Source: Sphaerotilus microaerophilus (GTDB lineage Bacteria > Pseudomonadota > Gammaproteobacteria > Burkholderiales > Burkholderiaceae_C). Taken from it: a stretch of DNA of 64,000 nt. The notes under the pieces are model-generated. The model searched no databases, was not told where the DNA came from, and worked only from the letters and a program-made list of their open reading frames with translations. Position numbers and translations under genes: made by a program. Positions 1-64,000 of this stretch are shown piece after piece. The DNA lies in NCBI RefSeq assembly GCF_023734135.1, contig NZ_AP025730.1:5642001-5706000 (forward strand), read 5' to 3'. Numbering within the stretch: the first letter of the stretch is position 1; each line of letters starts with the position of its first letter.

Positions 1-2055
1 CGGGATCCCGAGCTTGCACTCATCTCCGACGCCTGGAAAAAAGCACTTCGCGCCGAAGCGGGCCGGCCGCACATCCTGACCTTCGTCGCGCTGGGCGGTG
101 AGGGCAAGACCTCGCTGGTGGCGAAGTGGGCGGTGGACGAGTTGAGTGCGAAGGGCTGGCCGGGCTGCGAGGCGGCGTTTGCCTGGTCTTTCTACAGCCA
201 GGGCACGCGCGACCAGGTAGCGGCTTCGTCAGACGCCTTCCTGAAAGCCGCGTTGGACTTCTTTGCCGACGACGATGCCGACCGCGCCTTCGCCGCCGGC
301 CCGGCCGGTGCTTATGAGAAAGGCCAGCGCCTGGCCCGCCTGGTCGGCAGCCGGCGCAGCCTGCTGATCCTCGACGGGCTGGAGCCGCTGCAATACGCCC
401 CGACGGCGCCGACCGGCAGCCAGTTGAAGGACCAGGGCCTCGCCGCGCTGCTCAAGGGGCTGGCGCAGCAGAGCCAGGGGCTGTGTCTGGTGACCACGCG
501 GTATTCGGTGCCGGACTTGAAGGCCTTCCGGCAGAGCACGGCGCCGGAGCATGAACTAAAGCGCCTGAGCCCCGAGGCCGGCACGCACCTGCTGACCACG
601 CTGGGCGTCACGGGCTCTGCGCAGGAACTCCAGGCCGCGGTGGAAGAGGTCAAGGGCCACGCCCTCACCCTGCAGCTGCTCGGCAGCTGGCTGCGCGACG
701 CGCACGCTGGCGACATCCGCCAGCGCCAGCTCGTCAAGCTGGAAGAGGCCGACGCCGAGGAACAGGGCGGCCATGCCTTCCGCGTCATGGCGGCCTACGA
801 GGCGAGCTTTGAGCGTGAAGGCGACGCCGGCCGCCGCGCCCTGGCCCTGCTGCGCCTGCTCGGCCTGTTCGACCGGCCGGTCACGGCGGATTGCTTCGAG
901 GCACTGCGGCAGCCGCCGGTCATCGCCGGCCTCACCGAGCCACTCTTTGCTGGTCGTTCGCAGGAGCACCAAGTAGTCGGATTCGGCGGATGGGTACGGC
1001 GACTTTTCGGGGCGAAGGAAAGGATCAAGTACGAGCGGGTAAGCCCTGCTGTCATCAATGTCGCGCTCCAGCGCCTCGAATCCGCCCGCCTGCTCACCGT
1101 CCACCGTGAAGCCGGCAGCGGCCACCTGCTCAGCCTCGACGCCCACCCGCTGCTACGCGAATACTTCGCCCGCCAGTTGCGCGAGCAGCAACCCGACGCC
1201 TGGCGGGCGGCGCATGGCCGGCTCTTCGAGCACCTGTGCGCCAGAACCAACGAAGGCGATCAGCCCACGCTCGAAGACCTGCAGCCGCTTTATCAAGCCG
1301 TGGCGCATGGCTGTCTGGCGGGATTGCAGCAGCGGGCTTGTGAAGAGGTTTACTACGCCCGTATCGCTCGGAAAGCCGAGGCTTACGCAGTCAAAAAGCT
1401 CGGCGCCTTCGGTTCGGATCTGGGCGCCGTGGCGTGTTTCTTCGACCAGCCCTGGCAGCGGGTGTCGCCCGCCTTGACGGAGGCTGACCAAGCTTGGCTG
1501 CTGAACCAGGCAGCCTTCCGCCTGCGCGCCTTGGGCCGGCTGACCGAAGCCCTTGAGCCGATGCGTGCGGGGCTCAATGCCTACGTTGCGCGAAGCGAAT
1601 GGAAGTTTGCTGCCATCGCCGCCAGCAACCTGAGCGAACTGGAGATGACACTGGGCGAGGTGGCCGCAGCGGCGCAGGACGCCGAGCAGTCCGTGACCCA
1701 CGCCGACCGCAGCGGCGATGCGATCCAGCGCATGGTCAACCGCGCGACCCACGCCGACGCCCTGCACCAGGCGGGCCGCCGGGCCGAGGCGCTGAAGGGG
1801 TTCCGCGAGGCCGAGCAGATGCAGCAGGAGCTTCAGCCAAGCTACCCGCTGCTCTACTCGCTGCGAGGCTTCCGGTACGCCGACCAGCTGCTCGCCGCCC
1901 CTGAGCGTGCGGCGTGGCAGGCGGCGGCTGCGGGCCAGCACGGGCCCGCGGAAGAAGCGGCGGGGCATCACGAGGTGCTGCAGGCGGTCGGGCAGCGCGC
2001 GGCGCAAACCCTAACGCGGGGCCAGGATGAACGCTGGTACTCCCTGCTAGTGTAG
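1..2055 (+). pseudogene. STAND-type P-loop NTPase with C-terminal TPR-like repeats, N-terminal part; open at left edge and split by IS630
   Basis: The frame is open from base 1, so the true start lies outside the window. A P-loop GGEGKTS is encoded at 94-114, a Walker B LLILDG at 361-378, and a sensor-like VTTR follows about 40 codons later. This is the layout of STAND ATPases (NB-ARC/NACHT-like). A winged-helix-like region and helical repeats rich in Ala, Leu and Glu follow (about 1480-2040), resembling TPRs. The frame ends at a TAG inside the insertion sequence. Removing the IS and one TA rejoins it in frame (YSLL to DIALDHL) with the segment at 3214-3692. STAND proteins with such repeats often serve as signalling or antiphage effectors; any N-terminal effector domain lies outside the window. 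The gene looks recently inactivated, because both halves are otherwise open. Confidence 0.8.
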
Positions 2056-3213
2056 TGTTTGATTGTTGAAGCAACTTAATTGAACAACACGACTCCAATG
2101 GTCTACTACGGACAGAGTTGGAGCCAGGAAGTGCGAGTTGCCCCTGCGATCGAGTTGAGTCAAGAGGAGGAGGCTGAGTTGATCCGGCTGGCGCATTCGA
2201 AGGCGACCAGCGTTCGACTGGCCGAGCGTGCGCGCATTGTTTTGCTGGCCGCGCAAGGCCTGCAGAACCTGCAGATCGCCCAGGAGCTGGGCATCGACCG
2301 GATCACGGCGGGTCGCTGGCGCCAGCGCTACATCAAGTCCGGACTGGCGGGCATCGAGCGGGACCTGCCGCGCGGGGCACCGCCGGTCAAGGTGGACGTG
2401 GCCAAGCTGGTGGAGCTGACCACGCAAAGCCAGCCCGAGGCCGCCACGCACTGGAGCACGCGCAAGATGGCTGCGGTGCTGCAGGTCAGCCCCAGCACGG
2501 TGATGCGTCACTGGCAGGCCAATGGGCTCAAGCCGCACCTGGTGCGTGGCTTCAAGGTCTCGCGCGACCCGAAGTTCGTCGAGAAGCTCGAAGACATCGT
2601 GGGGCTGTACATGTCCCCGCCCGAGCACGCCCTGGTGCTGTGCTGCGACGAGAAGAGCCAGGTGCAGGCACTGGACCGCACGCAGCCGGGCCTGCCGATG
2701 AAGAAGGGTCGTGCGCAGACGATGACGCACGACTACAAGCGCCACGGCACGACCACGCTGTTCGCTGCGCTCAACGTGCTTGACGGCACGGTCATTGGCC
2801 AGTGCCAGCAGCGGCACACGCACGCCGAGTGGTTGAAGTTCCTGCGCCAGATCGACCGCGAGACGCCCAAGGGCAAGACCCTGCACCTGATTGCCGACAA
2901 CTATGCCACCCACAAGCACGCGGCGGTGCAGGCGTGGCTGGCCAAGCACCCCAGGTTCCACATGCACTTCACGCCGACCTCGGCGTCTTGGCTGAACATG
3001 GTGGAGCGCTTCTTCCGCGACATCACCACCGAACGCCTGCGGCGCGGCGTGTTTACCAGCGTGGGCGAGCTGGAGGCGGCGATCAAGGCGTACGTCGCGC
3101 ATCACAACACCAGTCCCAAGCCGTTCATCTGGACCAAGAGCGCTCGCGACATCTTGCAGAAGGTCATTCGCGCCAACTCCCGGTTAAGTGGGAAACAGAA
3201 TGGAACACTGCAC
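2050..3213 (+). mobile_element. IS630-family insertion sequence, copy 1 (1164 bp)
   Basis: The ends form imperfect inverted repeats: GTGTAGTGTT at the left and, on the other strand, GTGCAGTGTT at the right. The element is flanked by TA at 2048-2049 and 3214-3215, the duplicated TA target typical of IS630/Tc1-type elements. It carries one transposase gene. The interrupted NTPase frame is restored exactly if the element and one TA are removed, so this is a simple insertion at one site. An apparently identical copy in the same orientation lies at 54392-55555. Confidence 0.95.
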
Positions 3214-3216
3214 TAG
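2080..3216 (+). CDS. IS630-family DDE transposase (copy 1)
   Basis: 378 aa counted from a TTG; an ATG at 2098 (MVYYGQSW) is an alternative start. The N-terminal half has a helix-turn-helix region (QIAQELGIDRITAGRWRQRY) and a second HTH-like segment. The C-terminal half has the RNase H-like DDE core: CDEKSQ for the first Asp, IADNYATHK for the second and NMVERFF for the Glu. The stop codon TAG is completed by the duplicated TA target and the next base, outside the element itself. The protein cuts and joins the element ends at TA sites. It looks intact and functional. Confidence 0.93.
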   Translation: MNNTTPMVYYGQSWSQEVRVAPAIELSQEEEAELIRLAHSKATSVRLAERARIVLLAAQGLQNLQIAQELGIDRITAGRWRQRYIKSGLAGIERDLPRGAPPVKVDVAKLVELTTQSQPEAATHWSTRKMAAVLQVSPSTVMRHWQANGLKPHLVRGFKVSRDPKFVEKLEDIVGLYMSPPEHALVLCCDEKSQVQALDRTQPGLPMKKGRAQTMTHDYKRHGTTTLFAALNVLDGTVIGQCQQRHTHAEWLKFLRQIDRETPKGKTLHLIADNYATHKHAAVQAWLAKHPRFHMHFTPTSASWLNMVERFFRDITTERLRRGVFTSVGELEAAIKAYVAHHNTSPKPFIWTKSARDILQKVIRANSRLSGKQNGTLH

Positions 3217-3692
3217 ACATTGCCCTCGACCACCTCACCCTGGCCCGCACCGCACTCTTCACCGCCCTGCTGACTCCGGCCGAACCCGACGCCACCGAAC
3301 TCGCCCAGGCCCGCCGCGAAGCGGACGCCGCCGTGGCGGGCCTGCGCCGCGCTGGCACACAAGACCACCTCCCCCGCGGCCTCCTCACCCGCGCTTGGCT
3401 GCGCGCCATCACCGGCCCGCTCACCGGCCCCGACAGCGCCCAGGCCGATCTCGACGAAGCCTGGGACATCGCCGAGCGCGGCCCGATGCGGCTGTTCATG
3501 GCCGACATTCACCTCTACCGCGCCCGGCTGTTCTTCCGCGAGGCGAACTACCCCTGGGAATCGCCCGAAGCCGACCTGGCCGCCGCGCGCGCGCTGATCG
3601 AGCGCTGCGGCTACGGCCGGCGGCGGGAGGAGCTGGCGGATGCCGAGGCGGCGCTGGCGCAGTGGCGGCAGGGCGGGTCGGCGCCGCACTGA
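3214..3692 (+). pseudogene. C-terminal remnant of the IS-split STAND/TPR NTPase
   Basis: Starting with the TA target copy, this segment continues the frame of the upstream NTPase (DIALDHLTLARTALF onward) for about 158 codons to a TGA at 3690-3692. It is rich in Ala, Arg and Leu with helical-repeat character (LDEAWDIAERG, LYRARLFFREANY), as expected of the last TPR-like units. It has no start codon or ribosome binding site of its own just after the IS, so it is probably not translated. The next gene, prfC, begins about 105 bp later. Confidence 0.8.
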
Positions 3693-3797
3693 CCCCTCGT
3701 CAGCCCCACACTGACCCTGCCCAGCGCTGCGGCCGGCGGCCACCGGCGACAATCATGGGTTGGCGTCTCCATCGACGCCCCGAACACGCCCTGCACC

Positions 3798-5411
3798 ATG
3801 TCCGACCTCGCCACCGACATCCGCCGCCGCCGCACCTTTGCGATCATTTCGCACCCCGATGCGGGCAAGACCACGCTGACCGAGAAGCTGCTGCTGTTCT
3901 CCGGCGCGATCCAGATCGCCGGCTCGGTGAAGGCGCGCAAGGCCTCGCGCCACGCCACCTCCGACTGGATGGAGATCGAGAAGCAGCGCGGCATCTCGGT
4001 GGCCTCCTCGGTGATGCAGATGGAATACGGCGACTGCGTCATCAACCTGCTCGACACCCCCGGCCACCAGGACTTCTCGGAAGACACCTACCGCGTGCTG
4101 ACTGCGGTGGACGCGGCACTGATGGTGATCGACGCGGCCAACGGCGTGGAGCCGCAGACGCGGCGGCTGCTGCAGGTCTGCCGCGCACGCAACACGCCCA
4201 TCATCACCTTCGTCAACAAGATGGACCGGGAGGTGAAGGAGCCCCTGGCGCTGATGGACGAGATCGAGCAGGAGCTGGGCATGACCGTCGTGCCCTTCAC
4301 CTGGCCGGTGGGCATGGCGAAGTTCTTCCACGGCGTGATGGACCTGCGCCGTGACCAGATGCGCCTGTTCGAGCCCGGCGAGGACCGCGCCGGTGGCGAC
4401 GAGGAAACCCTGCACGGCCTGCAGGATGCGGCACACGCCGAACGCTTCGGCGGCCCCTACGAACAGGCGCTGGGCGAGATGGAGCTGGTGCGCGACGCCG
4501 CGCCGGCCTTCGACCACGCCGAGTTCCTGGCCGGCCGGCAGACGCCGATGTTCTTCGGCTCGGCGATCAACAACTTCGGCGTGCGCGAGGTGCTGGACGC
4601 GCTGTGCGAACTCGCCCCGCCGCCGGGCGCGCGCGCCGCGCTGGAACGCACCGTGGAGCCGGCCGAGCCGAAGTTCAGCGGCGTGGTCTTCAAGGTGCAG
4701 GCCAACATGGACCCGGCGCACCGCGACCGCATCGCCTTCGTGCGCGTGAGCTCGGGCCGCTTCACCCGCGGGATGCGGCTGAAGGTGGTGCGCAACGGCA
4801 AGGAGATGCGCCCGCAAACCGTGGTGAGCTTCCTCTCCCAGCGCCGCGAGCTGGTGGACGACGCGGTGGCCGGCGACATCATCGGCATCCCGAACCACGG
4901 CGTGCTGCAGCTGGGCGACACGCTGACCGAGGGCGAGGGCCTGCACTTCACCGGCCTGCCCTTCTTCGCGCCGGAGAGCTTCCGCACCGTCGAGATCAAG
5001 GACCCGCTGCGCAGCAAGCAGCTGCGCCAGGGCCTGCAGCAGCTGGGCGAAGAGGGCGCGATCCAGGTCTTCACCCCGGTGGCGGGCGGCTCGATGATGC
5101 TGGGCGCCATCGGCCAGCTGCAGTTCGAAGTGGTGCTGCACCGCCTGAAGGGCGAGTACGGCGTGGAGGCCCGGCTGGACCCCTGCCGGTTTTCGCTGGC
5201 GCGCTGGATCACCAGCGCCGACGAGGCCAAGCTGAAGAAGTTCATCGACAGCGAGCCGCTGCGCATCGCCTACGACGTGGTCGGCGCCCCGGCCTTCCTC
5301 TGCCAGTACAGCTCCGACCTGCGCGTGACGCAGGAGCGCGTGCCCGACATCCAGTTCCACGCGATGCGCGAGCACAGCGGCCGGGTGTTTGGGAGCGGGC
5401 CGAACGGCTGA
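3798..5411 (+). CDS. prfC: Peptide chain release factor 3 (RF3)
   Basis: 537 aa, the normal RF3 length. This translational GTPase promotes dissociation of RF1/RF2 from the ribosome after termination. The G domain shows SHPDAGKTT (residues 18-26), RGIS in switch I, DTPGHQDF and NKMD. After it come the EF-Tu-like domain II and the RF3-specific C-terminal domain ending HSGRVFGSG. The start is ATG with MSDLATDIRRRRTFAIISHPD, as in other RF3 proteins. It is a housekeeping gene and marks core chromosome next to the sulfur island. It converges on the ATP-grasp gene with a 61-bp gap. Confidence 0.97.
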   Translation: MSDLATDIRRRRTFAIISHPDAGKTTLTEKLLLFSGAIQIAGSVKARKASRHATSDWMEIEKQRGISVASSVMQMEYGDCVINLLDTPGHQDFSEDTYRVLTAVDAALMVIDAANGVEPQTRRLLQVCRARNTPIITFVNKMDREVKEPLALMDEIEQELGMTVVPFTWPVGMAKFFHGVMDLRRDQMRLFEPGEDRAGGDEETLHGLQDAAHAERFGGPYEQALGEMELVRDAAPAFDHAEFLAGRQTPMFFGSAINNFGVREVLDALCELAPPPGARAALERTVEPAEPKFSGVVFKVQANMDPAHRDRIAFVRVSSGRFTRGMRLKVVRNGKEMRPQTVVSFLSQRRELVDDAVAGDIIGIPNHGVLQLGDTLTEGEGLHFTGLPFFAPESFRTVEIKDPLRSKQLRQGLQQLGEEGAIQVFTPVAGGSMMLGAIGQLQFEVVLHRLKGEYGVEARLDPCRFSLARWITSADEAKLKKFIDSEPLRIAYDVVGAPAFLCQYSSDLRVTQERVPDIQFHAMREHSGRVFGSGPNG

Positions 5412-5472
5412 TTCACCCGGCGGCGCTGCGGGACGGCGCGCCCCGCGCCGTCAGCTCACCGGCTCCGACCTG

Positions 5473-6750
5473 TCACCGCGCCCGCCCCAGCACGGCCCGG
5501 GCATGGCGCCACAGCAGGCTGAGGCCGGGCACGGGGTCGCGCCAATCGAGCGACTGGTGCACCAGCCCCCAGCGAAAGAGTGAGCGCAGGTAGGCCGCCG
5601 CGGTCAGTTCACCGGCGGCGTGGTACTGGCGGAAGGCCTTCAGGTCGCGGGTGGAGTCCACGAAGCGCAGGCCCACCCGGCGCGCCGGCAGCGGCCCCGC
5701 TTCGAGCCCGACCTGGTCGCAGTACGCCAGCCAGGGCAGGTTGACGCCGGCGCGGGTGGTGAAGAAGCCCCACTGGCTGACGCGCGGGTTGATCTCGAGC
5801 AGGGTGTAGCGGCCCGTGACGGCGTGGCGCTTGTAGTTCACGTTGGCCAGGCCGGTGAAACCGATGCGCTGGAGCATGTCCACGGTGCTGCGCTCCAGCT
5901 CCGGCAGATCCAGGGCCTCGACGTAACAGCCGCTGCCGGCATGCGCCGGGTAGATGCGCCGCTTGCAGCCGGCAAAAGTGGCCTGCGCCCTGCCCTGGCG
6001 GTCCACGTAGGCATGCACGTCGATGTGCTGGTCGTCGGCGCCGGGCACGTACTCCTGCACCAGCACACCCAGGTCGCGCTCGCCCAGGGTGGCACCGAAG
6101 GCCAGCAGCGCCGACGGGTCGTCCAGCAACTGGGCCTTCTTGCCGCTGAAGGCCTGCGCCAGCGCGCTGTGCCAGTGGTACGGGAAGGCCGGCTTGGCGA
6201 TCACCGGGAAGTGCGCCTCCTGCGCGGCCTGCCGCAGCGCTGCCTGGTCCGCCGGGGCCCAGGTGCGTGGCACCGGCAGGCCGTGCTGCTCGGCCAGCGC
6301 CTGGAAGGCGGCCTTGTCCATCAGCTGCAGCATGAGGGCCGGCTCGCCCACCACGGGAGCCAGACGGGCATCCAGCGACGGCGCCAGCCGCACCAGGGTA
6401 TCCAGGTCGGGATCGACGGTGGGGAACACCGGCAGCGGCCCGCCATGCCGCTCCGCCAGCGCCTCCAGGGCCGAGCGCAATGCCGGCGGGTGGCCACCCA
6501 GCTGCGGCGCCACCACATGCTCCACACAGTGGCGTGACAGCGCCGCCGCGGCCTGAGCCGTCTCGCTGAGCACGATGACCGGCACGCCACGCTCGCCCAG
6601 CGCGCGCACCACCCCAAGCGCCGGCTCGCAATGCCCCTCGCAGGACAGCACCACCGCCGGTGGCAGGCGACCTGCCCGCTTCGCAACCGGCGACCGGCCG
6701 GCCGCAGCGGCGTGTTCGGTCCCTTGGGGGGAGCTGGCAGGCCTCAGCAC
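5473..6750 (-). CDS. ATP-grasp domain protein
   Basis: 425 aa from a GTG at 6750 that overlaps the TGA of the upstream dehydrogenase gene by 7 nt, suggesting translational coupling. The N-terminal third is a pre-ATP-grasp Rossmann-like domain (VVLSCEGHCEPALGVVRALGERGVPV). The central part is an ATP-grasp fold with FPVIAKPAFPYHW, VLVQEYVPG and YTLLEINPRVSQWG, where the Glu/Asn pair binds metal-ATP. It resembles the carbamoyl-phosphate-synthase-like or D-aspartate-ligase-like ATP-grasp proteins that join a carboxylate to an amine or thiol. The substrate cannot be told from sequence. The first 30 residues are low complexity, so a later start is possible. Confidence 0.75.
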   Translation of the reverse strand: MLRPASSPQGTEHAAAAGRSPVAKRAGRLPPAVVLSCEGHCEPALGVVRALGERGVPVIVLSETAQAAAALSRHCVEHVVAPQLGGHPPALRSALEALAERHGGPLPVFPTVDPDLDTLVRLAPSLDARLAPVVGEPALMLQLMDKAAFQALAEQHGLPVPRTWAPADQAALRQAAQEAHFPVIAKPAFPYHWHSALAQAFSGKKAQLLDDPSALLAFGATLGERDLGVLVQEYVPGADDQHIDVHAYVDRQGRAQATFAGCKRRIYPAHAGSGCYVEALDLPELERSTVDMLQRIGFTGLANVNYKRHAVTGRYTLLEINPRVSQWGFFTTRAGVNLPWLAYCDQVGLEAGPLPARRVGLRFVDSTRDLKAFRQYHAAGELTAAAYLRSLFRWGLVHQSLDWRDPVPGLSLLWRHARAVLGRAR

Positions 6751-7883
6751 AGCGCGGTCCGGTCGAGCCCGCGCACGTCGGTGCAGCCGGCCAAGGCCAT
6801 CGTGGTGGCCAGCTCCCGCTCCAGCATGTCGATCACCGCGGCCACGCCCTTCTCGCCGCCACCGGCCAGCCCCCAGGCCCAGGCGCGCCCCAGGACGCAG
6901 GCATGGGCCCCCAGGGCCAGCGCCTTGAAGACATCGACGCCGGTGCGGATGCCGCCATCGAAGAGCACTGGCACGCGCTGACCCACCGCGTCGACCACCC
7001 CCGGCAGCGCCGCGATGCTGGAGCAGGTGCCGTCGAGCTGGCGGCCGCCGTGGTTGGACACCAGCACGGCATCGGCTCCGGCATCCACCGCCAGGCGGGC
7101 GTCGTCGGGGTCGAGGATGCCCTTGATCACCAGCGGGCCGGACCAGCGCTCGCGCACCCAGGCCAGCAGGTCCCAGTCCAGGCAGGGCTCGTAGTTGTGC
7201 TCCACCCAGGCGTCAAAGCCCTCCAGCGTGCGCGCCTCGGCAATCCCCTCGGCGAAGTTGCCGAAGGCGTGCGGGCGCCCGCGCAGCATGACCTCCCAGA
7301 GCCAGCCCGGCCGCTTCGCCGCACTGGCCCCCAGCACCAGCCGGCGCCGCAACCCCCACAGGCCCATGCCGCTGCGCACGTTGCGGTAGCGCCGCGACGG
7401 CACCGGCAGGTCGACCGTGAACACCAGCGCCGGGCAGCCCAGGCGCGCCGCCCGCGCCAGCAGGGTCTCCATGTAGGCGCGGTCCTTGATCATGTAGAGC
7501 TGGAACCATGGGGCCACGCCCGCGGCCTGCGTCACTTCCTCCAGGCCGCAGATCGACACGCTGGACAGGCACAGCGGCACGCCGGCGCGTTCGGCCGCCC
7601 GGGCCGCCTGGGTCTCGCCACGGCGCGCGAACATGCCGGCGAAGCCGACCGGACCGAGCACCAGCGGAACCGCGAGCTCCCGGCCAAACAGCGTGGTCGC
7701 GGTCGACACGCGCGAGACGTCGCGCATCACGCGCTGGCGCAGGTTCCAGCGCCGGAAATCGGCGATGTTGGCCGCCAGCGTATCTTCGCTGATCGCCCCC
7801 GCGTCGATGTACTCGAACAGCCAGTGGGGCACGCGCCGCCTCGCCAACTCGCGGTAATCCGCCACCGTCACCGCCTGCACCAT
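6744..7883 (-). CDS. FMN-dependent 2-hydroxy-acid dehydrogenase (L-lactate dehydrogenase/glycolate oxidase family)
   Basis: 379 aa, the family's usual length, starting at the ATG of MVQAVTVADYRELARRR. This is a TIM-barrel flavoenzyme. Recognisable motifs are FEYIDAGAISED near the N-terminus, LGPVGFAGMF in the first FMN-binding strand, QLYMIKDR, VIKGILDPDDA with the flavin-contacting Lys, SNHGGRQLDG with the catalytic His, and LFDGGIRTGVDVFKALALGA. It oxidises an L-2-hydroxy acid such as lactate, glycolate or mandelate and passes electrons to quinone, cytochrome or oxygen. It is translationally coupled to the downstream ATP-grasp gene. The frame extends further upstream, but that part lacks family similarity. 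Confidence 0.88.
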   Translation of the reverse strand: MVQAVTVADYRELARRRVPHWLFEYIDAGAISEDTLAANIADFRRWNLRQRVMRDVSRVSTATTLFGRELAVPLVLGPVGFAGMFARRGETQAARAAERAGVPLCLSSVSICGLEEVTQAAGVAPWFQLYMIKDRAYMETLLARAARLGCPALVFTVDLPVPSRRYRNVRSGMGLWGLRRRLVLGASAAKRPGWLWEVMLRGRPHAFGNFAEGIAEARTLEGFDAWVEHNYEPCLDWDLLAWVRERWSGPLVIKGILDPDDARLAVDAGADAVLVSNHGGRQLDGTCSSIAALPGVVDAVGQRVPVLFDGGIRTGVDVFKALALGAHACVLGRAWAWGLAGGGEKGVAAVIDMLERELATTMALAGCTDVRGLDRTALC

Positions 7884-8101
7884 GTCCAATACCCCGCTTG
7901 TCACGCCGGGTCTGCCGGCGGCCGGGTTCGCAGAGCGGGGACAGGGAGCGCCCCGCACCGAACCTCGGGGCGCAGTTGTCGCACAGGTCGGCAGGGCGGG
8001 AAATGACCGGGATGCGTGCAAATGGCGCGGGTTTGATCGCTCTCAAATCTGCGCCACCTGCATCCCGCCGGAACGCGCAAAGCGCCCGGCAACGAGGGCG
8101 G

Positions 8102-9148
8102 TCAGCCCAGCACTTCGTAGATCCCCAGCTTGCGATGCAGCGGAGCGTCATCGACCATGAACAGGCAGGCCGGCTGGCTGGCCGAGGCGTTGCTCAGGGT
8201 GATCTCGGCGTGCGTGGGCGCGGCCAGGGTGTCCTTCTCGCCAAAGGACAGCGCCTTGCCGTCGATCAATGCCATGCCACCGCCTTCGACCACGTGGAAG
8301 CAGGCCGAGGCCGAGCGCCTGGGCAGGCGCAGCTCCTCGCCCGGGCGCAGCATCAGGGCCGAGAAGCCCAGCGTCGGCAGGCACTCCTGGCCGGTTTCCG
8401 GGTTCACGTAGGCGAGGTGCACGGCCTCGCCCTTCGGGGTGACACGGGCCAGCTCGGCCAGCGTGGCGCGCACGGCCGTCCAGGGGAAGCGCAGCAGCGG
8501 GTAGTCCTGGCGCTGACGCTGCAGCGAGCCGTAGGGCACCACGCCACCCTGGCGGAAGCGCACGGTGCCGGAGTTGAGCGGGTCGGTGATGGTCTGCAGC
8601 GGCGCCTCGGTGCAGTAGGAGGCCTCGATGCCGTAGACCAGCGGCAGGTCCAGCGCGTCGAGCCAGATCACCGGGCCGTCGCCATCGTGGCCGTGCTGGT
8701 GCCACAGGCCGGGTGGGGTGAGGATGAGGTCGCCGCGCTCCATCGGCAGCCGCTCGCCGCGCACCACGGTGTAGCCGCCGTGGCCCTCGACCACGAAGCG
8801 CACCGCCGAGGGCGTGTGCTTGTGGTTGGGCGCCGTCTCGCCCGGCAGGATCAGCTGCAGGCCGATGTAGATCGTCGGCGTGGCGCGCAGCGTGTCCAGG
8901 CCCAGGCCGGGGTTGCAGAGCACGAGCACGCGGCGCTCGGCCTTCTCGATCGGCGTGAGCTCGCCGGCGCGCATCAGCTCGGGGCGCACGTCCGCGTAGC
9001 GCCAGAGCGTGGGCTGGGTGTTGCGGCTCGGGATGCCGTAGGGCAGCGCGGCTCGCAGCGACGGCCACAGCGGCATCAGGTTGCGGCTGACCAGCCCGTT
9101 GTAGTAGTCGGGCGGCAGGTCGGCGACGGTGCCGAGGGCGTGGCTCAT
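8102..9148 (-). CDS. Gentisate 1,2-dioxygenase-like bicupin
   Basis: 348 aa from the ATG of [16 protein letters not shown], preceded by a GGAGAC ribosome binding site. Two cupin domains are visible. The first has [19 protein letters not shown], giving the His ligands for the catalytic Fe(II), and [15 protein letters not shown]. The second, degenerate cupin is around [15 protein letters not shown]. The family opens the ring of gentisate (2,5-dihydroxybenzoate) to maleylpyruvate. No maleylpyruvate isomerase or hydrolase gene is next to it, so the exact substrate (gentisate, salicylate or 1-hydroxy-2-naphthoate) is uncertain. An operator-like inverted repeat lies about 90 bp upstream (9241-9263). 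Confidence 0.85.
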
Positions 9149-9477
9149 GGGTTGTCTCCTGGTGCGCTGGATGGCAGAGCTCAAGTCACAGACATACGAA
9201 CCTGATGACCAGCCACGGATGTCCGCTCTGTTGCCGTCAATTGATCAGTATACGAACGATCAACAGCGACCAACACCCCTGCGTCGGCCCTGGCCACCTG
9301 GTCCCTCCTGCTCCTCGGTGGTCGGACGGAACGCCGGCCGTGGTGCCGATTCCGTCTGATTCCTGCGGTTTGCCATGACACGCAGAGCGCGATTCTGCCG
9401 CTACGCTCGAATCTGCGAGATTTCGCTGCAGCGGAATTTCCAGTGCCTGCCATTCCACTCGTTCGAGGACCACATCC
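9149..9477. other. Divergent intergenic region between the gentisate dioxygenase-like and protease genes
   Basis: 329 bp without a gene. It is less GC-rich than its neighbours around 9180-9265, where the operator-like repeat at 9241-9263 sits. The hexamer TATACT on the minus strand inside that repeat could be the -10 box for the dioxygenase gene. Near the protease, a nearly palindromic TTCGCTGCAGCGGAA lies at 9422-9436. A clear Shine-Dalgarno for the protease is not evident. Confidence 0.4.
9241..9263. promoter_or_regulatory. Operator-like inverted repeat TTGATC-N11-GATCAA
   Basis: Perfect 6-bp arms TTGATC and GATCAA separated by 11 bp that include GTATAC. The related string CATACGAAC recurs at about 9193. 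It lies 93-115 bp upstream of the gentisate dioxygenase-like gene, where MarR-, IclR- or LysR-type regulators of aromatic catabolism often bind. No regulator gene is adjacent, so the binding protein is unknown. Confidence 0.35.
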
Positions 9478-11043
<1,566 letters not shown>

Positions 11044-11053
11044 GCATCGCCAT

Positions 11054-11077
11054 GCCGGCCCCGCTCAGGGGGCCGGC
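11054..11077 (+). terminator. Hairpin after the protease gene, possibly a truncated terminator
   Basis: GCCGGCCCC and GGGGCCGGC form a 9-bp GC-only stem with a short loop just downstream of the protease stop. It is followed by only two T residues before the sequence becomes the soxB fragment. The 3' arm overlaps the first bases of that fragment (GCCGGC is shared), so the original U-tract may have been replaced when the fragment arrived. Confidence 0.45.
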
Positions 11078-11359
11078 TTCCACGGCACGGCCCCTCAGGC
11101 GCAGGTCGCTGATGCGGCTGCCCATCTTCTCGCCCGGCGTCATCGTGTAGGTGAAGCCGCCGACACGCACCATGTCGCCGCCCTGCTGGTAGTAGGGGTC
11201 GGGGTTGAAGAGGTTGTCGGCCACGTCCTCCAGCACCGTCTTGATGGTCTCGCCGCTCATCTCGGTGAGGGTCGCGTAGGGGTAGGTGATGGCCAGCTGG
11301 TCCATCATCAGCTCGCGCGTGATGACCTCGCCCGGCAGCAGGCGGTAGCGGAAGTCCAC
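11072..11359 (-). pseudogene. soxB: soxB fragment with a 234-bp internal deletion
   Basis: Bases 11072-11340 are identical to 17501-17769 inside the intact soxB, and 11341-11359 continue as 18004-18022. The missing 234 bp (78 codons, in frame) lie between two copies of CGGCAGCA (17762-17769 and 17996-18003), so the deletion has an 8-bp microhomology. The decoded piece (VDFRYRLLPGEVITREL to LRGRAVEAG) covers part of the SoxB C-terminal half and lacks the metal-binding N-terminal region. It sits between the protease and the SoxW-like gene, with unrelated sequence on both sides. It is a non-functional duplicate. Confidence 0.93.
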
Positions 11360-11392
11360 ATCCCGGCCTGCCCGGCCCATGCGGCGCAGCCC

Positions 11393-11941
11393 TCAGGTGT
11401 GCGCCCACTTGGCGAGGCCGAGCACATCCTCCTCGAACATCTCGCCGGGTATCACCTCGCGCAGCCGCCCGCTGCGGTCGACCACGCAGGTCAGCGGGAT
11501 GACCTTGCGCGGCGTCAGCGCCTCGCGCAGCAACCCCGCGTCCAGCGTGACCGGGAAGGTGTATTGCTGGCGCTGCAGGTAGGCCTGCACGGGCGCTGCC
11601 GTCCGGTCCAGCGCGGCGCCAACCACGCGCAGCGGCTGGCCGCGGGTGGCCTGCACGAGCTTCTCGACGTGCTGGTTGTGGCGCTGGCAGAAGGGGCAGG
11701 TGGTGGCAAAGAAGACCACGAGCGTGGCAGCGTCACGCCAATGGTCGGGAGCCAGCGTCTGGCCGTCCAGCAGGGTCACGCTCGGCCAGCGCACGGGCTC
11801 CCCCAGTGCGGCCGCAGCGGCATGGGCGGCACCCCCTACCAGGCCACCCCAGCCCGCGAAGGCCGTTCCCAGGCCCAGCGCAGCGCCCCGGCCCAGCAGG
11901 CGGCGTCGATCGGTGTCAGGCGCAGCGTGGACCTTGCTCAC
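11393..11941 (-). CDS. Periplasmic thioredoxin-fold protein (TlpA/SoxW-like)
   Basis: 182 aa, GTG start at 11941 overlapping the TGA of the upstream metallo-hydrolase by 4 nt (GTGA), so the two are co-translated. The N-terminus (RRRLLGRGAALGLGTAFAGWGG to AHAAA) is a Tat-like or Sec export signal. The body is a thioredoxin fold with the redox motif CPFC in VVFFATTCPFCQRHNQH and the cis-Pro strand KVIPLTCVVDRSG. SoxW-type thioredoxins keep Sox cysteines, such as that of SoxY, reduced. Position beside soxH-like and fccAB genes supports this role. General TlpA disulfide reductase function is the alternative. Confidence 0.75.
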   Translation of the reverse strand: MSKVHAAPDTDRRRLLGRGAALGLGTAFAGWGGLVGGAAHAAAAALGEPVRWPSVTLLDGQTLAPDHWRDAATLVVFFATTCPFCQRHNQHVEKLVQATRGQPLRVVGAALDRTAAPVQAYLQRQQYTFPVTLDAGLLREALTPRKVIPLTCVVDRSGRLREVIPGEMFEEDVLGLAKWAHT

Positions 11942-13002
11942 TTCGACTCGCTCTCCATCTGCAGGTAGATGTTGTAGGCGTTCATGCGGTTGGCCGCCTG
12001 GAACAGGGGAATGCCGGCAAAGCGGGACCAGTCGGTGCGCGCATAGGCCTCGTCGAAGGGTTCCAGGTTGCGCGCCGCCTCACCCATGGTCTGGCGCAGA
12101 TAGGCCAGGTAGTCGCGCGTGGCGCGCAGGTCGGCCTCGGGCGAGCGGGACACCGGCCCATGCCCGGGCAGCATCATGCGCGGGCGCAGGGCGATCATGC
12201 GATCCAGTGCAGCCACCCAGCTGCGGCTGTCCGCATTGCCGACGAAGGGCACGCGGCCGCGAAACACCAGGTCACCGGCGAACAGCACGCCGGTGGACGG
12301 CTGCCAGACCACCAGATCTTCCAGGGTGTGTGACGGGCCGACATGGCGCAGCAGGAACTCGCTGCGGCCGATGCGCAGGGGGACATCCGCCTCGCTGCCG
12401 TGCTCGCCCACGTAGCGGTCCGGCTCAATCACCCGGGTGTGCTCGTCGACCCACGGAAAGAGCTCCTCGCGGCTGATGGCCAGGCGCTGGCGCGCCGTCT
12501 CGGAGCCGATGTACTCCCGCGCACTGGCGTGGGCGATGATCTGCGCCCCCTCCTGCTTGAACACCTGCAGGCCGTAGATGTGGTCAGCGTGATAGTGCGT
12601 GACCACCACGTAGCGGATCGGCAACGGCGTGACCTTGCGGATCTCCTGCAGCAGTCGCTGCGCCAGCGGCGGGGAGCCCAACGCATCGATCACCAGCACG
12701 CCGCCGTCTGCCACCACGAAGGCGGCATTGGAGATGAAGTTCTGGTTGGCCGCCGAGCCCATCGCGCTCTGGCCCTGGACGAAGTAGGCGCCGTCGCCCA
12801 CCGCCTCGACACGCATGTCCACGGTGGCGGACTCAGGCGTCGCGCTGGCGTCCGCCCGGGTAGCTCCAACGGGTGACACGGGTTGCGACTGAGCCAACGC
12901 CGGCGCTGCGAACGCCATACTCGCCGCGACGAGCACTGTAGTCGTCGAACGGTGTATGCGCGCAACGCGCTGCCTTCTTCGTATCAAGGCTGCTTTATTC
13001 AT
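11938..13002 (-). CDS. Secreted metallo-beta-lactamase-fold hydrolase (SoxH-like)
   Basis: 354 aa from the ATG of MNKAALIRRRQRV. A signal peptide ends near AAPALAQS. The MBL fold carries THYHADHIYG (HxHxDH zinc motif), FLLRHVGPSHTLEDLVVW, LFAGDLVFRG and MLPGHGPVS. The family includes SoxH of Paracoccus-type sox clusters and the zinc hydrolases of quinoprotein relay systems. SoxH is not essential for thiosulfate oxidation and its substrate is unknown. The gene starts divergently from fccA across a 157-bp AT-rich region and is coupled to the SoxW-like gene. No strong Shine-Dalgarno is visible. Confidence 0.78.
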   Translation of the reverse strand: MNKAALIRRRQRVARIHRSTTTVLVAASMAFAAPALAQSQPVSPVGATRADASATPESATVDMRVEAVGDGAYFVQGQSAMGSAANQNFISNAAFVVADGGVLVIDALGSPPLAQRLLQEIRKVTPLPIRYVVVTHYHADHIYGLQVFKQEGAQIIAHASAREYIGSETARQRLAISREELFPWVDEHTRVIEPDRYVGEHGSEADVPLRIGRSEFLLRHVGPSHTLEDLVVWQPSTGVLFAGDLVFRGRVPFVGNADSRSWVAALDRMIALRPRMMLPGHGPVSRSPEADLRATRDYLAYLRQTMGEAARNLEPFDEAYARTDWSRFAGIPLFQAANRMNAYNIYLQMESESK

Positions 13003-13159
13003 AGGGATAATACTAAATTCGTATGCAATGATATTCAAGACACTATACGCCGTTCGGCGCCGGGCAACCACATCGATGCCGATGGCCCGGCGATCTGTGC
13101 CCGCATGAGCGCGCTTCGCCCTTTCCTGAACAACACGGATGCCACACGAGGAGATCTGC
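13003..13159. promoter_or_regulatory. AT-rich divergent promoter region between soxH-like and fccA genes
   Basis: Within strongly GC-rich DNA, the stretch 12990-13055 is unusually AT-rich, with TAATACT, AATTCGTATG, ATATTC and ACTATAC. This suggests back-to-back promoters for the SoxH/SoxW-like pair and the flavocytochrome c operon. ArsR-type SoxR repressors often bind AT-rich sites in such places, but no regulator gene of that type is in the window. No single operator can be assigned. Confidence 0.35.
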
Positions 13160-13528
13160 ATGGTCCGCCCCCCCGCTTTCAACGCTGCTGCCACGTCCGG
13201 CATGCGCTCGCCGCTGCGGTGGCTGGCCACCGTGCTCGCCGCCGTGCTCGTCGCCACCCCAGCGCTGGCGAAGGATCCGCAGCGCCTGCGCACCCGTGCG
13301 CTGGCCTCGGCCTGTGCCCAGTGCCACGGCACCGAGGGCCAGGCGGTACAGGGCGAGGCGCTGGTGCGCCTGGCCGGGCTTCCGCAGGACTACATCATCA
13401 GCCAGCTGCTGGCATTCCGCACCGGCGCCCGGCCCGCGACGATCATGCACCAGATCACCCGCGGCTACTCGCAGGAGCAGCTGGAGGAACTATCGAAGTT
13501 CTTCGCCGCGCAGAAGCCTGCCCCGTGA
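13160..13528 (+). CDS. fccA: Sulfide dehydrogenase cytochrome c subunit (monohaem, FccA/SoxE-like)
   Basis: 122 aa from the ATG of MVRPPAFNAA, with GAGGAG 6 nt upstream; an ATG at 13139 is less likely. A signal peptide ends at ATPALAKD. One haem-binding motif CAQCH is followed by GTEGQAVQGEALVRLAGLP. A distal Met is expected near TIMHQITRGYS, and the C-terminal helix EQLEELSKFFAAQ is typical of class I cytochromes. It accepts electrons from the flavoprotein encoded next (fccB, 25 bp later) and passes them to the respiratory chain in the periplasm. The monohaem form distinguishes it from dihaem FccA. Confidence 0.85.
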   Translation: MVRPPAFNAAATSGMRSPLRWLATVLAAVLVATPALAKDPQRLRTRALASACAQCHGTEGQAVQGEALVRLAGLPQDYIISQLLAFRTGARPATIMHQITRGYSQEQLEELSKFFAAQKPAP

Positions 13529-13553
13529 CCCGATTCGCCTGAGGACAAACAAC

Positions 13554-14834
13554 ATGATGCAACGCAGACTCATCCTGCAGGGCCTGATCTCCGGTGGTGC
13601 ACTCGGCCTGGCCGGCTGCGCCTCGCTGGGCGGCACCTCCGCTGGCAAAGCCAAGGTGCTCGTCGTCGGAGGAGGCTACGGCGGCGCCACGGTGTCGAAG
13701 TACATCCGCCTGCTGTCGGACCACAGCATCGACGTGATGATGGTGGAGCCCAACACCTCCTTCGTGTCCTGCCCGGTGTCCAACCTGGTGATCGGCGGCC
13801 AGAAGACCATGGCCGACATCACCAACCCCTACACCGGCCTGAGCAGCAGGCACGGCGTGCGGGTGGTGCATGACAGCGTCACCGCTGTGGACACCGCCAA
13901 GAAGACCGCCACGCTGGCCGGCGGCAGCACCGTCAGCTACGACAAGCTGGTGCTCGCCCCCGGCATCGACTTCATGTGGGACCAGATCCAGGGCCTGCGC
14001 GAAGCGCACACGGCCGGGCAGATCCTGCACGCCTGGAAAGCCGGTCCGGAGACGATGGCCCTGCGCCGCCAGCTCGAAGCCATGCGCGACGGCGGCACCT
14101 ATGCCATCGTGATCCCCGAAGCGCCGTACCGCTGCCCGCCCGGGCCGTACGAGCGCGCCAGCGTCATCGCCGCCTACTTCAAGAAGGCCAAGCCGAAGTC
14201 CAAGGTGCTGATCCTCGACGGCAACCCGGACGTCACCTCCAAGGGGCCGCTGTTCAAGAAGGCCTGGCAGGACCTGTACGGTGGCATGGTCGAGTACCGC
14301 CCGCAGCACAAGGCCGTGGCGGTCAACGCGAAGACCAACACCGTCGAGTTCGAGGTGCAGGGTGACGTGAAGGCCGACGTGCTGAACGTGCTGCCGGTGA
14401 TGCGCGCCGGTGCGCTGGCGGTGCAGACCGGGCTGGCCAACGCCAACAACCGCTGGTGCCATGTCAACTTCCTGAACTTCGAATCCACCGCCGCCAAGGA
14501 CGTGCACGTCATCGGCGATGCCATCCAGGTCGCCCAGGGCATGCCGAAGTCCGGCCACATGGCGAACTCGCATGCCAAGGTGACGGCAGCGGCGATCGTG
14601 GCCGAACTGCAGGGCATCGAAATCAACCCGCACCCGATGGTGACCAACGTCTGCATGAGCTACGTGGACGACGCGCACGTGATCCATGTGGCCAGCGTGC
14701 ACGAGTTCGTGCCGACACAGAAGACCTTCCGCACCATCGGCGGCTCCGGCGGCGTGTCGGACGTGCGCTCGGACCTGGAAGGCCGCTACGCCGAAGCCTG
14801 GGCCAAGAACATCTGGGCTGACACGTTGATGTGA
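13554..14834 (+). CDS. fccB: Sulfide dehydrogenase flavoprotein subunit (flavocytochrome c, FccB/SoxF)
   Basis: 426 aa, ATG preceded by GAGGAC. The export signal has QRR and ends in a lipobox-like LAGC (about residue 22), so the protein may be lipid-anchored. The FAD-binding Rossmann motif is VLVVGGGYGGAT. Redox-active cysteines are expected in SFVSCPVSNL and YRCPPGPYERAS, and the FCSD C-terminal domain follows (SYVDDAHVIHVASVHEF). The pair oxidises sulfide to polysulfide or sulfur on the outer face of the membrane and reduces cytochrome c. It forms an operon with fccA. Confidence 0.93.
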   Translation: MMQRRLILQGLISGGALGLAGCASLGGTSAGKAKVLVVGGGYGGATVSKYIRLLSDHSIDVMMVEPNTSFVSCPVSNLVIGGQKTMADITNPYTGLSSRHGVRVVHDSVTAVDTAKKTATLAGGSTVSYDKLVLAPGIDFMWDQIQGLREAHTAGQILHAWKAGPETMALRRQLEAMRDGGTYAIVIPEAPYRCPPGPYERASVIAAYFKKAKPKSKVLILDGNPDVTSKGPLFKKAWQDLYGGMVEYRPQHKAVAVNAKTNTVEFEVQGDVKADVLNVLPVMRAGALAVQTGLANANNRWCHVNFLNFESTAAKDVHVIGDAIQVAQGMPKSGHMANSHAKVTAAAIVAELQGIEINPHPMVTNVCMSYVDDAHVIHVASVHEFVPTQKTFRTIGGSGGVSDVRSDLEGRYAEAWAKNIWADTLM

Positions 14835-14974
14835 CCGGAGCCCCGGGCCGGGGCCTGATGCAGATCAAGCCTGGCAGCTCGGGCCCGGCAGATCATTGAA
14901 ACATCAGCAATGATGGATGGAGCTGCGCCACGCTGGCGTGCATCCATCCTCCTCACCCAGCCGGGCCGCCCGCC
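14835..14974. repeat. Structured spacer between fccB and the YeeE/YedE gene
   Basis: The 140-bp gap contains a hairpin of about 40 nt: ATGGATG and CATCCAT arms around 14914-14951 enclose an inner CGCCA/TGGCG stem. No T-tract follows, so it is not an obvious terminator. It may be an mRNA processing or stabilising element between fccAB and the transporter gene. Confidence 0.35.
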
Positions 14975-16099
14975 ATGTTCATTGACACCGTGATCGCCCG
15001 CTTGGGCGAGATGTGGACCATCACCCTGGTCGGCGGTGTCATCGGCGTGTTGTTCGGCTTCTTCGCGCACCGCTCGCGCTTCTGTCTGCGCTCTGCGGTC
15101 ATCGAGTTTTCCCGCGGCACCAAGGAAGGCAAGCTGACCGTCTGGCTGTTCACCTTCTCCACCGCGGTGCTGCTGACCCAGGTCTTCATCCTGGCGGGCT
15201 GGATGAATGTGGCCGAGTCGCGCCAGCTCTCGGCGCGCGGCAGCGTGTCCGGCGCAGCGATCGGCGGGGCGATGTTCGGTGCCGGCATGATCCTGGCGCG
15301 TGGCTGCTCCAGCCGGCTGCTGGTGCTGGCCGCGCAAGGCAACCTGCGCGCCCTGCTGTCCGGGCTGGTGTTTGCAGTGACGGCGCAGTCGGCGCTCAGT
15401 GGCCTGCTTTCGCCGTTGCGCACCAGTATCGCCGGCTGGTGGACGGTGGAAGCCAGCTCGCGTGACCTGCTGGCATTGACCCACCTCGGCCACCCAGGCG
15501 GCGTGCTCTTCGGCGCCATCTGGCTGGTGGCCGCGCTGCTCTGGGCCCGTCGCCAGCGGGTGCGCTTCTGGGGCTGGTTCGGTGCCGTCGGGGTGGGCGT
15601 CATGGTGGCCTGCGCCTGGCTGATGACCTACCGGGTATCGCGCGCGGTGTTCGACCTGATCGTGCCGATCCAGAGCCTGTCCTTCACCGGGCCGGCCGCC
15701 GACACGCTGATGCTGGTGCTCTCGCCGCCCGGCCAGCCCCTGAAGTTCGACTTGGGCCTGGTGCCGGGCGTGGCGATCGGTTCCTTCCTGTCAGCCCTGA
15801 TCTGGCGGGAGCTGAAGCTCGAAGGTTTCCAGGGCGGGCAGGCGATGCGGCGCTACATCATCGGCGCGCTGCTGATGGGCTTCGGCGGCATGCTCGCCGG
15901 CGGCTGCGCCGTCGGTGCGGGCATTTCCGGCGCCGCGGTGTTCACGCTGACCTCCTGGGTCACGCTGTCCACCATCTGGGGGGCGGCAATGATCACCGAC
16001 CGGTTGATCGACCTGCCGGCCGAGCGGGCGCACCCGCCCGCACCCGCCCTGGCAGCAGGGCCGGATCCCGAAGTCAGTGCCAGCTACGCGCGGCCGTAA
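14975..16099 (+). CDS. YeeE/YedE (TsuA-like) sulfur-compound transporter 1
   Basis: 374 aa integral membrane protein with about nine or ten hydrophobic segments. Two repeats of the YeeE/YedE (DUF395) signature are present: FGFFAHRSRFCLRSAV with FGAGMILARGCSSRLLVLAAQGN, and LLMGFGGMLAGGCAVGAGISGAAVFT. The conserved cysteines (RFC, RGC, GGC) line the pathway in TsuA, the thiosulfate importer that hands sulfane sulfur from Cys to Cys. It follows fccAB on the same strand, so it may import thiosulfate or sulfane sulfur made in the periplasm. Substrate is inferred from family and context. No clear Shine-Dalgarno precedes the ATG. Confidence 0.85.
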   Translation: MFIDTVIARLGEMWTITLVGGVIGVLFGFFAHRSRFCLRSAVIEFSRGTKEGKLTVWLFTFSTAVLLTQVFILAGWMNVAESRQLSARGSVSGAAIGGAMFGAGMILARGCSSRLLVLAAQGNLRALLSGLVFAVTAQSALSGLLSPLRTSIAGWWTVEASSRDLLALTHLGHPGGVLFGAIWLVAALLWARRQRVRFWGWFGAVGVGVMVACAWLMTYRVSRAVFDLIVPIQSLSFTGPAADTLMLVLSPPGQPLKFDLGLVPGVAIGSFLSALIWRELKLEGFQGGQAMRRYIIGALLMGFGGMLAGGCAVGAGISGAAVFTLTSWVTLSTIWGAAMITDRLIDLPAERAHPPAPALAAGPDPEVSASYARP

Positions 16100-16140
16100 A
16101 CCGGACTGCAGCGCTCGCAGGACGCCGCAGGCAGCCGACC

Positions 16141-16563
16141 TCAGGGGCGGATGTAGGCCCAGCCCTGCATTTGCAGCTTCGTCAGCCGCACCACACCGGA
16201 GGGGGTGAAGGTGGCCTCGCCGATGAACTGCTCCTTCTTCAAGCTGCGGTTCTTCAGGGTGATCTCACAGACCTCGAACTTCACGCCGCGCGCCGCCAGT
16301 TCCTGCACAGCGACCTCGTAGGGGTTGCCGTTGCGGTCCTTGGCGTCGAGCATCAGAAAATCCACGCCCTGGGCATGGGTGACCACGCTGATCTGGGCGG
16401 TCGGATCGGTGTCCAGGTGGTTCTTCACGTTGCGCAGGCCGGCGAGGGCCTGTGTCGCCGCATCAGCGACGTGATACACCACCTTGTCCTGGGCGAAGGC
16501 GGCCATGCTGCTCACCAGGAGCAGCGCGGCAAGGCAGAGAGGGCGGATCATCCGGTTCATCAT
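16141..16563 (-). CDS. Secreted DsrE-family protein
   Basis: 140 aa; an AGGAGA site lies upstream of tandem ATGs at 16563 and 16560. A Sec signal peptide (LAALLLVSSMAAFAQD) is followed by a DsrE/DsrF-like alpha/beta domain: KVVYHVADAATQALAGLRNVKNHL, ISVVTHAQGVDFLML, VAVQELAARGVKFEVCEITLKNRSL. One Cys (FEVCEITL) matches the active-site position of DsrE-like proteins. Periplasmic DsrE homologues are common in sox clusters and are thought to bind or carry sulfur. It ends the minus-strand run that begins at soxC. Confidence 0.8.
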   Translation of the reverse strand: MMNRMIRPLCLAALLLVSSMAAFAQDKVVYHVADAATQALAGLRNVKNHLDTDPTAQISVVTHAQGVDFLMLDAKDRNGNPYEVAVQELAARGVKFEVCEITLKNRSLKKEQFIGEATFTPSGVVRLTKLQMQGWAYIRP

Positions 16564-16642
16564 CGTTGTCTCCTTGGTGTGGAAGTCAGCTTGACCATCA
16601 CGATCATCTTGCCCGCGATCCCATCCCCCTGCCGCGGCAGGT

Positions 16643-17251
16643 TCAGGGCGCCGGCTTGCGGATCGTCATCGCGCCGCGGATCTGGCCGACCGAGTAGCCC
16701 ACGCCCTGGTCGGCCGGATACAGCGCGTTGAGCTTGGCGGCCACCGTCGGCTTGAGCGACTCGCGCGGGCCGTGGCAGTTGACGCACAGCTCCTGCACCG
16801 GCAGCGCGCGCATGTAGCGGTAGGTGGGCCGGCCGTCCAGCGTCACCTGCTCGGCGCGCTCCAGCGTCATCGGGCTCTCGCCCGCAGCGGCGCGCCGGTC
16901 GAAGTCGGCCAGCGTGGCGGCCTCCCAGGCATCCGGCACCGCCTTGGGGTTGCGCTGCTTGAGGCTGACGCGGCGCACCTGCCAGCCGGTCTGCTCCGAA
17001 GCCGCCTTCGCCATCTGCGGCGCCTTCTCATTGCAGGCGGTGATGGCCTGCTCGAAGCCGCCTTGGTCGATCTCGGCCTTCAGCACGGCCAGCAGCTTGG
17101 GCGGGATCGAGGTGGCCACACCGCGCGCCTCGGCCACCCAGGGCTCGTCGGCGGCGCGGACCGGCGTGCCCAGCAGGGCGGCCGTCAGTGCGGCGGCAAG
17201 GGGCAGTAGGCCAGGCGTGTGGCGGGAGATCGGGAGCGGAGCGGTCCTCAT
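16643..17251 (-). CDS. Tll0287-like (DUF3365) periplasmic haem protein
   Basis: 202 aa. A signal peptide (LLPLAAALTAALLGTPVRAAD) precedes a Tll0287-like domain, with the conserved ITACNEKAP region, the VRRVSLKQRNPKAVPDAWE segment and one c-type haem motif CVNCHGP near the C-terminus. Proteins of this family bind haem c in a PAS-like fold and act as redox carriers or sensors. It lies 69 bp downstream of soxB on the same strand and probably belongs to the sox transcript as an accessory electron carrier. The role is inferred from position. Confidence 0.8.
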   Translation of the reverse strand: MRTAPLPISRHTPGLLPLAAALTAALLGTPVRAADEPWVAEARGVATSIPPKLLAVLKAEIDQGGFEQAITACNEKAPQMAKAASEQTGWQVRRVSLKQRNPKAVPDAWEAATLADFDRRAAAGESPMTLERAEQVTLDGRPTYRYMRALPVQELCVNCHGPRESLKPTVAAKLNALYPADQGVGYSVGQIRGAMTIRKPAP

Positions 17252-17320
17252 GCTGTTTCCTTGGGAGTTGATTTCAGATCGCCGCGTCGGCGCGGTGCCA
17301 GCCCTCGCCGACGCGGCATG

Positions 17321-19054
17321 TCAATCGGCCATGCCCGGGTTGCCGGCCACGCCGACCAACTTCGGCGTGTTGACGGTGCGCGGCTTGACCCGCCCACCCT
17401 GGGCCTTCAGCCAGGTCTCGACCACGTCCCACACCGGCTTGTTGCCGGCCTTGGCGGCTTCCTCGGCCACCGGCGCCCAGCCGGCCACCTTGTAGGTCTT
17501 GCCGGCTTCCACGGCACGGCCCCTCAGGCGCAGGTCGCTGATGCGGCTGCCCATCTTCTCGCCCGGCGTCATCGTGTAGGTGAAGCCGCCGACACGCACC
17601 ATGTCGCCGCCCTGCTGGTAGTAGGGGTCGGGGTTGAAGAGGTTGTCGGCCACGTCCTCCAGCACCGTCTTGATGGTCTCGCCGCTCATCTCGGTGAGGG
17701 TCGCGTAGGGGTAGGTGATGGCCAGCTGGTCCATCATCAGCTCGCGCGTGATGACCTCGCCCGGCAGCAAGCTGGTGCCCCAGCGGAAGCCGGGCGAGAA
17801 GGCCGCATCCGCGCCCTGCACCTCCATCAGCGCGTCGCAGATCAGCTGGTCCCAGCTGCCGTTGAAGTTGCCACGGCGGTAGAGCAGGCCGTCGGTGACC
17901 GCCAGCTTCTCGTTGAGCTTGGCCTCGTAGGGCTTGCGGATCTTCGTGATCAGCGCCTCCATCTCGGCGTCGGGCCTGATCTGGTTGGCGAAGATCGGCA
18001 GCAGGCGGTAGCGGAAGTCCACCACCTTGCCGCCCTTGACGTCGAAGTCCATCACGCCGAGGAACTTGCTGTTGCTGCCGGCGTTGGTGACCAGGGTCTT
18101 GCCGCCCGGGTTGGTGACAGGGATTGCCACCGGCACGCCGTCGTGGGTGTGGCCGCCGAAGATGGCGTCGATGCCGCGCACCCGGCTGGCCATCTTCAGG
18201 TCCACGTCCATGCCGTTGTGGCTGATGACGACGACCACCTGCGCGCCCTTGCCGCGGGCCTCGTCGACCATCTTCTGCATGTTGTCGTCCTGGATGCCGA
18301 AGCCCCAGTCGGCCACCATGTAGCGCGGGTTCGCGATCGGCGTGTACGGGAAGGCCTGGCCGATGATGGCGCAGGGCACACCGTTGATGGGGCGGATCAC
18401 GTAGGGTGCAAAGACCGGGTCACCGAAGTCGTTGGTCTTGACGTTCTGGGCAACGAAATCCACCTTGCCCTTGAAATCCTTCTCGACGATCTCCTTGACC
18501 CGCTCCATGCCGTAGGTGAACTCCCAGTGGCCGGTCATCACGTCCACCGTCAGCAACTTGCAGGCATCCACCATGTCCTGGGCGTTGGTCCACAGCGAGG
18601 TGGCGCTGCCCTGCCAGGTATCGCCGCCGTCCAGCAGCAGCGCACCCGGACGGCTGGCCTTGAGCTGCTTGACCAGCGTGGCCAGGTGGGCGAAGCCACC
18701 GACCTTGCCGTAGCGGCGCGCGGCCTGCTCGAAATCGAGATAGGTGAAGGCATGCGCCAGGTCGGTGCCGGGCTTCACCCCGGCGAGCTTCAGCAGGTGA
18801 TCGCCCACCAGATGCGGCAGGTGGCCCTGCATGCCGCCGATGCCGAGGTTCACGCTGGGTTCGCGGAAGTGGATCGGCTTGAGCTGCGCGTGGCAGTCCG
18901 TCATGTGCAGGAAGCTGACGTTGCCGAAGCTCGGCAGGTCATACAACCCCTTCTGCGCCGTGGCGGCATCGGCATCGGCCCAGCGGCCCAGGCCCATGCC
19001 GGCCACGGAGGCGGCGCCCAGTACCTGCAGGAATTCGCGCTTGGAGAGATTCAT
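17321..19054 (-). CDS. soxB: SoxB, S-sulfosulfanyl-L-cysteine sulfohydrolase
   Basis: 577 aa, similar to the family norm. SoxB is a di-manganese enzyme that hydrolyses the sulfonate from the SoxY-thiosulfonate adduct, releasing sulfate. The Tat-like N-terminus is MNLSKREFLQVLGAASVAGMG. The metallophosphatase motifs are MTDCHAQL (Asp53, His55), LLDGGDTWQGSA, VMTGHWEFTYG, VVISHNGMDVDL and IFGGHTHDG. The 5'-nucleotidase-type C-terminal domain runs from about residue 370. A terminator-like hairpin stands 31 nt upstream of the ATG and no Shine-Dalgarno is visible, so its expression may be uncoupled from soxX. Part of the gene is duplicated at 11072-11359. Confidence 0.96.
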   Translation of the reverse strand: MNLSKREFLQVLGAASVAGMGLGRWADADAATAQKGLYDLPSFGNVSFLHMTDCHAQLKPIHFREPSVNLGIGGMQGHLPHLVGDHLLKLAGVKPGTDLAHAFTYLDFEQAARRYGKVGGFAHLATLVKQLKASRPGALLLDGGDTWQGSATSLWTNAQDMVDACKLLTVDVMTGHWEFTYGMERVKEIVEKDFKGKVDFVAQNVKTNDFGDPVFAPYVIRPINGVPCAIIGQAFPYTPIANPRYMVADWGFGIQDDNMQKMVDEARGKGAQVVVVISHNGMDVDLKMASRVRGIDAIFGGHTHDGVPVAIPVTNPGGKTLVTNAGSNSKFLGVMDFDVKGGKVVDFRYRLLPIFANQIRPDAEMEALITKIRKPYEAKLNEKLAVTDGLLYRRGNFNGSWDQLICDALMEVQGADAAFSPGFRWGTSLLPGEVITRELMMDQLAITYPYATLTEMSGETIKTVLEDVADNLFNPDPYYQQGGDMVRVGGFTYTMTPGEKMGSRISDLRLRGRAVEAGKTYKVAGWAPVAEEAAKAGNKPVWDVVETWLKAQGGRVKPRTVNTPKLVGVAGNPGMAD

Positions 19055-19084
19055 GTATCAGCAGTCAATGATGTATTGAAGCGG

Positions 19085-19108
19085 AAAAAGCCCGTGCACG
19101 GCACGGGC
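19085..19108 (-). terminator. Terminator- or attenuator-like hairpin between soxX and soxB
   Basis: GCCCGTGC and GCACGGGC form an 8-bp stem with a 3-nt loop. On the minus strand, which is transcribed from soxX towards soxB, it is followed directly by TTTTT (complement of 19085-19089). This is the form of an intrinsic terminator. Because soxB begins only 31 nt further on, it may lower soxB transcription relative to soxXAZY. Confidence 0.6.
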
Positions 19109-19133
19109 CCGGGTTCTGGCGCGGATCAAGTCA

Positions 19134-19208
19134 CAAGGAAACGCCGGGCCGCCGCAGGTTTCCTTGACCCCCTTGGGGGGCGGACGACGCCTGTCGTCGG
19201 CCTGGGGG
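19134..19208. repeat. Multi-hairpin intergenic repeat upstream of soxB
   Basis: Two further structures lie between soxX and soxB. CAAGGAAAC (19134-19142) pairs with GTTTCCTTG (19158-19166). A CCCCC (19168-19172) to GGGGG (19204-19208) outer stem encloses GACGAC-GCCT-GTCGTC. The second has the same plan as the element at 33770-33805 between soeB and soeC, suggesting a dispersed repeat of the kind common in Burkholderiales intergenic DNA. Confidence 0.5.
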
Positions 19209-19211
19209 CGC

Positions 19212-19886
19212 TCACTGATTCACCGCCGACTTCGGGTCGAGCAGCAGCGCCATCAGGTGCTGCATCTGCTTTTCGTCGAGCAGGCCCTTGTGGCCGAAGC
19301 GCGGCATGTTCGAGCAGGCGTTATAGGCCCAGGCGTTGTAGAGCTTGCCCCAGGTGTACTCCACCATCGGCCTGGCCGCCGGGCTGGCCGGATCGGTCAC
19401 GCCGCGCAGCTTGCCGTAGTTGTACAGGCTCGGGCCGATGGTGCCGAAGGAGATCTCCGCCTGGGTCAGCTGGTGGCAGTTGTAGCAGTTGCCCCCGTTG
19501 GCGCTCGAAGCGGCACTCTTGTCGGTCCAGGTCATGCCCCGGCCACTTTGGGCAAGCTTTTCGCCTTCCTTCCAGTCGCCCAGGTACTTGCCATCGGAAG
19601 GCGCCTTCACGGTCGCCAGCGACTCGGCCTCGATGCGCTTGACGGCGGCTTCGTTCGGCGCCGCGCCGGTGGAGCAGGCGGCCTGGCCGGCATCCTGCTG
19701 CAGGCGATCCACCTTGGCGATGCCCTCGTCGCGGAAGGAGGCCTGCATCATCGCCTTGAACGAGGCATCCAGCGCCTTCGGCCCCGCGGGATCGGTCGCG
19801 GTGGCACAGCCCGCCACCAGGGCTGCCGCGCCCAGGCCGGCCAGCACGATCAGGCCCGTCTTCTTGGCGTTGACATTGACATTCAT
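19212..19886 (-). CDS. soxX: SoxX, c-type cytochrome subunit of SoxXA
   Basis: 224 aa from the ATG of MNVNVNAKKTG, with GGAGAC upstream. With SoxA it forms the haem enzyme that attaches thiosulfate to the SoxY cysteine. One haem motif, NCYNCHQL, lies in the second half, with a Met ligand expected near ACSNMPRFGHKG. The N-terminal segment LIVLAGLGAAALVAGCATA has a lipobox-like AGC, so the protein could be lipid-anchored rather than soluble. At 224 aa it is longer than many SoxX proteins; the extra sequence lies before the haem domain. Confidence 0.93.
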   Translation of the reverse strand: MNVNVNAKKTGLIVLAGLGAAALVAGCATATDPAGPKALDASFKAMMQASFRDEGIAKVDRLQQDAGQAACSTGAAPNEAAVKRIEAESLATVKAPSDGKYLGDWKEGEKLAQSGRGMTWTDKSAASSANGGNCYNCHQLTQAEISFGTIGPSLYNYGKLRGVTDPASPAARPMVEYTWGKLYNAWAYNACSNMPRFGHKGLLDEKQMQHLMALLLDPKSAVNQ

Positions 19887-19912
19887 TCGCGGTCTCCGTG
19901 GGTGATGGGCGA

Positions 19913-20719
19913 TCAACGCTTGATGGCCGGGGCGATCGAGACCGCACCCTTGGCATTCACACCCATGTAGACCCCGAGTGCGATCGTGACATCCGAGGCA
20001 TAGCCCGGATACGGGAAGCGCTGCTGCCGGTAGCAGTCATTCAGGCGGCGCTGCATGCTCCACATCTCGCCGCTGGAGACGCGGTAGGCCGGCCAGGCCG
20101 CAAAGCCGATGCCGTCACCCGGGTTGCTGCGCAGGTCGGGCAGGTCCTGCAGGCGGATGCGCTTGTCCTTTTCGCCGTGGCAGGTCGAGCAGGCGAAGTC
20201 CATCGGCCCGCCGCGGAAGAAGAAGGCGCGCTGGCCCAGCTGGTACATGCGCTGCTCCTCGGCGTGACCCTGCGGCAGGGCCATCTTCAGGCCCCGCGAC
20301 TCGGCCGAGATCCAGGCGGCCAGGGCCTCCATCGTCACCTGCTCGCCCTTGCCGAAGGGCGTCCTGGCGATCTCCGCGGCGTTCAGTCCCTGCAGCGTCT
20401 CCATGCAGGTGAGCAGGCGCGACTCCAGGTCCTGCACCCGCTTCGTGTCGGCAAACCAGCGTGGCAATTCGACCCAGGCGCCCTTGACCACGCCCGGCCC
20501 CTTGCCCAGGTCGCACTGCTCGAGCGAAGCATTCTTCGGCCCGCGCTTCTTCTTCCAGAGGTCTTCCCCCTTGGCTTCGAACAGCTCGGCCGGGTTGCCG
20601 TCTTCCAGCATCTTGCGGTATTCCGCGATGCCGTCGGACGCCGACTTGGTCTGCGCGATGGCAACGGGGCCCATGCCAGCAGCAGCGGCACACATCAGGG
20701 CCAGGGCAATGCGCTTCAA
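19913..20719 (-). CDS. soxA: SoxA, c-type cytochrome subunit of SoxXA
   Basis: 268 aa, TTG start at 20719 supported by AAGGAGACACC immediately upstream. A signal peptide ends near AAGMGPVAIAQT. There is one haem-binding motif, CSTCHGEKD, in the second half. The N-terminal domain keeps a cysteine pair (LEQCDLG, LLTCMETL) in place of a second haem, as in monohaem SoxA. The essential ligand Cys lies in RRLNDCYRQQRFPYP near the C-terminus. SoxXA joins thiosulfate oxidatively to SoxY. The gene is followed 26 bp later by soxX. Confidence 0.95.
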   Translation of the reverse strand: MKRIALALMCAAAAGMGPVAIAQTKSASDGIAEYRKMLEDGNPAELFEAKGEDLWKKKRGPKNASLEQCDLGKGPGVVKGAWVELPRWFADTKRVQDLESRLLTCMETLQGLNAAEIARTPFGKGEQVTMEALAAWISAESRGLKMALPQGHAEEQRMYQLGQRAFFFRGGPMDFACSTCHGEKDKRIRLQDLPDLRSNPGDGIGFAAWPAYRVSSGEMWSMQRRLNDCYRQQRFPYPGYASDVTIALGVYMGVNAKGAVSIAPAIKR

Positions 20720-20786
20720 GGTGTCTCCTTGGTGATCGGTCGGGTCGGGCGGTTCGGGCCGAAAGGGCCTGTGGTGATGAGCCGGC

Positions 20787-21098
20787 TCAGGACACCGTGG
20801 CTTCGTCGGTGCGCTTGTCGCCCTTGTTGTCCACCCAGCTCACGCTCACCTTGTCGCCGGCCTTGGCGCCCTTGACGTTGAACTGCAGGAAGGGGTTCTT
20901 GGACACCGAGGGACCCCACTGGGCGGTCATCACGACCTTGCCATTGTGGGCGGCGCTCACCTCCTGGATGAACCAGGCGGGGATCACCTTGCCGGACGCG
21001 TCCTTGCGCTGCCCGGTTTCCATTTCGTGACTCATCAGCACGCGCACGGTGGCCTTGTCGCCAGCGGCCTGGGCGCGAATGCGCATCGGATCTGCCAT
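20787..21098 (-). CDS. soxZ: SoxZ, sulfur carrier complex subunit
   Basis: 103 aa, ATG preceded by AAGGAGC. An immunoglobulin-like beta sandwich (MADPMRIRAQAAGDKATVRVLMSHEMETGQR to GDKVSVSWVDNKGD) typical of SoxZ. It has no signal peptide and is normally exported in complex with SoxY by the Tat signal of SoxY. It binds SoxY and presents the carrier cysteine arm to SoxXA, SoxB and SoxCD. It lies 15 bp after soxY. Confidence 0.96.
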   Translation of the reverse strand: MADPMRIRAQAAGDKATVRVLMSHEMETGQRKDASGKVIPAWFIQEVSAAHNGKVVMTAQWGPSVSKNPFLQFNVKGAKAGDKVSVSWVDNKGDKRTDEATVS

Positions 21099-21113
21099 TT
21101 GAAGCTCCTTGTA

Positions 21114-21572
21114 TTAACCGCCGCAGCCACCGAGGGTGACCTTGACTTCCTTTTGCGCGAAGAACACCTTGCCGTCGTTCATGATCGCGATGGCGAACAC
21201 GTTGGACGACTGGCCCATCTTCACGCGGGTGTTGAAGTTCGGCTCCACCGAGTCGGTGACGTCGAACAGCGCGCAGAGCATCGACGGGTTCTTCTCCACC
21301 GCGATCAGCAGGCGCTTGACGCCCGGCAGCGTGGTCGAGCAGCCCAGCGGCACCACGGCACCGTTCTCGGCGATGTCCGGGCCGGTGATGGTCACGGCCT
21401 TGTTCTCGGCCGGAGCGCTCACACCCAGGGACTTGACCAGGTCGGCCATGGTCTTGGCATCGAAGGCTGCCTGCGCATAGGCCGCCTGGGCGACGCTCGG
21501 CAGCAGGCCCATGCCAGCCAGCATGGCGGCGACGCCCGCACTGCGGCTGAGCATTTCGCGACGAGTTTGCAT
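21114..21572 (-). CDS. soxY: SoxY, sulfur substrate carrier
   Basis: 152 aa from the ATG of MQTRREMLSRSAG, with AAGGAG upstream. The Tat signal (RREML followed by a hydrophobic stretch to AQA) exports the SoxYZ complex. The protein ends in VTLGGCGG, the mobile GGCGG arm whose cysteine carries the sulfur intermediates through the Sox cycle. A second Cys is present in VVPLGCSTT. It is the third gene of soxCDYZAXB, about 150 bp after soxD. Confidence 0.97.
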   Translation of the reverse strand: MQTRREMLSRSAGVAAMLAGMGLLPSVAQAAYAQAAFDAKTMADLVKSLGVSAPAENKAVTITGPDIAENGAVVPLGCSTTLPGVKRLLIAVEKNPSMLCALFDVTDSVEPNFNTRVKMGQSSNVFAIAIMNDGKVFFAQKEVKVTLGGCGG

Positions 21573-21719
21573 TGAGAAGACTCCTTTACGTGTCTTGCAG
21601 TTCGGGGGGATTCTGATGAGGCCGCGGCCCGCCGCGCAGAGGGCGGACCCTGAAACCGACCTGCCCGGAGGGAGTAGCCCAACTGGGTTTGGACGGCTGC
21701 AGAGCCGGGGAGCGGTCAT

Positions 21720-22847
21720 TTACTTCTTCGCACCGTCAGCCAGCCATTGTGCGATGAGCCTGGCATCCGCCTCTGGCAAGGCCTGCGCGGGCATCGGGAC
21801 CGCGCCCCAGACACCGGAGCCGCCCGCCTTGATCTTGCCCGTCAGGTAGGCAACGGCATCGGCTCGCCCACTGTACTTCTTCGCCACGTCGCGGTAGGCC
21901 GGTCCCACGATCTTGTTGTCCACGCCATGGCAGGCCATGCAGGCGTTCTTCTGCAGCAGCGGCATCACCGCTGCCGAGCCGCCGGCCTCCACAGCCTTGG
22001 CCACTGGTGCTGCTGCAACCACCGGCGCGGGCGCTGCTCCTGCGGGACGGGTGGTGTCCACGCCATGCTGCGCCCCGACGATGCGGTTCTGCTCGGCCAG
22101 GTTGCCGTGGTTGTTGCGGGCAAAGTCGGGCAGGAACGAACCCACCTTCGGCTCGGCCTCGCAGTCCTTCATGCAGGCCACGGCCTTGACGTCGGGCCGC
22201 AGCTCGGGCTTGCCGCCGGTTTTGAGCGACTGACCCGGCCACATGCCGTGGTCGAGCGTCATGCCATTGCGGTTGGGCAGACGCGCCTGGGCCTCGGCCA
22301 TCGTCCGGTCGGACAGCACGAAGTTGTCCGGCAGCGCCCCGCCCATGTTGAGCAGGTAGGCCGTGACGGCGTAGACCTCGTCGACCTTGAGCGACTTGGG
22401 CGCGTTCCAGGGCATCGCGCGGTGGATGTAGTCCCACAGCGTCGAGATGGAGGCCACCTTCATCAGCGTGGTACGCCCGGGGTAGGACTCGTCGAGCAGG
22501 CGCGCCACCTTGCCGGTCTTCACGTCGTCCGCGGTGGTGCCGCCCACCAGGGGCGAGAACACCTCGTTGGACTCGCCGAAGATGCCATGGCACTGGGCGC
22601 ACTTGCCTTCCCAGACGTCCATGCCCTGGGCCACCGAACCGGAACCCTTGGGCAGGCCCTTGAAGTCGGGCCGCACGTCGATGTCCCAGGCCGCGATTTC
22701 CTTGGCGGTGGCCGGACGGCCGATGCCAGCGAAGGCTGCGGCACTGTCCTTGGGCATCGCCTGGGCCCAGACCGCCGCACCCAGCGTCACGCCCGCCAGC
22801 GCCAGCGCGGCGCTACGCAGCCCTGTCCACTCACGAGAGCTGAACAT
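21720..22847 (-). CDS. soxD: SoxD, dihaem cytochrome c subunit of sulfane dehydrogenase
   Basis: 375 aa from the ATG of MFSSREWTGLR with GGGGAGG upstream; the start overlaps the end of soxC by 17 bp. A signal peptide ends near GAAVWAQA. Two class I haem domains are present: KCAQCHGIFGES (Cys83-His87) and NACMACHGVDNK near the C-terminus, joined by an Ala/Pro/Val-rich linker. SoxD takes the electrons that SoxC releases when it oxidises SoxY-bound sulfane sulfur. It is encoded only where the full Sox cycle operates. Confidence 0.95.
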   Translation of the reverse strand: MFSSREWTGLRSAALALAGVTLGAAVWAQAMPKDSAAAFAGIGRPATAKEIAAWDIDVRPDFKGLPKGSGSVAQGMDVWEGKCAQCHGIFGESNEVFSPLVGGTTADDVKTGKVARLLDESYPGRTTLMKVASISTLWDYIHRAMPWNAPKSLKVDEVYAVTAYLLNMGGALPDNFVLSDRTMAEAQARLPNRNGMTLDHGMWPGQSLKTGGKPELRPDVKAVACMKDCEAEPKVGSFLPDFARNNHGNLAEQNRIVGAQHGVDTTRPAGAAPAPVVAAAPVAKAVEAGGSAAVMPLLQKNACMACHGVDNKIVGPAYRDVAKKYSGRADAVAYLTGKIKAGGSGVWGAVPMPAQALPEADARLIAQWLADGAKK

Positions 22848-24234
22848 TCTTGACCTCCCCGCTCTCCTGCACCAGCCAGGACTGGATGGCGTTGTTGTGA
22901 TAGATCGAACGCTTGCCACGCACCGCGCGCAGCTGCCGATAGCTGGGCTGCACGTAGCCGGTCTCATCTGTGGCGCGACTCTGGATGATGGCCGGACGGC
23001 CGTCCCACACCCAGTCGATGTTGAAGCGCGTCAGCGCCTTGGTCTGCACCGGGCCTTCGATGCGCGCCGGCCGCCAGTTGCGCCCGCCGTCCACCGACAC
23101 GTCCACCTTGGCCACCCTGCCGCGGCCGGACCAGGCCAGCCCGGAGATGTTGTAGAAGCCCTTGTCCAGCAGCACCTGCCCACCCGAGGGCGTGGTGACC
23201 ACGCTCTTGCATTCCTGGATGCTGGTGTACTGGCGGTGCAGGCCACCGGGCATCAGGTCGATGTAGTGCACCGCCTCGTCCTTGGCGGCATAGGGCGCGT
23301 CGCCCACCTCGATGCGGCGCAGGTACTTGACCCAGCTCACGCCCTGCACGCCCGGCACCACCAGGCGCAGCGGGTAGCCGTTCTCAGGGCGCAGCATTTC
23401 GCCGTTCTGGCCATAGGCCAGCAGCACCTCGCCGGACTCGATCATCTCCATCGGGATGGTGCGGGTCATCGACGAGCCGTCGGCGCCCTCGGCCAGCACG
23501 TAGCGGCCACGCTTGTAGTCCACCCCGCACAGGTCGAGCACGATCTTCAGCGGCACGCCCGTGAACTCGCTGCAGCTGAGCATGCCGTGCGAGTACTGCA
23601 CCGTCGGCACGGCAACGTTGCCCCACTCCATGCCACTGTTGGCGCCGCACTCGATGAAGTGGAAGCGGCTCACCGCCGGCAGCCGCATGATCTCGTCGAG
23701 CGTGAAGACCTTGGGCGTCCTCACCATCTTCTCGTCCGAGCCGTTGACCATCAGGCGGTGCTTGGACGGATCGACGTCCCACCAGCCCTGGTGGTGGCGC
23801 TCGAAGTGCAGGCCACTGGGCGTGACGATGCCGAAGAGCGACTGCAACGGCGCAAACGAGACCGACGACTGGGTCGTCTGCGTCAGCCCCGGGCTGGGCC
23901 GGCGCTGCACATTGCTCTCGTACTTCGACGGCCTTCCGTAGCCCTCGCTGGCCACGCCCTGCCCCAGGTTGCGGCTGTGCTCAGGCAACTCCAGGATGTT
24001 GGGATCCCCGCCCTCGGTGGGCACCGGATTGGACTGGGCCTGCGCCACCACGGCGCCACCCGCTGCGCCTGCACCCACGGCCGAGGCGAAGGCACGCCGG
24101 ATGAAGTCACGCCGGCCCTGCTTGGCCTCGGCGAACACCGTGCGCACCCCCGCGGCATCGATGAAGTTTTCGGGCGCCTTCAGCAGGCGCCCCGGGAACC
24201 CGCCTTCCGGCCCCGTGCGATCGTCAGCTTGCAC
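22831..24234 (-). CDS. soxC: SoxC, molybdenum subunit of sulfane dehydrogenase
   Basis: 467 aa from a GTG with AGGAG upstream. A Tat-type signal (GRRDFIRRAFASAVGAG) is followed by a sulfite-oxidase-fold molybdopterin domain (about 110-350). The likely Mo-ligating Cys is in FHFIECGANSGMEWG. The dimerisation domain at the C-terminus contains VSVDGGRNW and RFNIDWVWDG. SoxCD removes six electrons from the sulfane sulfur on SoxY without releasing elemental sulfur. It is the first gene of soxCDYZAXB; the upstream AT-rich spacer is the likely operon promoter. Confidence 0.96.
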   Translation of the reverse strand: MQADDRTGPEGGFPGRLLKAPENFIDAAGVRTVFAEAKQGRRDFIRRAFASAVGAGAAGGAVVAQAQSNPVPTEGGDPNILELPEHSRNLGQGVASEGYGRPSKYESNVQRRPSPGLTQTTQSSVSFAPLQSLFGIVTPSGLHFERHHQGWWDVDPSKHRLMVNGSDEKMVRTPKVFTLDEIMRLPAVSRFHFIECGANSGMEWGNVAVPTVQYSHGMLSCSEFTGVPLKIVLDLCGVDYKRGRYVLAEGADGSSMTRTIPMEMIESGEVLLAYGQNGEMLRPENGYPLRLVVPGVQGVSWVKYLRRIEVGDAPYAAKDEAVHYIDLMPGGLHRQYTSIQECKSVVTTPSGGQVLLDKGFYNISGLAWSGRGRVAKVDVSVDGGRNWRPARIEGPVQTKALTRFNIDWVWDGRPAIIQSRATDETGYVQPSYRQLRAVRGKRSIYHNNAIQSWLVQESGEVKNVQLS

Positions 24235-24465
24235 AAGCTCTCCTGTGGAACGTGCGTGCCCGAGCCCGACACCTGACTCGGATCATCTAGATATAAGCAC
24301 AAACAAATATTATGAGAGGACTGGCTGACACGTAGCTGGTGGAAACACCCATCGACGCGCCCAGGGCAGATACCCCCGCGGGTTGTGAAGAACTCACACC
24401 GCCGTTACAGTGGCTGCGTGCCGCACGCCCGTCCCTGGGTCCACCGGCGCCCGATCCATGCCCCC
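24235..24465. promoter_or_regulatory. Divergent region between soxC and the anion-channel gene; likely sox promoter
   Basis: The segment 24285-24316 is strikingly AT-rich for this genome, with the palindrome ATCTAGAT, then ATATAAGC, AAATATT and ATTATG. On the minus strand CATAAT resembles a -10 box about 80 bp upstream of soxC. This is the probable promoter/operator of soxCDYZAXB. The regulator is not identified; an ArsR-type SoxR is the usual choice in other sox operons. Confidence 0.4.
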
Positions 24466-25503
24466 ATGACCCCTGCCGCTCCCCTCACCTACCTCTACCC
24501 CGTCTGGTTCGCCATCCCGATGGGCCTGTGCGGCCTGGCGCTGGCCTGGAACCGCGCCTCCGAGCTGATGGGCGAGATGGCGCTCGCCATCTCCCTGGTC
24601 CTGGGCGTGGCGGCACTGGCCGCCTACCTGGCCCTGGCCGTGGCCGCCGTGCTGCGGCTGCGGCGCCACCCGAAGGCCTGGCAGGAGGACCGGGCGCACC
24701 CGGTGCGGCACGCCTTCCTGGCCGCGATCCCGATCGGGCTGATGCTGCTGGCCACGGTCGGCACCACCCTGCTGGGGCCGGAAGGGCTGCGTTCGGGTGC
24801 GCCGGTGCTCGTCGGTTCGGTCCACCTCGCCTGGTGGGTCGGCGCACTCGGGCAGTTCACCGTGACGCTGTGGGTGCTGTCGCGCTGGTGGCAGGGCAAC
24901 AAGCCGGGCGGCCTGCACTGGCCGGTGCTGACACCGGCCATGATCATCCCGGTGGTGGGCAACGTGCTCGCGCCACTGGCCGGCGTGCCGCTGGGCCACA
25001 CCGAGTGGGCGGCGGCGCAGTTCGGCGTTGGCCTGCTGTTCTGGCCGGTGGTGCTGGTGCTGCTGCTGGTGCGCGTGGCCACCCAGGGCCTCTGGCCGGA
25101 GCGGCTGCTGCCGGCGCACTTCATCCTGATCGCACCGCCCGCGGTGGTCGGCCTGGCCCTGCTGCAGTTCGGCGCGCCGCGGCTGCTGGCCTGGGGCTGC
25201 TGGGGGGTCGCGCTGTTCAGCTTCCTGTGGGCCGGCTCGCAGGCGCGTCGCCTGGCCGCATTGCCCTTCGGGGTGCCGCACTGGGGCCTGTCGTTCCCGC
25301 TGGCCGCGCTGGCTGCGCTGACCTTGCGTCTGGCCGAGCCGGGCGGGTTGCTGGCGGTGCTCGGCCCGGTGCTGCTGGCGCTGGCCTCGCTGGTGATCAC
25401 CGCCCTGCTGCTGGGCACCTGGCGCGGCCTGCGCCAGGGCACGCTGCTGGTGCCGGAGCAGGTGGCGGTGCTGCAACCGGTGGGCGCACCGACGGGCGGT
25501 TGA
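24466..25503 (+). CDS. SLAC1/TehA-type (TDT family) anion channel or sulfite exporter
   Basis: 345 aa from the ATG of MTPAAPLTYLYPVWFAIPMG, with ten predicted hydrophobic segments. Glycine-rich helices such as YPVWFAIPMGLCGLALAW, LAWWVGALGQFTVTLWVLS, TPAMIIPVVGNVLAPLAG and AAAQFGVGLLFWPVVLVLLL fit the SLAC1/TehA/Ssu1 fold. Relatives export sulfite (Ssu1), malate, or act as anion channels. Divergent from soxC, it may export sulfite or other anions produced during sulfur oxidation. The substrate is inferred from context. Confidence 0.8.
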   Translation: MTPAAPLTYLYPVWFAIPMGLCGLALAWNRASELMGEMALAISLVLGVAALAAYLALAVAAVLRLRRHPKAWQEDRAHPVRHAFLAAIPIGLMLLATVGTTLLGPEGLRSGAPVLVGSVHLAWWVGALGQFTVTLWVLSRWWQGNKPGGLHWPVLTPAMIIPVVGNVLAPLAGVPLGHTEWAAAQFGVGLLFWPVVLVLLLVRVATQGLWPERLLPAHFILIAPPAVVGLALLQFGAPRLLAWGCWGVALFSFLWAGSQARRLAALPFGVPHWGLSFPLAALAALTLRLAEPGGLLAVLGPVLLALASLVITALLLGTWRGLRQGTLLVPEQVAVLQPVGAPTGG

Positions 25504-25507
25504 CCGC

Positions 25508-25963
25508 TCAATCCCCGTACCAGCGCGTCTCCCGGCGCCGTCCGGGACGGGCACGCTGGATGACCACGCCGGCCACCGCCTCGGGGCCAGGCAGCGGTGC
25601 GCTCGGGCTGGATCCGTCCAGTACCTCCACCCACCAGCCCGCCCTGTCGGGGCCTGCGGCCGGTGCGGCCCGCAGGCGGCGCAGCACCCAGCCCTCGCGG
25701 GGCAGCTGCACGAGCACATAGGCGCCGTCACGCACGCGGCCCTCAGGCTCGATGACGACGATGTCGCCGTCCTCGAACTCGGGCGCCATCGACGCCCCCA
25801 TCACCCGCAGCGCGAACACCTCGGTGCCGCTGCAGTCGAGCGCGTTCTCCTGCGCCGCGCCAGCGGCAGGCCGGATCGGGATGACCAGGCGAGCAGTCGC
25901 GCTCGAGCCCGCAGCGGGCGCAGTCGTTTGGAGCGGCAAGGCATCGGCCATGCCGCGCAGCAT
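25508..25963 (-). CDS. S24/LexA-like protein with an altered catalytic dyad
   Basis: 151 aa from the ATG of MLRGMADALPL; the start is uncertain and ATG 25951 is possible. The second half matches the S24 signal-peptidase-like fold of LexA and phage repressors: FALRVMGASMAPEFEDGDIVVIEPEGRVRDGAYVLVQL. The nucleophilic Ser of GASM is present. The position of the catalytic Lys (VKRL in LexA) reads VLRRL, that is Arg. No DNA-binding domain precedes it. It may be a redox or stress sensor or an inactive remnant. It is convergent with the anion-channel gene. Confidence 0.6.
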   Translation of the reverse strand: MLRGMADALPLQTTAPAAGSSATARLVIPIRPAAGAAQENALDCSGTEVFALRVMGASMAPEFEDGDIVVIEPEGRVRDGAYVLVQLPREGWVLRRLRAAPAAGPDRAGWWVEVLDGSSPSAPLPGPEAVAGVVIQRARPGRRRETRWYGD

Positions 25964-26157
25964 GCGGGTCCCGCCCGGCGCTGGTCGATCACCCAGATGG
26001 GCTAGTCCCTGACTCCCCATGGCGGTGATAGACGCTCGGGCGTCGCTCCGCGCCCAATCCATGCAGGATTCCCGCATTGCGTGTGAGGTTGTCGGCCTCA
26101 TCGCGACGGGGGAGCACGCCTACCGAAGCGCAGATTCAACGACCGAGGAGATCCTCC

Positions 26158-26385
26158 ATGCAATTCGACCAGGAATTCGACGCACGCGGCCTGTCCTGCC
26201 CGCTGCCCATCGTCAAGACCAAGAAGGCCCTCAACGCCATGACTTCGGGCCAGGTGCTCAAGGTCACGACCACCGATCCCGGATCGGTCAAGGACATGGA
26301 GGCCTTTGCCAATCAGACCGGCAATCCGCTGGTCGAGTCCGGCACGGCCGGCGGCGAGTACGTGTTCTATCTGCGCAAGGGCTGA
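26158..26385 (+). CDS. tusA: TusA-family sulfur carrier
   Basis: 75 aa from ATG, preceded by GAGGAG. The single-domain sulfurtransferase has the signature GLSCPLPIVKTKKAL, whose Cys in CPxP carries persulfide sulfur, and ends GEYVFYLRKG. In sulfur oxidisers TusA hands sulfane sulfur from rhodanese or import to DsrE2, DsrEFH and DsrC. It is followed 54 bp later by dsrE2, a conserved tusA-dsrE2 pairing. No rhodanese gene precedes it here. Confidence 0.94.
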   Translation: MQFDQEFDARGLSCPLPIVKTKKALNAMTSGQVLKVTTTDPGSVKDMEAFANQTGNPLVESGTAGGEYVFYLRKG

Positions 26386-26439
26386 CGCCCCCGCCTGAGC
26401 GAGCCGCCCACGAAGCAGAACCGGACCGAGGAGCACACC

Positions 26440-26910
26440 GTGGAACCCAAACGCATGGCCATCATCGCGACCAAAGGGACGCTGGACATGGCCTACCCGC
26501 CCTTCATCCTCGCCTCCACCGCCGCGGCGCTGGGCTACGAGGTGCAGGTCTTCTTCACCTTCTACGGGCTGCAGCTGCTGCGGCGCGACCTGTCGGACGT
26601 GAAGATCAGCCCGCTGGCCAACCCGGCCATGCCGATGCCGGTGCCCATGCCGGTGATGGTGCAGATGCTGCCCGGCATGGAGACCATGGCCACGATGATG
26701 ATGAAGCAGAAGATCAAGTCCAAGGGCGTCGCCTCGCTCGAGGAGCTGCGTGACCTCTGCCTGGAGGCCGACGTCAAGTTCATCGCCTGCCAGATGACGG
26801 TGGACCTGTTCGACTTCGAGAAGAAGGACTTCATCGACCAGGTCGAGTACGGCGGCGCCTCCACCTTCATGGAGTTTGCCGGCAAGACCGACATCTGCCT
26901 GTTCATCTGA
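26440..26910 (+). CDS. dsrE2: DsrE2, DsrE/DsrF-like sulfur-trafficking protein
   Basis: 156 aa, GTG start with GAGGAG upstream. The DsrE2-type sequence has MAIIATKGTLDMAYPPFILASTAAALG, FFTFYGLQLL, the Met/Pro-rich PAMPMPVPMPVMVQMLPG region and MATMMMKQKI. The conserved Cys lies in FIACQMTVDLF. It is often membrane-associated and exchanges sulfane sulfur with TusA upstream of DsrEFH. Co-oriented with tusA and probably co-transcribed. Confidence 0.92.
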   Translation: MEPKRMAIIATKGTLDMAYPPFILASTAAALGYEVQVFFTFYGLQLLRRDLSDVKISPLANPAMPMPVPMPVMVQMLPGMETMATMMMKQKIKSKGVASLEELRDLCLEADVKFIACQMTVDLFDFEKKDFIDQVEYGGASTFMEFAGKTDICLFI

Positions 26911-27035
26911 CACGGGGCGGCTTGCGGGGCCTGCCCGCGCCTTGATGCACCCCGGGGAGACACCGGGGCCGCCGCCCGGGTGCGCCCGCCCTCACCGGGC
27001 CCGCGACCCACCACGAGACATGCCGGAGAGAAACG

Positions 27036-28370
27036 ATGCTGCATCTTCCCCAGTCGAAGCGTCCCCACGCCCACACCCGCCGCGCCATCGCCTTGGGCGC
27101 CGCCCTGGCCCTGAGTCCCCTGGCCGCGCTGGCCACCAATGGCTACTTCCCGCATGGCTATGGCCTGAAGGCCAAGGGCATGGGCGGCGCCTCCCTGGCC
27201 ATGAGCCAGGACGGCATGGGCGGCGCCAACAACCCGGCCAGCATGTCCTTTGCCGGGAGCCGGCTCGACCTGGGCCTGGACTGGTTCCAACCCAAGCGCG
27301 GCGCCAGCCGGCAGGGCAGCATGGGCGGCGCATTCGACTTCAACACGACCAGCGAAAGCAACAACCACTTCGTGCCCGAGTTCGGCTACATCAGCCAGTT
27401 CAGTCCGTCATTGACCGCCGGCATCACGGTGTACGGGAATGGCGGCATGAACACCGACTATCCCGGGGCCCAGACCTCCTGCGGCAATCCGTCGGGCAAC
27501 GTGGCCAATCCGATGTGCGGCAGCGGCCGCCTGACGATGGACTTGATGCAGTTGATCATCGCGCCGACGGTCTCGTTCAAGCTGGCGCCAGACCACGCCA
27601 TCGGCCTGTCGCCGCTGCTCGGCTATCAGCGATTCAAGATGTCGGGCCTGCAGGCCTTCGACAACGGCCCCGGCTTCCCACCGATGACCGGCAACCCGGG
27701 CTACGTCACCAACAACGGCTACGACAGCTCGACCGGCTTCGGTGTTCGCGTCGGCTATCAGGGCAAGGTGGGGCCGGTCACACTGGCGGCAGCCTATTCG
27801 CCCAAGATGGACATGGGGACCCTTGACAAGTACAAGGGCTTGTTTGCCGGCGCCGGTGACTTCGACATCCCAGCCAACTACGGCTTGGGCGTCGCGGTGT
27901 CGGTCATACCCGCCGTCACCGTCGCACTCGACTGGATGCGCATCGAATACAGCGGCGTGCCGTCCGTGGGCAACCCGAGCAGCAACCAGGCCCCGCTCGG
28001 CTCGGCGAACGGCCCCGGCTTCGGATGGAAGGACATCGATGTCTACAAGCTGGGCGTGCAGTGGCAGGCCAGTCCGCAACTGACGCTGCGGGCGGGCTAC
28101 AACAAGGGCGACAACCCGATCACCGCAGCGGATGTGTCGTTCAACATCATTGCGCCTGGCGTGACGAAGACCCACTACACCCTGGGCGGCACGATGCAGC
28201 TGGGCGGCAACTCCGAGCTGACGATGGCCTACATGTACGCACCGAAGGTGTCGGTCACCGGCTACTCGATGCTGAATTCCCCGACCCTGCTCGGCCCCGG
28301 CAACGGCGGGCAGGAAACCATCTGGATGAAGCAGCAATCGCTGGGCATGGCCTGGGCCATGCGGTTCTGA
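27036..28370 (+). CDS. FadL/OmpP1/TodX-type outer-membrane transport protein
   Basis: 444 aa with GGAGAG before the ATG. A signal peptide ends at PLAALA, followed by TNGYFPHGYGLKAKGMGGASLAMSQDGMGGANNPASMSF, a FadL-type N-terminus with the NPA signature. The remainder is a beta-barrel with alternating aromatic strands, ending in the C-terminal Phe (WAMRF) recognised by the BAM machinery. FadL channels pass hydrophobic molecules. In this place between dsrE2 and a YeeE transporter it could admit hydrophobic sulfur species, which is speculation. Confidence 0.85.
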   Translation: MLHLPQSKRPHAHTRRAIALGAALALSPLAALATNGYFPHGYGLKAKGMGGASLAMSQDGMGGANNPASMSFAGSRLDLGLDWFQPKRGASRQGSMGGAFDFNTTSESNNHFVPEFGYISQFSPSLTAGITVYGNGGMNTDYPGAQTSCGNPSGNVANPMCGSGRLTMDLMQLIIAPTVSFKLAPDHAIGLSPLLGYQRFKMSGLQAFDNGPGFPPMTGNPGYVTNNGYDSSTGFGVRVGYQGKVGPVTLAAAYSPKMDMGTLDKYKGLFAGAGDFDIPANYGLGVAVSVIPAVTVALDWMRIEYSGVPSVGNPSSNQAPLGSANGPGFGWKDIDVYKLGVQWQASPQLTLRAGYNKGDNPITAADVSFNIIAPGVTKTHYTLGGTMQLGGNSELTMAYMYAPKVSVTGYSMLNSPTLLGPGNGGQETIWMKQQSLGMAWAMRF

Positions 28371-28477
28371 GCGCCTCCGTCACAATCTCGCCCCCGCGGG
28401 CGCCGTGCTGCCGACACGAACGTGGGCATGCGGCGCCCTTTTCCTGACCCCACTTTCTTGAGCGAGGCTGACCCCCC

Positions 28478-29587
28478 ATGGACGGCAGCAACATCGTTTC
28501 CCCGACAACCATCGCCTGGCTGGGCGCCGGGCTCGGCGTGGCCTTCGGCTTCGTCGGCCAGCGCAGCAACTTCTGCACCATGGGCGCGGTGTCCGACATC
28601 GTGGCCATGGGCTCGTGGACACGCATGCGCATGTGGCTGATGGCCATCGGCGCGGCCATCCTGGCCACCGGGGCGCTGCAACTGGCCGGGCTGATCGACG
28701 TGTCCAAGTCGATCTACACCTCCGGGCGCATTCTCTGGGTGGCCAATCTGGTAGGCGGCGCGCTGTTCGGCATCGGCATGACCCTGGCCGGCGGCTGTGG
28801 CAGCAAGACCCTGATCCGCCTGGGCGGTGGCAACCTCAAGTCCGTGGTGGTGTTCGCCTTCGTGGCGATTGCTGCCTACATGACGCTCAAGGGGCTGTTC
28901 GGCGTCTGGCGCGTGCGCTGGCTGGAGCCCTGGGTGTGGAACGTCGGCGCCGGGCAGGACCTGCCCACGCTGCTGGCCGGCACCTTCGGCCTGTCGGCAC
29001 GCACGCTGCTGATGGTGCTGGTGGCCCTCATCGGCGGCGGGCTGGTCGCCTTCGCGCTGGCCGACCGCGACTTCCGCCGGCCCGAACCGCTGCTGGGCGG
29101 TTTGCTCACCGGCCTGTTTGTTGCCGCGGGCTGGTACATCAGCGGCCACGTCGGCTACCTCGCCGAGCACCCCGAGACGCTGCAGGAGGCCTTCGTCGCC
29201 ACCAACAGCGGCCGCGCCGAATCGCTGAGCTTCATCGCCCCCTACGCCTACACGCTGGAGTTGCTGATGATGTGGAGCGACACCAGCCGCATCGTCACCT
29301 TCGGCATCGCCACCGCGCTGGGCGTGGTGGGCGGCGCAGCGCTGGGTGCGCTGACCAGTGGCAGCTTCCGCGTGGAGGGCTTCCGCCAGACCGAGGACCT
29401 GGCGCGTCACATCATCGGCGCGATCCTGATGGGCATGGGCGGCGTCACCGCGATGGGCTGCACCATCGGCCAGGGCGTGACCGGGCTGTCGACCCTGTCC
29501 ATCGGTGCGTTCCTCACCTTCTCGGCGATCATCGCCGGCTGCGTGGCGACGCTGAAGTGGGAGTACGCCCGCGCGATGCGGGATTGA
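28478..29587 (+). CDS. YeeE/YedE (TsuA-like) sulfur-compound transporter 2
   Basis: 369 aa, about nine or ten transmembrane segments, with both YeeE/YedE signatures: FGFVGQRSNFCTMGAVSDIV with IGMTLAGGCGSKTLIRLGGGN, and LMGMGGVTAMGCTIGQGVTGLSTLS. The Cys residues of NFC, GGC and MGC are the candidate sulfur-relay sites. It is distinct in sequence from the paralogue at 14975. It follows tusA-dsrE2 and the FadL-type gene, so the set looks like an import route from outer membrane to cytoplasmic carriers. Confidence 0.86.
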   Translation: MDGSNIVSPTTIAWLGAGLGVAFGFVGQRSNFCTMGAVSDIVAMGSWTRMRMWLMAIGAAILATGALQLAGLIDVSKSIYTSGRILWVANLVGGALFGIGMTLAGGCGSKTLIRLGGGNLKSVVVFAFVAIAAYMTLKGLFGVWRVRWLEPWVWNVGAGQDLPTLLAGTFGLSARTLLMVLVALIGGGLVAFALADRDFRRPEPLLGGLLTGLFVAAGWYISGHVGYLAEHPETLQEAFVATNSGRAESLSFIAPYAYTLELLMMWSDTSRIVTFGIATALGVVGGAALGALTSGSFRVEGFRQTEDLARHIIGAILMGMGGVTAMGCTIGQGVTGLSTLSIGAFLTFSAIIAGCVATLKWEYARAMRD

Positions 29588-29615
29588 CCCCCCCGGAGCC
29601 TCAATCGTTCATCGA

Positions 29616-30305
29616 TCACCACTGCGCCAGCAGGCGGCCCTTCTCGACCTTGCTGGGCCACTGGCGCAGCGGCTGGTCACCCTTGGCGGTGCAGGCGCCG
29701 CTGCGCAGGTCGAATTGCCACTCGTGCTTCGGGCAGGTCAGCGTGTCGCCCTGCAGCCCCAGGTGCGGGATGTGGGTGGCCTGGTGCGGGCAGAGGCTGT
29801 CGTAGACGCGCCAGGCGCGCTGCGTGGCACGGTGGATGAACACGGCCCGGCCAGCGCACTCCAGGCGGCGGCTCTCGCCCACCGCGAGCTCCTTCGTCGC
29901 CAGCAGGTCGTGCCAGGTCGGCTCGGCCGCGGGTAGGGTCGTCGCCACGGGCACGGCCGCAGCAGCGGGAGCAGCGGGTGCGGCGCCCTTCAGCGCATCG
30001 GGATGGAAGCCCGGCAGATCCATCGCCAGGATGATGTCGACCGCCCAGATGATCTTCGCCAGGCCGAGGGTCGGGAAGGCCATCAGCAGCGCGTCGAGCA
30101 CCTCCATCGGCGTGCAGCCTTCGCGAAGCGCACGCTTCAGGTACTGGCGCAGGCCCCGCTCGGTCTGCGCGTGCACCTTGGTGATGACGCTGATGAGGTT
30201 GCGCGTCTTCGGGTCGAGGTGGGTGCCGCAGGCCTTCAGGAAGGCAAAGTAGTGGCCAACCGCATCGGGCCGGGCTTTCACGAGGTAGTCGAGGGCGTCA
30301 CTCAT
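29616..30305 (-). CDS. AhpD/CMD-like domain fused to a Rieske [2Fe-2S] domain
   Basis: 229 aa. Residues 1-105 are an all-helical carboxymuconolactone-decarboxylase/AhpD-like domain (TRNLISVITKVHAQTERGLRQYLKRALREGCTPMEVLDALLMAFPTLG). It has one Cys and no CxxC, so it is not a classical AhpD peroxidase partner. An Ala/Pro linker of about 20 residues follows. The C-terminal 100 residues form a Rieske ferredoxin with CPHQATH and CPKHEW, giving the Cys/His pairs for a 2Fe-2S cluster. It is the last gene of the minus-strand soe run and may carry electrons or detoxify. Its function is unknown. Confidence 0.8.
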   Translation of the reverse strand: MSDALDYLVKARPDAVGHYFAFLKACGTHLDPKTRNLISVITKVHAQTERGLRQYLKRALREGCTPMEVLDALLMAFPTLGLAKIIWAVDIILAMDLPGFHPDALKGAAPAAPAAAAVPVATTLPAAEPTWHDLLATKELAVGESRRLECAGRAVFIHRATQRAWRVYDSLCPHQATHIPHLGLQGDTLTCPKHEWQFDLRSGACTAKGDQPLRQWPSKVEKGRLLAQW

Positions 30306-30398
30306 CGGTCTTCGATCTCAAGAAGGGAAGGGATCGGGCCTCGCGGCCGCCAGGCTGCAACGCCACCAAGCCGCGAGACGGGAGAAGCTGCGCCGGGA

Positions 30399-31253
30399 TC
30401 AGGCCCTGACCAGCATCACGGCGCGCCCGGCCAGGCCAACCACCCGCTGGGCGGTGCTGCCCAGCAGCAGGTCGGCCAGCTCGGTTTCGCCGCGCCGGCC
30501 GAGCACGATCAGGTCGGCGCCCGCTGCATCGGCCGCGGCGACGATGGCCTCGTAGGCGCGGCCCTGTCCGGTGCGCACCTGCGGTGGCGCGGGCAGACCC
30601 GGCACGGCCTGCATCGCCGCATCGGCGGCCCGCTGCGCCACCGCCAGGGCCGCGGCCTGGGCCGGCGCGCTGCCGTCCGGCGCCACGCTGAGCACGGTCA
30701 GCGGCAGGCCGCAGGTGGCTGCCACCGCCGCCGCCTGGCGCGCCACCACCGGCCCGTGCGCGGAGGCATCGACGGCGGCCAGCACATGGTGCGACCACAG
30801 CCCGCCGGGCGGCGGCACCATCAGCATCGAGCAGGGGGCGTGGCCGGCCACCTTGCTGACCATCTCGCCCACCAGCAGCCGCGCCAGGATGCCCTGCTTG
30901 CCGCGGTGACGCGTCACCAGCAGGTCGGCGGCGCTGGCCTGCGCGTCGGCGACGATCTCGCGCCAGGGCTCCTCGCCCCGGCGAACCGACACCTCCAGCG
31001 TCACGCCCGCACGGGTGGCCTGCTCGCGCAGCTGCGCCACCCGGGCCGCCATCTCGCGCTCGGCGCGCAGCGCCAGCTCGGGGGCGGCGATCTCGTACTC
31101 CGGGTTGCTGCGCAGCGGCAGCACCACCCGCAGCGGCAGGCCGCAGCGTGCGGCCATCGCCAACGCGGTGATCTCGGCGGGCACGTCATGCTCGCTGCGC
31201 TCGGTGGCCAGCAGCAGGTGCTGGAAGGGAGGGGAAGAATGGGAGGGGTTCAC
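30399..31253 (-). CDS. Tandem universal stress protein (UspA x2)
   Basis: 284 aa from a GTG at 31253 with GGAG upstream; an in-frame ATG at 31322 would overlap the preceding gene. There are two UspA domains. The first runs from HLLLATERSEHDV to GHAPCSMLMVPPP and the second from HVLAAVDASAHGP to LAGRAVMLVRA. Both carry ATP-loop-like ends (TRHRGKQGILARLLVGEMVSKV; LGRRGETELADLLLGSTAQRVV). It probably responds to energy or redox stress within the soe operon. The precise role is unknown. Confidence 0.82.
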   Translation of the reverse strand: MNPSHSSPPFQHLLLATERSEHDVPAEITALAMAARCGLPLRVVLPLRSNPEYEIAAPELALRAEREMAARVAQLREQATRAGVTLEVSVRRGEEPWREIVADAQASAADLLVTRHRGKQGILARLLVGEMVSKVAGHAPCSMLMVPPPGGLWSHHVLAAVDASAHGPVVARQAAAVAATCGLPLTVLSVAPDGSAPAQAAALAVAQRAADAAMQAVPGLPAPPQVRTGQGRAYEAIVAAADAAGADLIVLGRRGETELADLLLGSTAQRVVGLAGRAVMLVRA

Positions 31254-31287
31254 CGCCGGCTCCAGGGTCGTCTGGCCAGGCACCGCC

Positions 31288-31707
31288 TCAGTGCCCGCCA
31301 CCGATGATGCCCGATGCCGCAAACACCAGCACGATCACCTCCAGCACGCAGATCGCCACGAAGGCGCGGTCGCGGGCGCGGGCATACAGAGGCATCACGG
31401 CCAGCAGGCAGGGCAGCGAGCAGGAGGCCAGCAGCGCGATGCCCACCAGATTGAGCACGTCGCCGCGCTGCACCAGCGCCAGCCAGCCCCAGCCGGTGGG
31501 CTGGCCGGTGGTCTGCAGGTACTGGGCCACCGGCTGGTTCCACAGCGCAGGCAGCTGTTCCAGTGGCACCAGCGGCGCGATCCAGCCGGCCACGTAGGCC
31601 ACGAAGCTGGCCACCAGCACGGCCAGACCGAGGCGCGAGCCGGTCGCCAGCCACCGGGCGTAGCGCTGCTGTGCGGCGTCGACGAAGTCCTTCTGAACGT
31701 CGGTCAT
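31288..31707 (-). CDS. Small three-helix membrane protein next to TauE/SafE
   Basis: 139 aa from the ATG of MTDVQKDFVDAAQQRYARWLATG. Three hydrophobic helices are visible (LAVLVASFVAYVAGWIAPL, DVLNLVGIALLASCSLPCLLAVMP, AFVAICVLEVIVLVFAASGII). It lies 8 bp downstream of the TauE/SafE gene and is likely co-transcribed. Small membrane proteins of DUF1634 type accompany TauE/SafE exporters in other genomes and this may be a relative, but the assignment is not certain. Confidence 0.7.
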   Translation of the reverse strand: MTDVQKDFVDAAQQRYARWLATGSRLGLAVLVASFVAYVAGWIAPLVPLEQLPALWNQPVAQYLQTTGQPTGWGWLALVQRGDVLNLVGIALLASCSLPCLLAVMPLYARARDRAFVAICVLEVIVLVFAASGIIGGGH

Positions 31708-31715
31708 GGGCGGCC

Positions 31716-32729
31716 TCAGTTCCATATCTGGAGCCCCTTGAGGAGCGCACGCAGCCCGGCGAACAGCAGCAGGCCGATCACCATCTTGCGCACCATCGCC
31801 GCCGGCACCACGGTGAGCAGGCGCGCACCGATCTGAGCGCCCAGCATCATGCCCACCACCGACGGCACCGCGACGACGGCCAGCACCGCGCCGCGGTTCA
31901 GGTAGACCCAGGCGGCCGACGAATCCACCAGCGAGAGGATGAAGCCCGAGGTGGCGGCCGAGACCTTCAGCGGCGCACCCATCACCAAGTTCAACACCGG
32001 CACGTTGGCCCAGCCGGCGCCCAGCCCGAACATGCCCGCCAACACGCCGATCAGCAGGAACAGCACCAGTCCCAGCGGCGTGCGGTGCACCTGCCAGGCC
32101 ACCTCGCGCCCGCTGGCCGCGTCGCGAAAGATGCCGTGCATGGCGAGCGCCTGCGACAGCCGGTCCGGCCGATCGACCACCGGCCACTCCGACTTGCGCG
32201 CCGTCAGCATCAGCGCCGTGATGCCCAGGATCACCGTGCCCAGCGCCAGGTTGACCACCCGCGCCGGCAGCGCCAGGCCAAGCAGCGCCCCGACGATCGA
32301 ACTGGCCGAGGCCACCAGCGCCAGCGGCAGCGCCAGGCGCAGGTTGGCGTAACCGGCGCGCAGCAGCCCCGGCCCGGCCGACAGCGCCCCGGCCAGCGCG
32401 ACCAGCAGGCCTGCGCCGCGCACGAAGTCCAGGTGGAACGGGAAAAAGCCGCCGACGATGGGCACGAACAGCACCCCGCCGCCCACACCGGCCGGCACCG
32501 CCACGATGCCGAGCAGGAAACAGACCACGAACAGCCCCAGCGGCCAGACCCACCAGGGCTGGGCATCTGGTGCGCCAGCCACGGCAGCCCCGTCTGCGGC
32601 CAGGCTCGGGGCAGCCCAGGTGAGCAGCGCCAGGATCAGCATCGGCGGCACGAGTGCGGCGAGGCGCCCCACCGGCACAGGCCGGCACGGCCGGCCGGCC
32701 AACAGGCCGCAGACTGGATGCAAGCTCAT
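31716..32729 (-). CDS. TauE/SafE-family sulfite or sulfonate exporter
   Basis: 337 aa from the ATG at 32729, which overlaps the TGA of soeC by ATGA. The N-terminal segment is hydrophobic, followed by two repeats of the TauE/SafE domain: FLLGIVAVPAGVGGGVLFVPIVGG and LIGVLAGMFGLGAGWANVPVLNLVMGAPLKVSAATSG. There are about eight transmembrane helices. It probably exports sulfite formed by the Dsr pathway, protecting the cell when SoeABC is saturated. The tight coupling to soeABC supports this. Confidence 0.85.
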   Translation of the reverse strand: MSLHPVCGLLAGRPCRPVPVGRLAALVPPMLILALLTWAAPSLAADGAAVAGAPDAQPWWVWPLGLFVVCFLLGIVAVPAGVGGGVLFVPIVGGFFPFHLDFVRGAGLLVALAGALSAGPGLLRAGYANLRLALPLALVASASSIVGALLGLALPARVVNLALGTVILGITALMLTARKSEWPVVDRPDRLSQALAMHGIFRDAASGREVAWQVHRTPLGLVLFLLIGVLAGMFGLGAGWANVPVLNLVMGAPLKVSAATSGFILSLVDSSAAWVYLNRGAVLAVVAVPSVVGMMLGAQIGARLLTVVPAAMVRKMVIGLLLFAGLRALLKGLQIWN

Positions 32730-33676
32730 GCGGTCGACGAGTGGTACAGGTTCTGCGGGTGCCGCGCCTGGGCGAAGAACAGCCAGCGCTCCGACAGCAG
32801 CCCCCAGCACTGGGCCACGAACGCCGCCACCAGCACCCAGGGCAGCGCAGCGGCCCCCAGCGCCAGCGGCAGCAACATCAGGCTGGGCGCCAGCCAGCCG
32901 GCCAGCAGGGCGCGCACCGCCTGCCGGCGCACGAAGGCCTCACCCTGGCCGTGGAAGAACTCGCGGGTGTTGAACGAGCCGCCCATCGCCCCCTGTGACT
33001 TCTGCACGATGCGCGGGTGGCGCACGCCGATCGCGGTCTGCAGCGTCGTCTTGGGCACGAGGCGCTGGTTGCGCCGCTGCGCCGCCAACCGCAGGCCCGC
33101 AGCCAGCAGCGTGGCTGCCAGCGCCAGGCGGCCGAGCCCGACGCCGAGCTCCGGCGCGTTCAACGCCGTGAAGGCCGCCAGCGCAGTGGCCAGCGTCAGG
33201 CCGGAGGCCGCGCCCATCGCGGTGTAGTTCACCACGGTGAAGGGGCTGGCCCACTCGCGGATCACCTTCACCGCTGCATAGACCATGCCGGTGCAGACGA
33301 ACAGCGCCAGCGCCAGCGCCCCCGCCAGCAGCACGAGCAGCAGGGCCGTTGGATGCCCGGCCCAGCGCGCCAGCCCATACAGCGCGGTGCCGCCCATGAA
33401 GGCCGGCAGCACGATCACCTCGCGCGACAGCCAGGAGGTGCGCCACATCGCCGCCGCGCGCCAGGCCCGCTCGGGGTGGCCGAGGTGGAAGAAGGACGCC
33501 ACCAGCCCGGCCGCACTGAGCAGCAGCGCCAGCACGGCGCCCGCAAACAGGAAGGTGGTCGGCAGCGCCACGGCGCCAGCCCAGGAAGCGAGCTCGACAC
33601 CGGCCAGCGCCAGCACGAGGCCCTGGGCCGCACCGATCAGGGTGGTCAGGAGGAGAACGGAGAGGGCCGGTTTCAT
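32726..33676 (-). CDS. soeC: SoeC, membrane anchor of cytoplasmic sulfite dehydrogenase (DmsC/NrfD-like)
   Basis: 316 aa, ATG preceded by GGAGAC. Eight hydrophobic helices resemble DmsC: MKPALSVLLLTTLIGAAQGLVLAL, AAGLVASFFHLGHPERAWRA, TSWLSREVIVLPAFMGGTALYG, FVCTGMVYAAVKVIREWASPFTVVNY. It anchors SoeAB to the inner face of the membrane and gives electrons to quinone. The gene is separated from soeB by a 138-bp spacer with a hairpin repeat, and is translationally coupled to the TauE/SafE gene. Confidence 0.88.
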   Translation of the reverse strand: MKPALSVLLLTTLIGAAQGLVLALAGVELASWAGAVALPTTFLFAGAVLALLLSAAGLVASFFHLGHPERAWRAAAMWRTSWLSREVIVLPAFMGGTALYGLARWAGHPTALLLVLLAGALALALFVCTGMVYAAVKVIREWASPFTVVNYTAMGAASGLTLATALAAFTALNAPELGVGLGRLALAATLLAAGLRLAAQRRNQRLVPKTTLQTAIGVRHPRIVQKSQGAMGGSFNTREFFHGQGEAFVRRQAVRALLAGWLAPSLMLLPLALGAAALPWVLVAAFVAQCWGLLSERWLFFAQARHPQNLYHSSTA

Positions 33677-33769
33677 GCGTGGTCTCCGAGGACGGGCCGG
33701 TGCCGCAGGCTGACGCAGCGCCTGTGCAGCGAACGCCGCAGATCCGGCCTGTCCGGTCTGCTGGCGGCG

Positions 33770-33805
33770 CCCCCTTGAGGGAGAGCGGCGAAGCCGCAAC
33801 GGGGG
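33770..33805. repeat. Hairpin repeat between soeB and soeC
   Basis: An outer CCCCC (33770-33774) to GGGGG (33801-33805) stem encloses GCGGC-GAA-GCCGC (33785-33797). The same plan occurs at 19168-19208 between soxX and soxB. It lies inside an operon rather than at its end and has no U-tract, so it probably acts in mRNA processing or stability. Confidence 0.5.
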
Positions 33806-33814
33806 TGGGCCATG

Positions 33815-34543
33815 TCAATGCTCCCAATCGGCGCCAAGCGGCTCACCGGTGGCTGGCTGCGGCTCGCGGCCATCGACGCGCAGCGGGTTGTCCGCGCGCA
33901 CGAGCTGCTCGGCGCGCACCGGGATCACGGTGCGGCGCCGCGGCAGGTAGTGGTTGGACGGCTGGGTGCCCTGCTCGGGCATCAGCGGGTAGCCGCCGCG
34001 CTCGCGGATGGCCACCGACACCACCGAGTCCGGATCGTGCACGTCGCCGAACAGCCGCGCCCCGGCCGGACAGGCCAGCACGCAGGAGGGTTTGCGCTCC
34101 GCCACCGGCAGCTGCTCGTTGTAGATCCGGTCGACACAGAGGGTGCACTTGGTCATCACCTGGCGCTTCTCGTCAAGCTCGCGCACGCCGTAGGGGCAGG
34201 CCCAGCTGCAGTACTTGCAGCCGATGCAGCGGTCGTAGTCGACCAGCACGATGCCGTCCGAAGCGCGCTTGTAGCTCGCGCCGGTGGGGCAGACCGGCAC
34301 GCAGGGCGGGTCCTCGCAGTGCAGGCAGCTCTTCGGGAAGTGGACCGTCTGCGTGTTGGGGAACTCGCCGACCTCGAAGGTCTGCACCCGGTTGAAGAAG
34401 GTGCCGGTGGGGTCGGCGCCGTAGGGGTTCTCGTCGACCAGCGGGCCGGCCGCGCCGGAGGTGTTCCACTGCTTGCAGTTGGTGACGCAGGCATGGCAGC
34501 CCACGCAGATGTTGAGGTCGATGACCAGGGCGAGCTGTGTCAT
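33815..34543 (-). CDS. soeB: SoeB, iron-sulfur subunit of cytoplasmic sulfite dehydrogenase
   Basis: 242 aa from the ATG at 34543 overlapping the TGA of soeA (ATGA). It is a DmsB/PsrB-type ferredoxin with four cysteine clusters: CVGCHACVTNCK, CLHCEDPPCVPVCPTG, CIGCKYCSWACPYG and CTLCVDRI with CVLACP. These hold four [4Fe-4S] clusters that link SoeA to SoeC. It has no signal peptide, in keeping with a cytoplasmic complex. Confidence 0.93.
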   Translation of the reverse strand: MTQLALVIDLNICVGCHACVTNCKQWNTSGAAGPLVDENPYGADPTGTFFNRVQTFEVGEFPNTQTVHFPKSCLHCEDPPCVPVCPTGASYKRASDGIVLVDYDRCIGCKYCSWACPYGVRELDEKRQVMTKCTLCVDRIYNEQLPVAERKPSCVLACPAGARLFGDVHDPDSVVSVAIRERGGYPLMPEQGTQPSNHYLPRRRTVIPVRAEQLVRADNPLRVDGREPQPATGEPLGADWEH

Positions 34544-37533
34544 GCCTGGCCTCCCTTGTTCGCGGCGCCAGCCCCCAGGCCCATGCGCCCGGCGAACCAG
34601 GCGCGCCACTTGGGGGGCGCCGCGGCCATGCCCGGCACCGCCTGCATCGGCGCGAACTGAGGATAGGTCTCGCCGGCCCCGTCCGGCCCGGCGGGACGGA
34701 TGCGCACGCGCACGTCGTACCAGGCGGCCTGACCGGTGACGGGGTCGGAGTTGGAGAAGCGCCGGCCGTCGGCCTCCGGCGCCAGCTCCTCGCTGATCAG
34801 GTGGTTGAGGAGGAAGCCCTTGCGCGACTCGTTGGCATCGTCACTCAGCGACCAGGCGCCACGGGCCTTGCCGATGGCGTTCCAGGTCCAGACGGTGCCG
34901 GGCTCGACCGCCTCCGAGTGCCGGCAGAGGCAGCGCACCTGGCCCCAGCGCGACTCGACCCACATCCAGTCGCCGTCGCCGATGCCGGCCGCCTGTGCGG
35001 TGCGGGTGTTGACGTGCAGCTCGTTGTGGGCATGGATCTGGCGCAGCCAGGCGTTCTGCGAATCCCAGGCGTGGTACATCGCCATCGGCCGCTGGGTGAT
35101 GGCCGCGAGCGGAAAGCTGGCCTTGTCGGCCTGCAGGCCTTCCAGCGGCTCGTACCAGAAGGGCAGCGGGTCCATGAAGGTGCGGATGCGCTCGCGCAGG
35201 CGCTCCGGCGGGCGACGCGGCCCCCCACCCGCTTTGCCCTCGGCGGCCAGGCGGAAACGCTGCAGGAACTCCGAGTAGAGGTGGATGACGATCGGGTCGT
35301 TGTCACGCCGCAGGCCCATCTGCTGGGCCCAGACCATGTAGTCGCGGTTCCAGTTGCGCATGTACTGCAGCGCGGGCGGCAGGTGCACCGCGTGCACGCA
35401 GTTGTTCGCCGCGTAGGCCTCCCACTGCTTGGGGTTGGGCTCGCCGCGCATCGCCTTGTCGCCCTCGGCGCCCCGCCAGCCGGTCAGGAAGCCGATGCCC
35501 GAGCCCGGTGCGGTCTCGTAGCGGACGATGAAGTCCGGGTAGTCGCGGTACTTGCGACCGCCTTCGGGCGTCGTGAAGGCCGGCAGCTTGAGCCGGCTGC
35601 CCAGCTCGACCAGCACCTCCTGGAAGGGCTTGCACTGCCCCAGCGGCGGCAGGATGGGCACGCGCACCGCGTCCACCGGGCCTTCGAACTCCGAGATCGG
35701 CCGGTCCAGCATCGACATCACGTCGTGCCGCTCCAGGTAGGTGGTGTCCGGCAGGATCAGGTCGGCGAACTCGGTGGTCTCCGAGCGGAAGGCATCGCAG
35801 ACCACGATGAAGGGGATCTTGTAGGCACCGTCCGCCCCCTTGTCGACGAGCATCTTGCGCACCTCGGAGGTGTTCATGCTCGAGTTCCAGGCCATGTTGG
35901 CCATGAAGAGGAACAGCGTGTCGATCGGGTAGGGGTCACCGCGCCAGGCGTTGGTGATGACGTTGTGCATCAGCCCGTGGGCGGACAGCGGGTGCTCCCA
36001 GCTGAAGCCCTTGTCAATGCGCACCGGCTCGCCGGCGTCGTCGACGAAGAGGTCGGCGGGCGTCTCCGGCCAGCCCAGCGGCGGCGCGTCCAGCGGGGTG
36101 TTGGGCTTGACCGAGGCGGGCGAGCGCGGCGGGCGGGCGTTGGGCGGCACGGCACGCGGGTAAGGGGCGCGGTGGCGAAAGCCCCCGGGCCGGTCGATGG
36201 TGCCCAGCAGCGACATCAGGATGGCCAGCGCGCGGATGGTCTGGAAGCCGTTGCTGTGCGCCGCCAGCCCGCGCATCGCGTGGAAGGCCACCGGCTTGCC
36301 GGTGACGCTCTTGTGCTCCTGGCCCCAACAGTCGGTCCAGGCGATCGGCAGCTCGATGGTGTGGTCGCGTGCGGTCACGCCCATCTCATGCGCAAGGCGG
36401 CGGATGGTCTCGGCCGGGATGCCGGTGATGCCCTCGGCCCACTCGGGGGTGCAGTCGCGCACGCGCTCTTCGAGCAACTGGAAGGCTGGCTTGACGGGCG
36501 TGCCGTCCGGCATCGTGAAGGCGCCCAGCAGCGCCGGGTCGGCCCCCGGTGCGTGGTCGGCCACCGGCCGGCCGCTCAGGCGGTCCCACCAGAAGAAGTT
36601 GGCCGGGCGCAGCGGGTTGACGACATCGCCCTCGGCGTTGCGCATCATCAGGCCGAACTCGTCATGCGCCTCGGCCTGGTTCACCAGCTGGCCGGCGTTG
36701 GTGTAGCGCACCAGGAAGTCGCGGTCGTACAGGCCGAGTGCGATGAGCTCGCGGATCAGCGCCAGCAGCAGCGCGCCGTCGGTGCCGGGGCGGATGGGCA
36801 CCCATTCATCGGCCACTGCGGCGTAGCCGGTGCGCACCGGGTTGATCGCCACCAACCGCCCGCCGGCGTTCTTGTACTTGCCGATGGCGTTCTTGAGCGG
36901 GTTGGAATGGTGGTCCTCGGCGGTGCCGATCATCACGAAGAGCTTGGCGCGCTCCAGGTCGGGCCCGCCGAACTCCCAGAACGAGCCGCCGATCGTGTAG
37001 ATCATCCCGGCGGCCATGTTGACCGAGCAGAAGCCGCCGTGCGCTGCGTAGTTCGGGGTGCCGAACTGGCGCGCGAACAGGCCGGTCAGCGCCTGCATCT
37101 GGTCGCGGCCGGTGAAGAGGGCGAACTTCTTCGGGTCGGTGGCGCGCAGCTGGCCCAGGCGCTCGGTGAGCAGCGTGAAGGTCTCTTCCCAGCTGATCGG
37201 CTCGAACTGCCCGGCGCCGCGCTCCGTGCCCGGCTTGCGCCGCAGCGGCATGGTCAGCCGGGCCGGGGCGTACTGCTTCATGATCCCGGAGGAGCCCTTG
37301 GCGCAGATGATGCCCTTATTGAGCGGGTGCTCGGGGTTGCCCTCGATGTAGCGCACTTCGGGCCCGTTGCCGCCATCGCGCAGGTGCACGCGGATGCCGC
37401 AACGGCAGGCGCACATGTAACAGGTCGTGGTCTTGACCTCGGTCCTGGCCTCCGGCAGCGGCGCGGCGATCGGGTCGTGCAGGGGCAGGCGACCTGAAGT
37501 GGAGACAGGGCTGGGGGAGCTGGGCGCGGGCAT
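34540..37533 (-). CDS. soeA: SoeA, molybdopterin catalytic subunit of cytoplasmic sulfite dehydrogenase
   Basis: 997 aa from the ATG of MPAPSSPSPVS. It is a DMSO-reductase-family enzyme. The N-terminal [4Fe-4S] motif is CYMCACRCGIRVH with GIICAKGSSG. The molybdopterin domains follow (FTGRDQMQALTGLFARQFGT, LFVMIGTAEDHHSNPLKNAIG, LILPDTTYLERHDV), and the C-terminal molybdopterin-binding domain contains LHVNTRTAQAAGIGDGDWMWVES. It lacks a Tat signal, which separates SoeA from periplasmic thiosulfate or polysulfide reductases. SoeABC oxidises sulfite to sulfate and reduces quinone, completing the Dsr pathway. Polysulfide or tetrathionate reductase is an unlikely alternative given the context. Confidence 0.9.
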   Translation of the reverse strand: MPAPSSPSPVSTSGRLPLHDPIAAPLPEARTEVKTTTCYMCACRCGIRVHLRDGGNGPEVRYIEGNPEHPLNKGIICAKGSSGIMKQYAPARLTMPLRRKPGTERGAGQFEPISWEETFTLLTERLGQLRATDPKKFALFTGRDQMQALTGLFARQFGTPNYAAHGGFCSVNMAAGMIYTIGGSFWEFGGPDLERAKLFVMIGTAEDHHSNPLKNAIGKYKNAGGRLVAINPVRTGYAAVADEWVPIRPGTDGALLLALIRELIALGLYDRDFLVRYTNAGQLVNQAEAHDEFGLMMRNAEGDVVNPLRPANFFWWDRLSGRPVADHAPGADPALLGAFTMPDGTPVKPAFQLLEERVRDCTPEWAEGITGIPAETIRRLAHEMGVTARDHTIELPIAWTDCWGQEHKSVTGKPVAFHAMRGLAAHSNGFQTIRALAILMSLLGTIDRPGGFRHRAPYPRAVPPNARPPRSPASVKPNTPLDAPPLGWPETPADLFVDDAGEPVRIDKGFSWEHPLSAHGLMHNVITNAWRGDPYPIDTLFLFMANMAWNSSMNTSEVRKMLVDKGADGAYKIPFIVVCDAFRSETTEFADLILPDTTYLERHDVMSMLDRPISEFEGPVDAVRVPILPPLGQCKPFQEVLVELGSRLKLPAFTTPEGGRKYRDYPDFIVRYETAPGSGIGFLTGWRGAEGDKAMRGEPNPKQWEAYAANNCVHAVHLPPALQYMRNWNRDYMVWAQQMGLRRDNDPIVIHLYSEFLQRFRLAAEGKAGGGPRRPPERLRERIRTFMDPLPFWYEPLEGLQADKASFPLAAITQRPMAMYHAWDSQNAWLRQIHAHNELHVNTRTAQAAGIGDGDWMWVESRWGQVRCLCRHSEAVEPGTVWTWNAIGKARGAWSLSDDANESRKGFLLNHLISEELAPEADGRRFSNSDPVTGQAAWYDVRVRIRPAGPDGAGETYPQFAPMQAVPGMAAAPPKWRAWFAGRMGLGAGAANKGGQA

Positions 37534-37693
37534 GGTCTCGGTGCTCGTCGTTCTGCGCTGCGCCGCGACATGGCCCCCATCGCGGCAAGCCACGCGGACG
37601 GTTCCCCCCACCGGCGGTGGGGTCGTGATCAGCGTGGCGCCATTACGCCCACCCGCCCGCGAACCGTCTATTCCCTCCAAGGGCAGCGCACCC

Positions 37694-37707
37694 TACCCGG
37701 CTGGGTA
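37694..37707. promoter_or_regulatory. Palindrome TACCC-N4-GGGTA (candidate NarL-type site 1)
   Basis: TACCCGGCTGGGTA has perfect 5-bp arms. The half-sites resemble the TACYYMT heptamer of NarL-type regulators, and a NarL-like response regulator is encoded just downstream. It lies about 160 bp from both soeA and the kinase gene. Confidence 0.45.
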
Positions 37708-37804
37708 GCTCAATGGCTGACGCAACGCAAGCCATCCGCATCCAGCCTCCTGGCTCGGGATTCCCCCGTTGTGCCGCCCTTCGCCCGGGTCGAAAATACA
37801 CACG

Positions 37805-37818
37805 TACCCCAATGGGTA
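37805..37818. promoter_or_regulatory. Palindrome TACCC-N4-GGGTA (candidate NarL-type site 2)
   Basis: TACCCCAATGGGTA reads as heptamer TACCCCA facing TACCCAT. It stands 43 bp upstream of the kinase start codon, in a place suited to autoregulation. The arms are the same as in the sites at 37694 and 55628. Confidence 0.45.
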
Positions 37819-37860
37819 TACGACCTGTTGGGTGGTCACAACCCAGGAAGTACCTTGCCC

Positions 37861-39075
37861 ATGTCGGCCCTCCTCTCATCCGCCCGGCGCCCGCCTCCGG
37901 CCCCCCTCGCGGCGGTGATCGCGAAGGCCACGCCGCCGCGCCTTGACCTGCCACCCCAGGCGGCCATGCCGACGCTGGCGGATGGCGAATGGCGTGCGCC
38001 GCTGCAGCGACTGCTGCAGGCCGTCGTCACGCTGGCGGGCGCGCGTGCGGGCGCCCTGCGGCTGGTCGACGCCGACGACGGCGGGCTGCTGCTGGTGAGT
38101 GCGGTCGGTGACCTGGCGGTCAATGCACTCGAATCCCGCCAGCAGCCGGGCAGCGACTGCGGCGTGTGCAGCGACGCCCTGCGCCTGGACCGGGCCTGCG
38201 CCGCTTCCTCCACCTGCGCCTGCGCCCGGGCGGTGGCCCGGCAGCTCTCCGAGGTGCCGCAGGAACGTGTCTACGTGCTGCCGCTGCACCACGGCCAGGC
38301 GCCCTGCGGCGTGCTCAACCTCTTCTTCGACGGCCCGCCCGAGGTGCCGGCCACGCTGTCGGCGCTGCTGCCGGCGATGGGCGACATGCTCGGCCTGGCG
38401 CTGGAGAACCACCGGCTGGCGCGTCGCGCGTTGCACGACAGCGTCACGTTGGAACGCCTGATGCTGGCGGGCGAGGTGCACGACTCGCTGGCCCAGTCAC
38501 TGACCTGGATGCGCATGCGCCTGGCCCTGCTGCGCAGCGCCGTCGACCACGGCGATCGGCTGACCTCGGAGCGCTACTTGAAAGACATCGACGACTCGCT
38601 GGCCGGTGCACACGGACGCATGCGCGAGCTGATCAGCGAGTTCCGCACCCGCATGGACCCGCAAGGGCTGGTGCAGGCTCTCCACCAGGTGGCCGAGCAA
38701 CTCGGCAGCGTGGCTGGCCTGCAGGTGGAGGTGATCGACGAGGCTGGAGCACTGGGGTTGAACCCCGAGCAGGAATTGCAGGTCTTCCACATCGCTCGCG
38801 AGGCGCTGGCCAACGTGGCCAAGCATGCCGGCGCACGCCACGCAACGCTGCGGCTGCAGCGAGTGCACGACCAGATGATCCTGAGCGTGGATGACGACGG
38901 GGTCGGTTTGCCTCAGGCCCAGGCCACCCAGGGCGGCCGGCAGGACCACTTCGGACTCGACCTCATGCGCGAACGTGCAAGGCTGATCGGCGGGCGCATC
39001 GAGTTGCTCAGCCGCAGCGGACGCGGCACGTCGCTGCGGCTCCAATTTCCAGGAACGGCAACCCACCATGGATGA
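37861..39075 (+). CDS. Cytosolic NarX-type sensor histidine kinase
   Basis: 404 aa from the ATG of MSALLSSARRPPP. It has no transmembrane segment. Residues about 45-190 form a GAF-like sensor module with a cysteine cluster (Cys100, 103, 113, 119, 121), similar in place to the cysteine cluster of NarX-type kinases and possibly redox-active. The HisKA_3 dimerisation domain has LAGEVHDSLAQSLTWM with the phospho-accepting His207. The HATPase_c domain shows REALANVAKHAGA, VDDDGVGL and FGLDLMRERARLIGG. It overlaps the response-regulator gene by 8 bp. Lying between soe and dsr, it probably senses redox or sulfur state. Confidence 0.88.
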   Translation: MSALLSSARRPPPAPLAAVIAKATPPRLDLPPQAAMPTLADGEWRAPLQRLLQAVVTLAGARAGALRLVDADDGGLLLVSAVGDLAVNALESRQQPGSDCGVCSDALRLDRACAASSTCACARAVARQLSEVPQERVYVLPLHHGQAPCGVLNLFFDGPPEVPATLSALLPAMGDMLGLALENHRLARRALHDSVTLERLMLAGEVHDSLAQSLTWMRMRLALLRSAVDHGDRLTSERYLKDIDDSLAGAHGRMRELISEFRTRMDPQGLVQALHQVAEQLGSVAGLQVEVIDEAGALGLNPEQELQVFHIAREALANVAKHAGARHATLRLQRVHDQMILSVDDDGVGLPQAQATQGGRQDHFGLDLMRERARLIGGRIELLSRSGRGTSLRLQFPGTATHHG

Positions 39076-39844
39076 ACATAGCCTGAGCGTGGTGCTGGTC
39101 GATGACCACGGCCTGTGCCGCCAGGGCCTGGCCGAGCTGCTGCAGCTGCGTGCCGGCATGCGCGTACTCGCCGCCACCGGCCAGCCGGACGAGGTGTTGC
39201 CGATCCTGCAGCAGCAGGCGCCCGACCTGCTGGTGATGGACCTGCGCATGCCGCTGATGGACGGCCTGACCCTGCTGGGGCGGCTGCGCGCGGCGGGGGT
39301 GGAGACGCCGGTGGTGATCCTGACCATGAGCGACTCGCCCGACGACCTGGCCGAGGCGCTGCGGGCCGGCGTGCGCGGCTACCTGCTCAAGGACATGGAC
39401 CCGGACGACGTGATCGCCTCGATCCGCCGCTGCGGCCATGGCGAGCTGGTGATCGCCCCGGCCATGGCGGGCAAGCTCAGCAACCTGCTGCGCCTGGGTC
39501 AGGCCGATGCGCCCAAGGGCAAGACCGTCAAGCTCACCGAGCGCGAGCGCGAGATCCTGCAGTTCCTGGTCGGCGGCAAGAGCAACAAGACCATCGCCAA
39601 GGCGCTCGCCATCAGCCATGACACCGTCAAGCTGCACGTGCGCCACATCCTGGCCAAGCTGGGCCTGAGCTCGCGCGTGGAGGCGGCGGTGTTCGCGGTG
39701 GAGCACGGCGTGGCCGGACATTACCCCGCACCAGCCGCCCAAGCCGCACAAGCCGCACAAACCGCCCCGGCGAGCGTGGCACTGCCCCATGGAGGCTCCG
39801 CCACGCCGGGATTGGCGCCCCTGCGCCCCCCGTTGCCACGCTGA
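39068..39844 (+). CDS. NarL/LuxR-type response regulator
   Basis: 258 aa. The receiver domain has the acidic pair VLVDDHG, the phosphorylation site LVMDLRMPLMDG, the switch Thr/Ser LTMSDS and the Lys of YLLKDMD. The LuxR-type HTH is LTEREREILQFLVGGKSNKTIAKALAISHDTVKLHVRHILAKLGLSSRVEAAV. An unusual Ala/Pro/Gln-rich tail of about 45 residues follows. It is the partner of the overlapping kinase gene. TACCC-N4/5-GGGTA palindromes near soeA and upstream of the dsr/sqr region are plausible targets. Confidence 0.92.
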   Translation: MDEHSLSVVLVDDHGLCRQGLAELLQLRAGMRVLAATGQPDEVLPILQQQAPDLLVMDLRMPLMDGLTLLGRLRAAGVETPVVILTMSDSPDDLAEALRAGVRGYLLKDMDPDDVIASIRRCGHGELVIAPAMAGKLSNLLRLGQADAPKGKTVKLTEREREILQFLVGGKSNKTIAKALAISHDTVKLHVRHILAKLGLSSRVEAAVFAVEHGVAGHYPAPAAQAAQAAQTAPASVALPHGGSATPGLAPLRPPLPR

Positions 39845-39884
39845 GCCGACGCCGTCCTGGATGCCCGGCCCGGTCTCGAACGCC

Positions 39885-40106
39885 ATGCCCTACTTCGTGT
39901 ACCGCCGCAGCCTGCCCATCGGCACCCTGTCGCCGGCCGGGCAGTACGACACCTACCGCGAGGCGCGCGCCCGGGTTCAGGCACTGCGCAGTGGCCCGCT
40001 CGGCCCGAACGAGCAGATCCGGCTGATCCACGCCGACAACGCCCTGCAGGCCGAGGACCTGCTCTCGCAGGCGCGAGAGGCGTCGCCTCAACCGGGCGAC
40101 GACTGA
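39885..40106 (+). CDS. Small conserved protein of unknown function (MPYFVYR type)
   Basis: 73 aa from ATG 39885; ATG 39861 in the same frame is an alternative, and neither has a clear ribosome binding site. The sequence MPYFVYRRSLPIGTLSPAGQYDTYREARARVQALR, then a charged helix (NALQAEDLLSQAREA), suggests a small alpha/beta protein. Its TGA shares one base with the ATG of the next gene (TGATG), so they are co-translated. I do not recognise a function. Confidence 0.65.
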   Translation: MPYFVYRRSLPIGTLSPAGQYDTYREARARVQALRSGPLGPNEQIRLIHADNALQAEDLLSQAREASPQPGDD

Positions 40107-41236
40107 TGCCACCGGCCGACGCTGCACGGCCCCGTCCGCTGCCCGGCCTGGATCGGTTGATCGAGCAGGTGCAGCGCAACTGCCATGTCGCCGATGCGCG
40201 CCACGCCCGCGAGCTCAGCCTGTGCAACTACCTGCTGCAGATGCGCGAGCTCTACCGCTGGGAGCATGACCTGCCGCTGCCCGCCGCACTGCCGCGCGCC
40301 GACATCGGCCGCTGGCTGACCGAGCGCGAGCGGCTGTGGGAGGCGCTGGAAACGGCCGACTATGACGCGATCAGGATCGGCGGCGATGCGCCGCGGGATC
40401 CCTTCGACGTCCGCGCCATCAATGACCGGCTGCTGCCGCACGGGCTGGTGTACGGCGCCGGCATCGGCCGCTTCGGCGCCGCACACTTCTTCCTGGCTCA
40501 GTTGCGTCAACACGGCCGCGAACAAGGGGTACCGGTGGTCGAAGCCGGGTGCGAATACGCCCGCGATGCCGCCACGTTGCCCGCCGCCTTCCAGGCCGGC
40601 GGCATCGTGCTGCGCCACGACGCACTGCGCCGCTGGCTGTGGAGCCGCATCGAGCCCTGGGCCAGCCAGCCACCCGAGGGAGCGCTACGCCGGGCACTGC
40701 GTGCCTGGGGCCACGAGGGTGGAAGCAACGAAGCGCAGCTGTCGGCCCTGCTGGATCGCATGGCCGCCGCCGATGCCCGCCGCGTGCTGGCACACGAGCT
40801 GGGCGAGGCCCAGGCCGAGGGTCTGCTCGGCCCGGACTGGGCCCGGCTGCTGGACGCGACGCCCGGCCGGCGGGCCGAACTGCTGCTGCGCGCCATCCGC
40901 GACCTGCTGGCCGACTGCCACAGCACCCTGCCCGTCCTGATCGCCAATGCCCGCCATGGCAATGACTCCGGGCTGCATTTCTACTTCGCCAACCTCGATG
41001 GCTGGCGGGTCCTGCTGTTCCCGCTCGCCGGCGAGGCCTACCGCATCTGGCGCGAGACGGCCCGGCTGGACGCCCTGGCCGAGGCGGCCCGGCTCGGGGC
41101 GGTGCACTGGCTGACGGTGGCCCGGCGCTGTCTGGACGGGCACGCGGCCGACCCGGTGGCCGCCGCCGCAGCGCTGGAGCAGTTTCCCGATGCGGCGCCG
41201 CATCCGTGGAAGCTGGTGGGTCCTCACCCGGGCTGA
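40106..41236 (+). CDS. Conserved protein of unknown function beside the dsr operon
   Basis: 376 aa, mostly helical, no export signal or membrane segment. Features: LDRLIEQVQRNCHVADARHARELSLCNYLLQMRELYRWEHDLPL at the N-terminus, a central conserved block around LLPHGLVYGAGIGRFGAAHFFLAQL, and HFYFANLDGWRVLLFPLAGEAYRIWRE near the end. It resembles proteins I recall being labelled Sfum_1244 family, but the name is unverified. Its size and place just past dsrR raise the possibility of a DsrS counterpart, although it is on the opposite strand. It is coupled to the small gene upstream and converges on dsrR. Confidence 0.65.
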   Translation: MPPADAARPRPLPGLDRLIEQVQRNCHVADARHARELSLCNYLLQMRELYRWEHDLPLPAALPRADIGRWLTERERLWEALETADYDAIRIGGDAPRDPFDVRAINDRLLPHGLVYGAGIGRFGAAHFFLAQLRQHGREQGVPVVEAGCEYARDAATLPAAFQAGGIVLRHDALRRWLWSRIEPWASQPPEGALRRALRAWGHEGGSNEAQLSALLDRMAAADARRVLAHELGEAQAEGLLGPDWARLLDATPGRRAELLLRAIRDLLADCHSTLPVLIANARHGNDSGLHFYFANLDGWRVLLFPLAGEAYRIWRETARLDALAEAARLGAVHWLTVARRCLDGHAADPVAAAAALEQFPDAAPHPWKLVGPHPG

Positions 41237-41275
41237 CCGGCAGCGGGCCGGCCCGGACTGCAGCGAGAGGGTCGT

Positions 41276-41647
41276 TCAGCGGCAGCCGCGCCCGGCGGAG
41301 GCGCAGCCGCCGCTCGAACAGCCCCCCGAGCCGCAGCCACCGGCTGGCGCCACCGCCTCCTCCGGCGGCAGGAAGACGAAGCCCCAGGCGTTCGGCCCGG
41401 TCGGCACGAAGTCCAGCGTCACGCCGGTGAGCAGCTCCCGGCTGGGCGCGCCCACCAGCAGCGCGACGCCGTGGTCGGTGAAGCTCAGGTCGGCCTCGCG
41501 CTCCTCGTCGAAGCCGAGGCCGAAGCGGATCGCGCCCTCGGCGTCGACATCGGCGGCGATGCGCAGCGCCCAGTCGTCATCGGGCAGGCCGCTGCGCAGG
41601 GCGGCGCTCTGGATCTCGCGGGCCGCGGCGGGGGTCAGGGTCAGCAT
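41276..41647 (-). CDS. dsrR: DsrR-like A-type (IscA/HesB-fold) protein with Cys-rich tail
   Basis: 123 aa from the ATG of MLTLTPAAAREIQ, with AAGGAG upstream and a 7-bp overlap with the end of dsrN. The IscA fold is recognisable, but the three Fe-S-binding cysteines are missing from the core (the usual CGCG region reads PNAWGFVFLPP), as in DsrR of Allochromatium. An unusual tail, GGCGSGGCSSGGCASAGRGC, adds four cysteines. DsrR is needed for normal expression or maturation of Dsr proteins. It is the last gene of the dsr operon here. Confidence 0.8.
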   Translation of the reverse strand: MLTLTPAAAREIQSAALRSGLPDDDWALRIAADVDAEGAIRFGLGFDEEREADLSFTDHGVALLVGAPSRELLTGVTLDFVPTGPNAWGFVFLPPEEAVAPAGGCGSGGCSSGGCASAGRGCR

Positions 41648-43236
41648 GGCAGGTACTCCTTCGGGCGGCTCAAGCGCGGCGTGCGCAGCACCGGGGACGG
41701 CAGATCGGACACGGCCATACACGGCGCCGCATCCCGCACCGCACGCACATGGGCGACGAACGCGCCCGCCCACCGGCAGTGGCCAACGCTGCGCAGGTGG
41801 CTGTAGGACGCCCACAGGCGGTGGATCAGCAGGCCGTCGCGCCGGCCGTCGATGCCGTGGCCGCGCTCGACCTGCCAGGCGTAGTCGATGGGGGCGGCGG
41901 GGTCCAGGTTCTCCAGGCTGGAGTAGTGGAACTCGTGGGCGTGCACGCAGCCGTCGGCCGGCAGGCCGTCATCGCCGGCCCCTTGCACCGGCGGTTCTGC
42001 CAGCGCCGACCACGGCGCCGCACCGCTGGGGCGCAGGCGCACATAGCCGCGGCCGACCGGGCGGGCATGCATCACCACATCGCCCGGGATGGCGCCGACC
42101 ATCGGGTGCATCTGGCCGTCGAGGGTGCGCAGGCTGCGCGCGAGCAGCATCAGCCCGCCGCACTCGGCATAGGTGGGCAGGCGCTGCCCGACGATGGCCT
42201 GCTGCAGTGCGCTGCGCAAAGAAGTGTTGGCGGCGATCTCGGCAGCGCTGGTCTCGGGAAAGCCGCCGCCGAGGAACAGCCCGTCCAACCGCGGCGGCAG
42301 GAGCGTGTCGTGCAGGGTGTCGATGGCGACGATCTCGGCGCCCGCCTCGCGCAGCGCGCGCAGGTCGTCGGCGTAGTAGAAGCCGAAGGCGCGGTCCATC
42401 GCCACGCCGATGCGCACCGGGTCCGCGGCAGGGTTTGGCACGGGCACAGGCATCAGCATGGGCATCACCGCAGGCGCCGGCCCGCGCAGCTCGATCCCCG
42501 GCACGGTGGCCGCCTCGCCCGGTCCGGCGGCCGTCACCGCCAGCAGCCGGTCCAGGTCGACCTGCCGGCGCACCGCATCGGCCAGCCGCGCGACGGTGCG
42601 CGACGCCGCCTCGGCCTCGTGGTTGGGCACCAGGCCGAGGTGGCGCTCGACGATCTCCAGCGCTGCATCCTGCTGCACGGCGCCGAGCACCGGTACGTCG
42701 GTGTAGTGCTCGATCACCGCGCGCAGCTTGGCCTCGTGGCGCGAGCCGCCCAGGCGGTTGAGGATGACACCGGCGATGCGCAGCTCGCGGTCGAAGGCCT
42801 GGTAGCCCAGGATCAGCGGCGCCACGCCGCGGGTCATGCCGCGCGCATCGATCACTAGCACCACCGGCAGGCCCAGGCGCTTGGCCAGCGCGGCGTTGCT
42901 GTTGCTGCCGTCCAGCGCCAGGCCGTCGTACAGGCCCTTGTTGCCCTCGACCAGGGTCACGTCGGCGCCCGGCCCCCCGCCCTGCCCCCCGCTCCGTACC
43001 TCGCGCTGCACCAGCGCATCGATCTCGCCCCAGCCCATCAGCTGCGGGTCCAGGTTGAAGCAGGGCCGCGCGGAGGCCTCGGCCAGCCACATCGGGTCGA
43101 TGTAGTCCGGGCCCTTCTTGAAGGTCTGCACCGCGTGGCCGGCACCCCGCAGGGCCGCCGCCAGGCCGATGGCCAGCGTGGTCTTGCCGGAGGACTTGTG
43201 GGCGGCCGACAGCAGCCAGCGTGCGGGAACGGACAT
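41641..43236 (-). CDS. dsrN: DsrN, CobB/CbiA-type glutamine amidotransferase (siroheme amidation)
   Basis: 531 aa from the ATG of MSVPARWLLSAAHKSSGKTT, with GGGGAG upstream. The N-terminal P-loop domain of cobyrinic-acid a,c-diamide synthases has SAAHKSSGKTTLAIGL, KKGPDYIDPMW and VEGNKGLYDG. The C-terminal class I amidotransferase domain has GLFLGGGFPE, the catalytic Cys in PTYAECGGLMLL, and a His in AHEFHYSSLE. DsrN is thought to amidate siroheme to the siro-amide of DsrAB. The C-terminal 45 residues are poorly conserved in character. Confidence 0.92.
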   Translation of the reverse strand: MSVPARWLLSAAHKSSGKTTLAIGLAAALRGAGHAVQTFKKGPDYIDPMWLAEASARPCFNLDPQLMGWGEIDALVQREVRSGGQGGGPGADVTLVEGNKGLYDGLALDGSNSNAALAKRLGLPVVLVIDARGMTRGVAPLILGYQAFDRELRIAGVILNRLGGSRHEAKLRAVIEHYTDVPVLGAVQQDAALEIVERHLGLVPNHEAEAASRTVARLADAVRRQVDLDRLLAVTAAGPGEAATVPGIELRGPAPAVMPMLMPVPVPNPAADPVRIGVAMDRAFGFYYADDLRALREAGAEIVAIDTLHDTLLPPRLDGLFLGGGFPETSAAEIAANTSLRSALQQAIVGQRLPTYAECGGLMLLARSLRTLDGQMHPMVGAIPGDVVMHARPVGRGYVRLRPSGAAPWSALAEPPVQGAGDDGLPADGCVHAHEFHYSSLENLDPAAPIDYAWQVERGHGIDGRRDGLLIHRLWASYSHLRSVGHCRWAGAFVAHVRAVRDAAPCMAVSDLPSPVLRTPRLSRPKEYLPC

Positions 43237-43290
43237 GCAGGACTCCCCGGTTGGCGACGTTGGAAGACGCACTGAAACGTCCGGAAGCGA

Positions 43291-44586
43291 TCAGCCCTTG
43301 CGGGCGGCGGTGGTGCCTGTGGTGGCGACCGGCTGGCCGGCCGCCAGATCAAAGCGGGCAAAGTCGTCCTGCGGCATGAAGCGCAGCACGCGCACGCCCA
43401 CCGCGGTGACGAGGAAGGCCAGCCCCAGCCCGCCCAGGCCCAGCAGCCACTCGGGCAGCCGGGGGGTGTAGGCGTCGACCTGGCCGTCCATGAACGTGCT
43501 GCTGGCCGTGTAGCCGGAGAAGATGTCCAGCGGCCAGGCCTGCCCGCCGACGATGAAGGCGTACAGGAAGGCGAACCCGCCCAGCACCACCAGCGCCGCG
43601 GCCAGCACCGTGCCCCGCACGCCCAGCGGCGACGGCGCCAGCAGCAGCGTCAGCGGCCAGAGGGTGCCCAGGCCGACATAGCCAACCCAGAACAGCAGCG
43701 GGTAGACGCCGCCGTCGAGCAGCAGGAAGCGCTCGAAGCCGTGCAGCTTCGTCGCGTACAGCTGGGTGCCGTGGTAGACCAGCACCATGTAGGCCGCCGC
43801 GGCAACGAAGATGCCCAGCAGCCGCGTCATGCGCCGCTGGATCGCCACCGGCAGCGCCAGGCCGTTCCAGGCGTACATGGCGGACTGCACGATCAGGAAC
43901 ACCGCCAGCCCCCAGGCGAAGGACAGCACGATGAACATCGGCGCCAGCAGCGCCGAGGCATAGGCCTGGCGCGCGACCAGGAAGGCGAAGATGGAGCCGG
44001 TGCCGGTGGTCAGCACAAAACGCCAGATGAAGGCCGCCAGACCGGCTGCGGGGGCGTAGCGGTTCATGCGCCGCTCCATCAGCGTCCACAGGTAGACCGC
44101 CACGATGGCGAACAGCCCGGAGTAGAGGAACACGTTCCAGGCGAACACCGACTTGAAGTTGTAGTGCGTGGCCGCCACCACGATGCGGTCCGGCCGGCCC
44201 AGGTCCAGCATCAGCACAAACAGCCCGCCGCCCAGCAGCGCCAGCGACAGCAGCCCGGACAGCGGCGCGCGCGCCTTGTAGACCGTCTGGCCGAACACCG
44301 ACCCGACCGAGGCCACATTCAGCACACCCGAAGCGGCCACGATCATGAAGATGGCAAACACATGCGGCAGGCCCCAGACGATCTGGTTGCTCATGCCGGT
44401 GACCGCGTGGCCGTGCGTCTCCATGAAGTGCGCCGCGCCCAGCCCGATGGCCACCAGCAGCGCGCCGAAGGCCGCCACGGCCCAGAATCGGCGCACCTCG
44501 TCGGCGGGAGAAGGCAACGTGGGCGGGGCCGCCGGAGGGGCAGCACCAACCTCGCTCGGTGCGGCAGCGGTGAATGAGGCGCTCAT
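43291..44586 (-). CDS. dsrP: DsrP, NrfD-like membrane subunit of DsrMKJOP
   Basis: 431 aa with about ten transmembrane helices and an Ala/Pro-rich cytoplasmic N-terminus; AAGGAG precedes the ATG. NrfD/PsrC-type helices include NQIVWGLPHVFAIFMIVAASGVLNVASV, GRPDRIVVAATHYNFKSVFAWNVFLYSG and MFIVLSFAWGLAVFLI. It exchanges electrons between quinone and the periplasmic DsrJO. It lies 30 bp after dsrO. Confidence 0.93.
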   Translation of the reverse strand: MSASFTAAAPSEVGAAPPAAPPTLPSPADEVRRFWAVAAFGALLVAIGLGAAHFMETHGHAVTGMSNQIVWGLPHVFAIFMIVAASGVLNVASVGSVFGQTVYKARAPLSGLLSLALLGGGLFVLMLDLGRPDRIVVAATHYNFKSVFAWNVFLYSGLFAIVAVYLWTLMERRMNRYAPAAGLAAFIWRFVLTTGTGSIFAFLVARQAYASALLAPMFIVLSFAWGLAVFLIVQSAMYAWNGLALPVAIQRRMTRLLGIFVAAAAYMVLVYHGTQLYATKLHGFERFLLLDGGVYPLLFWVGYVGLGTLWPLTLLLAPSPLGVRGTVLAAALVVLGGFAFLYAFIVGGQAWPLDIFSGYTASSTFMDGQVDAYTPRLPEWLLGLGGLGLAFLVTAVGVRVLRFMPQDDFARFDLAAGQPVATTGTTAARKG

Positions 44587-44616
44587 GCCCGGCTCCTTGG
44601 GTTCACAGGCCCGGGC

Positions 44617-45345
44617 TCAGAGGCCCTGGTAGCGCACGCCGGGGTCCAGCCCCAGGTCGGCGCGCAACGGCTGGGTGGCGAGCGCGCGCACGCGTCGGGC
44701 GATCTCGCTGTTCGCATCGTTGAGGTCGCCGAACAGGATCGCGCCGCGCCCGGCCGCGGCGCAGGCCTCGACGCAGGCCGGCTGCTCGCCCCGGTCGACC
44801 CGGTGCACGCACAGCGTGCAGCTCTCCACGCAGCCCTGGCCACGCGGCACCTGCGCACGCTGGTTCGCGAGCGGCTCGTGCACGAACGAGCGCGCCTTGT
44901 AGGGGCAGGCCATCATGCAGTAGCGGCAGCCGATGCAGGCGTGGCGGTCGACCAGCACGATGCCGTCGGCGCGCTTGAACGAGGCGCCGGTGGGGCACAC
45001 GTCCACACAGGGCGGCTCGGCGCAGTGCTGGCACATCATCGGCGCGCTGGCCTGGCGGCCGGTCTTCACCTCGGTCAACATGACCTTGCGGATCCACTGC
45101 GGGCGCTGGCGGTCCTCGATGGCGGACTGCAGACCGTTCTCGTCGCTGCAGGCCTTGACACAGGCGTCGCAGCCGCTGTCGCACTTCGAGGTGTCGATCA
45201 GCAGGCCCCAGCGGACCTTGGCGCTGGCCGCCTCACCGCTGGTGCGGGCCTGCGCCACCTCGATCAGGCGGATGCCGGGCGCGATCGCCACGCCCAGCGC
45301 GGCGGCGGCACTGCCGGTGATCCAGGCGCGGCGGTGGCTGGTCAT
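44617..45345 (-). CDS. dsrO: DsrO, periplasmic iron-sulfur subunit of DsrMKJOP
   Basis: 242 aa from the ATG at 45345 overlapping the TGA of dsrJ (ATGA). A Tat-like signal (HRRAWITGSAAAALGVAIAPG) exports the folded protein. Ferredoxin clusters: CDSGCDACVKACSDENG, CQHCAEPPCVDVCPTG, CIGCRYCMMACPYK and CTLCVHRVDRGEQPACVEAC. It links the haems of DsrJ to DsrP. Confidence 0.93.
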   Translation of the reverse strand: MTSHRRAWITGSAAAALGVAIAPGIRLIEVAQARTSGEAASAKVRWGLLIDTSKCDSGCDACVKACSDENGLQSAIEDRQRPQWIRKVMLTEVKTGRQASAPMMCQHCAEPPCVDVCPTGASFKRADGIVLVDRHACIGCRYCMMACPYKARSFVHEPLANQRAQVPRGQGCVESCTLCVHRVDRGEQPACVEACAAAGRGAILFGDLNDANSEIARRVRALATQPLRADLGLDPGVRYQGL

Positions 45346-45824
45346 GGCGCCCCCTCCGATCGGATCGTCGCGCGACGCGACAGAGCGGCCGTCACCGAAC
45401 CGCTGGCACCGTGGCCCGGCCCCTGCGGCACGGTGGCGTGGCACTCGAAGCAATCGAGCTTCACCGCCGCCACCGTGTGGCAGCCCTGGCAGAACTGCTG
45501 CGGCCCGCCCAGCACCGAACGCACTGGTGTGGCGCCCCCGGCCACCGGCGTGGCATGGCAGTTCACGCAGGCGGCCAGGCTGGCCCGGGCGCCGCGCACG
45601 CCCTCGCGCACCGTGACGTCGCGCTGGTGGCGCAGCAGGTCGGGGTGGCTGCGGCGGATTTCGTCGGGCGGCGCCACGCAGGGCCCCTGGGCCTTCGCCG
45701 CGGCCACGTCCAGCGGCCCGGCCGCGGGCATGGCCGGGCGCAGCAGCCAGAACAGCGCCAGCAGCACCAGCACCGCCAGCGCGGCGGCGCCCAAGCCAGT
45801 GGATCGCGCGGTCGACGTGCTCAC
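45342..45824 (-). CDS. dsrJ: DsrJ, triheme cytochrome c of DsrMKJOP
   Basis: 160 aa from a GTG 16 nt after the dsrL stop. One N-terminal membrane anchor (AAALAVLVLLALFWLL) precedes three haem-binding motifs, CVNCH, CQGCH and CFECH. A separate Cys in GPCVAPPDEIRRSHPDLLRHQRD matches the Cys that ligates one haem in Allochromatium DsrJ, giving the rare His/Cys ligation. The periplasmic domain is thought to take part in sulfur-substrate redox chemistry or electron exchange with DsrO. Confidence 0.92.
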   Translation of the reverse strand: MSTSTARSTGLGAAALAVLVLLALFWLLRPAMPAAGPLDVAAAKAQGPCVAPPDEIRRSHPDLLRHQRDVTVREGVRGARASLAACVNCHATPVAGGATPVRSVLGGPQQFCQGCHTVAAVKLDCFECHATVPQGPGHGASGSVTAALSRRATIRSEGAP

Positions 45825-45840
45825 GGCATCACACCCGCTG

Positions 45841-47802
45841 TCACTCGCCCAGACCCATCTGGATGTAGCCGGTGGGGCAGACATCGCGGCAGATGTGGCA
45901 GCCGATGCACTTGTTGTAGTCGGTGGCCACGTAGCGACCCAGCGTGGCCTCCTTCTTCGGCACGCGGAACACCGCAGTCTGCGGGCAGTAGACGACGCAG
46001 TTGTCGCACTCGAAGCACATGCCGCAGCTCATGCAGCGCTTGGCCTCGGCCACCGCCTGCTGCTCGTTCAGGGCATCCAGCCGCTCCTCGAAATTGCCCA
46101 GCGCACTTTGCCGGTCCAGCGTGGTGACGTGGCGCTGCAGCCGCGGCGTGTAGCTGAAGTGGCCGAGGAAGAGCTCGTCGTGCGGGATGACGTAGCGATC
46201 CGAGCGGTTCTCGAAGTTGTGGATCGCGACGTTGGTGCGGTCTGTGCCACGCATCGGCTCGGCCGCTTCCGAGAACGCCAGACCCTTCTCGACCATCTTG
46301 CGCTTCAGGTCGAAGGCGTGCACGTCGATCTTGGGTCGCTTCTCCGGGTCCTCGCCGGCCAGGAAGCGGTCGATGCCATCGGCGGCGATGGCGCCGTGGC
46401 CGATCGCGGTGGTCAGCAGGTGCGGACGCAGCACATCACCGCCGGCGTACACGCCCGGCTGGCCCTTGACCTGGTAGTTGCGGTCGGCATCCACCGCACC
46501 GCGACCGGCGTTGAAGACCTCCAGCCCGGTGAAGTCCACCGCCTGGCCGATCGCGGAGACGATCAGGTCGGCCTCGATGTCTTCCTCGCTGCCTTCGATC
46601 AGCTTGATCTCCAGCTTCGGGCCGACCATCTTCGCCTCGCAACGCGCCACGCGCAGCGCGGTGGCACGCCCGTCGGCCCCGCGCAGCAGCGCCACCGGCA
46701 CCAGCCCGCCGCGGATGGCGATGCCCTCGGCATGCGCCTGCTCGATCTCGTGGCGGTTGGCCTGCATCTTGTCGACGCCGAACACCGAGGTGAGCGTCAC
46801 GTCGCAGCCCTGCTTGGCCGACACCTCGGCCACGTCATGGGCAACGCGCCCGCCGAACACATCGTCGAAGTCGGTCGGGTTGCTGCGCTCGATGTGGCCC
46901 AGCCGGCGTGCCACCGTGGCCACGTCGATCGAGGTGTCGCCGCCGCCCACCACCACCACCCGCTTGCCCACATGCTGCAGGCGGCCGTCGTTGAAGGCCT
47001 TCAGGAAGGCAGTGGCCGTCACCACGTTGGGCGCATCGCCGCCACCCGCGCTGTCGGGAATCGGCAACACCCGCCCGGCCTGGGCACCCAGGCCGAGGAA
47101 GACGGCGTCGAACTCGGCGCGGATCTGCTCCAGCGTCACGTCGCTGCCCACCCGCACGCCCAGGCGGGTCGCCACGCCCAGGTCGAGGATGCGCTGGATC
47201 TCGGCGTCGAGCACCTGGCGCGGCGTGCGGAAGCCCGGGATGCCGTAGCGCATCATGCCGCCAAGCTGGGTGTGCTCGTCGAAGATGGTGACGCTGTGGC
47301 CCTTGAGCGCCAGCTGGTAGGCACAGGACAGCCCGGCCGGCCCGCCGCCGATCACCGCCACCGTCTTGCCGCTGCGTTCGGCCGGTGCCGCGAAGCCCAG
47401 TCCGTTGGCGATGGCGTACTCACCCAGGAAGTGCTCCACCGCGTTGATGCCGACGTGGTCCTCCACCTCGTTGCGGTTGCAGCCCTTCTCGCAGGGCGCC
47501 GGGCAGACCCGGCCCATCACCGACGGGAAGGGGTTGGCCTGCGTCAGCCGGCGCCAGGCGTACTCGGGCCAGGGCACGCCGGCGGGCGGCTTCTCGGTGC
47601 CGCGGGTGACGGCCAGCCAGCCGCGGATGTCCTCGCCCGACGGGCAGCTGCCCTGGCAGGGTGGCGTGGACTGGATGTAGGTCGGGCACTTGTGCGTGTG
47701 GCTGGCCTGGAAGATCTTCTCCCGCCAGGAGTGGGGCTGGCTGTCGCCGTCCTTGTAGCGGCGGAAGTTCAGCGCCGTGCCTTGAGTGGGTGTATCGGAC
47801 AT
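45841..47802 (-). CDS. dsrL: DsrL, NAD(P)H:acceptor flavoprotein partner of DsrAB
   Basis: 653 aa from the ATG of MSDTPTQGTALNF with GGAGAC upstream. Domains: an N-terminal Fe-S region (CPTYIQSTPPCQGSCPSGEDIRG), an FAD-binding domain (VIGGGPAGLSCAYQLALKG), an NAD(P)H-binding domain (VVVGGGDTSIDVATVARR) and a C-terminal two-cluster ferredoxin (CMSCGMCFECDNCVVYCPQ and CIGCHICRDVCPTG). It is related to the small subunit of glutamate synthase. DsrL takes electrons from DsrAB and reduces NAD+. Its presence indicates the oxidative direction of Dsr. It lies 53 bp after dsrK. Confidence 0.95.
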   Translation of the reverse strand: MSDTPTQGTALNFRRYKDGDSQPHSWREKIFQASHTHKCPTYIQSTPPCQGSCPSGEDIRGWLAVTRGTEKPPAGVPWPEYAWRRLTQANPFPSVMGRVCPAPCEKGCNRNEVEDHVGINAVEHFLGEYAIANGLGFAAPAERSGKTVAVIGGGPAGLSCAYQLALKGHSVTIFDEHTQLGGMMRYGIPGFRTPRQVLDAEIQRILDLGVATRLGVRVGSDVTLEQIRAEFDAVFLGLGAQAGRVLPIPDSAGGGDAPNVVTATAFLKAFNDGRLQHVGKRVVVVGGGDTSIDVATVARRLGHIERSNPTDFDDVFGGRVAHDVAEVSAKQGCDVTLTSVFGVDKMQANRHEIEQAHAEGIAIRGGLVPVALLRGADGRATALRVARCEAKMVGPKLEIKLIEGSEEDIEADLIVSAIGQAVDFTGLEVFNAGRGAVDADRNYQVKGQPGVYAGGDVLRPHLLTTAIGHGAIAADGIDRFLAGEDPEKRPKIDVHAFDLKRKMVEKGLAFSEAAEPMRGTDRTNVAIHNFENRSDRYVIPHDELFLGHFSYTPRLQRHVTTLDRQSALGNFEERLDALNEQQAVAEAKRCMSCGMCFECDNCVVYCPQTAVFRVPKKEATLGRYVATDYNKCIGCHICRDVCPTGYIQMGLGE

Positions 47803-47855
47803 CGCATGTCTCCGGCGTAGCTCTTGTCTCTGACGGGTCTCTGGCGGGTATCTGG

Positions 47856-49427
47856 TCAGTCGAGGCGGATGGCTGTGCTCACCAGCTGATGCACCCCGCC
47901 GACCAGCTGCATCTTGTGGCCGTAGTACGGCAGCACCTTGCTGAACTGCGCCTTGCAGATCGCGCAGATCGTGGCCATGAAGTTCACGCCCTGCTGGTCG
48001 ACGACCTGGCGCAGCGCCTCCATGCGAGGCAGCGCGCCCTTGATGCGCAGGTCCATCAACTCGTCGGTCAGCAGGCCGCCACCGCCGCCACAGCAGAAGG
48101 TCTTCTCGTGCGTGGTGCCCGGCGCCATCTCCACGTAGTGATTGGCCACCGCGCGGATGATGGCGCGCGGGATCTCGAACTGGCCGCCCGGCGCGTCGCC
48201 CATGCGCGAGGCACGCGCGACGTTGCAGGAATCGTGGAAAGTGATGATGCGGTGGTCGTTCTTCTCTTTGTCGAACTTCAACCGGCCTTGCTGGATCAGG
48301 TCCCAGGTCAGCTCGCAGATGTGCATCGGCTGCTTGTAGCGGGGGTCCAGCTGGCGCTGCAGTTCGATGGCGAAGGGGTCCTTGCCGCCCGCGCCGATGC
48401 CCACCAGCGTGTTCCAGAAGCTGTAGGCCACCCGCCAGGCATGGCCGCACTCGCCCACCACGATGCGCTTGACGCCCAGCTCCAGCGCCGCCTCGCGGAT
48501 GCGCAGCGCGATCTTGCGCAGCTGCTCGTAGTTGCCGATGAACATGCCGAAGTTGCCGGCCTCGCTGGCCTTGGACGACAGCGTCCAGCTGATGCCCGCG
48601 GCGTGGAAGACCTTGCCGTAGCCGATCAGGCTCTCGACGTGCGGCTCGGCGAAGAAGTCCGCACTCGGCGTGACCAACAGCACCTCGGCGCCCTGCACGT
48701 CCAGCGGGTACTTCACGTCCGCGCCGGTGTCTTCCTTGACATCCTCTTCCAGGCCCAGCAGGGTGTCCTCCAGCGCCGGGCCGGGCAGGCCGAGGTTGTT
48801 GCCGATGCGATGCACCTTGCCGATGATCTCGTTGCCGTACTTCTGGCCGTAGCCGATCGAGTCGAGGATCTCGCGCCCCGCCATCGTGATCTCGGCGGTG
48901 TCGATGCCGTAGGGGCAGAACACGCTGCAGCGCCGGCACTCGGAGCACTGGTGGTAGTAGTTGAACCAGTCGTCGAGCAGCTCGCGCGTCAGGTCCTGCG
49001 CGCCCACCAGTTTCGGGAACAGCTTGCCGGCCAGCGTGAAGTGGCGGCGGTAGACGCTGCGCATCAGCTCCTGGCGCGCCACCGGCATGTTCTTGGGGTC
49101 ACCGCTGCCCAGGAAGTAGTGGCACTTGTCGGTGCAGGCGCCGCAGTGCACGCAGGCGTCCATGAACACCTGCAGCGAGCGGTACTTGCCCAGCAGCTCG
49201 CCCATCTTGCCGATGGCGCGGTCGTGCCAGTCCTCCACCAGCGCGCCGGGGAAGCCGATCGCCTCCTGGATCTTCTCGTTGGCCACATAGGGCTTCGAGC
49301 CGGCCATCGACCCGGGCTGCAACGCCGGGATCTCGCCGAACTCGCGCAGCGCCGGGGCCACCGGCTTGGCTGCAGCGGGCTTGGGAGCCGGCGCTGGGGG
49401 GGTGGGGACAGCGGTTGGGTCGGCCAT
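47856..49427 (-). CDS. dsrK: DsrK, HdrD-like catalytic subunit of DsrMKJOP
   Basis: 523 aa with an Ala/Pro-rich N-terminus. Two [4Fe-4S] motifs are DACVHCGACTDKCHYF and CSECRRCSVFCPYG. The CCG-type domains include VVGECGHAWR, TFHDSCNVARASR and TFCCGGGGGLL, which in heterodisulfide reductases hold the noncubane cluster, ending ATICAICKAQF. DsrK is on the cytoplasmic face and interacts with DsrC, oxidising its thiols or reducing its trisulfide. It begins 6 bp after dsrM. Confidence 0.95.
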   Translation of the reverse strand: MADPTAVPTPPAPAPKPAAAKPVAPALREFGEIPALQPGSMAGSKPYVANEKIQEAIGFPGALVEDWHDRAIGKMGELLGKYRSLQVFMDACVHCGACTDKCHYFLGSGDPKNMPVARQELMRSVYRRHFTLAGKLFPKLVGAQDLTRELLDDWFNYYHQCSECRRCSVFCPYGIDTAEITMAGREILDSIGYGQKYGNEIIGKVHRIGNNLGLPGPALEDTLLGLEEDVKEDTGADVKYPLDVQGAEVLLVTPSADFFAEPHVESLIGYGKVFHAAGISWTLSSKASEAGNFGMFIGNYEQLRKIALRIREAALELGVKRIVVGECGHAWRVAYSFWNTLVGIGAGGKDPFAIELQRQLDPRYKQPMHICELTWDLIQQGRLKFDKEKNDHRIITFHDSCNVARASRMGDAPGGQFEIPRAIIRAVANHYVEMAPGTTHEKTFCCGGGGGLLTDELMDLRIKGALPRMEALRQVVDQQGVNFMATICAICKAQFSKVLPYYGHKMQLVGGVHQLVSTAIRLD

Positions 49428-49433
49428 CGCGCA

Positions 49434-50162
49434 TCAGCCCTTGGTCACGTCCAGGCGAGCCGCCCACGCGGCCTGGTGGCGCCGCTCGCGCGGGTCATCG
49501 GGCTGGTTGCGGGTGGGCGAGAAGAACAACCCCGGCGCGTGCATCAGCTTGCTGAACGGGAAGATCAGCATCAGCGCCGCCACCAGCGACAGGTGCACGA
49601 CCAGCGGGCCATCGGCCGGCAATGGCAGCACCTGGAAGTGCATCAGCCCGATGAAGAAGCGCTTGACCGCCAGCACGTCGGTGTGGAACACGAACTTCAT
49701 CGCCAGGCCGGACGCGGCGATCAGCAGCAGCAGCGCCAGCATCAGGTGGTCCGACGGCGTGGAGATGTAGCGGATGCGCTGCACCGCCCAGCGGCGCAGC
49801 CACAGCCCCGCCAGGCCGGCGACCATCAGCAGCCCGCCCAGGATGCCCAGCGGCTGCATCCAGGCCACCAGGCCCCACACCGGATCGGTGAAGTAGCGCA
49901 GGTGGCGCAGGCCCACCAGGGCCAGCCCGACGTGGAAGATCCAGCCGCAGGCCCAGAGCCAGAGATTGGCGCGGAACAGGCTTTCGAAGAACACCAGCTC
50001 GCGCGCCAGCCGCAGCGCCACGCCGCCGGAGGTGGTGGGAGCCGGCGTGGTGGGGATCTTCAGCGGCGCAGGCACCTGCCCCCAGCGCCACAGGCGCGCC
50101 GCCACCCCCGCCACCAGCACGATGGCGGCGAAATAGAACAGGGTGGCGAATGCGTAGTTCAC
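49434..50162 (-). CDS. dsrM: DsrM, membrane cytochrome b subunit of DsrMKJOP
   Basis: 242 aa from a GTG (VNYAFATLFYF); an ATG at 50225 in frame would add 21 residues unlike the family. Five or six transmembrane helices resemble NarI-type cytochrome b, with candidate haem His residues in WIFHVGLALVGLRHLRY, VFHTDVLAVKRFFIGLMHF and VVHLSLVAALMLIFPFSKLMHAPG. It passes electrons between quinone and DsrK. There is a gap of about 190 bp after dsrC. Confidence 0.88.
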   Translation of the reverse strand: MNYAFATLFYFAAIVLVAGVAARLWRWGQVPAPLKIPTTPAPTTSGGVALRLARELVFFESLFRANLWLWACGWIFHVGLALVGLRHLRYFTDPVWGLVAWMQPLGILGGLLMVAGLAGLWLRRWAVQRIRYISTPSDHLMLALLLLIAASGLAMKFVFHTDVLAVKRFFIGLMHFQVLPLPADGPLVVHLSLVAALMLIFPFSKLMHAPGLFFSPTRNQPDDPRERRHQAAWAARLDVTKG

Positions 50163-50354
50163 GGGGACAGGAGGGATAAGGAAACCTGAGGAACCAGAGA
50201 AACCGGGGACCGGGAAACCAAGCACTCGGCACCGGCAGCCATGCCGGCGACGCAGCCATGCAGCGGCACCACCCTGGCTGCATGCAGCCGGATCGGACAG
50301 GGTGCCGGTGACTCAGGAAGGCAGCACCCCCACGGGGGCTGCCGGCGGCTCAGC

Positions 50355-50690
50355 TCAGACGCAGCCGGTCGGCTTGGGCAGGCCGGCGATCTTGCAGGCC
50401 TGCTTGGCCGGGCCGTAGGGGAACAGCTCGTACAGGTACTGGCTGTTGCCCTTCTCCGGGCCGAGCTGCTTGCCGATGGCCTTGGTGAGCACGCGCACCG
50501 CCGGGGCGATCTGGTACTCGTCGTAGTAGCCACGCAGGAAGTTCACCACCTCCCAGTGGTTGTCGGTCATCTGGATGTTCTCGGTGCCGGCGATGTAGTT
50601 GCCGACGTCGGCATTCCAGTCGGCGAGGTTGACGAGGTAGCCCTCCTCGTCGGTTTCGTAGCTCTTGCCGTTGACTTCGATGGTGCTCAC
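50355..50690 (-). CDS. dsrC: DsrC, sulfur-carrier substrate of DsrAB and DsrMK
   Basis: 111 aa from a GTG with AGGAGA 6 nt upstream (VSTIEVNGKSYETDEEG). The C-terminal arm ACKIAGLPKPTGCV has both redox cysteines, Cys99 and Cys110, spaced as in canonical DsrC, so the protein can form the intramolecular disulfide or trisulfide. It receives sulfur from DsrEFH and delivers it to DsrAB. Contrast the cysteine-less paralogue at 57993. Confidence 0.96.
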   Translation of the reverse strand: MSTIEVNGKSYETDEEGYLVNLADWNADVGNYIAGTENIQMTDNHWEVVNFLRGYYDEYQIAPAVRVLTKAIGKQLGPEKGNSQYLYELFPYGPAKQACKIAGLPKPTGCV

Positions 50691-50777
50691 AGGCTTCTCC
50701 TGAGGGGAAAGGTAGGCGCCGGCCATCGGCGCATCAGAGTCGGTCGTTCTTGTGGTCTTGTCGATCGAGGCCCGTGT

Positions 50778-51089
50778 TCAGAGCCAGGACTGGTTGTTGG
50801 GGTGCGCGGCCACCAGGTCGACGAAGCCGCCGTAGTCCACGGTGTGCACGCCGTCGAGCACCCGGTCGGCCACGCCGCGGGCCTCCAGGTCGGGCATCAG
50901 CGCGTAGACCTTGCAGCGCGCCATCGCATCGGCGATCTTCGCTGCGGCGGCGTTGCCCCGGGTGACGGCGTAGACGGCGTCCTCGATCAGCAGCAACGCG
51001 TCCCCGGCGCCGCCGTCGGCGCACATCAGACGCAGGCAGCTGTCCAGCGTGTTGCGCTCCAGCGGGGACTTGTTGACGATGTTCAGCAT
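50778..51089 (-). CDS. dsrH: DsrH, subunit of the DsrEFH sulfurtransferase
   Basis: 103 aa, AAGGGAAA upstream. A TusB-like small alpha/beta protein: MLNIVNKSPLERNTLDSCLRLMCADGGAGDALLLIEDAVYAV to VDYGGFVDLVAAHPNNQSWL. The conserved Cys of TusB/DsrH type is in LRLMCADG or SCLR. With DsrE and DsrF it forms the hexamer that passes sulfane sulfur to DsrC. Confidence 0.93.
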   Translation of the reverse strand: MLNIVNKSPLERNTLDSCLRLMCADGGAGDALLLIEDAVYAVTRGNAAAAKIADAMARCKVYALMPDLEARGVADRVLDGVHTVDYGGFVDLVAAHPNNQSWL

Positions 51090-51107
51090 GGCGTTTCCCT
51101 TCGAGGC

Positions 51108-51464
51108 TCAGAAGCTCAGCACCACGTCCTGCTCGCGCATCAGCGCGGCCATCTCCGCGGCGGGCAGCACCGTCACGTCGACCAGCAGGTCGTCCTCGGT
51201 CAGCCCACGTGCCTGCATCGACTCGCGCTCCACGTAGAGCTTCTCGATGTCGTAGCCGTCCAGTGCCCGGTAGGTGGGCGAGAAGTTCTTGGTCTCGATG
51301 CCCTTGGTCAGCTGCTGCTTCTTGAGCTGGTAGACGCCGTCATCGACGAAGGCCAGCGACACGTCCTGGTCGAAGGCCGCGGTGATCAGCACCACTTCCA
51401 GCGACTCCAGCGCGTACACCGTGCCGTGAGGGGCCTTGCGGTTGACGAACATGAACTTTTTCAT
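51108..51464 (-). CDS. dsrF: DsrF, subunit of the DsrEFH sulfurtransferase
   Basis: 118 aa from the ATG of MKKFMFVNRKAPHG with GGGAG upstream. It is TusC-like, with FVNRKAPHGTVYALESLEVVLITAAFDQDVSLAFVDDGVYQL and a C-terminal LMREQDVVLSF. It has no cysteine in the DsrE position, as expected of DsrF. It stabilises the DsrEFH complex. It lies 16 bp after dsrE. Confidence 0.93.
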   Translation of the reverse strand: MKKFMFVNRKAPHGTVYALESLEVVLITAAFDQDVSLAFVDDGVYQLKKQQLTKGIETKNFSPTYRALDGYDIEKLYVERESMQARGLTEDDLLVDVTVLPAAEMAALMREQDVVLSF

Positions 51465-51480
51465 CGCTGCTCCCACCGAC

Positions 51481-51840
51481 TCAGTCGCCGAACGTGACCA
51501 CGCGGTCGGCCTGGATGCCGACCTCGACCAGCTGCCCGAGCCCGGAGATCCGGAAGCCCGGCGCCAGGTTCTCGTCCTTGATGCCGCGGCGCAACGCCGC
51601 GGCCACGCAGACCACCAAGTCCACGCCGTGCTGCTCGGCCAGCCGGCTCCAGCGCTGGACGATGTTGCGGTCGTCCTGCGGCGGCTCGGTCAGGCGGGTC
51701 GAGTTGTTCACCCCGTCGTGATAGAAGAACACACGCTGGACGGTATGGCCCCGGGCGATGGCGGCAGCGCAGAACTGGTAGGCGCTGTCGCTGGCCTGGT
51801 GCTGGTAGGGGCCTTCGTTGACGAGGATGCCGAACTTCAT
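51481..51840 (-). CDS. dsrE: DsrE, catalytic subunit of the DsrEFH sulfurtransferase
   Basis: 119 aa. The TusD-like sequence begins MKFGILVNEGPYQHQASDSAYQFCAAAIARGH and carries the persulfide Cys in DLVVCVAAALRRG, matching Cys78 of Allochromatium DsrE. Its presence with DsrF and DsrH distinguishes sulfur oxidisers from sulfate reducers. It lies 24 bp after dsrB. Confidence 0.95.
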   Translation of the reverse strand: MKFGILVNEGPYQHQASDSAYQFCAAAIARGHTVQRVFFYHDGVNNSTRLTEPPQDDRNIVQRWSRLAEQHGVDLVVCVAAALRRGIKDENLAPGFRISGLGQLVEVGIQADRVVTFGD

Positions 51841-51864
51841 CGTGATGTCCCGGTGGGGCTGGCC

Positions 51865-52974
51865 TCAAAAGCGGATGTGGGTCGAGGCGTTGAGGTTGAC
51901 GCGCGCGCCGCGCCAGTCGTCGATCAGGTACTTGGTGAAGGTCAGGCCGGTCTTCTCGAAGAAGCGCGGCCAGCCGATGCGCTCGATCCAGTCGGCGATG
52001 CGCTCCCAGGAACGGGCGTCTTCCTTGTAGGTGTGCAGGATCTTCTTGACCACCTCGGACACCTCGGGCCAGCGCGGCGGGTTGTTGGGCAGGCCGGACA
52101 CCACCATCTTCATGAAGGTCGGCTTGCCGCGGGCGTTGCTGTTCTTGCCGCCCACCCAGATCGCCAGCTTGCTGTGCTCGGGGTCGTTGATCTGCATCGG
52201 CGGGCACGGGGGGTAGCAGGCGCCGCAGCAGATGCACTTGGCCTCGTCCACTTCCAGTGAGGGCCGGCCGTTGACCAGCGCCGGGCGGATCGCCGCCACC
52301 GGGCAGCGCGCCACCACCGAGGGGCGCTCGCAGACGTTGGCCACCAGGTCGTGGTTGATCTTGGGCGGTTTGGTGTGCTGCACGATGATGGCGATGTCCG
52401 CCTGGCCACCGCAGTTGATCTCGCAGCAGGAGGTGGACAGGTGCACCCGGTTGGGCATCTCCTCGCGCCGGAACTCGGTGATGAGCTCGTCCATCAGCGC
52501 CTTGACCGCGCCGGAGGCATCGGTGCCCGGGATGTCGCAGTGCAGCCAGCCCTGGGTGTGCGCGATCATCGACACCGAGTTGCCGGTCCCCCCCACCGGG
52601 AAGCCCTCGGCCTCCAGCTTCTCGATCAGCGGCGCCACCTTGTCGGCGGCCGACACCATGAACTCGATGTTCGAGCGGATGGTGAAGCGCACATGGCCTT
52701 CGGCGTACTGGTCGGCGATGTCGCAGAGCTTGCGCACGGTGCCCACGTCCATCTGGCGCTGGGTGCCGGCACGCACCGACCAGACCTCGTCGCCACTGCG
52801 AGCCACGTGGTGCAGCACGCCGGGACGCGGGCGGTCGTGGTACTTCCACGCGCCGTAGTTCTTCTTCAGCAGCGGGTGTAGGTATTGCTGGTTGTCGGGC
52901 ACGCCGCACTCGATGGCGCGGCGCGGGGAGGCCTTCGGAGCGGCGGTGGCGGCGGTGGCCGTGGCGGTGTTCAT
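51865..52974 (-). CDS. dsrB: DsrB, beta subunit of reverse dissimilatory sulfite reductase
   Basis: 369 aa, GAGGAGACG upstream. The coupled siroheme/[4Fe-4S] motif is STSCCEINCGGQAD. A ferredoxin domain has CICCGACYPPCPPM with a second cluster formed in the same region (VVARCPVAAIRP). DsrAB oxidises DsrC-bound sulfane sulfur to sulfite in the cytoplasm. It follows dsrA by 24 bp. Presence of DsrEFH and DsrL places it in the oxidative type. Confidence 0.96.
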   Translation of the reverse strand: MNTATATAATAAPKASPRRAIECGVPDNQQYLHPLLKKNYGAWKYHDRPRPGVLHHVARSGDEVWSVRAGTQRQMDVGTVRKLCDIADQYAEGHVRFTIRSNIEFMVSAADKVAPLIEKLEAEGFPVGGTGNSVSMIAHTQGWLHCDIPGTDASGAVKALMDELITEFRREEMPNRVHLSTSCCEINCGGQADIAIIVQHTKPPKINHDLVANVCERPSVVARCPVAAIRPALVNGRPSLEVDEAKCICCGACYPPCPPMQINDPEHSKLAIWVGGKNSNARGKPTFMKMVVSGLPNNPPRWPEVSEVVKKILHTYKEDARSWERIADWIERIGWPRFFEKTGLTFTKYLIDDWRGARVNLNASTHIRF

Positions 52975-52998
52975 CAGGTTCGTCTCCTCGAAACCGGC

Positions 52999-54303
52999 TC
53001 AGGCAGCCTGCTGCTGTTGCTTGAGCGCCTTGATGCGGGCGACCTCGTCGTCCCAGCCGTCGGTGCGCACGTAGGGGTTGGTGCGGGGGCAGGCGACCAT
53101 GTTCGGATCGACCTCGATCTCCAGCGCCTCCAGGAAGTTCACCAGGCCGATGCGCTCGATCATTTCGCCGGTGCGCTCGTGCTCCAGCGCGTTCTCGGCA
53201 AAGAAGTCGATGATCTTCTGGGCCAACTCGACCAGCGCCTCGCGGTCCTCGTCGGTGGCCAGCTTCATGAATGGCACCACCACGGTGCCCATCAGGTCGC
53301 CGATCTTGAGGGTGCGCTTGCCTCCGACCAGGATGGTTGCGCCGGTGTCCTCGCCCGGGGCCAGGCCGCCGGTGATGACGTTGATGCAGTGCATGCAGCG
53401 CACGCAGTCACGGTTGTCGATCTCCAGCGCCTGGGTGTCGGACACCTTCACCGAGGTGATGGTCGCGCCGGTCGCCACCTTGCTGGCATCCTTGAGCTGG
53501 ATCGCCTTGGTCGGGCAGCGGGCCACCACGTTGTTGACCAGCTCGTCCACGCCGTGGGCAGCGAACCAGCGGCGCGCCAGCGCCTCGTCGCTGCGCATGT
53601 TGTCGCGCCAGGTGCCGATGATGGCCATGTCGGCGCGCTGGATCGAGTTCATGCAGTCGTTCGGGCAACCACTGAACTTGAACTTGAACTTGTACGGCAG
53701 CGACGGACGGTGGATGTCGTCCAGGAAGTTGTTGATCACCGCCCGGTGCGCCCGCGCCTCGTCGTAGCAGCTCTGCTCGCAGCGCGCTGCGCCGACGCAG
53801 CTCATCGAGGTGCGCACCGCCGGGCCGGCGCCGCCCAGGTCGAAACCCAGCTCGTTGATCGCGTCGAAGGCGCCCTGCACGTTGTCCGTCTTGGCGCCCT
53901 GGAACATGATGTCGCCGGACTGGCCGTGGAAGGCGATCAGGCCCGAGCCATGCTCCTCCCAGACGTCGCAGAACTTGCGCAGGATGTCGGTGGTGTAGTG
54001 CATGCCCGGCGGCGGCATCACACGCAGCGTGTGGAACTCGGCAGCGTCCTTGAACACCGGCTTACCCTCGGCGTCCTTCAGCTCGGTGAAGCGCGGGATC
54101 ACCCCACCGCCGTAGCCGATCACGCCGACCGTGCCGCCCTTCCAATAGCCCTTGCGGGTCTTGTAGGACGTCTCCAGCTGGCCGAGCACGTCGACCACGT
54201 AGTCCTTGTCCTCGGCCAGGCGTTTCAGGCCGGTCACGAAACTGGGCCACGGGCCGGACTCGAGCTCGTCGAGCATCGGCGTGGGATGCATGGGCTTGGC
54301 CAT
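52999..54303 (-). CDS. dsrA: DsrA, alpha subunit of reverse dissimilatory sulfite reductase
   Basis: 434 aa from the ATG of MAKPMHPTPMLDELESGPWPSFVTGLKRL, with AGGAGACAA upstream. The siroheme/[4Fe-4S] motifs are SCVGAARCEQSC and FSGCPNDCMNS. The inserted ferredoxin domain has RDCVRCMHCINV and VARCPTKAIQ. It is the first gene of dsrABEFHCMKLJOPNR. Only 88 bp of native upstream DNA remain before the second IS630 copy. Confidence 0.97.
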   Translation of the reverse strand: MAKPMHPTPMLDELESGPWPSFVTGLKRLAEDKDYVVDVLGQLETSYKTRKGYWKGGTVGVIGYGGGVIPRFTELKDAEGKPVFKDAAEFHTLRVMPPPGMHYTTDILRKFCDVWEEHGSGLIAFHGQSGDIMFQGAKTDNVQGAFDAINELGFDLGGAGPAVRTSMSCVGAARCEQSCYDEARAHRAVINNFLDDIHRPSLPYKFKFKFSGCPNDCMNSIQRADMAIIGTWRDNMRSDEALARRWFAAHGVDELVNNVVARCPTKAIQLKDASKVATGATITSVKVSDTQALEIDNRDCVRCMHCINVITGGLAPGEDTGATILVGGKRTLKIGDLMGTVVVPFMKLATDEDREALVELAQKIIDFFAENALEHERTGEMIERIGLVNFLEALEIEVDPNMVACPRTNPYVRTDGWDDEVARIKALKQQQQAA

Positions 54304-54391
54304 CGGCTTGTCTCCTGGGCGGGGCGGTCTCGCAGGGTGCGCAGCAGTCGCTGCACGGCGCGGATCGACAGATGTGATGGGATGGATGCTA

Positions 54392-55555
54392 GTGTAGTGT
54401 TTGATTGTTGAAGCAACTTAATTGAACAACACGACTCCAATGGTCTACTACGGACAGAGTTGGAGCCAGGAAGTGCGAGTTGCCCCTGCGATCGAGTTGA
54501 GTCAAGAGGAGGAGGCTGAGTTGATCCGGCTGGCGCATTCGAAGGCGACCAGCGTTCGACTGGCCGAGCGTGCGCGCATTGTTTTGCTGGCCGCGCAAGG
54601 CCTGCAGAACCTGCAGATCGCCCAGGAGCTGGGCATCGACCGGATCACGGCGGGTCGCTGGCGCCAGCGCTACATCAAGTCCGGACTGGCGGGCATCGAG
54701 CGGGACCTGCCGCGCGGGGCACCGCCGGTCAAGGTGGACGTGGCCAAGCTGGTGGAGCTGACCACGCAAAGCCAGCCCGAGGCCGCCACGCACTGGAGCA
54801 CGCGCAAGATGGCTGCGGTGCTGCAGGTCAGCCCCAGCACGGTGATGCGTCACTGGCAGGCCAATGGGCTCAAGCCGCACCTGGTGCGTGGCTTCAAGGT
54901 CTCGCGCGACCCGAAGTTCGTCGAGAAGCTCGAAGACATCGTGGGGCTGTACATGTCCCCGCCCGAGCACGCCCTGGTGCTGTGCTGCGACGAGAAGAGC
55001 CAGGTGCAGGCACTGGACCGCACGCAGCCGGGCCTGCCGATGAAGAAGGGTCGTGCGCAGACGATGACGCACGACTACAAGCGCCACGGCACGACCACGC
55101 TGTTCGCTGCGCTCAACGTGCTTGACGGCACGGTCATTGGCCAGTGCCAGCAGCGGCACACGCACGCCGAGTGGTTGAAGTTCCTGCGCCAGATCGACCG
55201 CGAGACGCCCAAGGGCAAGACCCTGCACCTGATTGCCGACAACTATGCCACCCACAAGCACGCGGCGGTGCAGGCGTGGCTGGCCAAGCACCCCAGGTTC
55301 CACATGCACTTCACGCCGACCTCGGCGTCTTGGCTGAACATGGTGGAGCGCTTCTTCCGCGACATCACCACCGAACGCCTGCGGCGCGGCGTGTTTACCA
55401 GCGTGGGCGAGCTGGAGGCGGCGATCAAGGCGTACGTCGCGCATCACAACACCAGTCCCAAGCCGTTCATCTGGACCAAGAGCGCTCGCGACATCTTGCA
55501 GAAGGTCATTCGCGCCAACTCCCGGTTAAGTGGGAAACAGAATGGAACACTGCAC
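54392..55555 (+). mobile_element. IS630-family insertion sequence, copy 2 (1164 bp), upstream of dsrA
   Basis: Same length, ends and apparently the same sequence as copy 1, in the same orientation, flanked by TA at 54390-54391 and 55556-55557. It lies between dsrA and the SQR-like gene, which are transcribed apart. It therefore splits what was a region of about 270 bp holding both promoters. Lack of divergence from copy 1 suggests recent transposition. Confidence 0.95.
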
Positions 55556-55558
55556 TAG
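54422..55558 (+). CDS. IS630-family DDE transposase (copy 2)
   Basis: 378 aa, same protein as the transposase at 2080-3216, with CDEKSQ, IADNYATHK and NMVERFF as the DDE residues. As in copy 1, the final TAG is completed by the target-site TA and the next base. It is transcribed away from dsrA and towards the SQR-like gene. Read-through from the transposase could therefore affect that gene. Confidence 0.93.
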   Translation: MNNTTPMVYYGQSWSQEVRVAPAIELSQEEEAELIRLAHSKATSVRLAERARIVLLAAQGLQNLQIAQELGIDRITAGRWRQRYIKSGLAGIERDLPRGAPPVKVDVAKLVELTTQSQPEAATHWSTRKMAAVLQVSPSTVMRHWQANGLKPHLVRGFKVSRDPKFVEKLEDIVGLYMSPPEHALVLCCDEKSQVQALDRTQPGLPMKKGRAQTMTHDYKRHGTTTLFAALNVLDGTVIGQCQQRHTHAEWLKFLRQIDRETPKGKTLHLIADNYATHKHAAVQAWLAKHPRFHMHFTPTSASWLNMVERFFRDITTERLRRGVFTSVGELEAAIKAYVAHHNTSPKPFIWTKSARDILQKVIRANSRLSGKQNGTLH

Positions 55559-55627
55559 GAGCCGCGCCCGCTGCGCACCATCACTCCGGGCGGTGGCGCT
55601 CGCTTCGCCCGACGGGGGATGCCCAGC

Positions 55628-55642
55628 TACCCGGAAGGGGTA
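55628..55642. promoter_or_regulatory. Palindrome TACCC-N5-GGGTA upstream of the sqr-like operon (candidate NarL-type site 3)
   Basis: TACCCGGAAGGGGTA carries the same arms as the sites at 37694 and 37805. It stands 103 bp upstream of the SQR-like gene. Before the IS insertion it lay about 160 bp upstream of dsrA, so it could have served both operons. Confidence 0.4.
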
Positions 55643-55744
55643 GATCCCATCCCTCCCCGCGGCTATAGACGCTGGCGCCCCGCCACGCGCTCAATAGCCG
55701 ACGCTCGCCCACATCGAAGAATCGCAGATCCACGGAGACAGGAC

Positions 55745-57025
55745 ATGGCGCACATCGTGATCATCGGCGCGGGCATCGGCGGCATGCCGATGGCCTACGA
55801 GATGCGGGAACTTGCCCGCCCGGAAGACCGCATCACCGTGGTCAGCAACTCGCCGACCTTCCACTTCGTGCCCAGCAACCCCTGGGTGGCGGTGGACTGG
55901 CGCCAGCGCGGCGACATCGAGCTGGACATCGGTCCGGTGCTGGCCAAGCGCAAGATCGGCTTCTCCGCCGCGGGCGCGAAGCGGGTGCATCCGGCCGAGA
56001 ACCGCGTCGAGCTGGGTGACGGAAGCAGCCTCGCCTACGACTTCCTGGTCATCGCCACCGGCCCGAAGCTGGCCTTCGACGAGGTGCCCGGCCTGGGCCC
56101 GGCCAGCGGGGGCGGGCACACCCAGTCGATCTGCCACGTCGACCACGCGGTGGACGCGCAGCACGCCTGGCACAGCTTCGTGAAGGAACCGGGCCCGATC
56201 GTCGTCGGCGCGGTGCAGGGCGCCTCCTGCTACGGTCCGGCCTACGAGTTCGCGATGATCATGGAGACCGACCTGCGCCGGCGCAAGCTGCGCGACCGCG
56301 TGCCCATGACCTTCGTGACGCCCGAGCCCTACATCGGCCACCTCGGCCTGGGCGGCGTGGGCGACTCCAAGGGGCTGCTGGAGTCGATCTTCCGCGATCG
56401 CCACATCAAATGGATCTGCAACGCCAAGACCACCCGGGTCGAGGCCGGCAGGATGTTCGTCACCGAGCACGACGAGGACGGCAAGCCGAAGAAGGAGCAC
56501 GAGCTGCCCTTCAAGTACTCGATGATGCTGCCGGCCTTCAAGGGCGTGGACGCGGTGTTTGGCATCGAAGGGCTGACCAACCCGCGCGGCTTCATCACGA
56601 TCGACCAGTTCCAGCGCAACCCGAAGTTCAGGAACATCTACTCGGTGGGCGTGTGCGTGGCGATCCCGCCGGTGGAGGCCACGCCGCTGCCGGTGGGTGC
56701 GCCGAAGACGGGCTACATGATCGAGTCGATGGTCACCGCGACAGCGCACAACATCCGCGCCGCGCTGGACGGCCAGGAGCCCACCAAGACGGCGACCTGG
56801 AACGCGGTCTGCCTGGCGGACTTCGGTGACAGCGGCGCCGCCTTCGTCGCCCTGCCGCAGATCCCGCCGCGCAACGTCAATTGGTTCAGCGAGGGCAAGT
56901 GGGTGCACCTGGCCAAGATCGGCTTCGAGAAGTACTTCCTGCGCAAGATGCGCAACGGCACCTCGGAGCCCGTCTTCGAGAAGATGGTGCTCAAGGCGAT
57001 GGGCATCGCCAAGCTGAAGAACTGA
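55745..57025 (+). CDS. Sulfide:quinone oxidoreductase-like flavoprotein
   Basis: 426 aa, ATG preceded by GGAGACAGG. The FAD-binding motif is HIVIIGAGIGGMPMAYEM, with later motifs FLVIATGPKLAFDEVPG and IYSVGVCVAIPPVEATPLPVG. Candidate redox cysteines are in QSICHVDHA, GASCYGPAYEFA and VGVCVAIPP, and the C-terminal helix (VHLAKIGFEKYFLRKM) suits membrane association as in SQR. It probably oxidises sulfide with quinone as acceptor, although this SQR-like subgroup may use another sulfur substrate. It is the first gene of a seven-gene operon. Confidence 0.85.
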   Translation: MAHIVIIGAGIGGMPMAYEMRELARPEDRITVVSNSPTFHFVPSNPWVAVDWRQRGDIELDIGPVLAKRKIGFSAAGAKRVHPAENRVELGDGSSLAYDFLVIATGPKLAFDEVPGLGPASGGGHTQSICHVDHAVDAQHAWHSFVKEPGPIVVGAVQGASCYGPAYEFAMIMETDLRRRKLRDRVPMTFVTPEPYIGHLGLGGVGDSKGLLESIFRDRHIKWICNAKTTRVEAGRMFVTEHDEDGKPKKEHELPFKYSMMLPAFKGVDAVFGIEGLTNPRGFITIDQFQRNPKFRNIYSVGVCVAIPPVEATPLPVGAPKTGYMIESMVTATAHNIRAALDGQEPTKTATWNAVCLADFGDSGAAFVALPQIPPRNVNWFSEGKWVHLAKIGFEKYFLRKMRNGTSEPVFEKMVLKAMGIAKLKN

Positions 57026-57051
57026 CGCCCCGGGACGAAGGACCGCCACCG

Positions 57052-57285
57052 ATGGTCGCCACGCGCCGACTCGCCGACCTGACCGTGCCCTGGGGCCGGC
57101 AGGAAATCCAGCTCGAAGAGGTCGACTTCGAGACCGGTGGTATGCCGCTGCTGCGCGTGCGCATCCGCGAAGGCAAGCGCTTCACCATCTTCGACGTGGA
57201 CGCCGCCACCGCCGCTGCCTGGGCGCAGGCGATGCAGGCCTGGAGCGACACGCAGGCGGCCGCACCGGCCGCGCAGGTGCCATGA
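57052..57285 (+). CDS. Small conserved protein in the sqr-cas6-like operon
   Basis: 77 aa from the ATG of MVATRRLADLTVPWGRQ, 26 bp after the SQR-like gene. The sequence LPL-type core (EIQLEEVDFETGGMPLLRVRIREGKRFTIFDVDAATAAAWAQAM) suggests a small beta-rich domain with a C-terminal helix. No cysteine, no signal peptide. The last 4 bases overlap the start of the Cas6-like gene (ATGA). I do not recognise a function; it may be a structural partner of a neighbour. Confidence 0.65.
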   Translation: MVATRRLADLTVPWGRQEIQLEEVDFETGGMPLLRVRIREGKRFTIFDVDAATAAAWAQAMQAWSDTQAAAPAAQVP

Positions 57286-57965
57286 CGGTCGTGGCCCTCC
57301 CGACCGCGCTGGAAGCCGCGCAGCAGGCGGCCGCTCACACGGTCGACCTGGCCTTCGAGTTGGCCGGCCGGGATCTGCCGCGCGAGCACTGCGCCGCCCT
57401 GGCCGCCGCCCTGCAGCAGGCCCTGCCCTGGCTGGCCGAGGAGCCCCAGGCCGGCGTACATGCGCTGCGCAGCTCACCCGGCGAGGACGACCTCGTGCTG
57501 CTGCCGCGGCGCGCCCGCCTGGGGCTGCGCCTGCCCGCCGCGCGCGTGGCCCAGGCCCGGGCGCTGTGCGGCCAGCGGCTCGACGTGGACGGCCACCCGC
57601 TGCAGGTGGGTGCCGCTGCGCCCCCGCGCGAACTGGTACCCACCCGCACGCTGTACGCCGACTTCGTCTGCTGGGGGCCAGCCGACGAAGACTTCGATGC
57701 TCAAGTGGCCAGCACGCTCGCCGAGTTGGGCGTGACAGGCCACTGGATCAGCGGCGGCGCGCGCTCGACCCTCGCTCCTGGCAGCGAGGGCCGCCCTTCG
57801 ACCGAGTCCAGCCGCCTGCACGGCCACGCCCTGGTGCTGCACGACCTGCCGCAGCGGCACGCGCTGGCGCTGCAGGTGCTGGGGCTGGGCCGCCACCGCC
57901 TGCTCGGCTGCGGCCTGTTCGTGCCACACAAGACCATCACCGGGCTGGGTTCCCCCGAGGACTGA
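57282..57965 (+). CDS. Cas6/Cmx6-like RAMP-fold protein in a sulfur-oxidation operon
   Basis: 227 aa. The sequence follows the Cas6/Cmx6 (type I-MYXAN) plan: a first ferredoxin-like domain (TVDLAFELAGRDLPREHCAALAAALQQALPWL, then GVHALRSS), LLPRRARLGLRLPAARV, LDVDGHPLQVG, and a second domain ending in the glycine-rich loop VLGLGRHRLLGCGLFVPHK (Gly201, 203, 209, 211). His36 occupies the place of the general-base His of Cas6. Cas6 proteins cut CRISPR RNA, but no array or other cas gene is in the window. It is coupled to the upstream gene by ATGA and lies 27 bp before a DsrC-like gene. RNA processing or binding linked to sulfur metabolism is an inference. Confidence 0.78.
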   Translation: MTVVALPTALEAAQQAAAHTVDLAFELAGRDLPREHCAALAAALQQALPWLAEEPQAGVHALRSSPGEDDLVLLPRRARLGLRLPAARVAQARALCGQRLDVDGHPLQVGAAAPPRELVPTRTLYADFVCWGPADEDFDAQVASTLAELGVTGHWISGGARSTLAPGSEGRPSTESSRLHGHALVLHDLPQRHALALQVLGLGRHRLLGCGLFVPHKTITGLGSPED

Positions 57966-57992
57966 GCCCCCGACACACGGAGACCGCCACCC

Positions 57993-58322
57993 ATGGGTTA
58001 CCTGATCAACGGCAGCGACCACGAGGTCGACGACGAGGGCTACCTGCTCGAGGCCCAGCTGGGCGACGACGTCCCCGCGGTGATCGCCGCCGCCGAGGGC
58101 ATCACGCTCACCGACGCGCACTGGACCGTGATCCGCTACCTGCGCGACGCCTGGCGCGAGCACGGCCACACGCCCAACTTCCGCGCCATGCTCAAGGAGA
58201 TCGCGGAGATCGACCCGGCGCTGGACAACAAGGCGCTGTACGACCTGTTCCCGATGGGCCCCGCCAAGCAGGGCGCCCGCATCGCCGGCCTGCCCAAGCC
58301 CTTCGGCAAGGGCGGCTACTGA
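57993..58322 (+). CDS. DsrC/TusE-family protein without cysteines (RspA type)
   Basis: 109 aa, GGAGA upstream. It has the full DsrC/TusE fold (GYLINGSDHEVDDEGYLLEAQLGDDVPAVIAAAEGITLTDAHWTVIRYLRDAWREHG), but the C-terminal arm reads ARIAGLPKPFGKGGY. Both redox cysteines are absent and there is no Cys anywhere. Such cysteine-less homologues have been termed RspA and proposed to be regulatory. It cannot carry sulfur by the DsrC mechanism. It sits between the Cas6-like gene and a tandem TusA. Confidence 0.88.
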   Translation: MGYLINGSDHEVDDEGYLLEAQLGDDVPAVIAAAEGITLTDAHWTVIRYLRDAWREHGHTPNFRAMLKEIAEIDPALDNKALYDLFPMGPAKQGARIAGLPKPFGKGGY

Positions 58323-58345
58323 ACATCGAAAGAGGGCCGCGAGCC

Positions 58346-58840
58346 ATGACCACCCCGTTCCCCACTCCCCACGTGACGCTGGACGTCAAGGGCGTCAGCT
58401 GCCCCGGCCCCATCCTGAGCGCCAAGCGACTGGTTGATGACCTGGCCGAGGGCGAGGTGCTGCTGCTGGTGTCCGACTGCGCCGGCACCGAGAGCGACCT
58501 CTTCGCCTGGGCGCGCGCCACCGGCAACCAGGTCGTCGGCGCCGACAAGCGCCCCGACGGCAGCCAGGGCTACTACATCCGCAAGGGCACCGCCGACCAC
58601 CCGCCGGCCCAGGCCGACCTGGACCTGCGCGGCGTCGTCTGCCCCGGCCCCATCGTCGAGGCCAAGCGCCTGCTGGGCAGCATGCAGCCGGGCGAGGTGC
58701 TGCGCCTGGTGAGCGATTGCGCCGGCGTGCGCGGCGACATCGCCGGCTGGGCCGACGCCACCGGCCACTCGATCATCGCCACCCACGAGGTGGCCACCGG
58801 CACCTACGAGTTCTTCATCCGCCGCGGCCCGAACCGGTAG
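58346..58840 (+). CDS. Tandem TusA-TusA fusion protein
   Basis: 164 aa. Two TusA domains in one chain: residues 10-81 with GVSCPGPILSAKRLV (Cys19) and 91-163 with GVVCPGPIVEAKRLL (Cys99). Each domain also has a second conserved Cys in LVSDCAG. The domains are similar enough to suggest internal duplication. A two-site carrier could move sulfur between partners or bind two at once. It follows the cysteine-less DsrC homologue by 23 bp. Confidence 0.92.
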   Translation: MTTPFPTPHVTLDVKGVSCPGPILSAKRLVDDLAEGEVLLLVSDCAGTESDLFAWARATGNQVVGADKRPDGSQGYYIRKGTADHPPAQADLDLRGVVCPGPIVEAKRLLGSMQPGEVLRLVSDCAGVRGDIAGWADATGHSIIATHEVATGTYEFFIRRGPNR

Positions 58841-58892
58841 GCCGGTCCACGCGGCATTCGGCTAGCGCACAAGAAGGGGAAGGCGGCCGACC

Positions 58893-59528
58893 ATGGCCCT
58901 GCGCATCAAGAACCAGTGGTTCCGCGAGGACCGCCCACGCAGCGTGCGCGAGGTGGCCGGCGCGGCGGCGTTCATCGTCTGGCGGGTGGGCTTCAACGTG
59001 CTGCAGAACATGCGGCGCGCGGATTTCGACATCCTGCCCGGCGCGCAGTACTTCGACTTCCTGGCCGAGTGGCTGGTCTTCCTGATCCAGGTGACCGACC
59101 GCATCGCCTATGCGCAGATGAGCGAGCCCGAGCGCCTGGACTTCACCTCCACCCTGGCCAACCGGGTGGCGGAGATCTACGCCGACAACCGCGCCGACCT
59201 GCTCGGCGCCCGCACCGATCCCGGTGCCCCGGCCGCCGCGCCGGGCCGGCACCCGGACCGCGACCACTTCATCGACCTGCTCAACCTGCGCTCGCAGGAC
59301 TATGCCGACTTCGACATCGAACCGGCGCGGCTGACCCACCCGGTGGCACGCTTCCTGGCCGAGCGGCTGATCCACGTGCTCGGGGACCGTGACCGCATGT
59401 GGGTGCACGACCAGGTGATGGAGATCGAGGCGCCCGACGCCGCCGCCCTCGTCCTCAAGGGCCTGAACGGCCTGCTCGGCCAGGCGCCCCGGCGTGCCCG
59501 GCGGGCCGCAGGCGTTGCCGGAGACTGA
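58893..59528 (+). CDS. Conserved protein of unknown function in the cas6-like/tusA operon
   Basis: 211 aa, helical, AGAAGGGGAAGG upstream. Segments include RSVREVAGAAAFIVWRVGFNVLQNMRRADFDI, YFDFLAEWLVFLIQVTDRIAYAQMSEPERLDFTSTLANRVAEIYADNRADLLG, DFDIEPARLTHPVARFLAERLIHVLGDRDRMWVHDQVMEIEAPDA. No signal peptide or clear membrane helix. I do not recognise the family. The co-directional context suggests a role with the TusA-tandem and DsrC-like proteins. Confidence 0.75.
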   Translation: MALRIKNQWFREDRPRSVREVAGAAAFIVWRVGFNVLQNMRRADFDILPGAQYFDFLAEWLVFLIQVTDRIAYAQMSEPERLDFTSTLANRVAEIYADNRADLLGARTDPGAPAAAPGRHPDRDHFIDLLNLRSQDYADFDIEPARLTHPVARFLAERLIHVLGDRDRMWVHDQVMEIEAPDAAALVLKGLNGLLGQAPRRARRAAGVAGD

Positions 59529-59533
59529 CCCAG

Positions 59534-60481
59534 ATGAACGCCGCCGCCACCCTGGCCACCCCATTTCACGCCACGACATCGGCCGCCGATGCGGCACCGC
59601 CCGCTCCCTGGGACGCCACCGGCCCGCGGCCCGAGCGGCTGGCGCGCTGGCTGGAGCACCGGCTGCGGCACTACCCGCGCAGCGCCGAGGCGCTCGTCGT
59701 TGAGTTGCGTGACCCACACCAGCCCACGGCGGCCGAGCAGGGGGCACTGACTGATCGCCTGCGGCGCAGCGGCATGGCGATCTATGCCAGCACGCGGCTG
59801 GACGCCGACCCCACCCTGCCGCGGCAGTTGGCCAGGCACCTCGGCCTGCAGCGGCTGGACAGCAACTGGCTGGCCGACGACGAGGGCATCAGCCACCTGC
59901 AGGTGCAGCCGGGCATCGCCGCCGGGATGGACTACATCCCCTACACCAACCGGGCGCTTGGCTGGCACACCGACGGCTACTACAACCCCGGCGACCGCCA
60001 GGTGCACGCCCTGCTGCTGCACTGCGTGCGCCCGGCCGCCAGCGGTGGGGCGAACCGGCTGCTCGACCACGCCCTGGCCGCGGCGCTGCTGATGCAGCGT
60101 GAAGCCGCCCTGGCCGCCGCGCTGTTCCACCCCGAGGCGATGAGCATCCCGCCGCGCGTCGAGGCCGATGGCAGCGAGCGCCCCCGCCAGACCGGCCCGG
60201 TGCTGAGCGTGCGCGCGGACGGCGCGCTGCACATGCGCTACACGGCGCGCAGCGTGAGCATCGACTGGCGTGACGACGACAGCACCCGCGCCGCCGCTCA
60301 GGCCCTGCGCGAGATCCTGGCCGACTCGGCCACCCCGGTGCTGCAGGCCCGCCTGCAGCCGGGCTGGGGGCTGGTGGCCGCCAACGTACTGCATGACCGC
60401 AGCGCCTTCATCGACGACCCCGCCGCGCCGCGGCTGATCTACCGCGCCCGTTTTCTGGACGCGCTGCCAGGCATGGCCTGA
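59534..60481 (+). CDS. TauD/TfdA-family Fe(II)/2-oxoglutarate dioxygenase-like protein
   Basis: 315 aa from the ATG of MNAAATLATPFHATTS, 5 bp after the preceding gene. The double-stranded beta-helix fold carries the HxD motif in LGWHTDGYYNPGDR and the distal His in VVAANVLHDRSAFIDD, with an Arg (APRLIYRARFLD) suited to bind 2-oxoglutarate. TauD relatives hydroxylate sulfonates, releasing sulfite, or other small acids. It could supply sulfite from an organosulfur compound in this operon. The substrate is unknown. Confidence 0.82.
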   Translation: MNAAATLATPFHATTSAADAAPPAPWDATGPRPERLARWLEHRLRHYPRSAEALVVELRDPHQPTAAEQGALTDRLRRSGMAIYASTRLDADPTLPRQLARHLGLQRLDSNWLADDEGISHLQVQPGIAAGMDYIPYTNRALGWHTDGYYNPGDRQVHALLLHCVRPAASGGANRLLDHALAAALLMQREAALAAALFHPEAMSIPPRVEADGSERPRQTGPVLSVRADGALHMRYTARSVSIDWRDDDSTRAAAQALREILADSATPVLQARLQPGWGLVAANVLHDRSAFIDDPAAPRLIYRARFLDALPGMA

Positions 60482-60503
60482 CGCCTGCCTGGCACAGGAA
60501 CGA

Positions 60504-60875
60504 TCAGGCGTGCTGCGCCAGCACCCGCTGCAGCGCGTAGACGTCCACCTGGCGGCTGAAGCGGCAGGCGATCGGCTCGGGATCGCTGCCCACCCAGATC
60601 TTCAGGTCGGCATCCAGCTCGAACATGCCGGCCGTCTCGACGCTGTACTTGGTGATCTTGCCGTAGGGGATCGAGAGGTAGGCCACCTTGGAGCCGGTCA
60701 CCCCTTGCACGTCGACCAGGATCAGCCGGCGGTTGGTGAACAGGAAGGTCTCGCGGATCACCACGAAGCCCGCCTCCAGCGTCTCGCCCTCGGCGAACAG
60801 CTGGCTGTACTGCTCGCGCAGCTTGCCCAGGTCGGCCGAGGCCGCATTGCCCATCAGGCCGGAAATCAGTCCCAT
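60504..60875 (-). CDS. Bacterial PH-domain protein
   Basis: 123 aa from the ATG of MGLISGLMGNAASADLG, with GAGAGGAG upstream. The sequence matches bacterial pleckstrin-homology domains (YvbH/DUF1696 type): LREQYSQLFAEGETLEAGFVVIRETFLFTNRRLILVDVQGVTGSKVAYLSIPYGKITKYSVETAG. These are soluble oligomeric proteins of unclear cellular role, sometimes linked to envelope stress. It converges on the dioxygenase-like gene and follows the protoglobin gene by 79 bp. Confidence 0.85.
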   Translation of the reverse strand: MGLISGLMGNAASADLGKLREQYSQLFAEGETLEAGFVVIRETFLFTNRRLILVDVQGVTGSKVAYLSIPYGKITKYSVETAGMFELDADLKIWVGSDPEPIACRFSRQVDVYALQRVLAQHA

Positions 60876-60954
60876 GACACTCCTCTCAAGTCGGCCCGCA
60901 CCGCCGGTGCGGGCCAACGGGGAGTGTCGCACCGAGGCCCTCCCCGGTCCGTGA

Positions 60955-61554
60955 TCAGATGTTCTCGCCCAGCTGCTCGCGCGCTTCGGCCAGCACCAGG
61001 TTGATCTCGGTCTTGAACATGCGCTCCAGCAGCGCCGGCTTGAAGCCGGTCAGGCGGATGACGGTTTCCAGGTAGTTGAGCAGGAAGCTCTCCGCGGTGA
61101 TCGCCTGGGTGGTCAGCGCCAGCCGCTCGACGCAGGCCATCACCTGGGCCGCCGTCTCGGCGCTGCCCACCACGTCGGCGGTGACGCGCTCGCGCAGGCG
61201 CGTCAGGATCCAGTTCCACATGCCCATCATCATGGGGTTCTTCACGCCCACCTTGATGTGCACGACGCCCACCAGGGCCTGCCAGGCCCAGTACTTGTCG
61301 TCGATCGGGCCGGCCAGGGTGCGCTGCCACCAGCGGCGCAGGGTCGCCTCGCGCTGCGCGCGCGCGCCGTCACCCAGCAGGGCGTTGATCTTGGGGTTGG
61401 CCTCGATCTCGTCGTAGAAGCCCTTGACCAGTTCGTCTTCCAGGGCGAGCAGCGGCGCCTTGAACTGCATCAGCAGCACCTCGTCCTGGGACGAGAAGCG
61501 CTGCTGCTCGGGAATGCTGTCGATGATGCTGCGGGTCAGCTCGTACAAGTTCAC
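60955..61554 (-). CDS. Protoglobin-like haem protein
   Basis: 199 aa from a GTG with GGAGG upstream (VNLYELTRSIIDSIPEQQRFSSQDE). The all-helical globin-sensor fold shows LVKGFYDEIEANPKINALLGDGARAQREATLRRWWQRTLAGPIDDKYWAWQALVGVVHIKVGVKNPMMMGMWNWILTRL. The His in VVHIKVG is the likely proximal haem ligand. It lacks an output domain, so it is a stand-alone protoglobin, which may bind O2, NO, CO or sulfide. It is divergent from the ABC binding-protein gene. Confidence 0.78.
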   Translation of the reverse strand: MNLYELTRSIIDSIPEQQRFSSQDEVLLMQFKAPLLALEDELVKGFYDEIEANPKINALLGDGARAQREATLRRWWQRTLAGPIDDKYWAWQALVGVVHIKVGVKNPMMMGMWNWILTRLRERVTADVVGSAETAAQVMACVERLALTTQAITAESFLLNYLETVIRLTGFKPALLERMFKTEINLVLAEAREQLGENI

Positions 61555-61898
61555 TGCGCGTACCTCCAGGAATGCAATGCCGGCCACGTGCGCCGAAGGG
61601 GGGCCCCGCGCCACCCTCGATGCAAGGCGCGCAAGCCTAACCGTGCAGGCAGCGCCGGCACAGCCGGGCGCCCCCCCGCTCACGGGGATTCCGAGCGAAG
61701 TTGCGCAATCCGAGGCAGACCGCGGGGCGACCGGGACGCGGCCGAGGGGACTGCGGGCGACCCATCGGGCTGCGCATCGGGCGGGACGGGTGCCGCCCCC
61801 GCCGGCATCACCCGCATCGCCGGTGCACCCGGCAGACACTACGATCGCGGCGTTTGTCACACTTACCGCCCACCCTTCCTCTCGACCCGGAGCCCGCC
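61555..61898. other. Intergenic region between the protoglobin and ABC binding-protein genes
   Basis: 344 bp, very GC-rich, with runs such as GGGGGGCCCC and GCGCCCCCCC. No convincing gene, operator or promoter box was seen beyond the protoglobin Shine-Dalgarno at its left end and a TTTGTCAC-containing, less GC-rich stretch near 61835-61865 that may belong to the promoter of the binding-protein gene. Confidence 0.4.
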
Positions 61899-63404
61899 AT
61901 GCAACGACGCCACCTCCTGGCCAACCTCGGCAGCGCCACCCTGGCTGGGGCCCTGACGCATCCCGCGACGGTGTTCGCCCAGGCGCGCATCCGCCGCGAC
62001 AGCGCCGTGCTGGGCATGACGCTGGAGCCGCCCGGCCTGGACCCGACCGCGGGGGCGTCCTCGGCCATCGCCGAGGTGGTGCTCTACAACGTCTTCGAGA
62101 CGCTGACGAAGATCCGCGGCGATGGCAGCATCGCGCCGCTGCTGGCCGAGTCCTGGACCGTCACGCCCGACAACAAGACCTGGGCGTTCAAGCTGCGCCC
62201 GGGCCTGCGCTTCCACAACGGCGAGCCCTGCAACGCCACGGCGGTGAAGTTCAGCTACGAGCGCGCCGCCGCCGAGGGCAGCCTGAACAAGGACCGCGCC
62301 GTCTTCACCAACCTGTTCAACCTCCGCGCCACCGACGACCGCACCCTGGTGCTGACGCTGAAGAACCCGAACCCGGACCTGCTGTTCCAGCTCGGCCAGG
62401 CCACCGCGGTGATCGTCGAGCCCAAAAGCGTCGCCGGCAACGCCACCCAGCCGGTGGGCACCGGCCCCTACCGGCTGGAGCGCTGGACCAAGGGGTCCAG
62501 CATCACGCTGGCCCGCTGGGCCGAGCACCGCGATGCGAAGCAGGTGGCGCTGGCGCGGGTCACCCTGCGCTTCATCGGCGACGCGGCGGCGCAGATCGCC
62601 GCACTGCTGTCGGGCGACGTGGACGCCTTCCCGCGGGTGGCCGCCGGCCGCGCGCTGGAACAGTTCAAGTCCGACCGCCGCTACCAGGTCATCGTCAGCG
62701 GCTCGCGCGCCAAGACGATCCTGGCGATCAACAATCGCCGCCGGCCGCTCGACGATGTGCGGGTGCGCCGCGCCATCGCCTCAGCCATCGACCGCCGGGC
62801 CGTCATCGACGGCGCGGCCGATGGCTATGGCATGCCCATCGGCAGCTTCTACGTGCCCGGGGCACCCGGCTACGTCGACCTCACCGCGGTGAACGCCTAC
62901 GACCCGCCGCGCGCCCGCGCCCTGCTGAAGGAGGCCGGCATCACCGCGCCGCTGGAGCTGACGATGAAGCTGCCACCCACGCCCTACGCCCGCCAGGGGG
63001 GCGAGGTGATCGCGGCGCAGCTGGCCAAGGTCGGCATCACCGCGAAGCTCGAAAGCGTCGAATGGGCGCAGTGGCTGTCCGGCGTCTACAAGGACCGTGC
63101 CTACGACCTGACGCTGATCTCCCACGTCGAGCCGCTGGACTTCGGCAACTTCGCCCGGCCGGGCTACTACTGGAACTACGACTCGGCAAAGTTCAACGCC
63201 CTGTGGGCGCAGATCAACGCCACCGCCGACACCACGCGCCGCCACGCCCTGCTGGCCCAGGCGCAGCGCCTGGTGGCCGACGACGTGGTGGCCGCCTACC
63301 TCTACCAACCCACCTGGATCACGATCGCCAAGGCCGGGCTGAAGGGCCTGTGGCGCGACATGCCGATCCTTGCCAACGAACTGGCCGCGCTGGGCTGGGA
63401 GTGA
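61899..63404 (+). CDS. Peptide/nickel-type ABC transporter substrate-binding protein (SBP family 5)
   Basis: 501 aa from the ATG of MQRRHLLANLGSATLAGALTHPATVFAQ, an exported protein with a Tat-like or Sec signal. The SBP_bac_5 fold shows MTLEPPGLDPTAGASSAIAEVVLYNVFETL, LLAESWTVTPDNKTWAFKLRPGLRFHNGEPCNATAVKFSYER and the central DVRVRRAIASAIDRRAVID. It binds peptides, nickel chelates or opines in the periplasm. No permease or ATPase genes follow within the window. A terminator for the convergent gene lies after its stop. Confidence 0.9.
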   Translation: MQRRHLLANLGSATLAGALTHPATVFAQARIRRDSAVLGMTLEPPGLDPTAGASSAIAEVVLYNVFETLTKIRGDGSIAPLLAESWTVTPDNKTWAFKLRPGLRFHNGEPCNATAVKFSYERAAAEGSLNKDRAVFTNLFNLRATDDRTLVLTLKNPNPDLLFQLGQATAVIVEPKSVAGNATQPVGTGPYRLERWTKGSSITLARWAEHRDAKQVALARVTLRFIGDAAAQIAALLSGDVDAFPRVAAGRALEQFKSDRRYQVIVSGSRAKTILAINNRRRPLDDVRVRRAIASAIDRRAVIDGAADGYGMPIGSFYVPGAPGYVDLTAVNAYDPPRARALLKEAGITAPLELTMKLPPTPYARQGGEVIAAQLAKVGITAKLESVEWAQWLSGVYKDRAYDLTLISHVEPLDFGNFARPGYYWNYDSAKFNALWAQINATADTTRRHALLAQAQRLVADDVVAAYLYQPTWITIAKAGLKGLWRDMPILANELAALGWE

Positions 63405-63468
63405 AGGGGGGAATTGGACCCTCCCCACAGCGCCAGGGCCGTCATGCGCCCTTGACGGGCACCCCATG

Positions 63469-63493
63469 AAAAAAGGCCACCGACAAGGTGGCC
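63469..63493 (-). terminator. Intrinsic terminator of the small secreted protein gene
   Basis: GGCCACC (63475-63481) and GGTGGCC (63487-63493) form a 7-bp stem with a 5-nt loop. On the minus strand it is followed by TTTTTT, so it ends transcription of the gene at 63528-63875. On the plus strand the tail is TCTTTC, so it may act weakly for the convergent binding-protein gene too. Confidence 0.8.
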
Positions 63494-63527
63494 TCTTTCG
63501 TCACGCCGGGACCCGCCCGGCAGGGAC

Positions 63528-63875
63528 TCACTTCGCGCCGGACATGCCCGACATGCCTTCGTTGGTCTTCGGCAGCTCGCCCTTCTTGACGGCTTCCTTG
63601 ACTTCGGCACGGCGCTTGGCGGTCTGGGCCTTGCCCTCTTCCTTGCTCACCTTCGATGCGGCGGCGGGAGCCGGGGAGGCTTCCTGCACTTCCTTCAGTT
63701 CGCCCTTCTTCTTGGCGTCCTTGACTTCAGCCTGGCGCTTGGCACGGGCCTCGGCCTTTTCGGCGGCGGTGGCCTTCTTCGGCGCGGGGGTGTCCTGGGT
63801 GCCTTCGGCGGCTTGGGCGCCAAACACCATGAAGACGGAAGCGATCAGGGCGGTGGAAAGGGTGCGGATGGTCAT
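63528..63875 (-). CDS. Small secreted Lys/Ala/Glu-rich protein with internal repeat
   Basis: 115 aa from the ATG of MTIRTLSTALIASVFMVFGAQA, with AGGAG upstream. A Sec signal peptide ends at AQA. The mature protein has two copies of a helical unit, AKRQAEVKDAKKKGELKE and AKRRAEVKEAVKKGELPK, separated by an Ala/Pro/Ser-rich stretch, and a Met/Ser/Gly tail. It is highly basic and acidic in alternation, low complexity, probably extended helix. Function unknown; similar small periplasmic proteins occur in Burkholderiales. Confidence 0.75.
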   Translation of the reverse strand: MTIRTLSTALIASVFMVFGAQAAEGTQDTPAPKKATAAEKAEARAKRQAEVKDAKKKGELKEVQEASPAPAAASKVSKEEGKAQTAKRRAEVKEAVKKGELPKTNEGMSGMSGAK

Positions 63876-64000
63876 TGATGGACTCCTGACTCTGGCAAAC
63901 AAAACGCTGTTGTCGAAAACCGACGTCAGGGTCACGGACTGTGGACCGCTGACCACCCGACGAGGGATTCTCATTGGATCACAGACACGCGATGGGGTCC

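Follow-up and report, generated by a model that had tools for sequence, protein, structure and literature searches.

The closest described relatives of the protein studied here are the Cas6/Cmx6 proteins (TIGR02807, PF09559) of CRISPR subtype I-MYXAN and the Cas6 of the I-B CAST, a Cascade subunit (PDB 8fcj). The early active-site histidine of Cas6 is catalytic. Two further systems are relevant, namely the DsrC/TusE family (PF04358), in which TusE docks on tRNA-bound MnmA, and the Dsr operon dsrABEFHCM.... To our knowledge, Cas6, DUF6967 and the protein called ORF5 below are not among the described dsr genes. In passages of PMC10952691, PMC5728499 and PMC5944118, Cas6 appears in a CRISPR context only. 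Within the open-licence literature searched, no paper linking Cas6 to dsr was found, and the papers found for Cmx6 were unrelated by title. In this study, we describe a Cas6-family clade that has a post outside CRISPR.

The window, that is, the whole stretch of 64,000 nucleotides of Sphaerotilus microaerophilus DNA that was analysed, carries the gene of interest at 57282..57965 on the plus strand. An earlier note on this DNA had described a 227-aa ORF that overlaps a small upstream gene by ATGA and is followed by a cysteine-less DsrC homologue and a tandem TusA, and all of these points were borne out. The upstream gene (57052..57285, plus strand) encodes DUF6967 (PF22295, 101.9 bits). Downstream, also on the plus strand, lie a DsrC-family paralogue (57993..58322; PF04358, 104.3 bits) with no cysteine and the C-terminus GKGGY, a tandem TusA-domain sulfurtransferase (58346..58840; PF01206 in two stretches), ORF5 (58893..59528) and, following ORF5, a TauD-like dioxygenase (59534..60481; PF02668), which is present in loci L078 and L173 too. 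ORF5 is all-helical, is conserved in the cluster and belongs to no known family: it had no Pfam or NCBIfam match at E ≤ 1, and its model (pLDDT 89.6) had no PDB match at E ≤ 0.001. In Thiobacillus thioparus (locus L078), the DsrC paralogue and ORF5 are separated by a rhodanese gene.

The dsrA gene (52999..54303, minus strand; TIGR02064, 507.7 bits at 53035-54273) is divergent from the cas6 cluster. Beside it are a gene that we take to be dsrB (51865..52974, minus strand; a secondary match to the dsrA model at 51937-52749, with gene order across loci assigned by similarity) and, at 49434..51840 on the minus strand, ORFs that we presume by our own recognition to be dsrE, dsrF, dsrH, dsrC (C-terminus GCV) and a dsrM-like ORF, in an order conserved in relatives. 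The Dsr locus is presumably of the reverse, sulfur-oxidising type. The dsrA-to-Cas6 gap was 3063 bp in the window, compared with a median of 607 bp in the order sample; the unusual distance of about 3 kb arises because a transposase gene (54422..55558, plus strand; Pfam DDE_3/HTH, presumably IS630-like from our reading of the sequence) and an oxidoreductase gene (55745-57025, between the transposase and DUF6967) fill it. The transposase gene interrupts a divergent region that is conserved in other loci. An insertion at 57771-57797 (Cas6 residues 164-172) was seen in the window protein alone, the 84 other rows of the alignment having a gap there.

The scores of the window protein against PF09559 and TIGR02807 were 158 and 124 bits, respectively (cut-off 26.7 and curated cut-off 98.85, respectively), and the PADLOC Cas6 match had an E-value of 5e-47. 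The sequence match to 8fcj had E 3.1e-9 with the window protein alone and E 2e-44 with a profile that includes the six plasmid comparators introduced below. The AF2 model (pLDDT 92) had Cas6 structures as its top PDB matches, some of them entries with RNA, and in the structure comparison by VIA-align 50 of 50 rows among the matches listed were CRISPR proteins. His36 and the Gly-rich loop (residues 201-217) were found where the earlier note had placed them, and its Cas6/Cmx6 assignment agreed with both the profile search and the structure comparison. Scores above the curated cut-offs, a predicted Cas6 fold with the Gly-rich loop and an early histidine together support membership of the window protein in the Cas6/Cmx6 family.

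In the own lineage, the Cas6 relative was present in 5 of 60 genomes (own included), in 5/5 between DUF6967 and a DsrC-family gene, and the four other proteins had 34-43% identity to the window protein. A scan of public genomes with the pattern GCG[LIV]F[VIM]P[HY]K gave at least 586 places; the 80 best were kept, so that the synteny counts of this contig set lean to close relatives. On the same strand within 3 kb, DUF6967, a DsrC-family gene, ORF5 and TusA were seen at 75, 75, 72 and 25 of the 80 loci, respectively, and a divergent dsrA was seen at 78; one of the two remaining loci (L030) lies on a contig that ends early, and the other (L085) shows dsrE and other dsr genes. Of the neighbourhood proposed in the earlier note, dsrA and the DsrC paralogue were the more constant partners, and TusA was variable.

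Less biased counts came from an order draw and a class draw. In the order draw, an even draw of 399 genomes, Cas6 was found in 80, full dsrA in 84, both in 77 and neither in 312. Only 3/315 genomes without full dsrA had Cas6, and all 3 carried dsrA in pieces. Many of the 312 genomes with neither gene had weak dsrA-model matches only, as did 6/14 control genomes. All 80 Cas6 genes adjoined dsrA or a dsrA piece, divergently, with a median distance between matches of 607 bp (DUF6967 included) and a maximum of 4963 bp. The tie to sulfur genes that the earlier note had drawn from one locus is thus far stronger than that note could know. Against a dedicated companion of dsr stand 7 genomes that have full dsrA yet lack Cas6, and a phylum draw in which the Cas6 relative occurred in only 5/398 genomes, all of the own order. 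At least 3 of these 7 genomes keep other genes of the cluster in place: DUF6967, a DsrC-family gene, TusA and ORF5 in G547, DUF6967, TusA and the start of ORF5 in G501, and DUF6967 and ORF5 in G627.

The class draw took one or two genomes each from many families, so that rare lineages are weighted up. The Cas6 relative was found in 73/219 genomes, own included, 72 of them above cut-off. Besides the window there were 72 places, with dsrA divergent within 4.5 kb in 52 and a DsrC-family gene next to Cas6 in 55, including 11 where dsrA was not in view. At 9/72 places neither was in view, partly because of contig ends, and no dsr genes were seen in the ORF lists of 7 of these 9. Eight of the nine genomes have full dsrA elsewhere, and in the ninth, given as 90% complete, the Cas6 relative is on a 3.5-kb contig. 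The six neighbours of dsr-distant Cas6 genes that were tested comprised 3 families linked to sulfur by name (TauD, Sulf_transp and TauE) and 3 RNA or housekeeping families (RNase III, SpoU methylase and Obg-type GTPase). Loci L197, L223 and L230 have dsr-distant Cas6 relatives near TauD-, TauE- and sulfur-transport-family genes, and at L249:4977-5639 a Cas6 relative stands alone next to a gene for RNase III, in a 1.4-Mb genome with dsrA elsewhere. Even genomes measuring about 1.1 to 1.4 Mb retained the Cas6 relative. We are almost certain that a clade of Cas6/Cmx6-fold proteins in Burkholderiales and Gammaproteobacteria is dedicated to the Dsr locus, tracks dsrA and is independent of CRISPR; the divergent Dsr operon beside the cas6 cluster is conserved in order.

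Could the protein be an ordinary CRISPR Cas6 that acts in trans on distant arrays and came to lie here by chance? The absence of CRISPR reported in the earlier note holds for the 64-kb window, where no CRISPR-like array was found (no 20-mer in copies spaced 40-95), and does not hold for the genome, which has several arrays that could serve such a protein. Five cas1 matches (one weak, 46 bits) lie at four places with large arrays. The cas1 closest to the window gene is about 1.2 Mb away on the contig, a distance that falls to about 1 Mb if the contig is circular. The four CRISPR-Cas places (L105-L108, at about 4.45, 3.18, 0.64 and 3.26 Mb of contig C1) have different repeats, and one array has more than 80 repeat copies. 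The genome has two PF10040 Cas6 matches, one inside a III-A locus, so that this locus has its own Cas6 and another match exists besides; the III-A locus also carries a Csx1-like CARF-HEPN protein. Across the order draw, cas1 was present in 28/80 genomes with Cas6 and 121/319 without it (Fisher p 0.70), and 52/80 Cas6-carrying genomes had no cas1 match (the own genome has cas1). These counts uphold the independence from CRISPR claimed in the earlier note, and co-occurrence with cas1 as in type I-MYXAN was not seen. Nor did cas3, cas5 or cas8 with an array lie beside the gene; dsrA lies there instead, at 78/80 contig loci. The earlier note had set against its own reading a chance placement combined with an array elsewhere; arrays do exist in the genome, but the position on the dsrA side is constant. 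As a general account, action in trans on arrays is refuted, and we regard it as highly improbable.

The comparators were six cyanobacterial plasmid relatives, among which L112 is a weak match (E 0.2); cas3 adjoins five of the six. At L112:1802-7234, on a plasmid of Gloeobacter morelensis, the Cmx6 relative is basic and lies with a PAPS-reductase-family gene and five Pfam-less proteins; the annotation shows no further cas gene within 4 kb, and this is possibly another non-CRISPR use of Cas6. The dsr-linked set was separated from the six comparators by one branch (SH-aLRT 99) in a quick tree in which long branches meet and four of the six comparators have an unusual letter make-up. Unlike the comparators, the dsr-linked clade is acidic. 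Its median pI was 6.3 in the contig set (n=83), 6.5 in the order set (n=30) and 5.9 in the class set (n=72), and net charge was negative in 67/83, 17/30 and 61/72 proteins, respectively; the comparators had pI 9.3-9.6 (n=6) and the two other Cas6 proteins of the own genome 8.9 and 9.3, and the pI contrast rests on these six and two proteins. Lys205 of the loop is Lys in 6/6 comparators, 0/83 contig-set proteins and 0/102 order and class proteins. R77, E136, G158 and K/R217 are near-invariant in the dsr clade and not in the comparators: they were present in 102, 101, 101 and 102, respectively, of the 102 proteins that make up the order set (the top 30 of 80 by score) and the class set, and position 136 is Pro in 6/6 comparators. 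Arg127 is found in 6/6 comparators and 70/72 class proteins and is mostly His in the order set (25/30). R77, R83, H216 and K217 would suit an anionic ligand. Residues 209-217 are invariant in the contig set by construction of the search pattern; the HMM-found order and class sets, which are free of that, retained the Gly-rich loop too. The alignments leave out L004, L011, L056, L095 and a few partial frames. The dN/dS values of 0.06-0.35 in 12 pairs indicate purifying selection on the Cas6 relative.

The putative catalytic His36 was kept in 71/72 class and 23/30 order proteins (94/102 together) and in 55/83 proteins of the contig set, on whose tree it changed between His and another residue at least 8 times; in the Thiobacillus-group clade it is absent in 21/22. 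Of the two elements picked out in the earlier note, the loop was kept in the HMM-found samples too, and the histidine in most lineages. Some lineages naturally have Asn or Tyr at position 36. Because 8fcj itself has Asn at the aligned position, loss of His36 alone is no proof of lost activity.

These features bear on a reading in which the protein is a pseudo-nuclease adaptor: the Cas6 fold would now be a protein-protein module that, with DUF6967 and the DsrC paralogue, holds or inhibits sulfur carriers of the Dsr, TusA or DsrC type without RNA contact. The acidic charge, the missing Lys205, the repeated loss of His36, the new invariant Arg and Glu, the neighbours, which are mostly sulfur-carrier or sulfur-pathway proteins, and the lack of an RNA element nearby all argue for it, but the invariant basic residues in or near the old loop and the retention of the Gly-rich loop in the HMM-found samples argue the other way. 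With His36 in 71/72 class proteins, the simple loss that the contig set had suggested does not fit. We consider such an adaptor a real possibility, on balance somewhat below even.

The more constant partners of Cas6 are dsrA, the DsrC paralogue without terminal Cys and, in the own order, DUF6967. DUF6967 was present in 29/30 genomes with Cas6, 5/7 with dsrA and no Cas6, and 0/43 with neither, and it was seen in only 3/72 class loci (by similarity to the window copy). The paralogue belongs, like DsrC, to PF04358 and is present in most loci; it differs from the DsrC/TusE family in having K[GA]GY instead of the terminal Cys. We take it to be RspA, and the gene at 57993-58322 to be RspA-like; RspA with DsrC in a sulfur context was not found in the open-licence literature. 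The ending K[GA]GY was seen in 79/79 readable cases (86 loci examined, 5 without a paralogue in range, L011 and L056 dropped for a misread strand or frame), and in the class set, where L228 was misread, the DsrC-family neighbour ends in GY in 54/55; the true DsrC of the window ends in GCV. The window paralogue, which is not among the 79, has no Cys and so lacks the conserved one that closes the C-terminal arm of a DsrC carrier. A partner free of cysteine throughout was considered and rejected: 43 of the 79 have none, and at least one is present in the other 36, in 25 cases close to the inner Cys place of DsrC.

Another reading is an active sequence-specific endoribonuclease, which would cut dsr or other sulfur-related RNA as CRISPR Cas6 cuts repeats. 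No conserved hairpin was found in the Cas6-to-next-gene spacers, 54 class spacers included (the latter with mean z -0.5, 7 below -2 and one at -6.1, against shuffles that keep non-overlapping base pairs only), nor in the dsrA-DUF6967 region, for which alifold z-scores are not meaningful because the shuffles have near-zero spread. An Rfam scan of 48-62 kb of the window gave 3 chance-level matches, all below the gathering score. The fold match, which includes entries with RNA, and the presence of His36 and the Gly-rich loop in most proteins speak for a nuclease; no candidate substrate in the spacers or the dsrA-DUF6967 region, and several lineages that lose His36 yet keep the gene in place (with the Asn of 8fcj as a caveat), speak against it. 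We believe that an active nuclease of this kind is unlikely.

One element in the dsrA-DUF6967 region did look like a repeat hairpin with a 3' handle, namely GCAAGCCC-N12-GGGTTGAAA or near variants at 18 Thiobacillus-group loci (e.g. L024, L028 and L078). As a CRISPR-repeat-like RNA it was rejected: among the loci compared it is confined to the Thiobacillus group, mostly just the outer 3-4 pairs form (0 in L080, 2 in L027), no covariation of the inner part was visible by eye, and its length is near-constant at 17-19 nt. TTGAAA is -35-like, and downstream -10-like hexamers match TATAAT at 2 to 4 of 6 positions. The element is more likely a DNA operator or promoter of the Cas6 operon.

In this study, we speculated that the protein is a domesticated Cas6 that binds RNA and thereby regulates the Dsr pathway. 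RNA handling is something we infer from the fold, His36 and the invariant basic residues, and the retention of His36 in most lineages leaves room for an RNA role. The RNA-linked sulfur relay suggested in the earlier note is hypothetical, given a DsrC partner that lacks the terminal Cys, an acidic protein, a loop without its Lys and no conserved RNA target found close by. The target of the proposed regulator would be an RNA from another source in the cell, such as dsr mRNA, a small RNA or tRNA, and Cas6 with the DsrC paralogue, which carries K[GA]GY for the terminal Cys, might monitor the sulfur relay, where the paralogue would compete with true DsrC for docking sites. Cutting through His36 may persist where the histidine is kept and would be dispensable where it is lost. 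The acidity of the clade, the loss of Lys205, the repeated loss of His36 and the absence of an RNA element nearby weigh against this mechanism, which is nearly an even bet when taken by itself. In our ranking, the RNA-binding regulator is narrowly ahead of a pure protein adaptor, and both come before an active nuclease and a CRISPR helper. A dsr-dedicated clade combined with a domesticated RNA-binding regulator is our best explanation overall, with a probability of roughly 0.5. A bolder form of it is doubtful: dissimilatory sulfur metabolism might have domesticated a CRISPR RNA-processing protein and, with the DsrC paralogue lacking terminal Cys, made an RNA-based Dsr switch, in which the DsrC-like arm would sense relay traffic and Cas6 would bind or cut the target RNA, by analogy with TusE on tRNA-bound MnmA.

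For CRISPR surveys, the NCBI cas6_cmx6 model can mislead, since 80/80 matches of the order sample pass its curated cut-off and dsr-linked proteins would be labelled as CRISPR. For the biology of sulfur, the Dsr locus gains a gene that can be tested genetically. A Cas6 clade outside CRISPR constantly accompanies a major pathway of the sulfur cycle and is under purifying selection, and an RNA-handling protein seems to have taken on a new function in sulfur metabolism.
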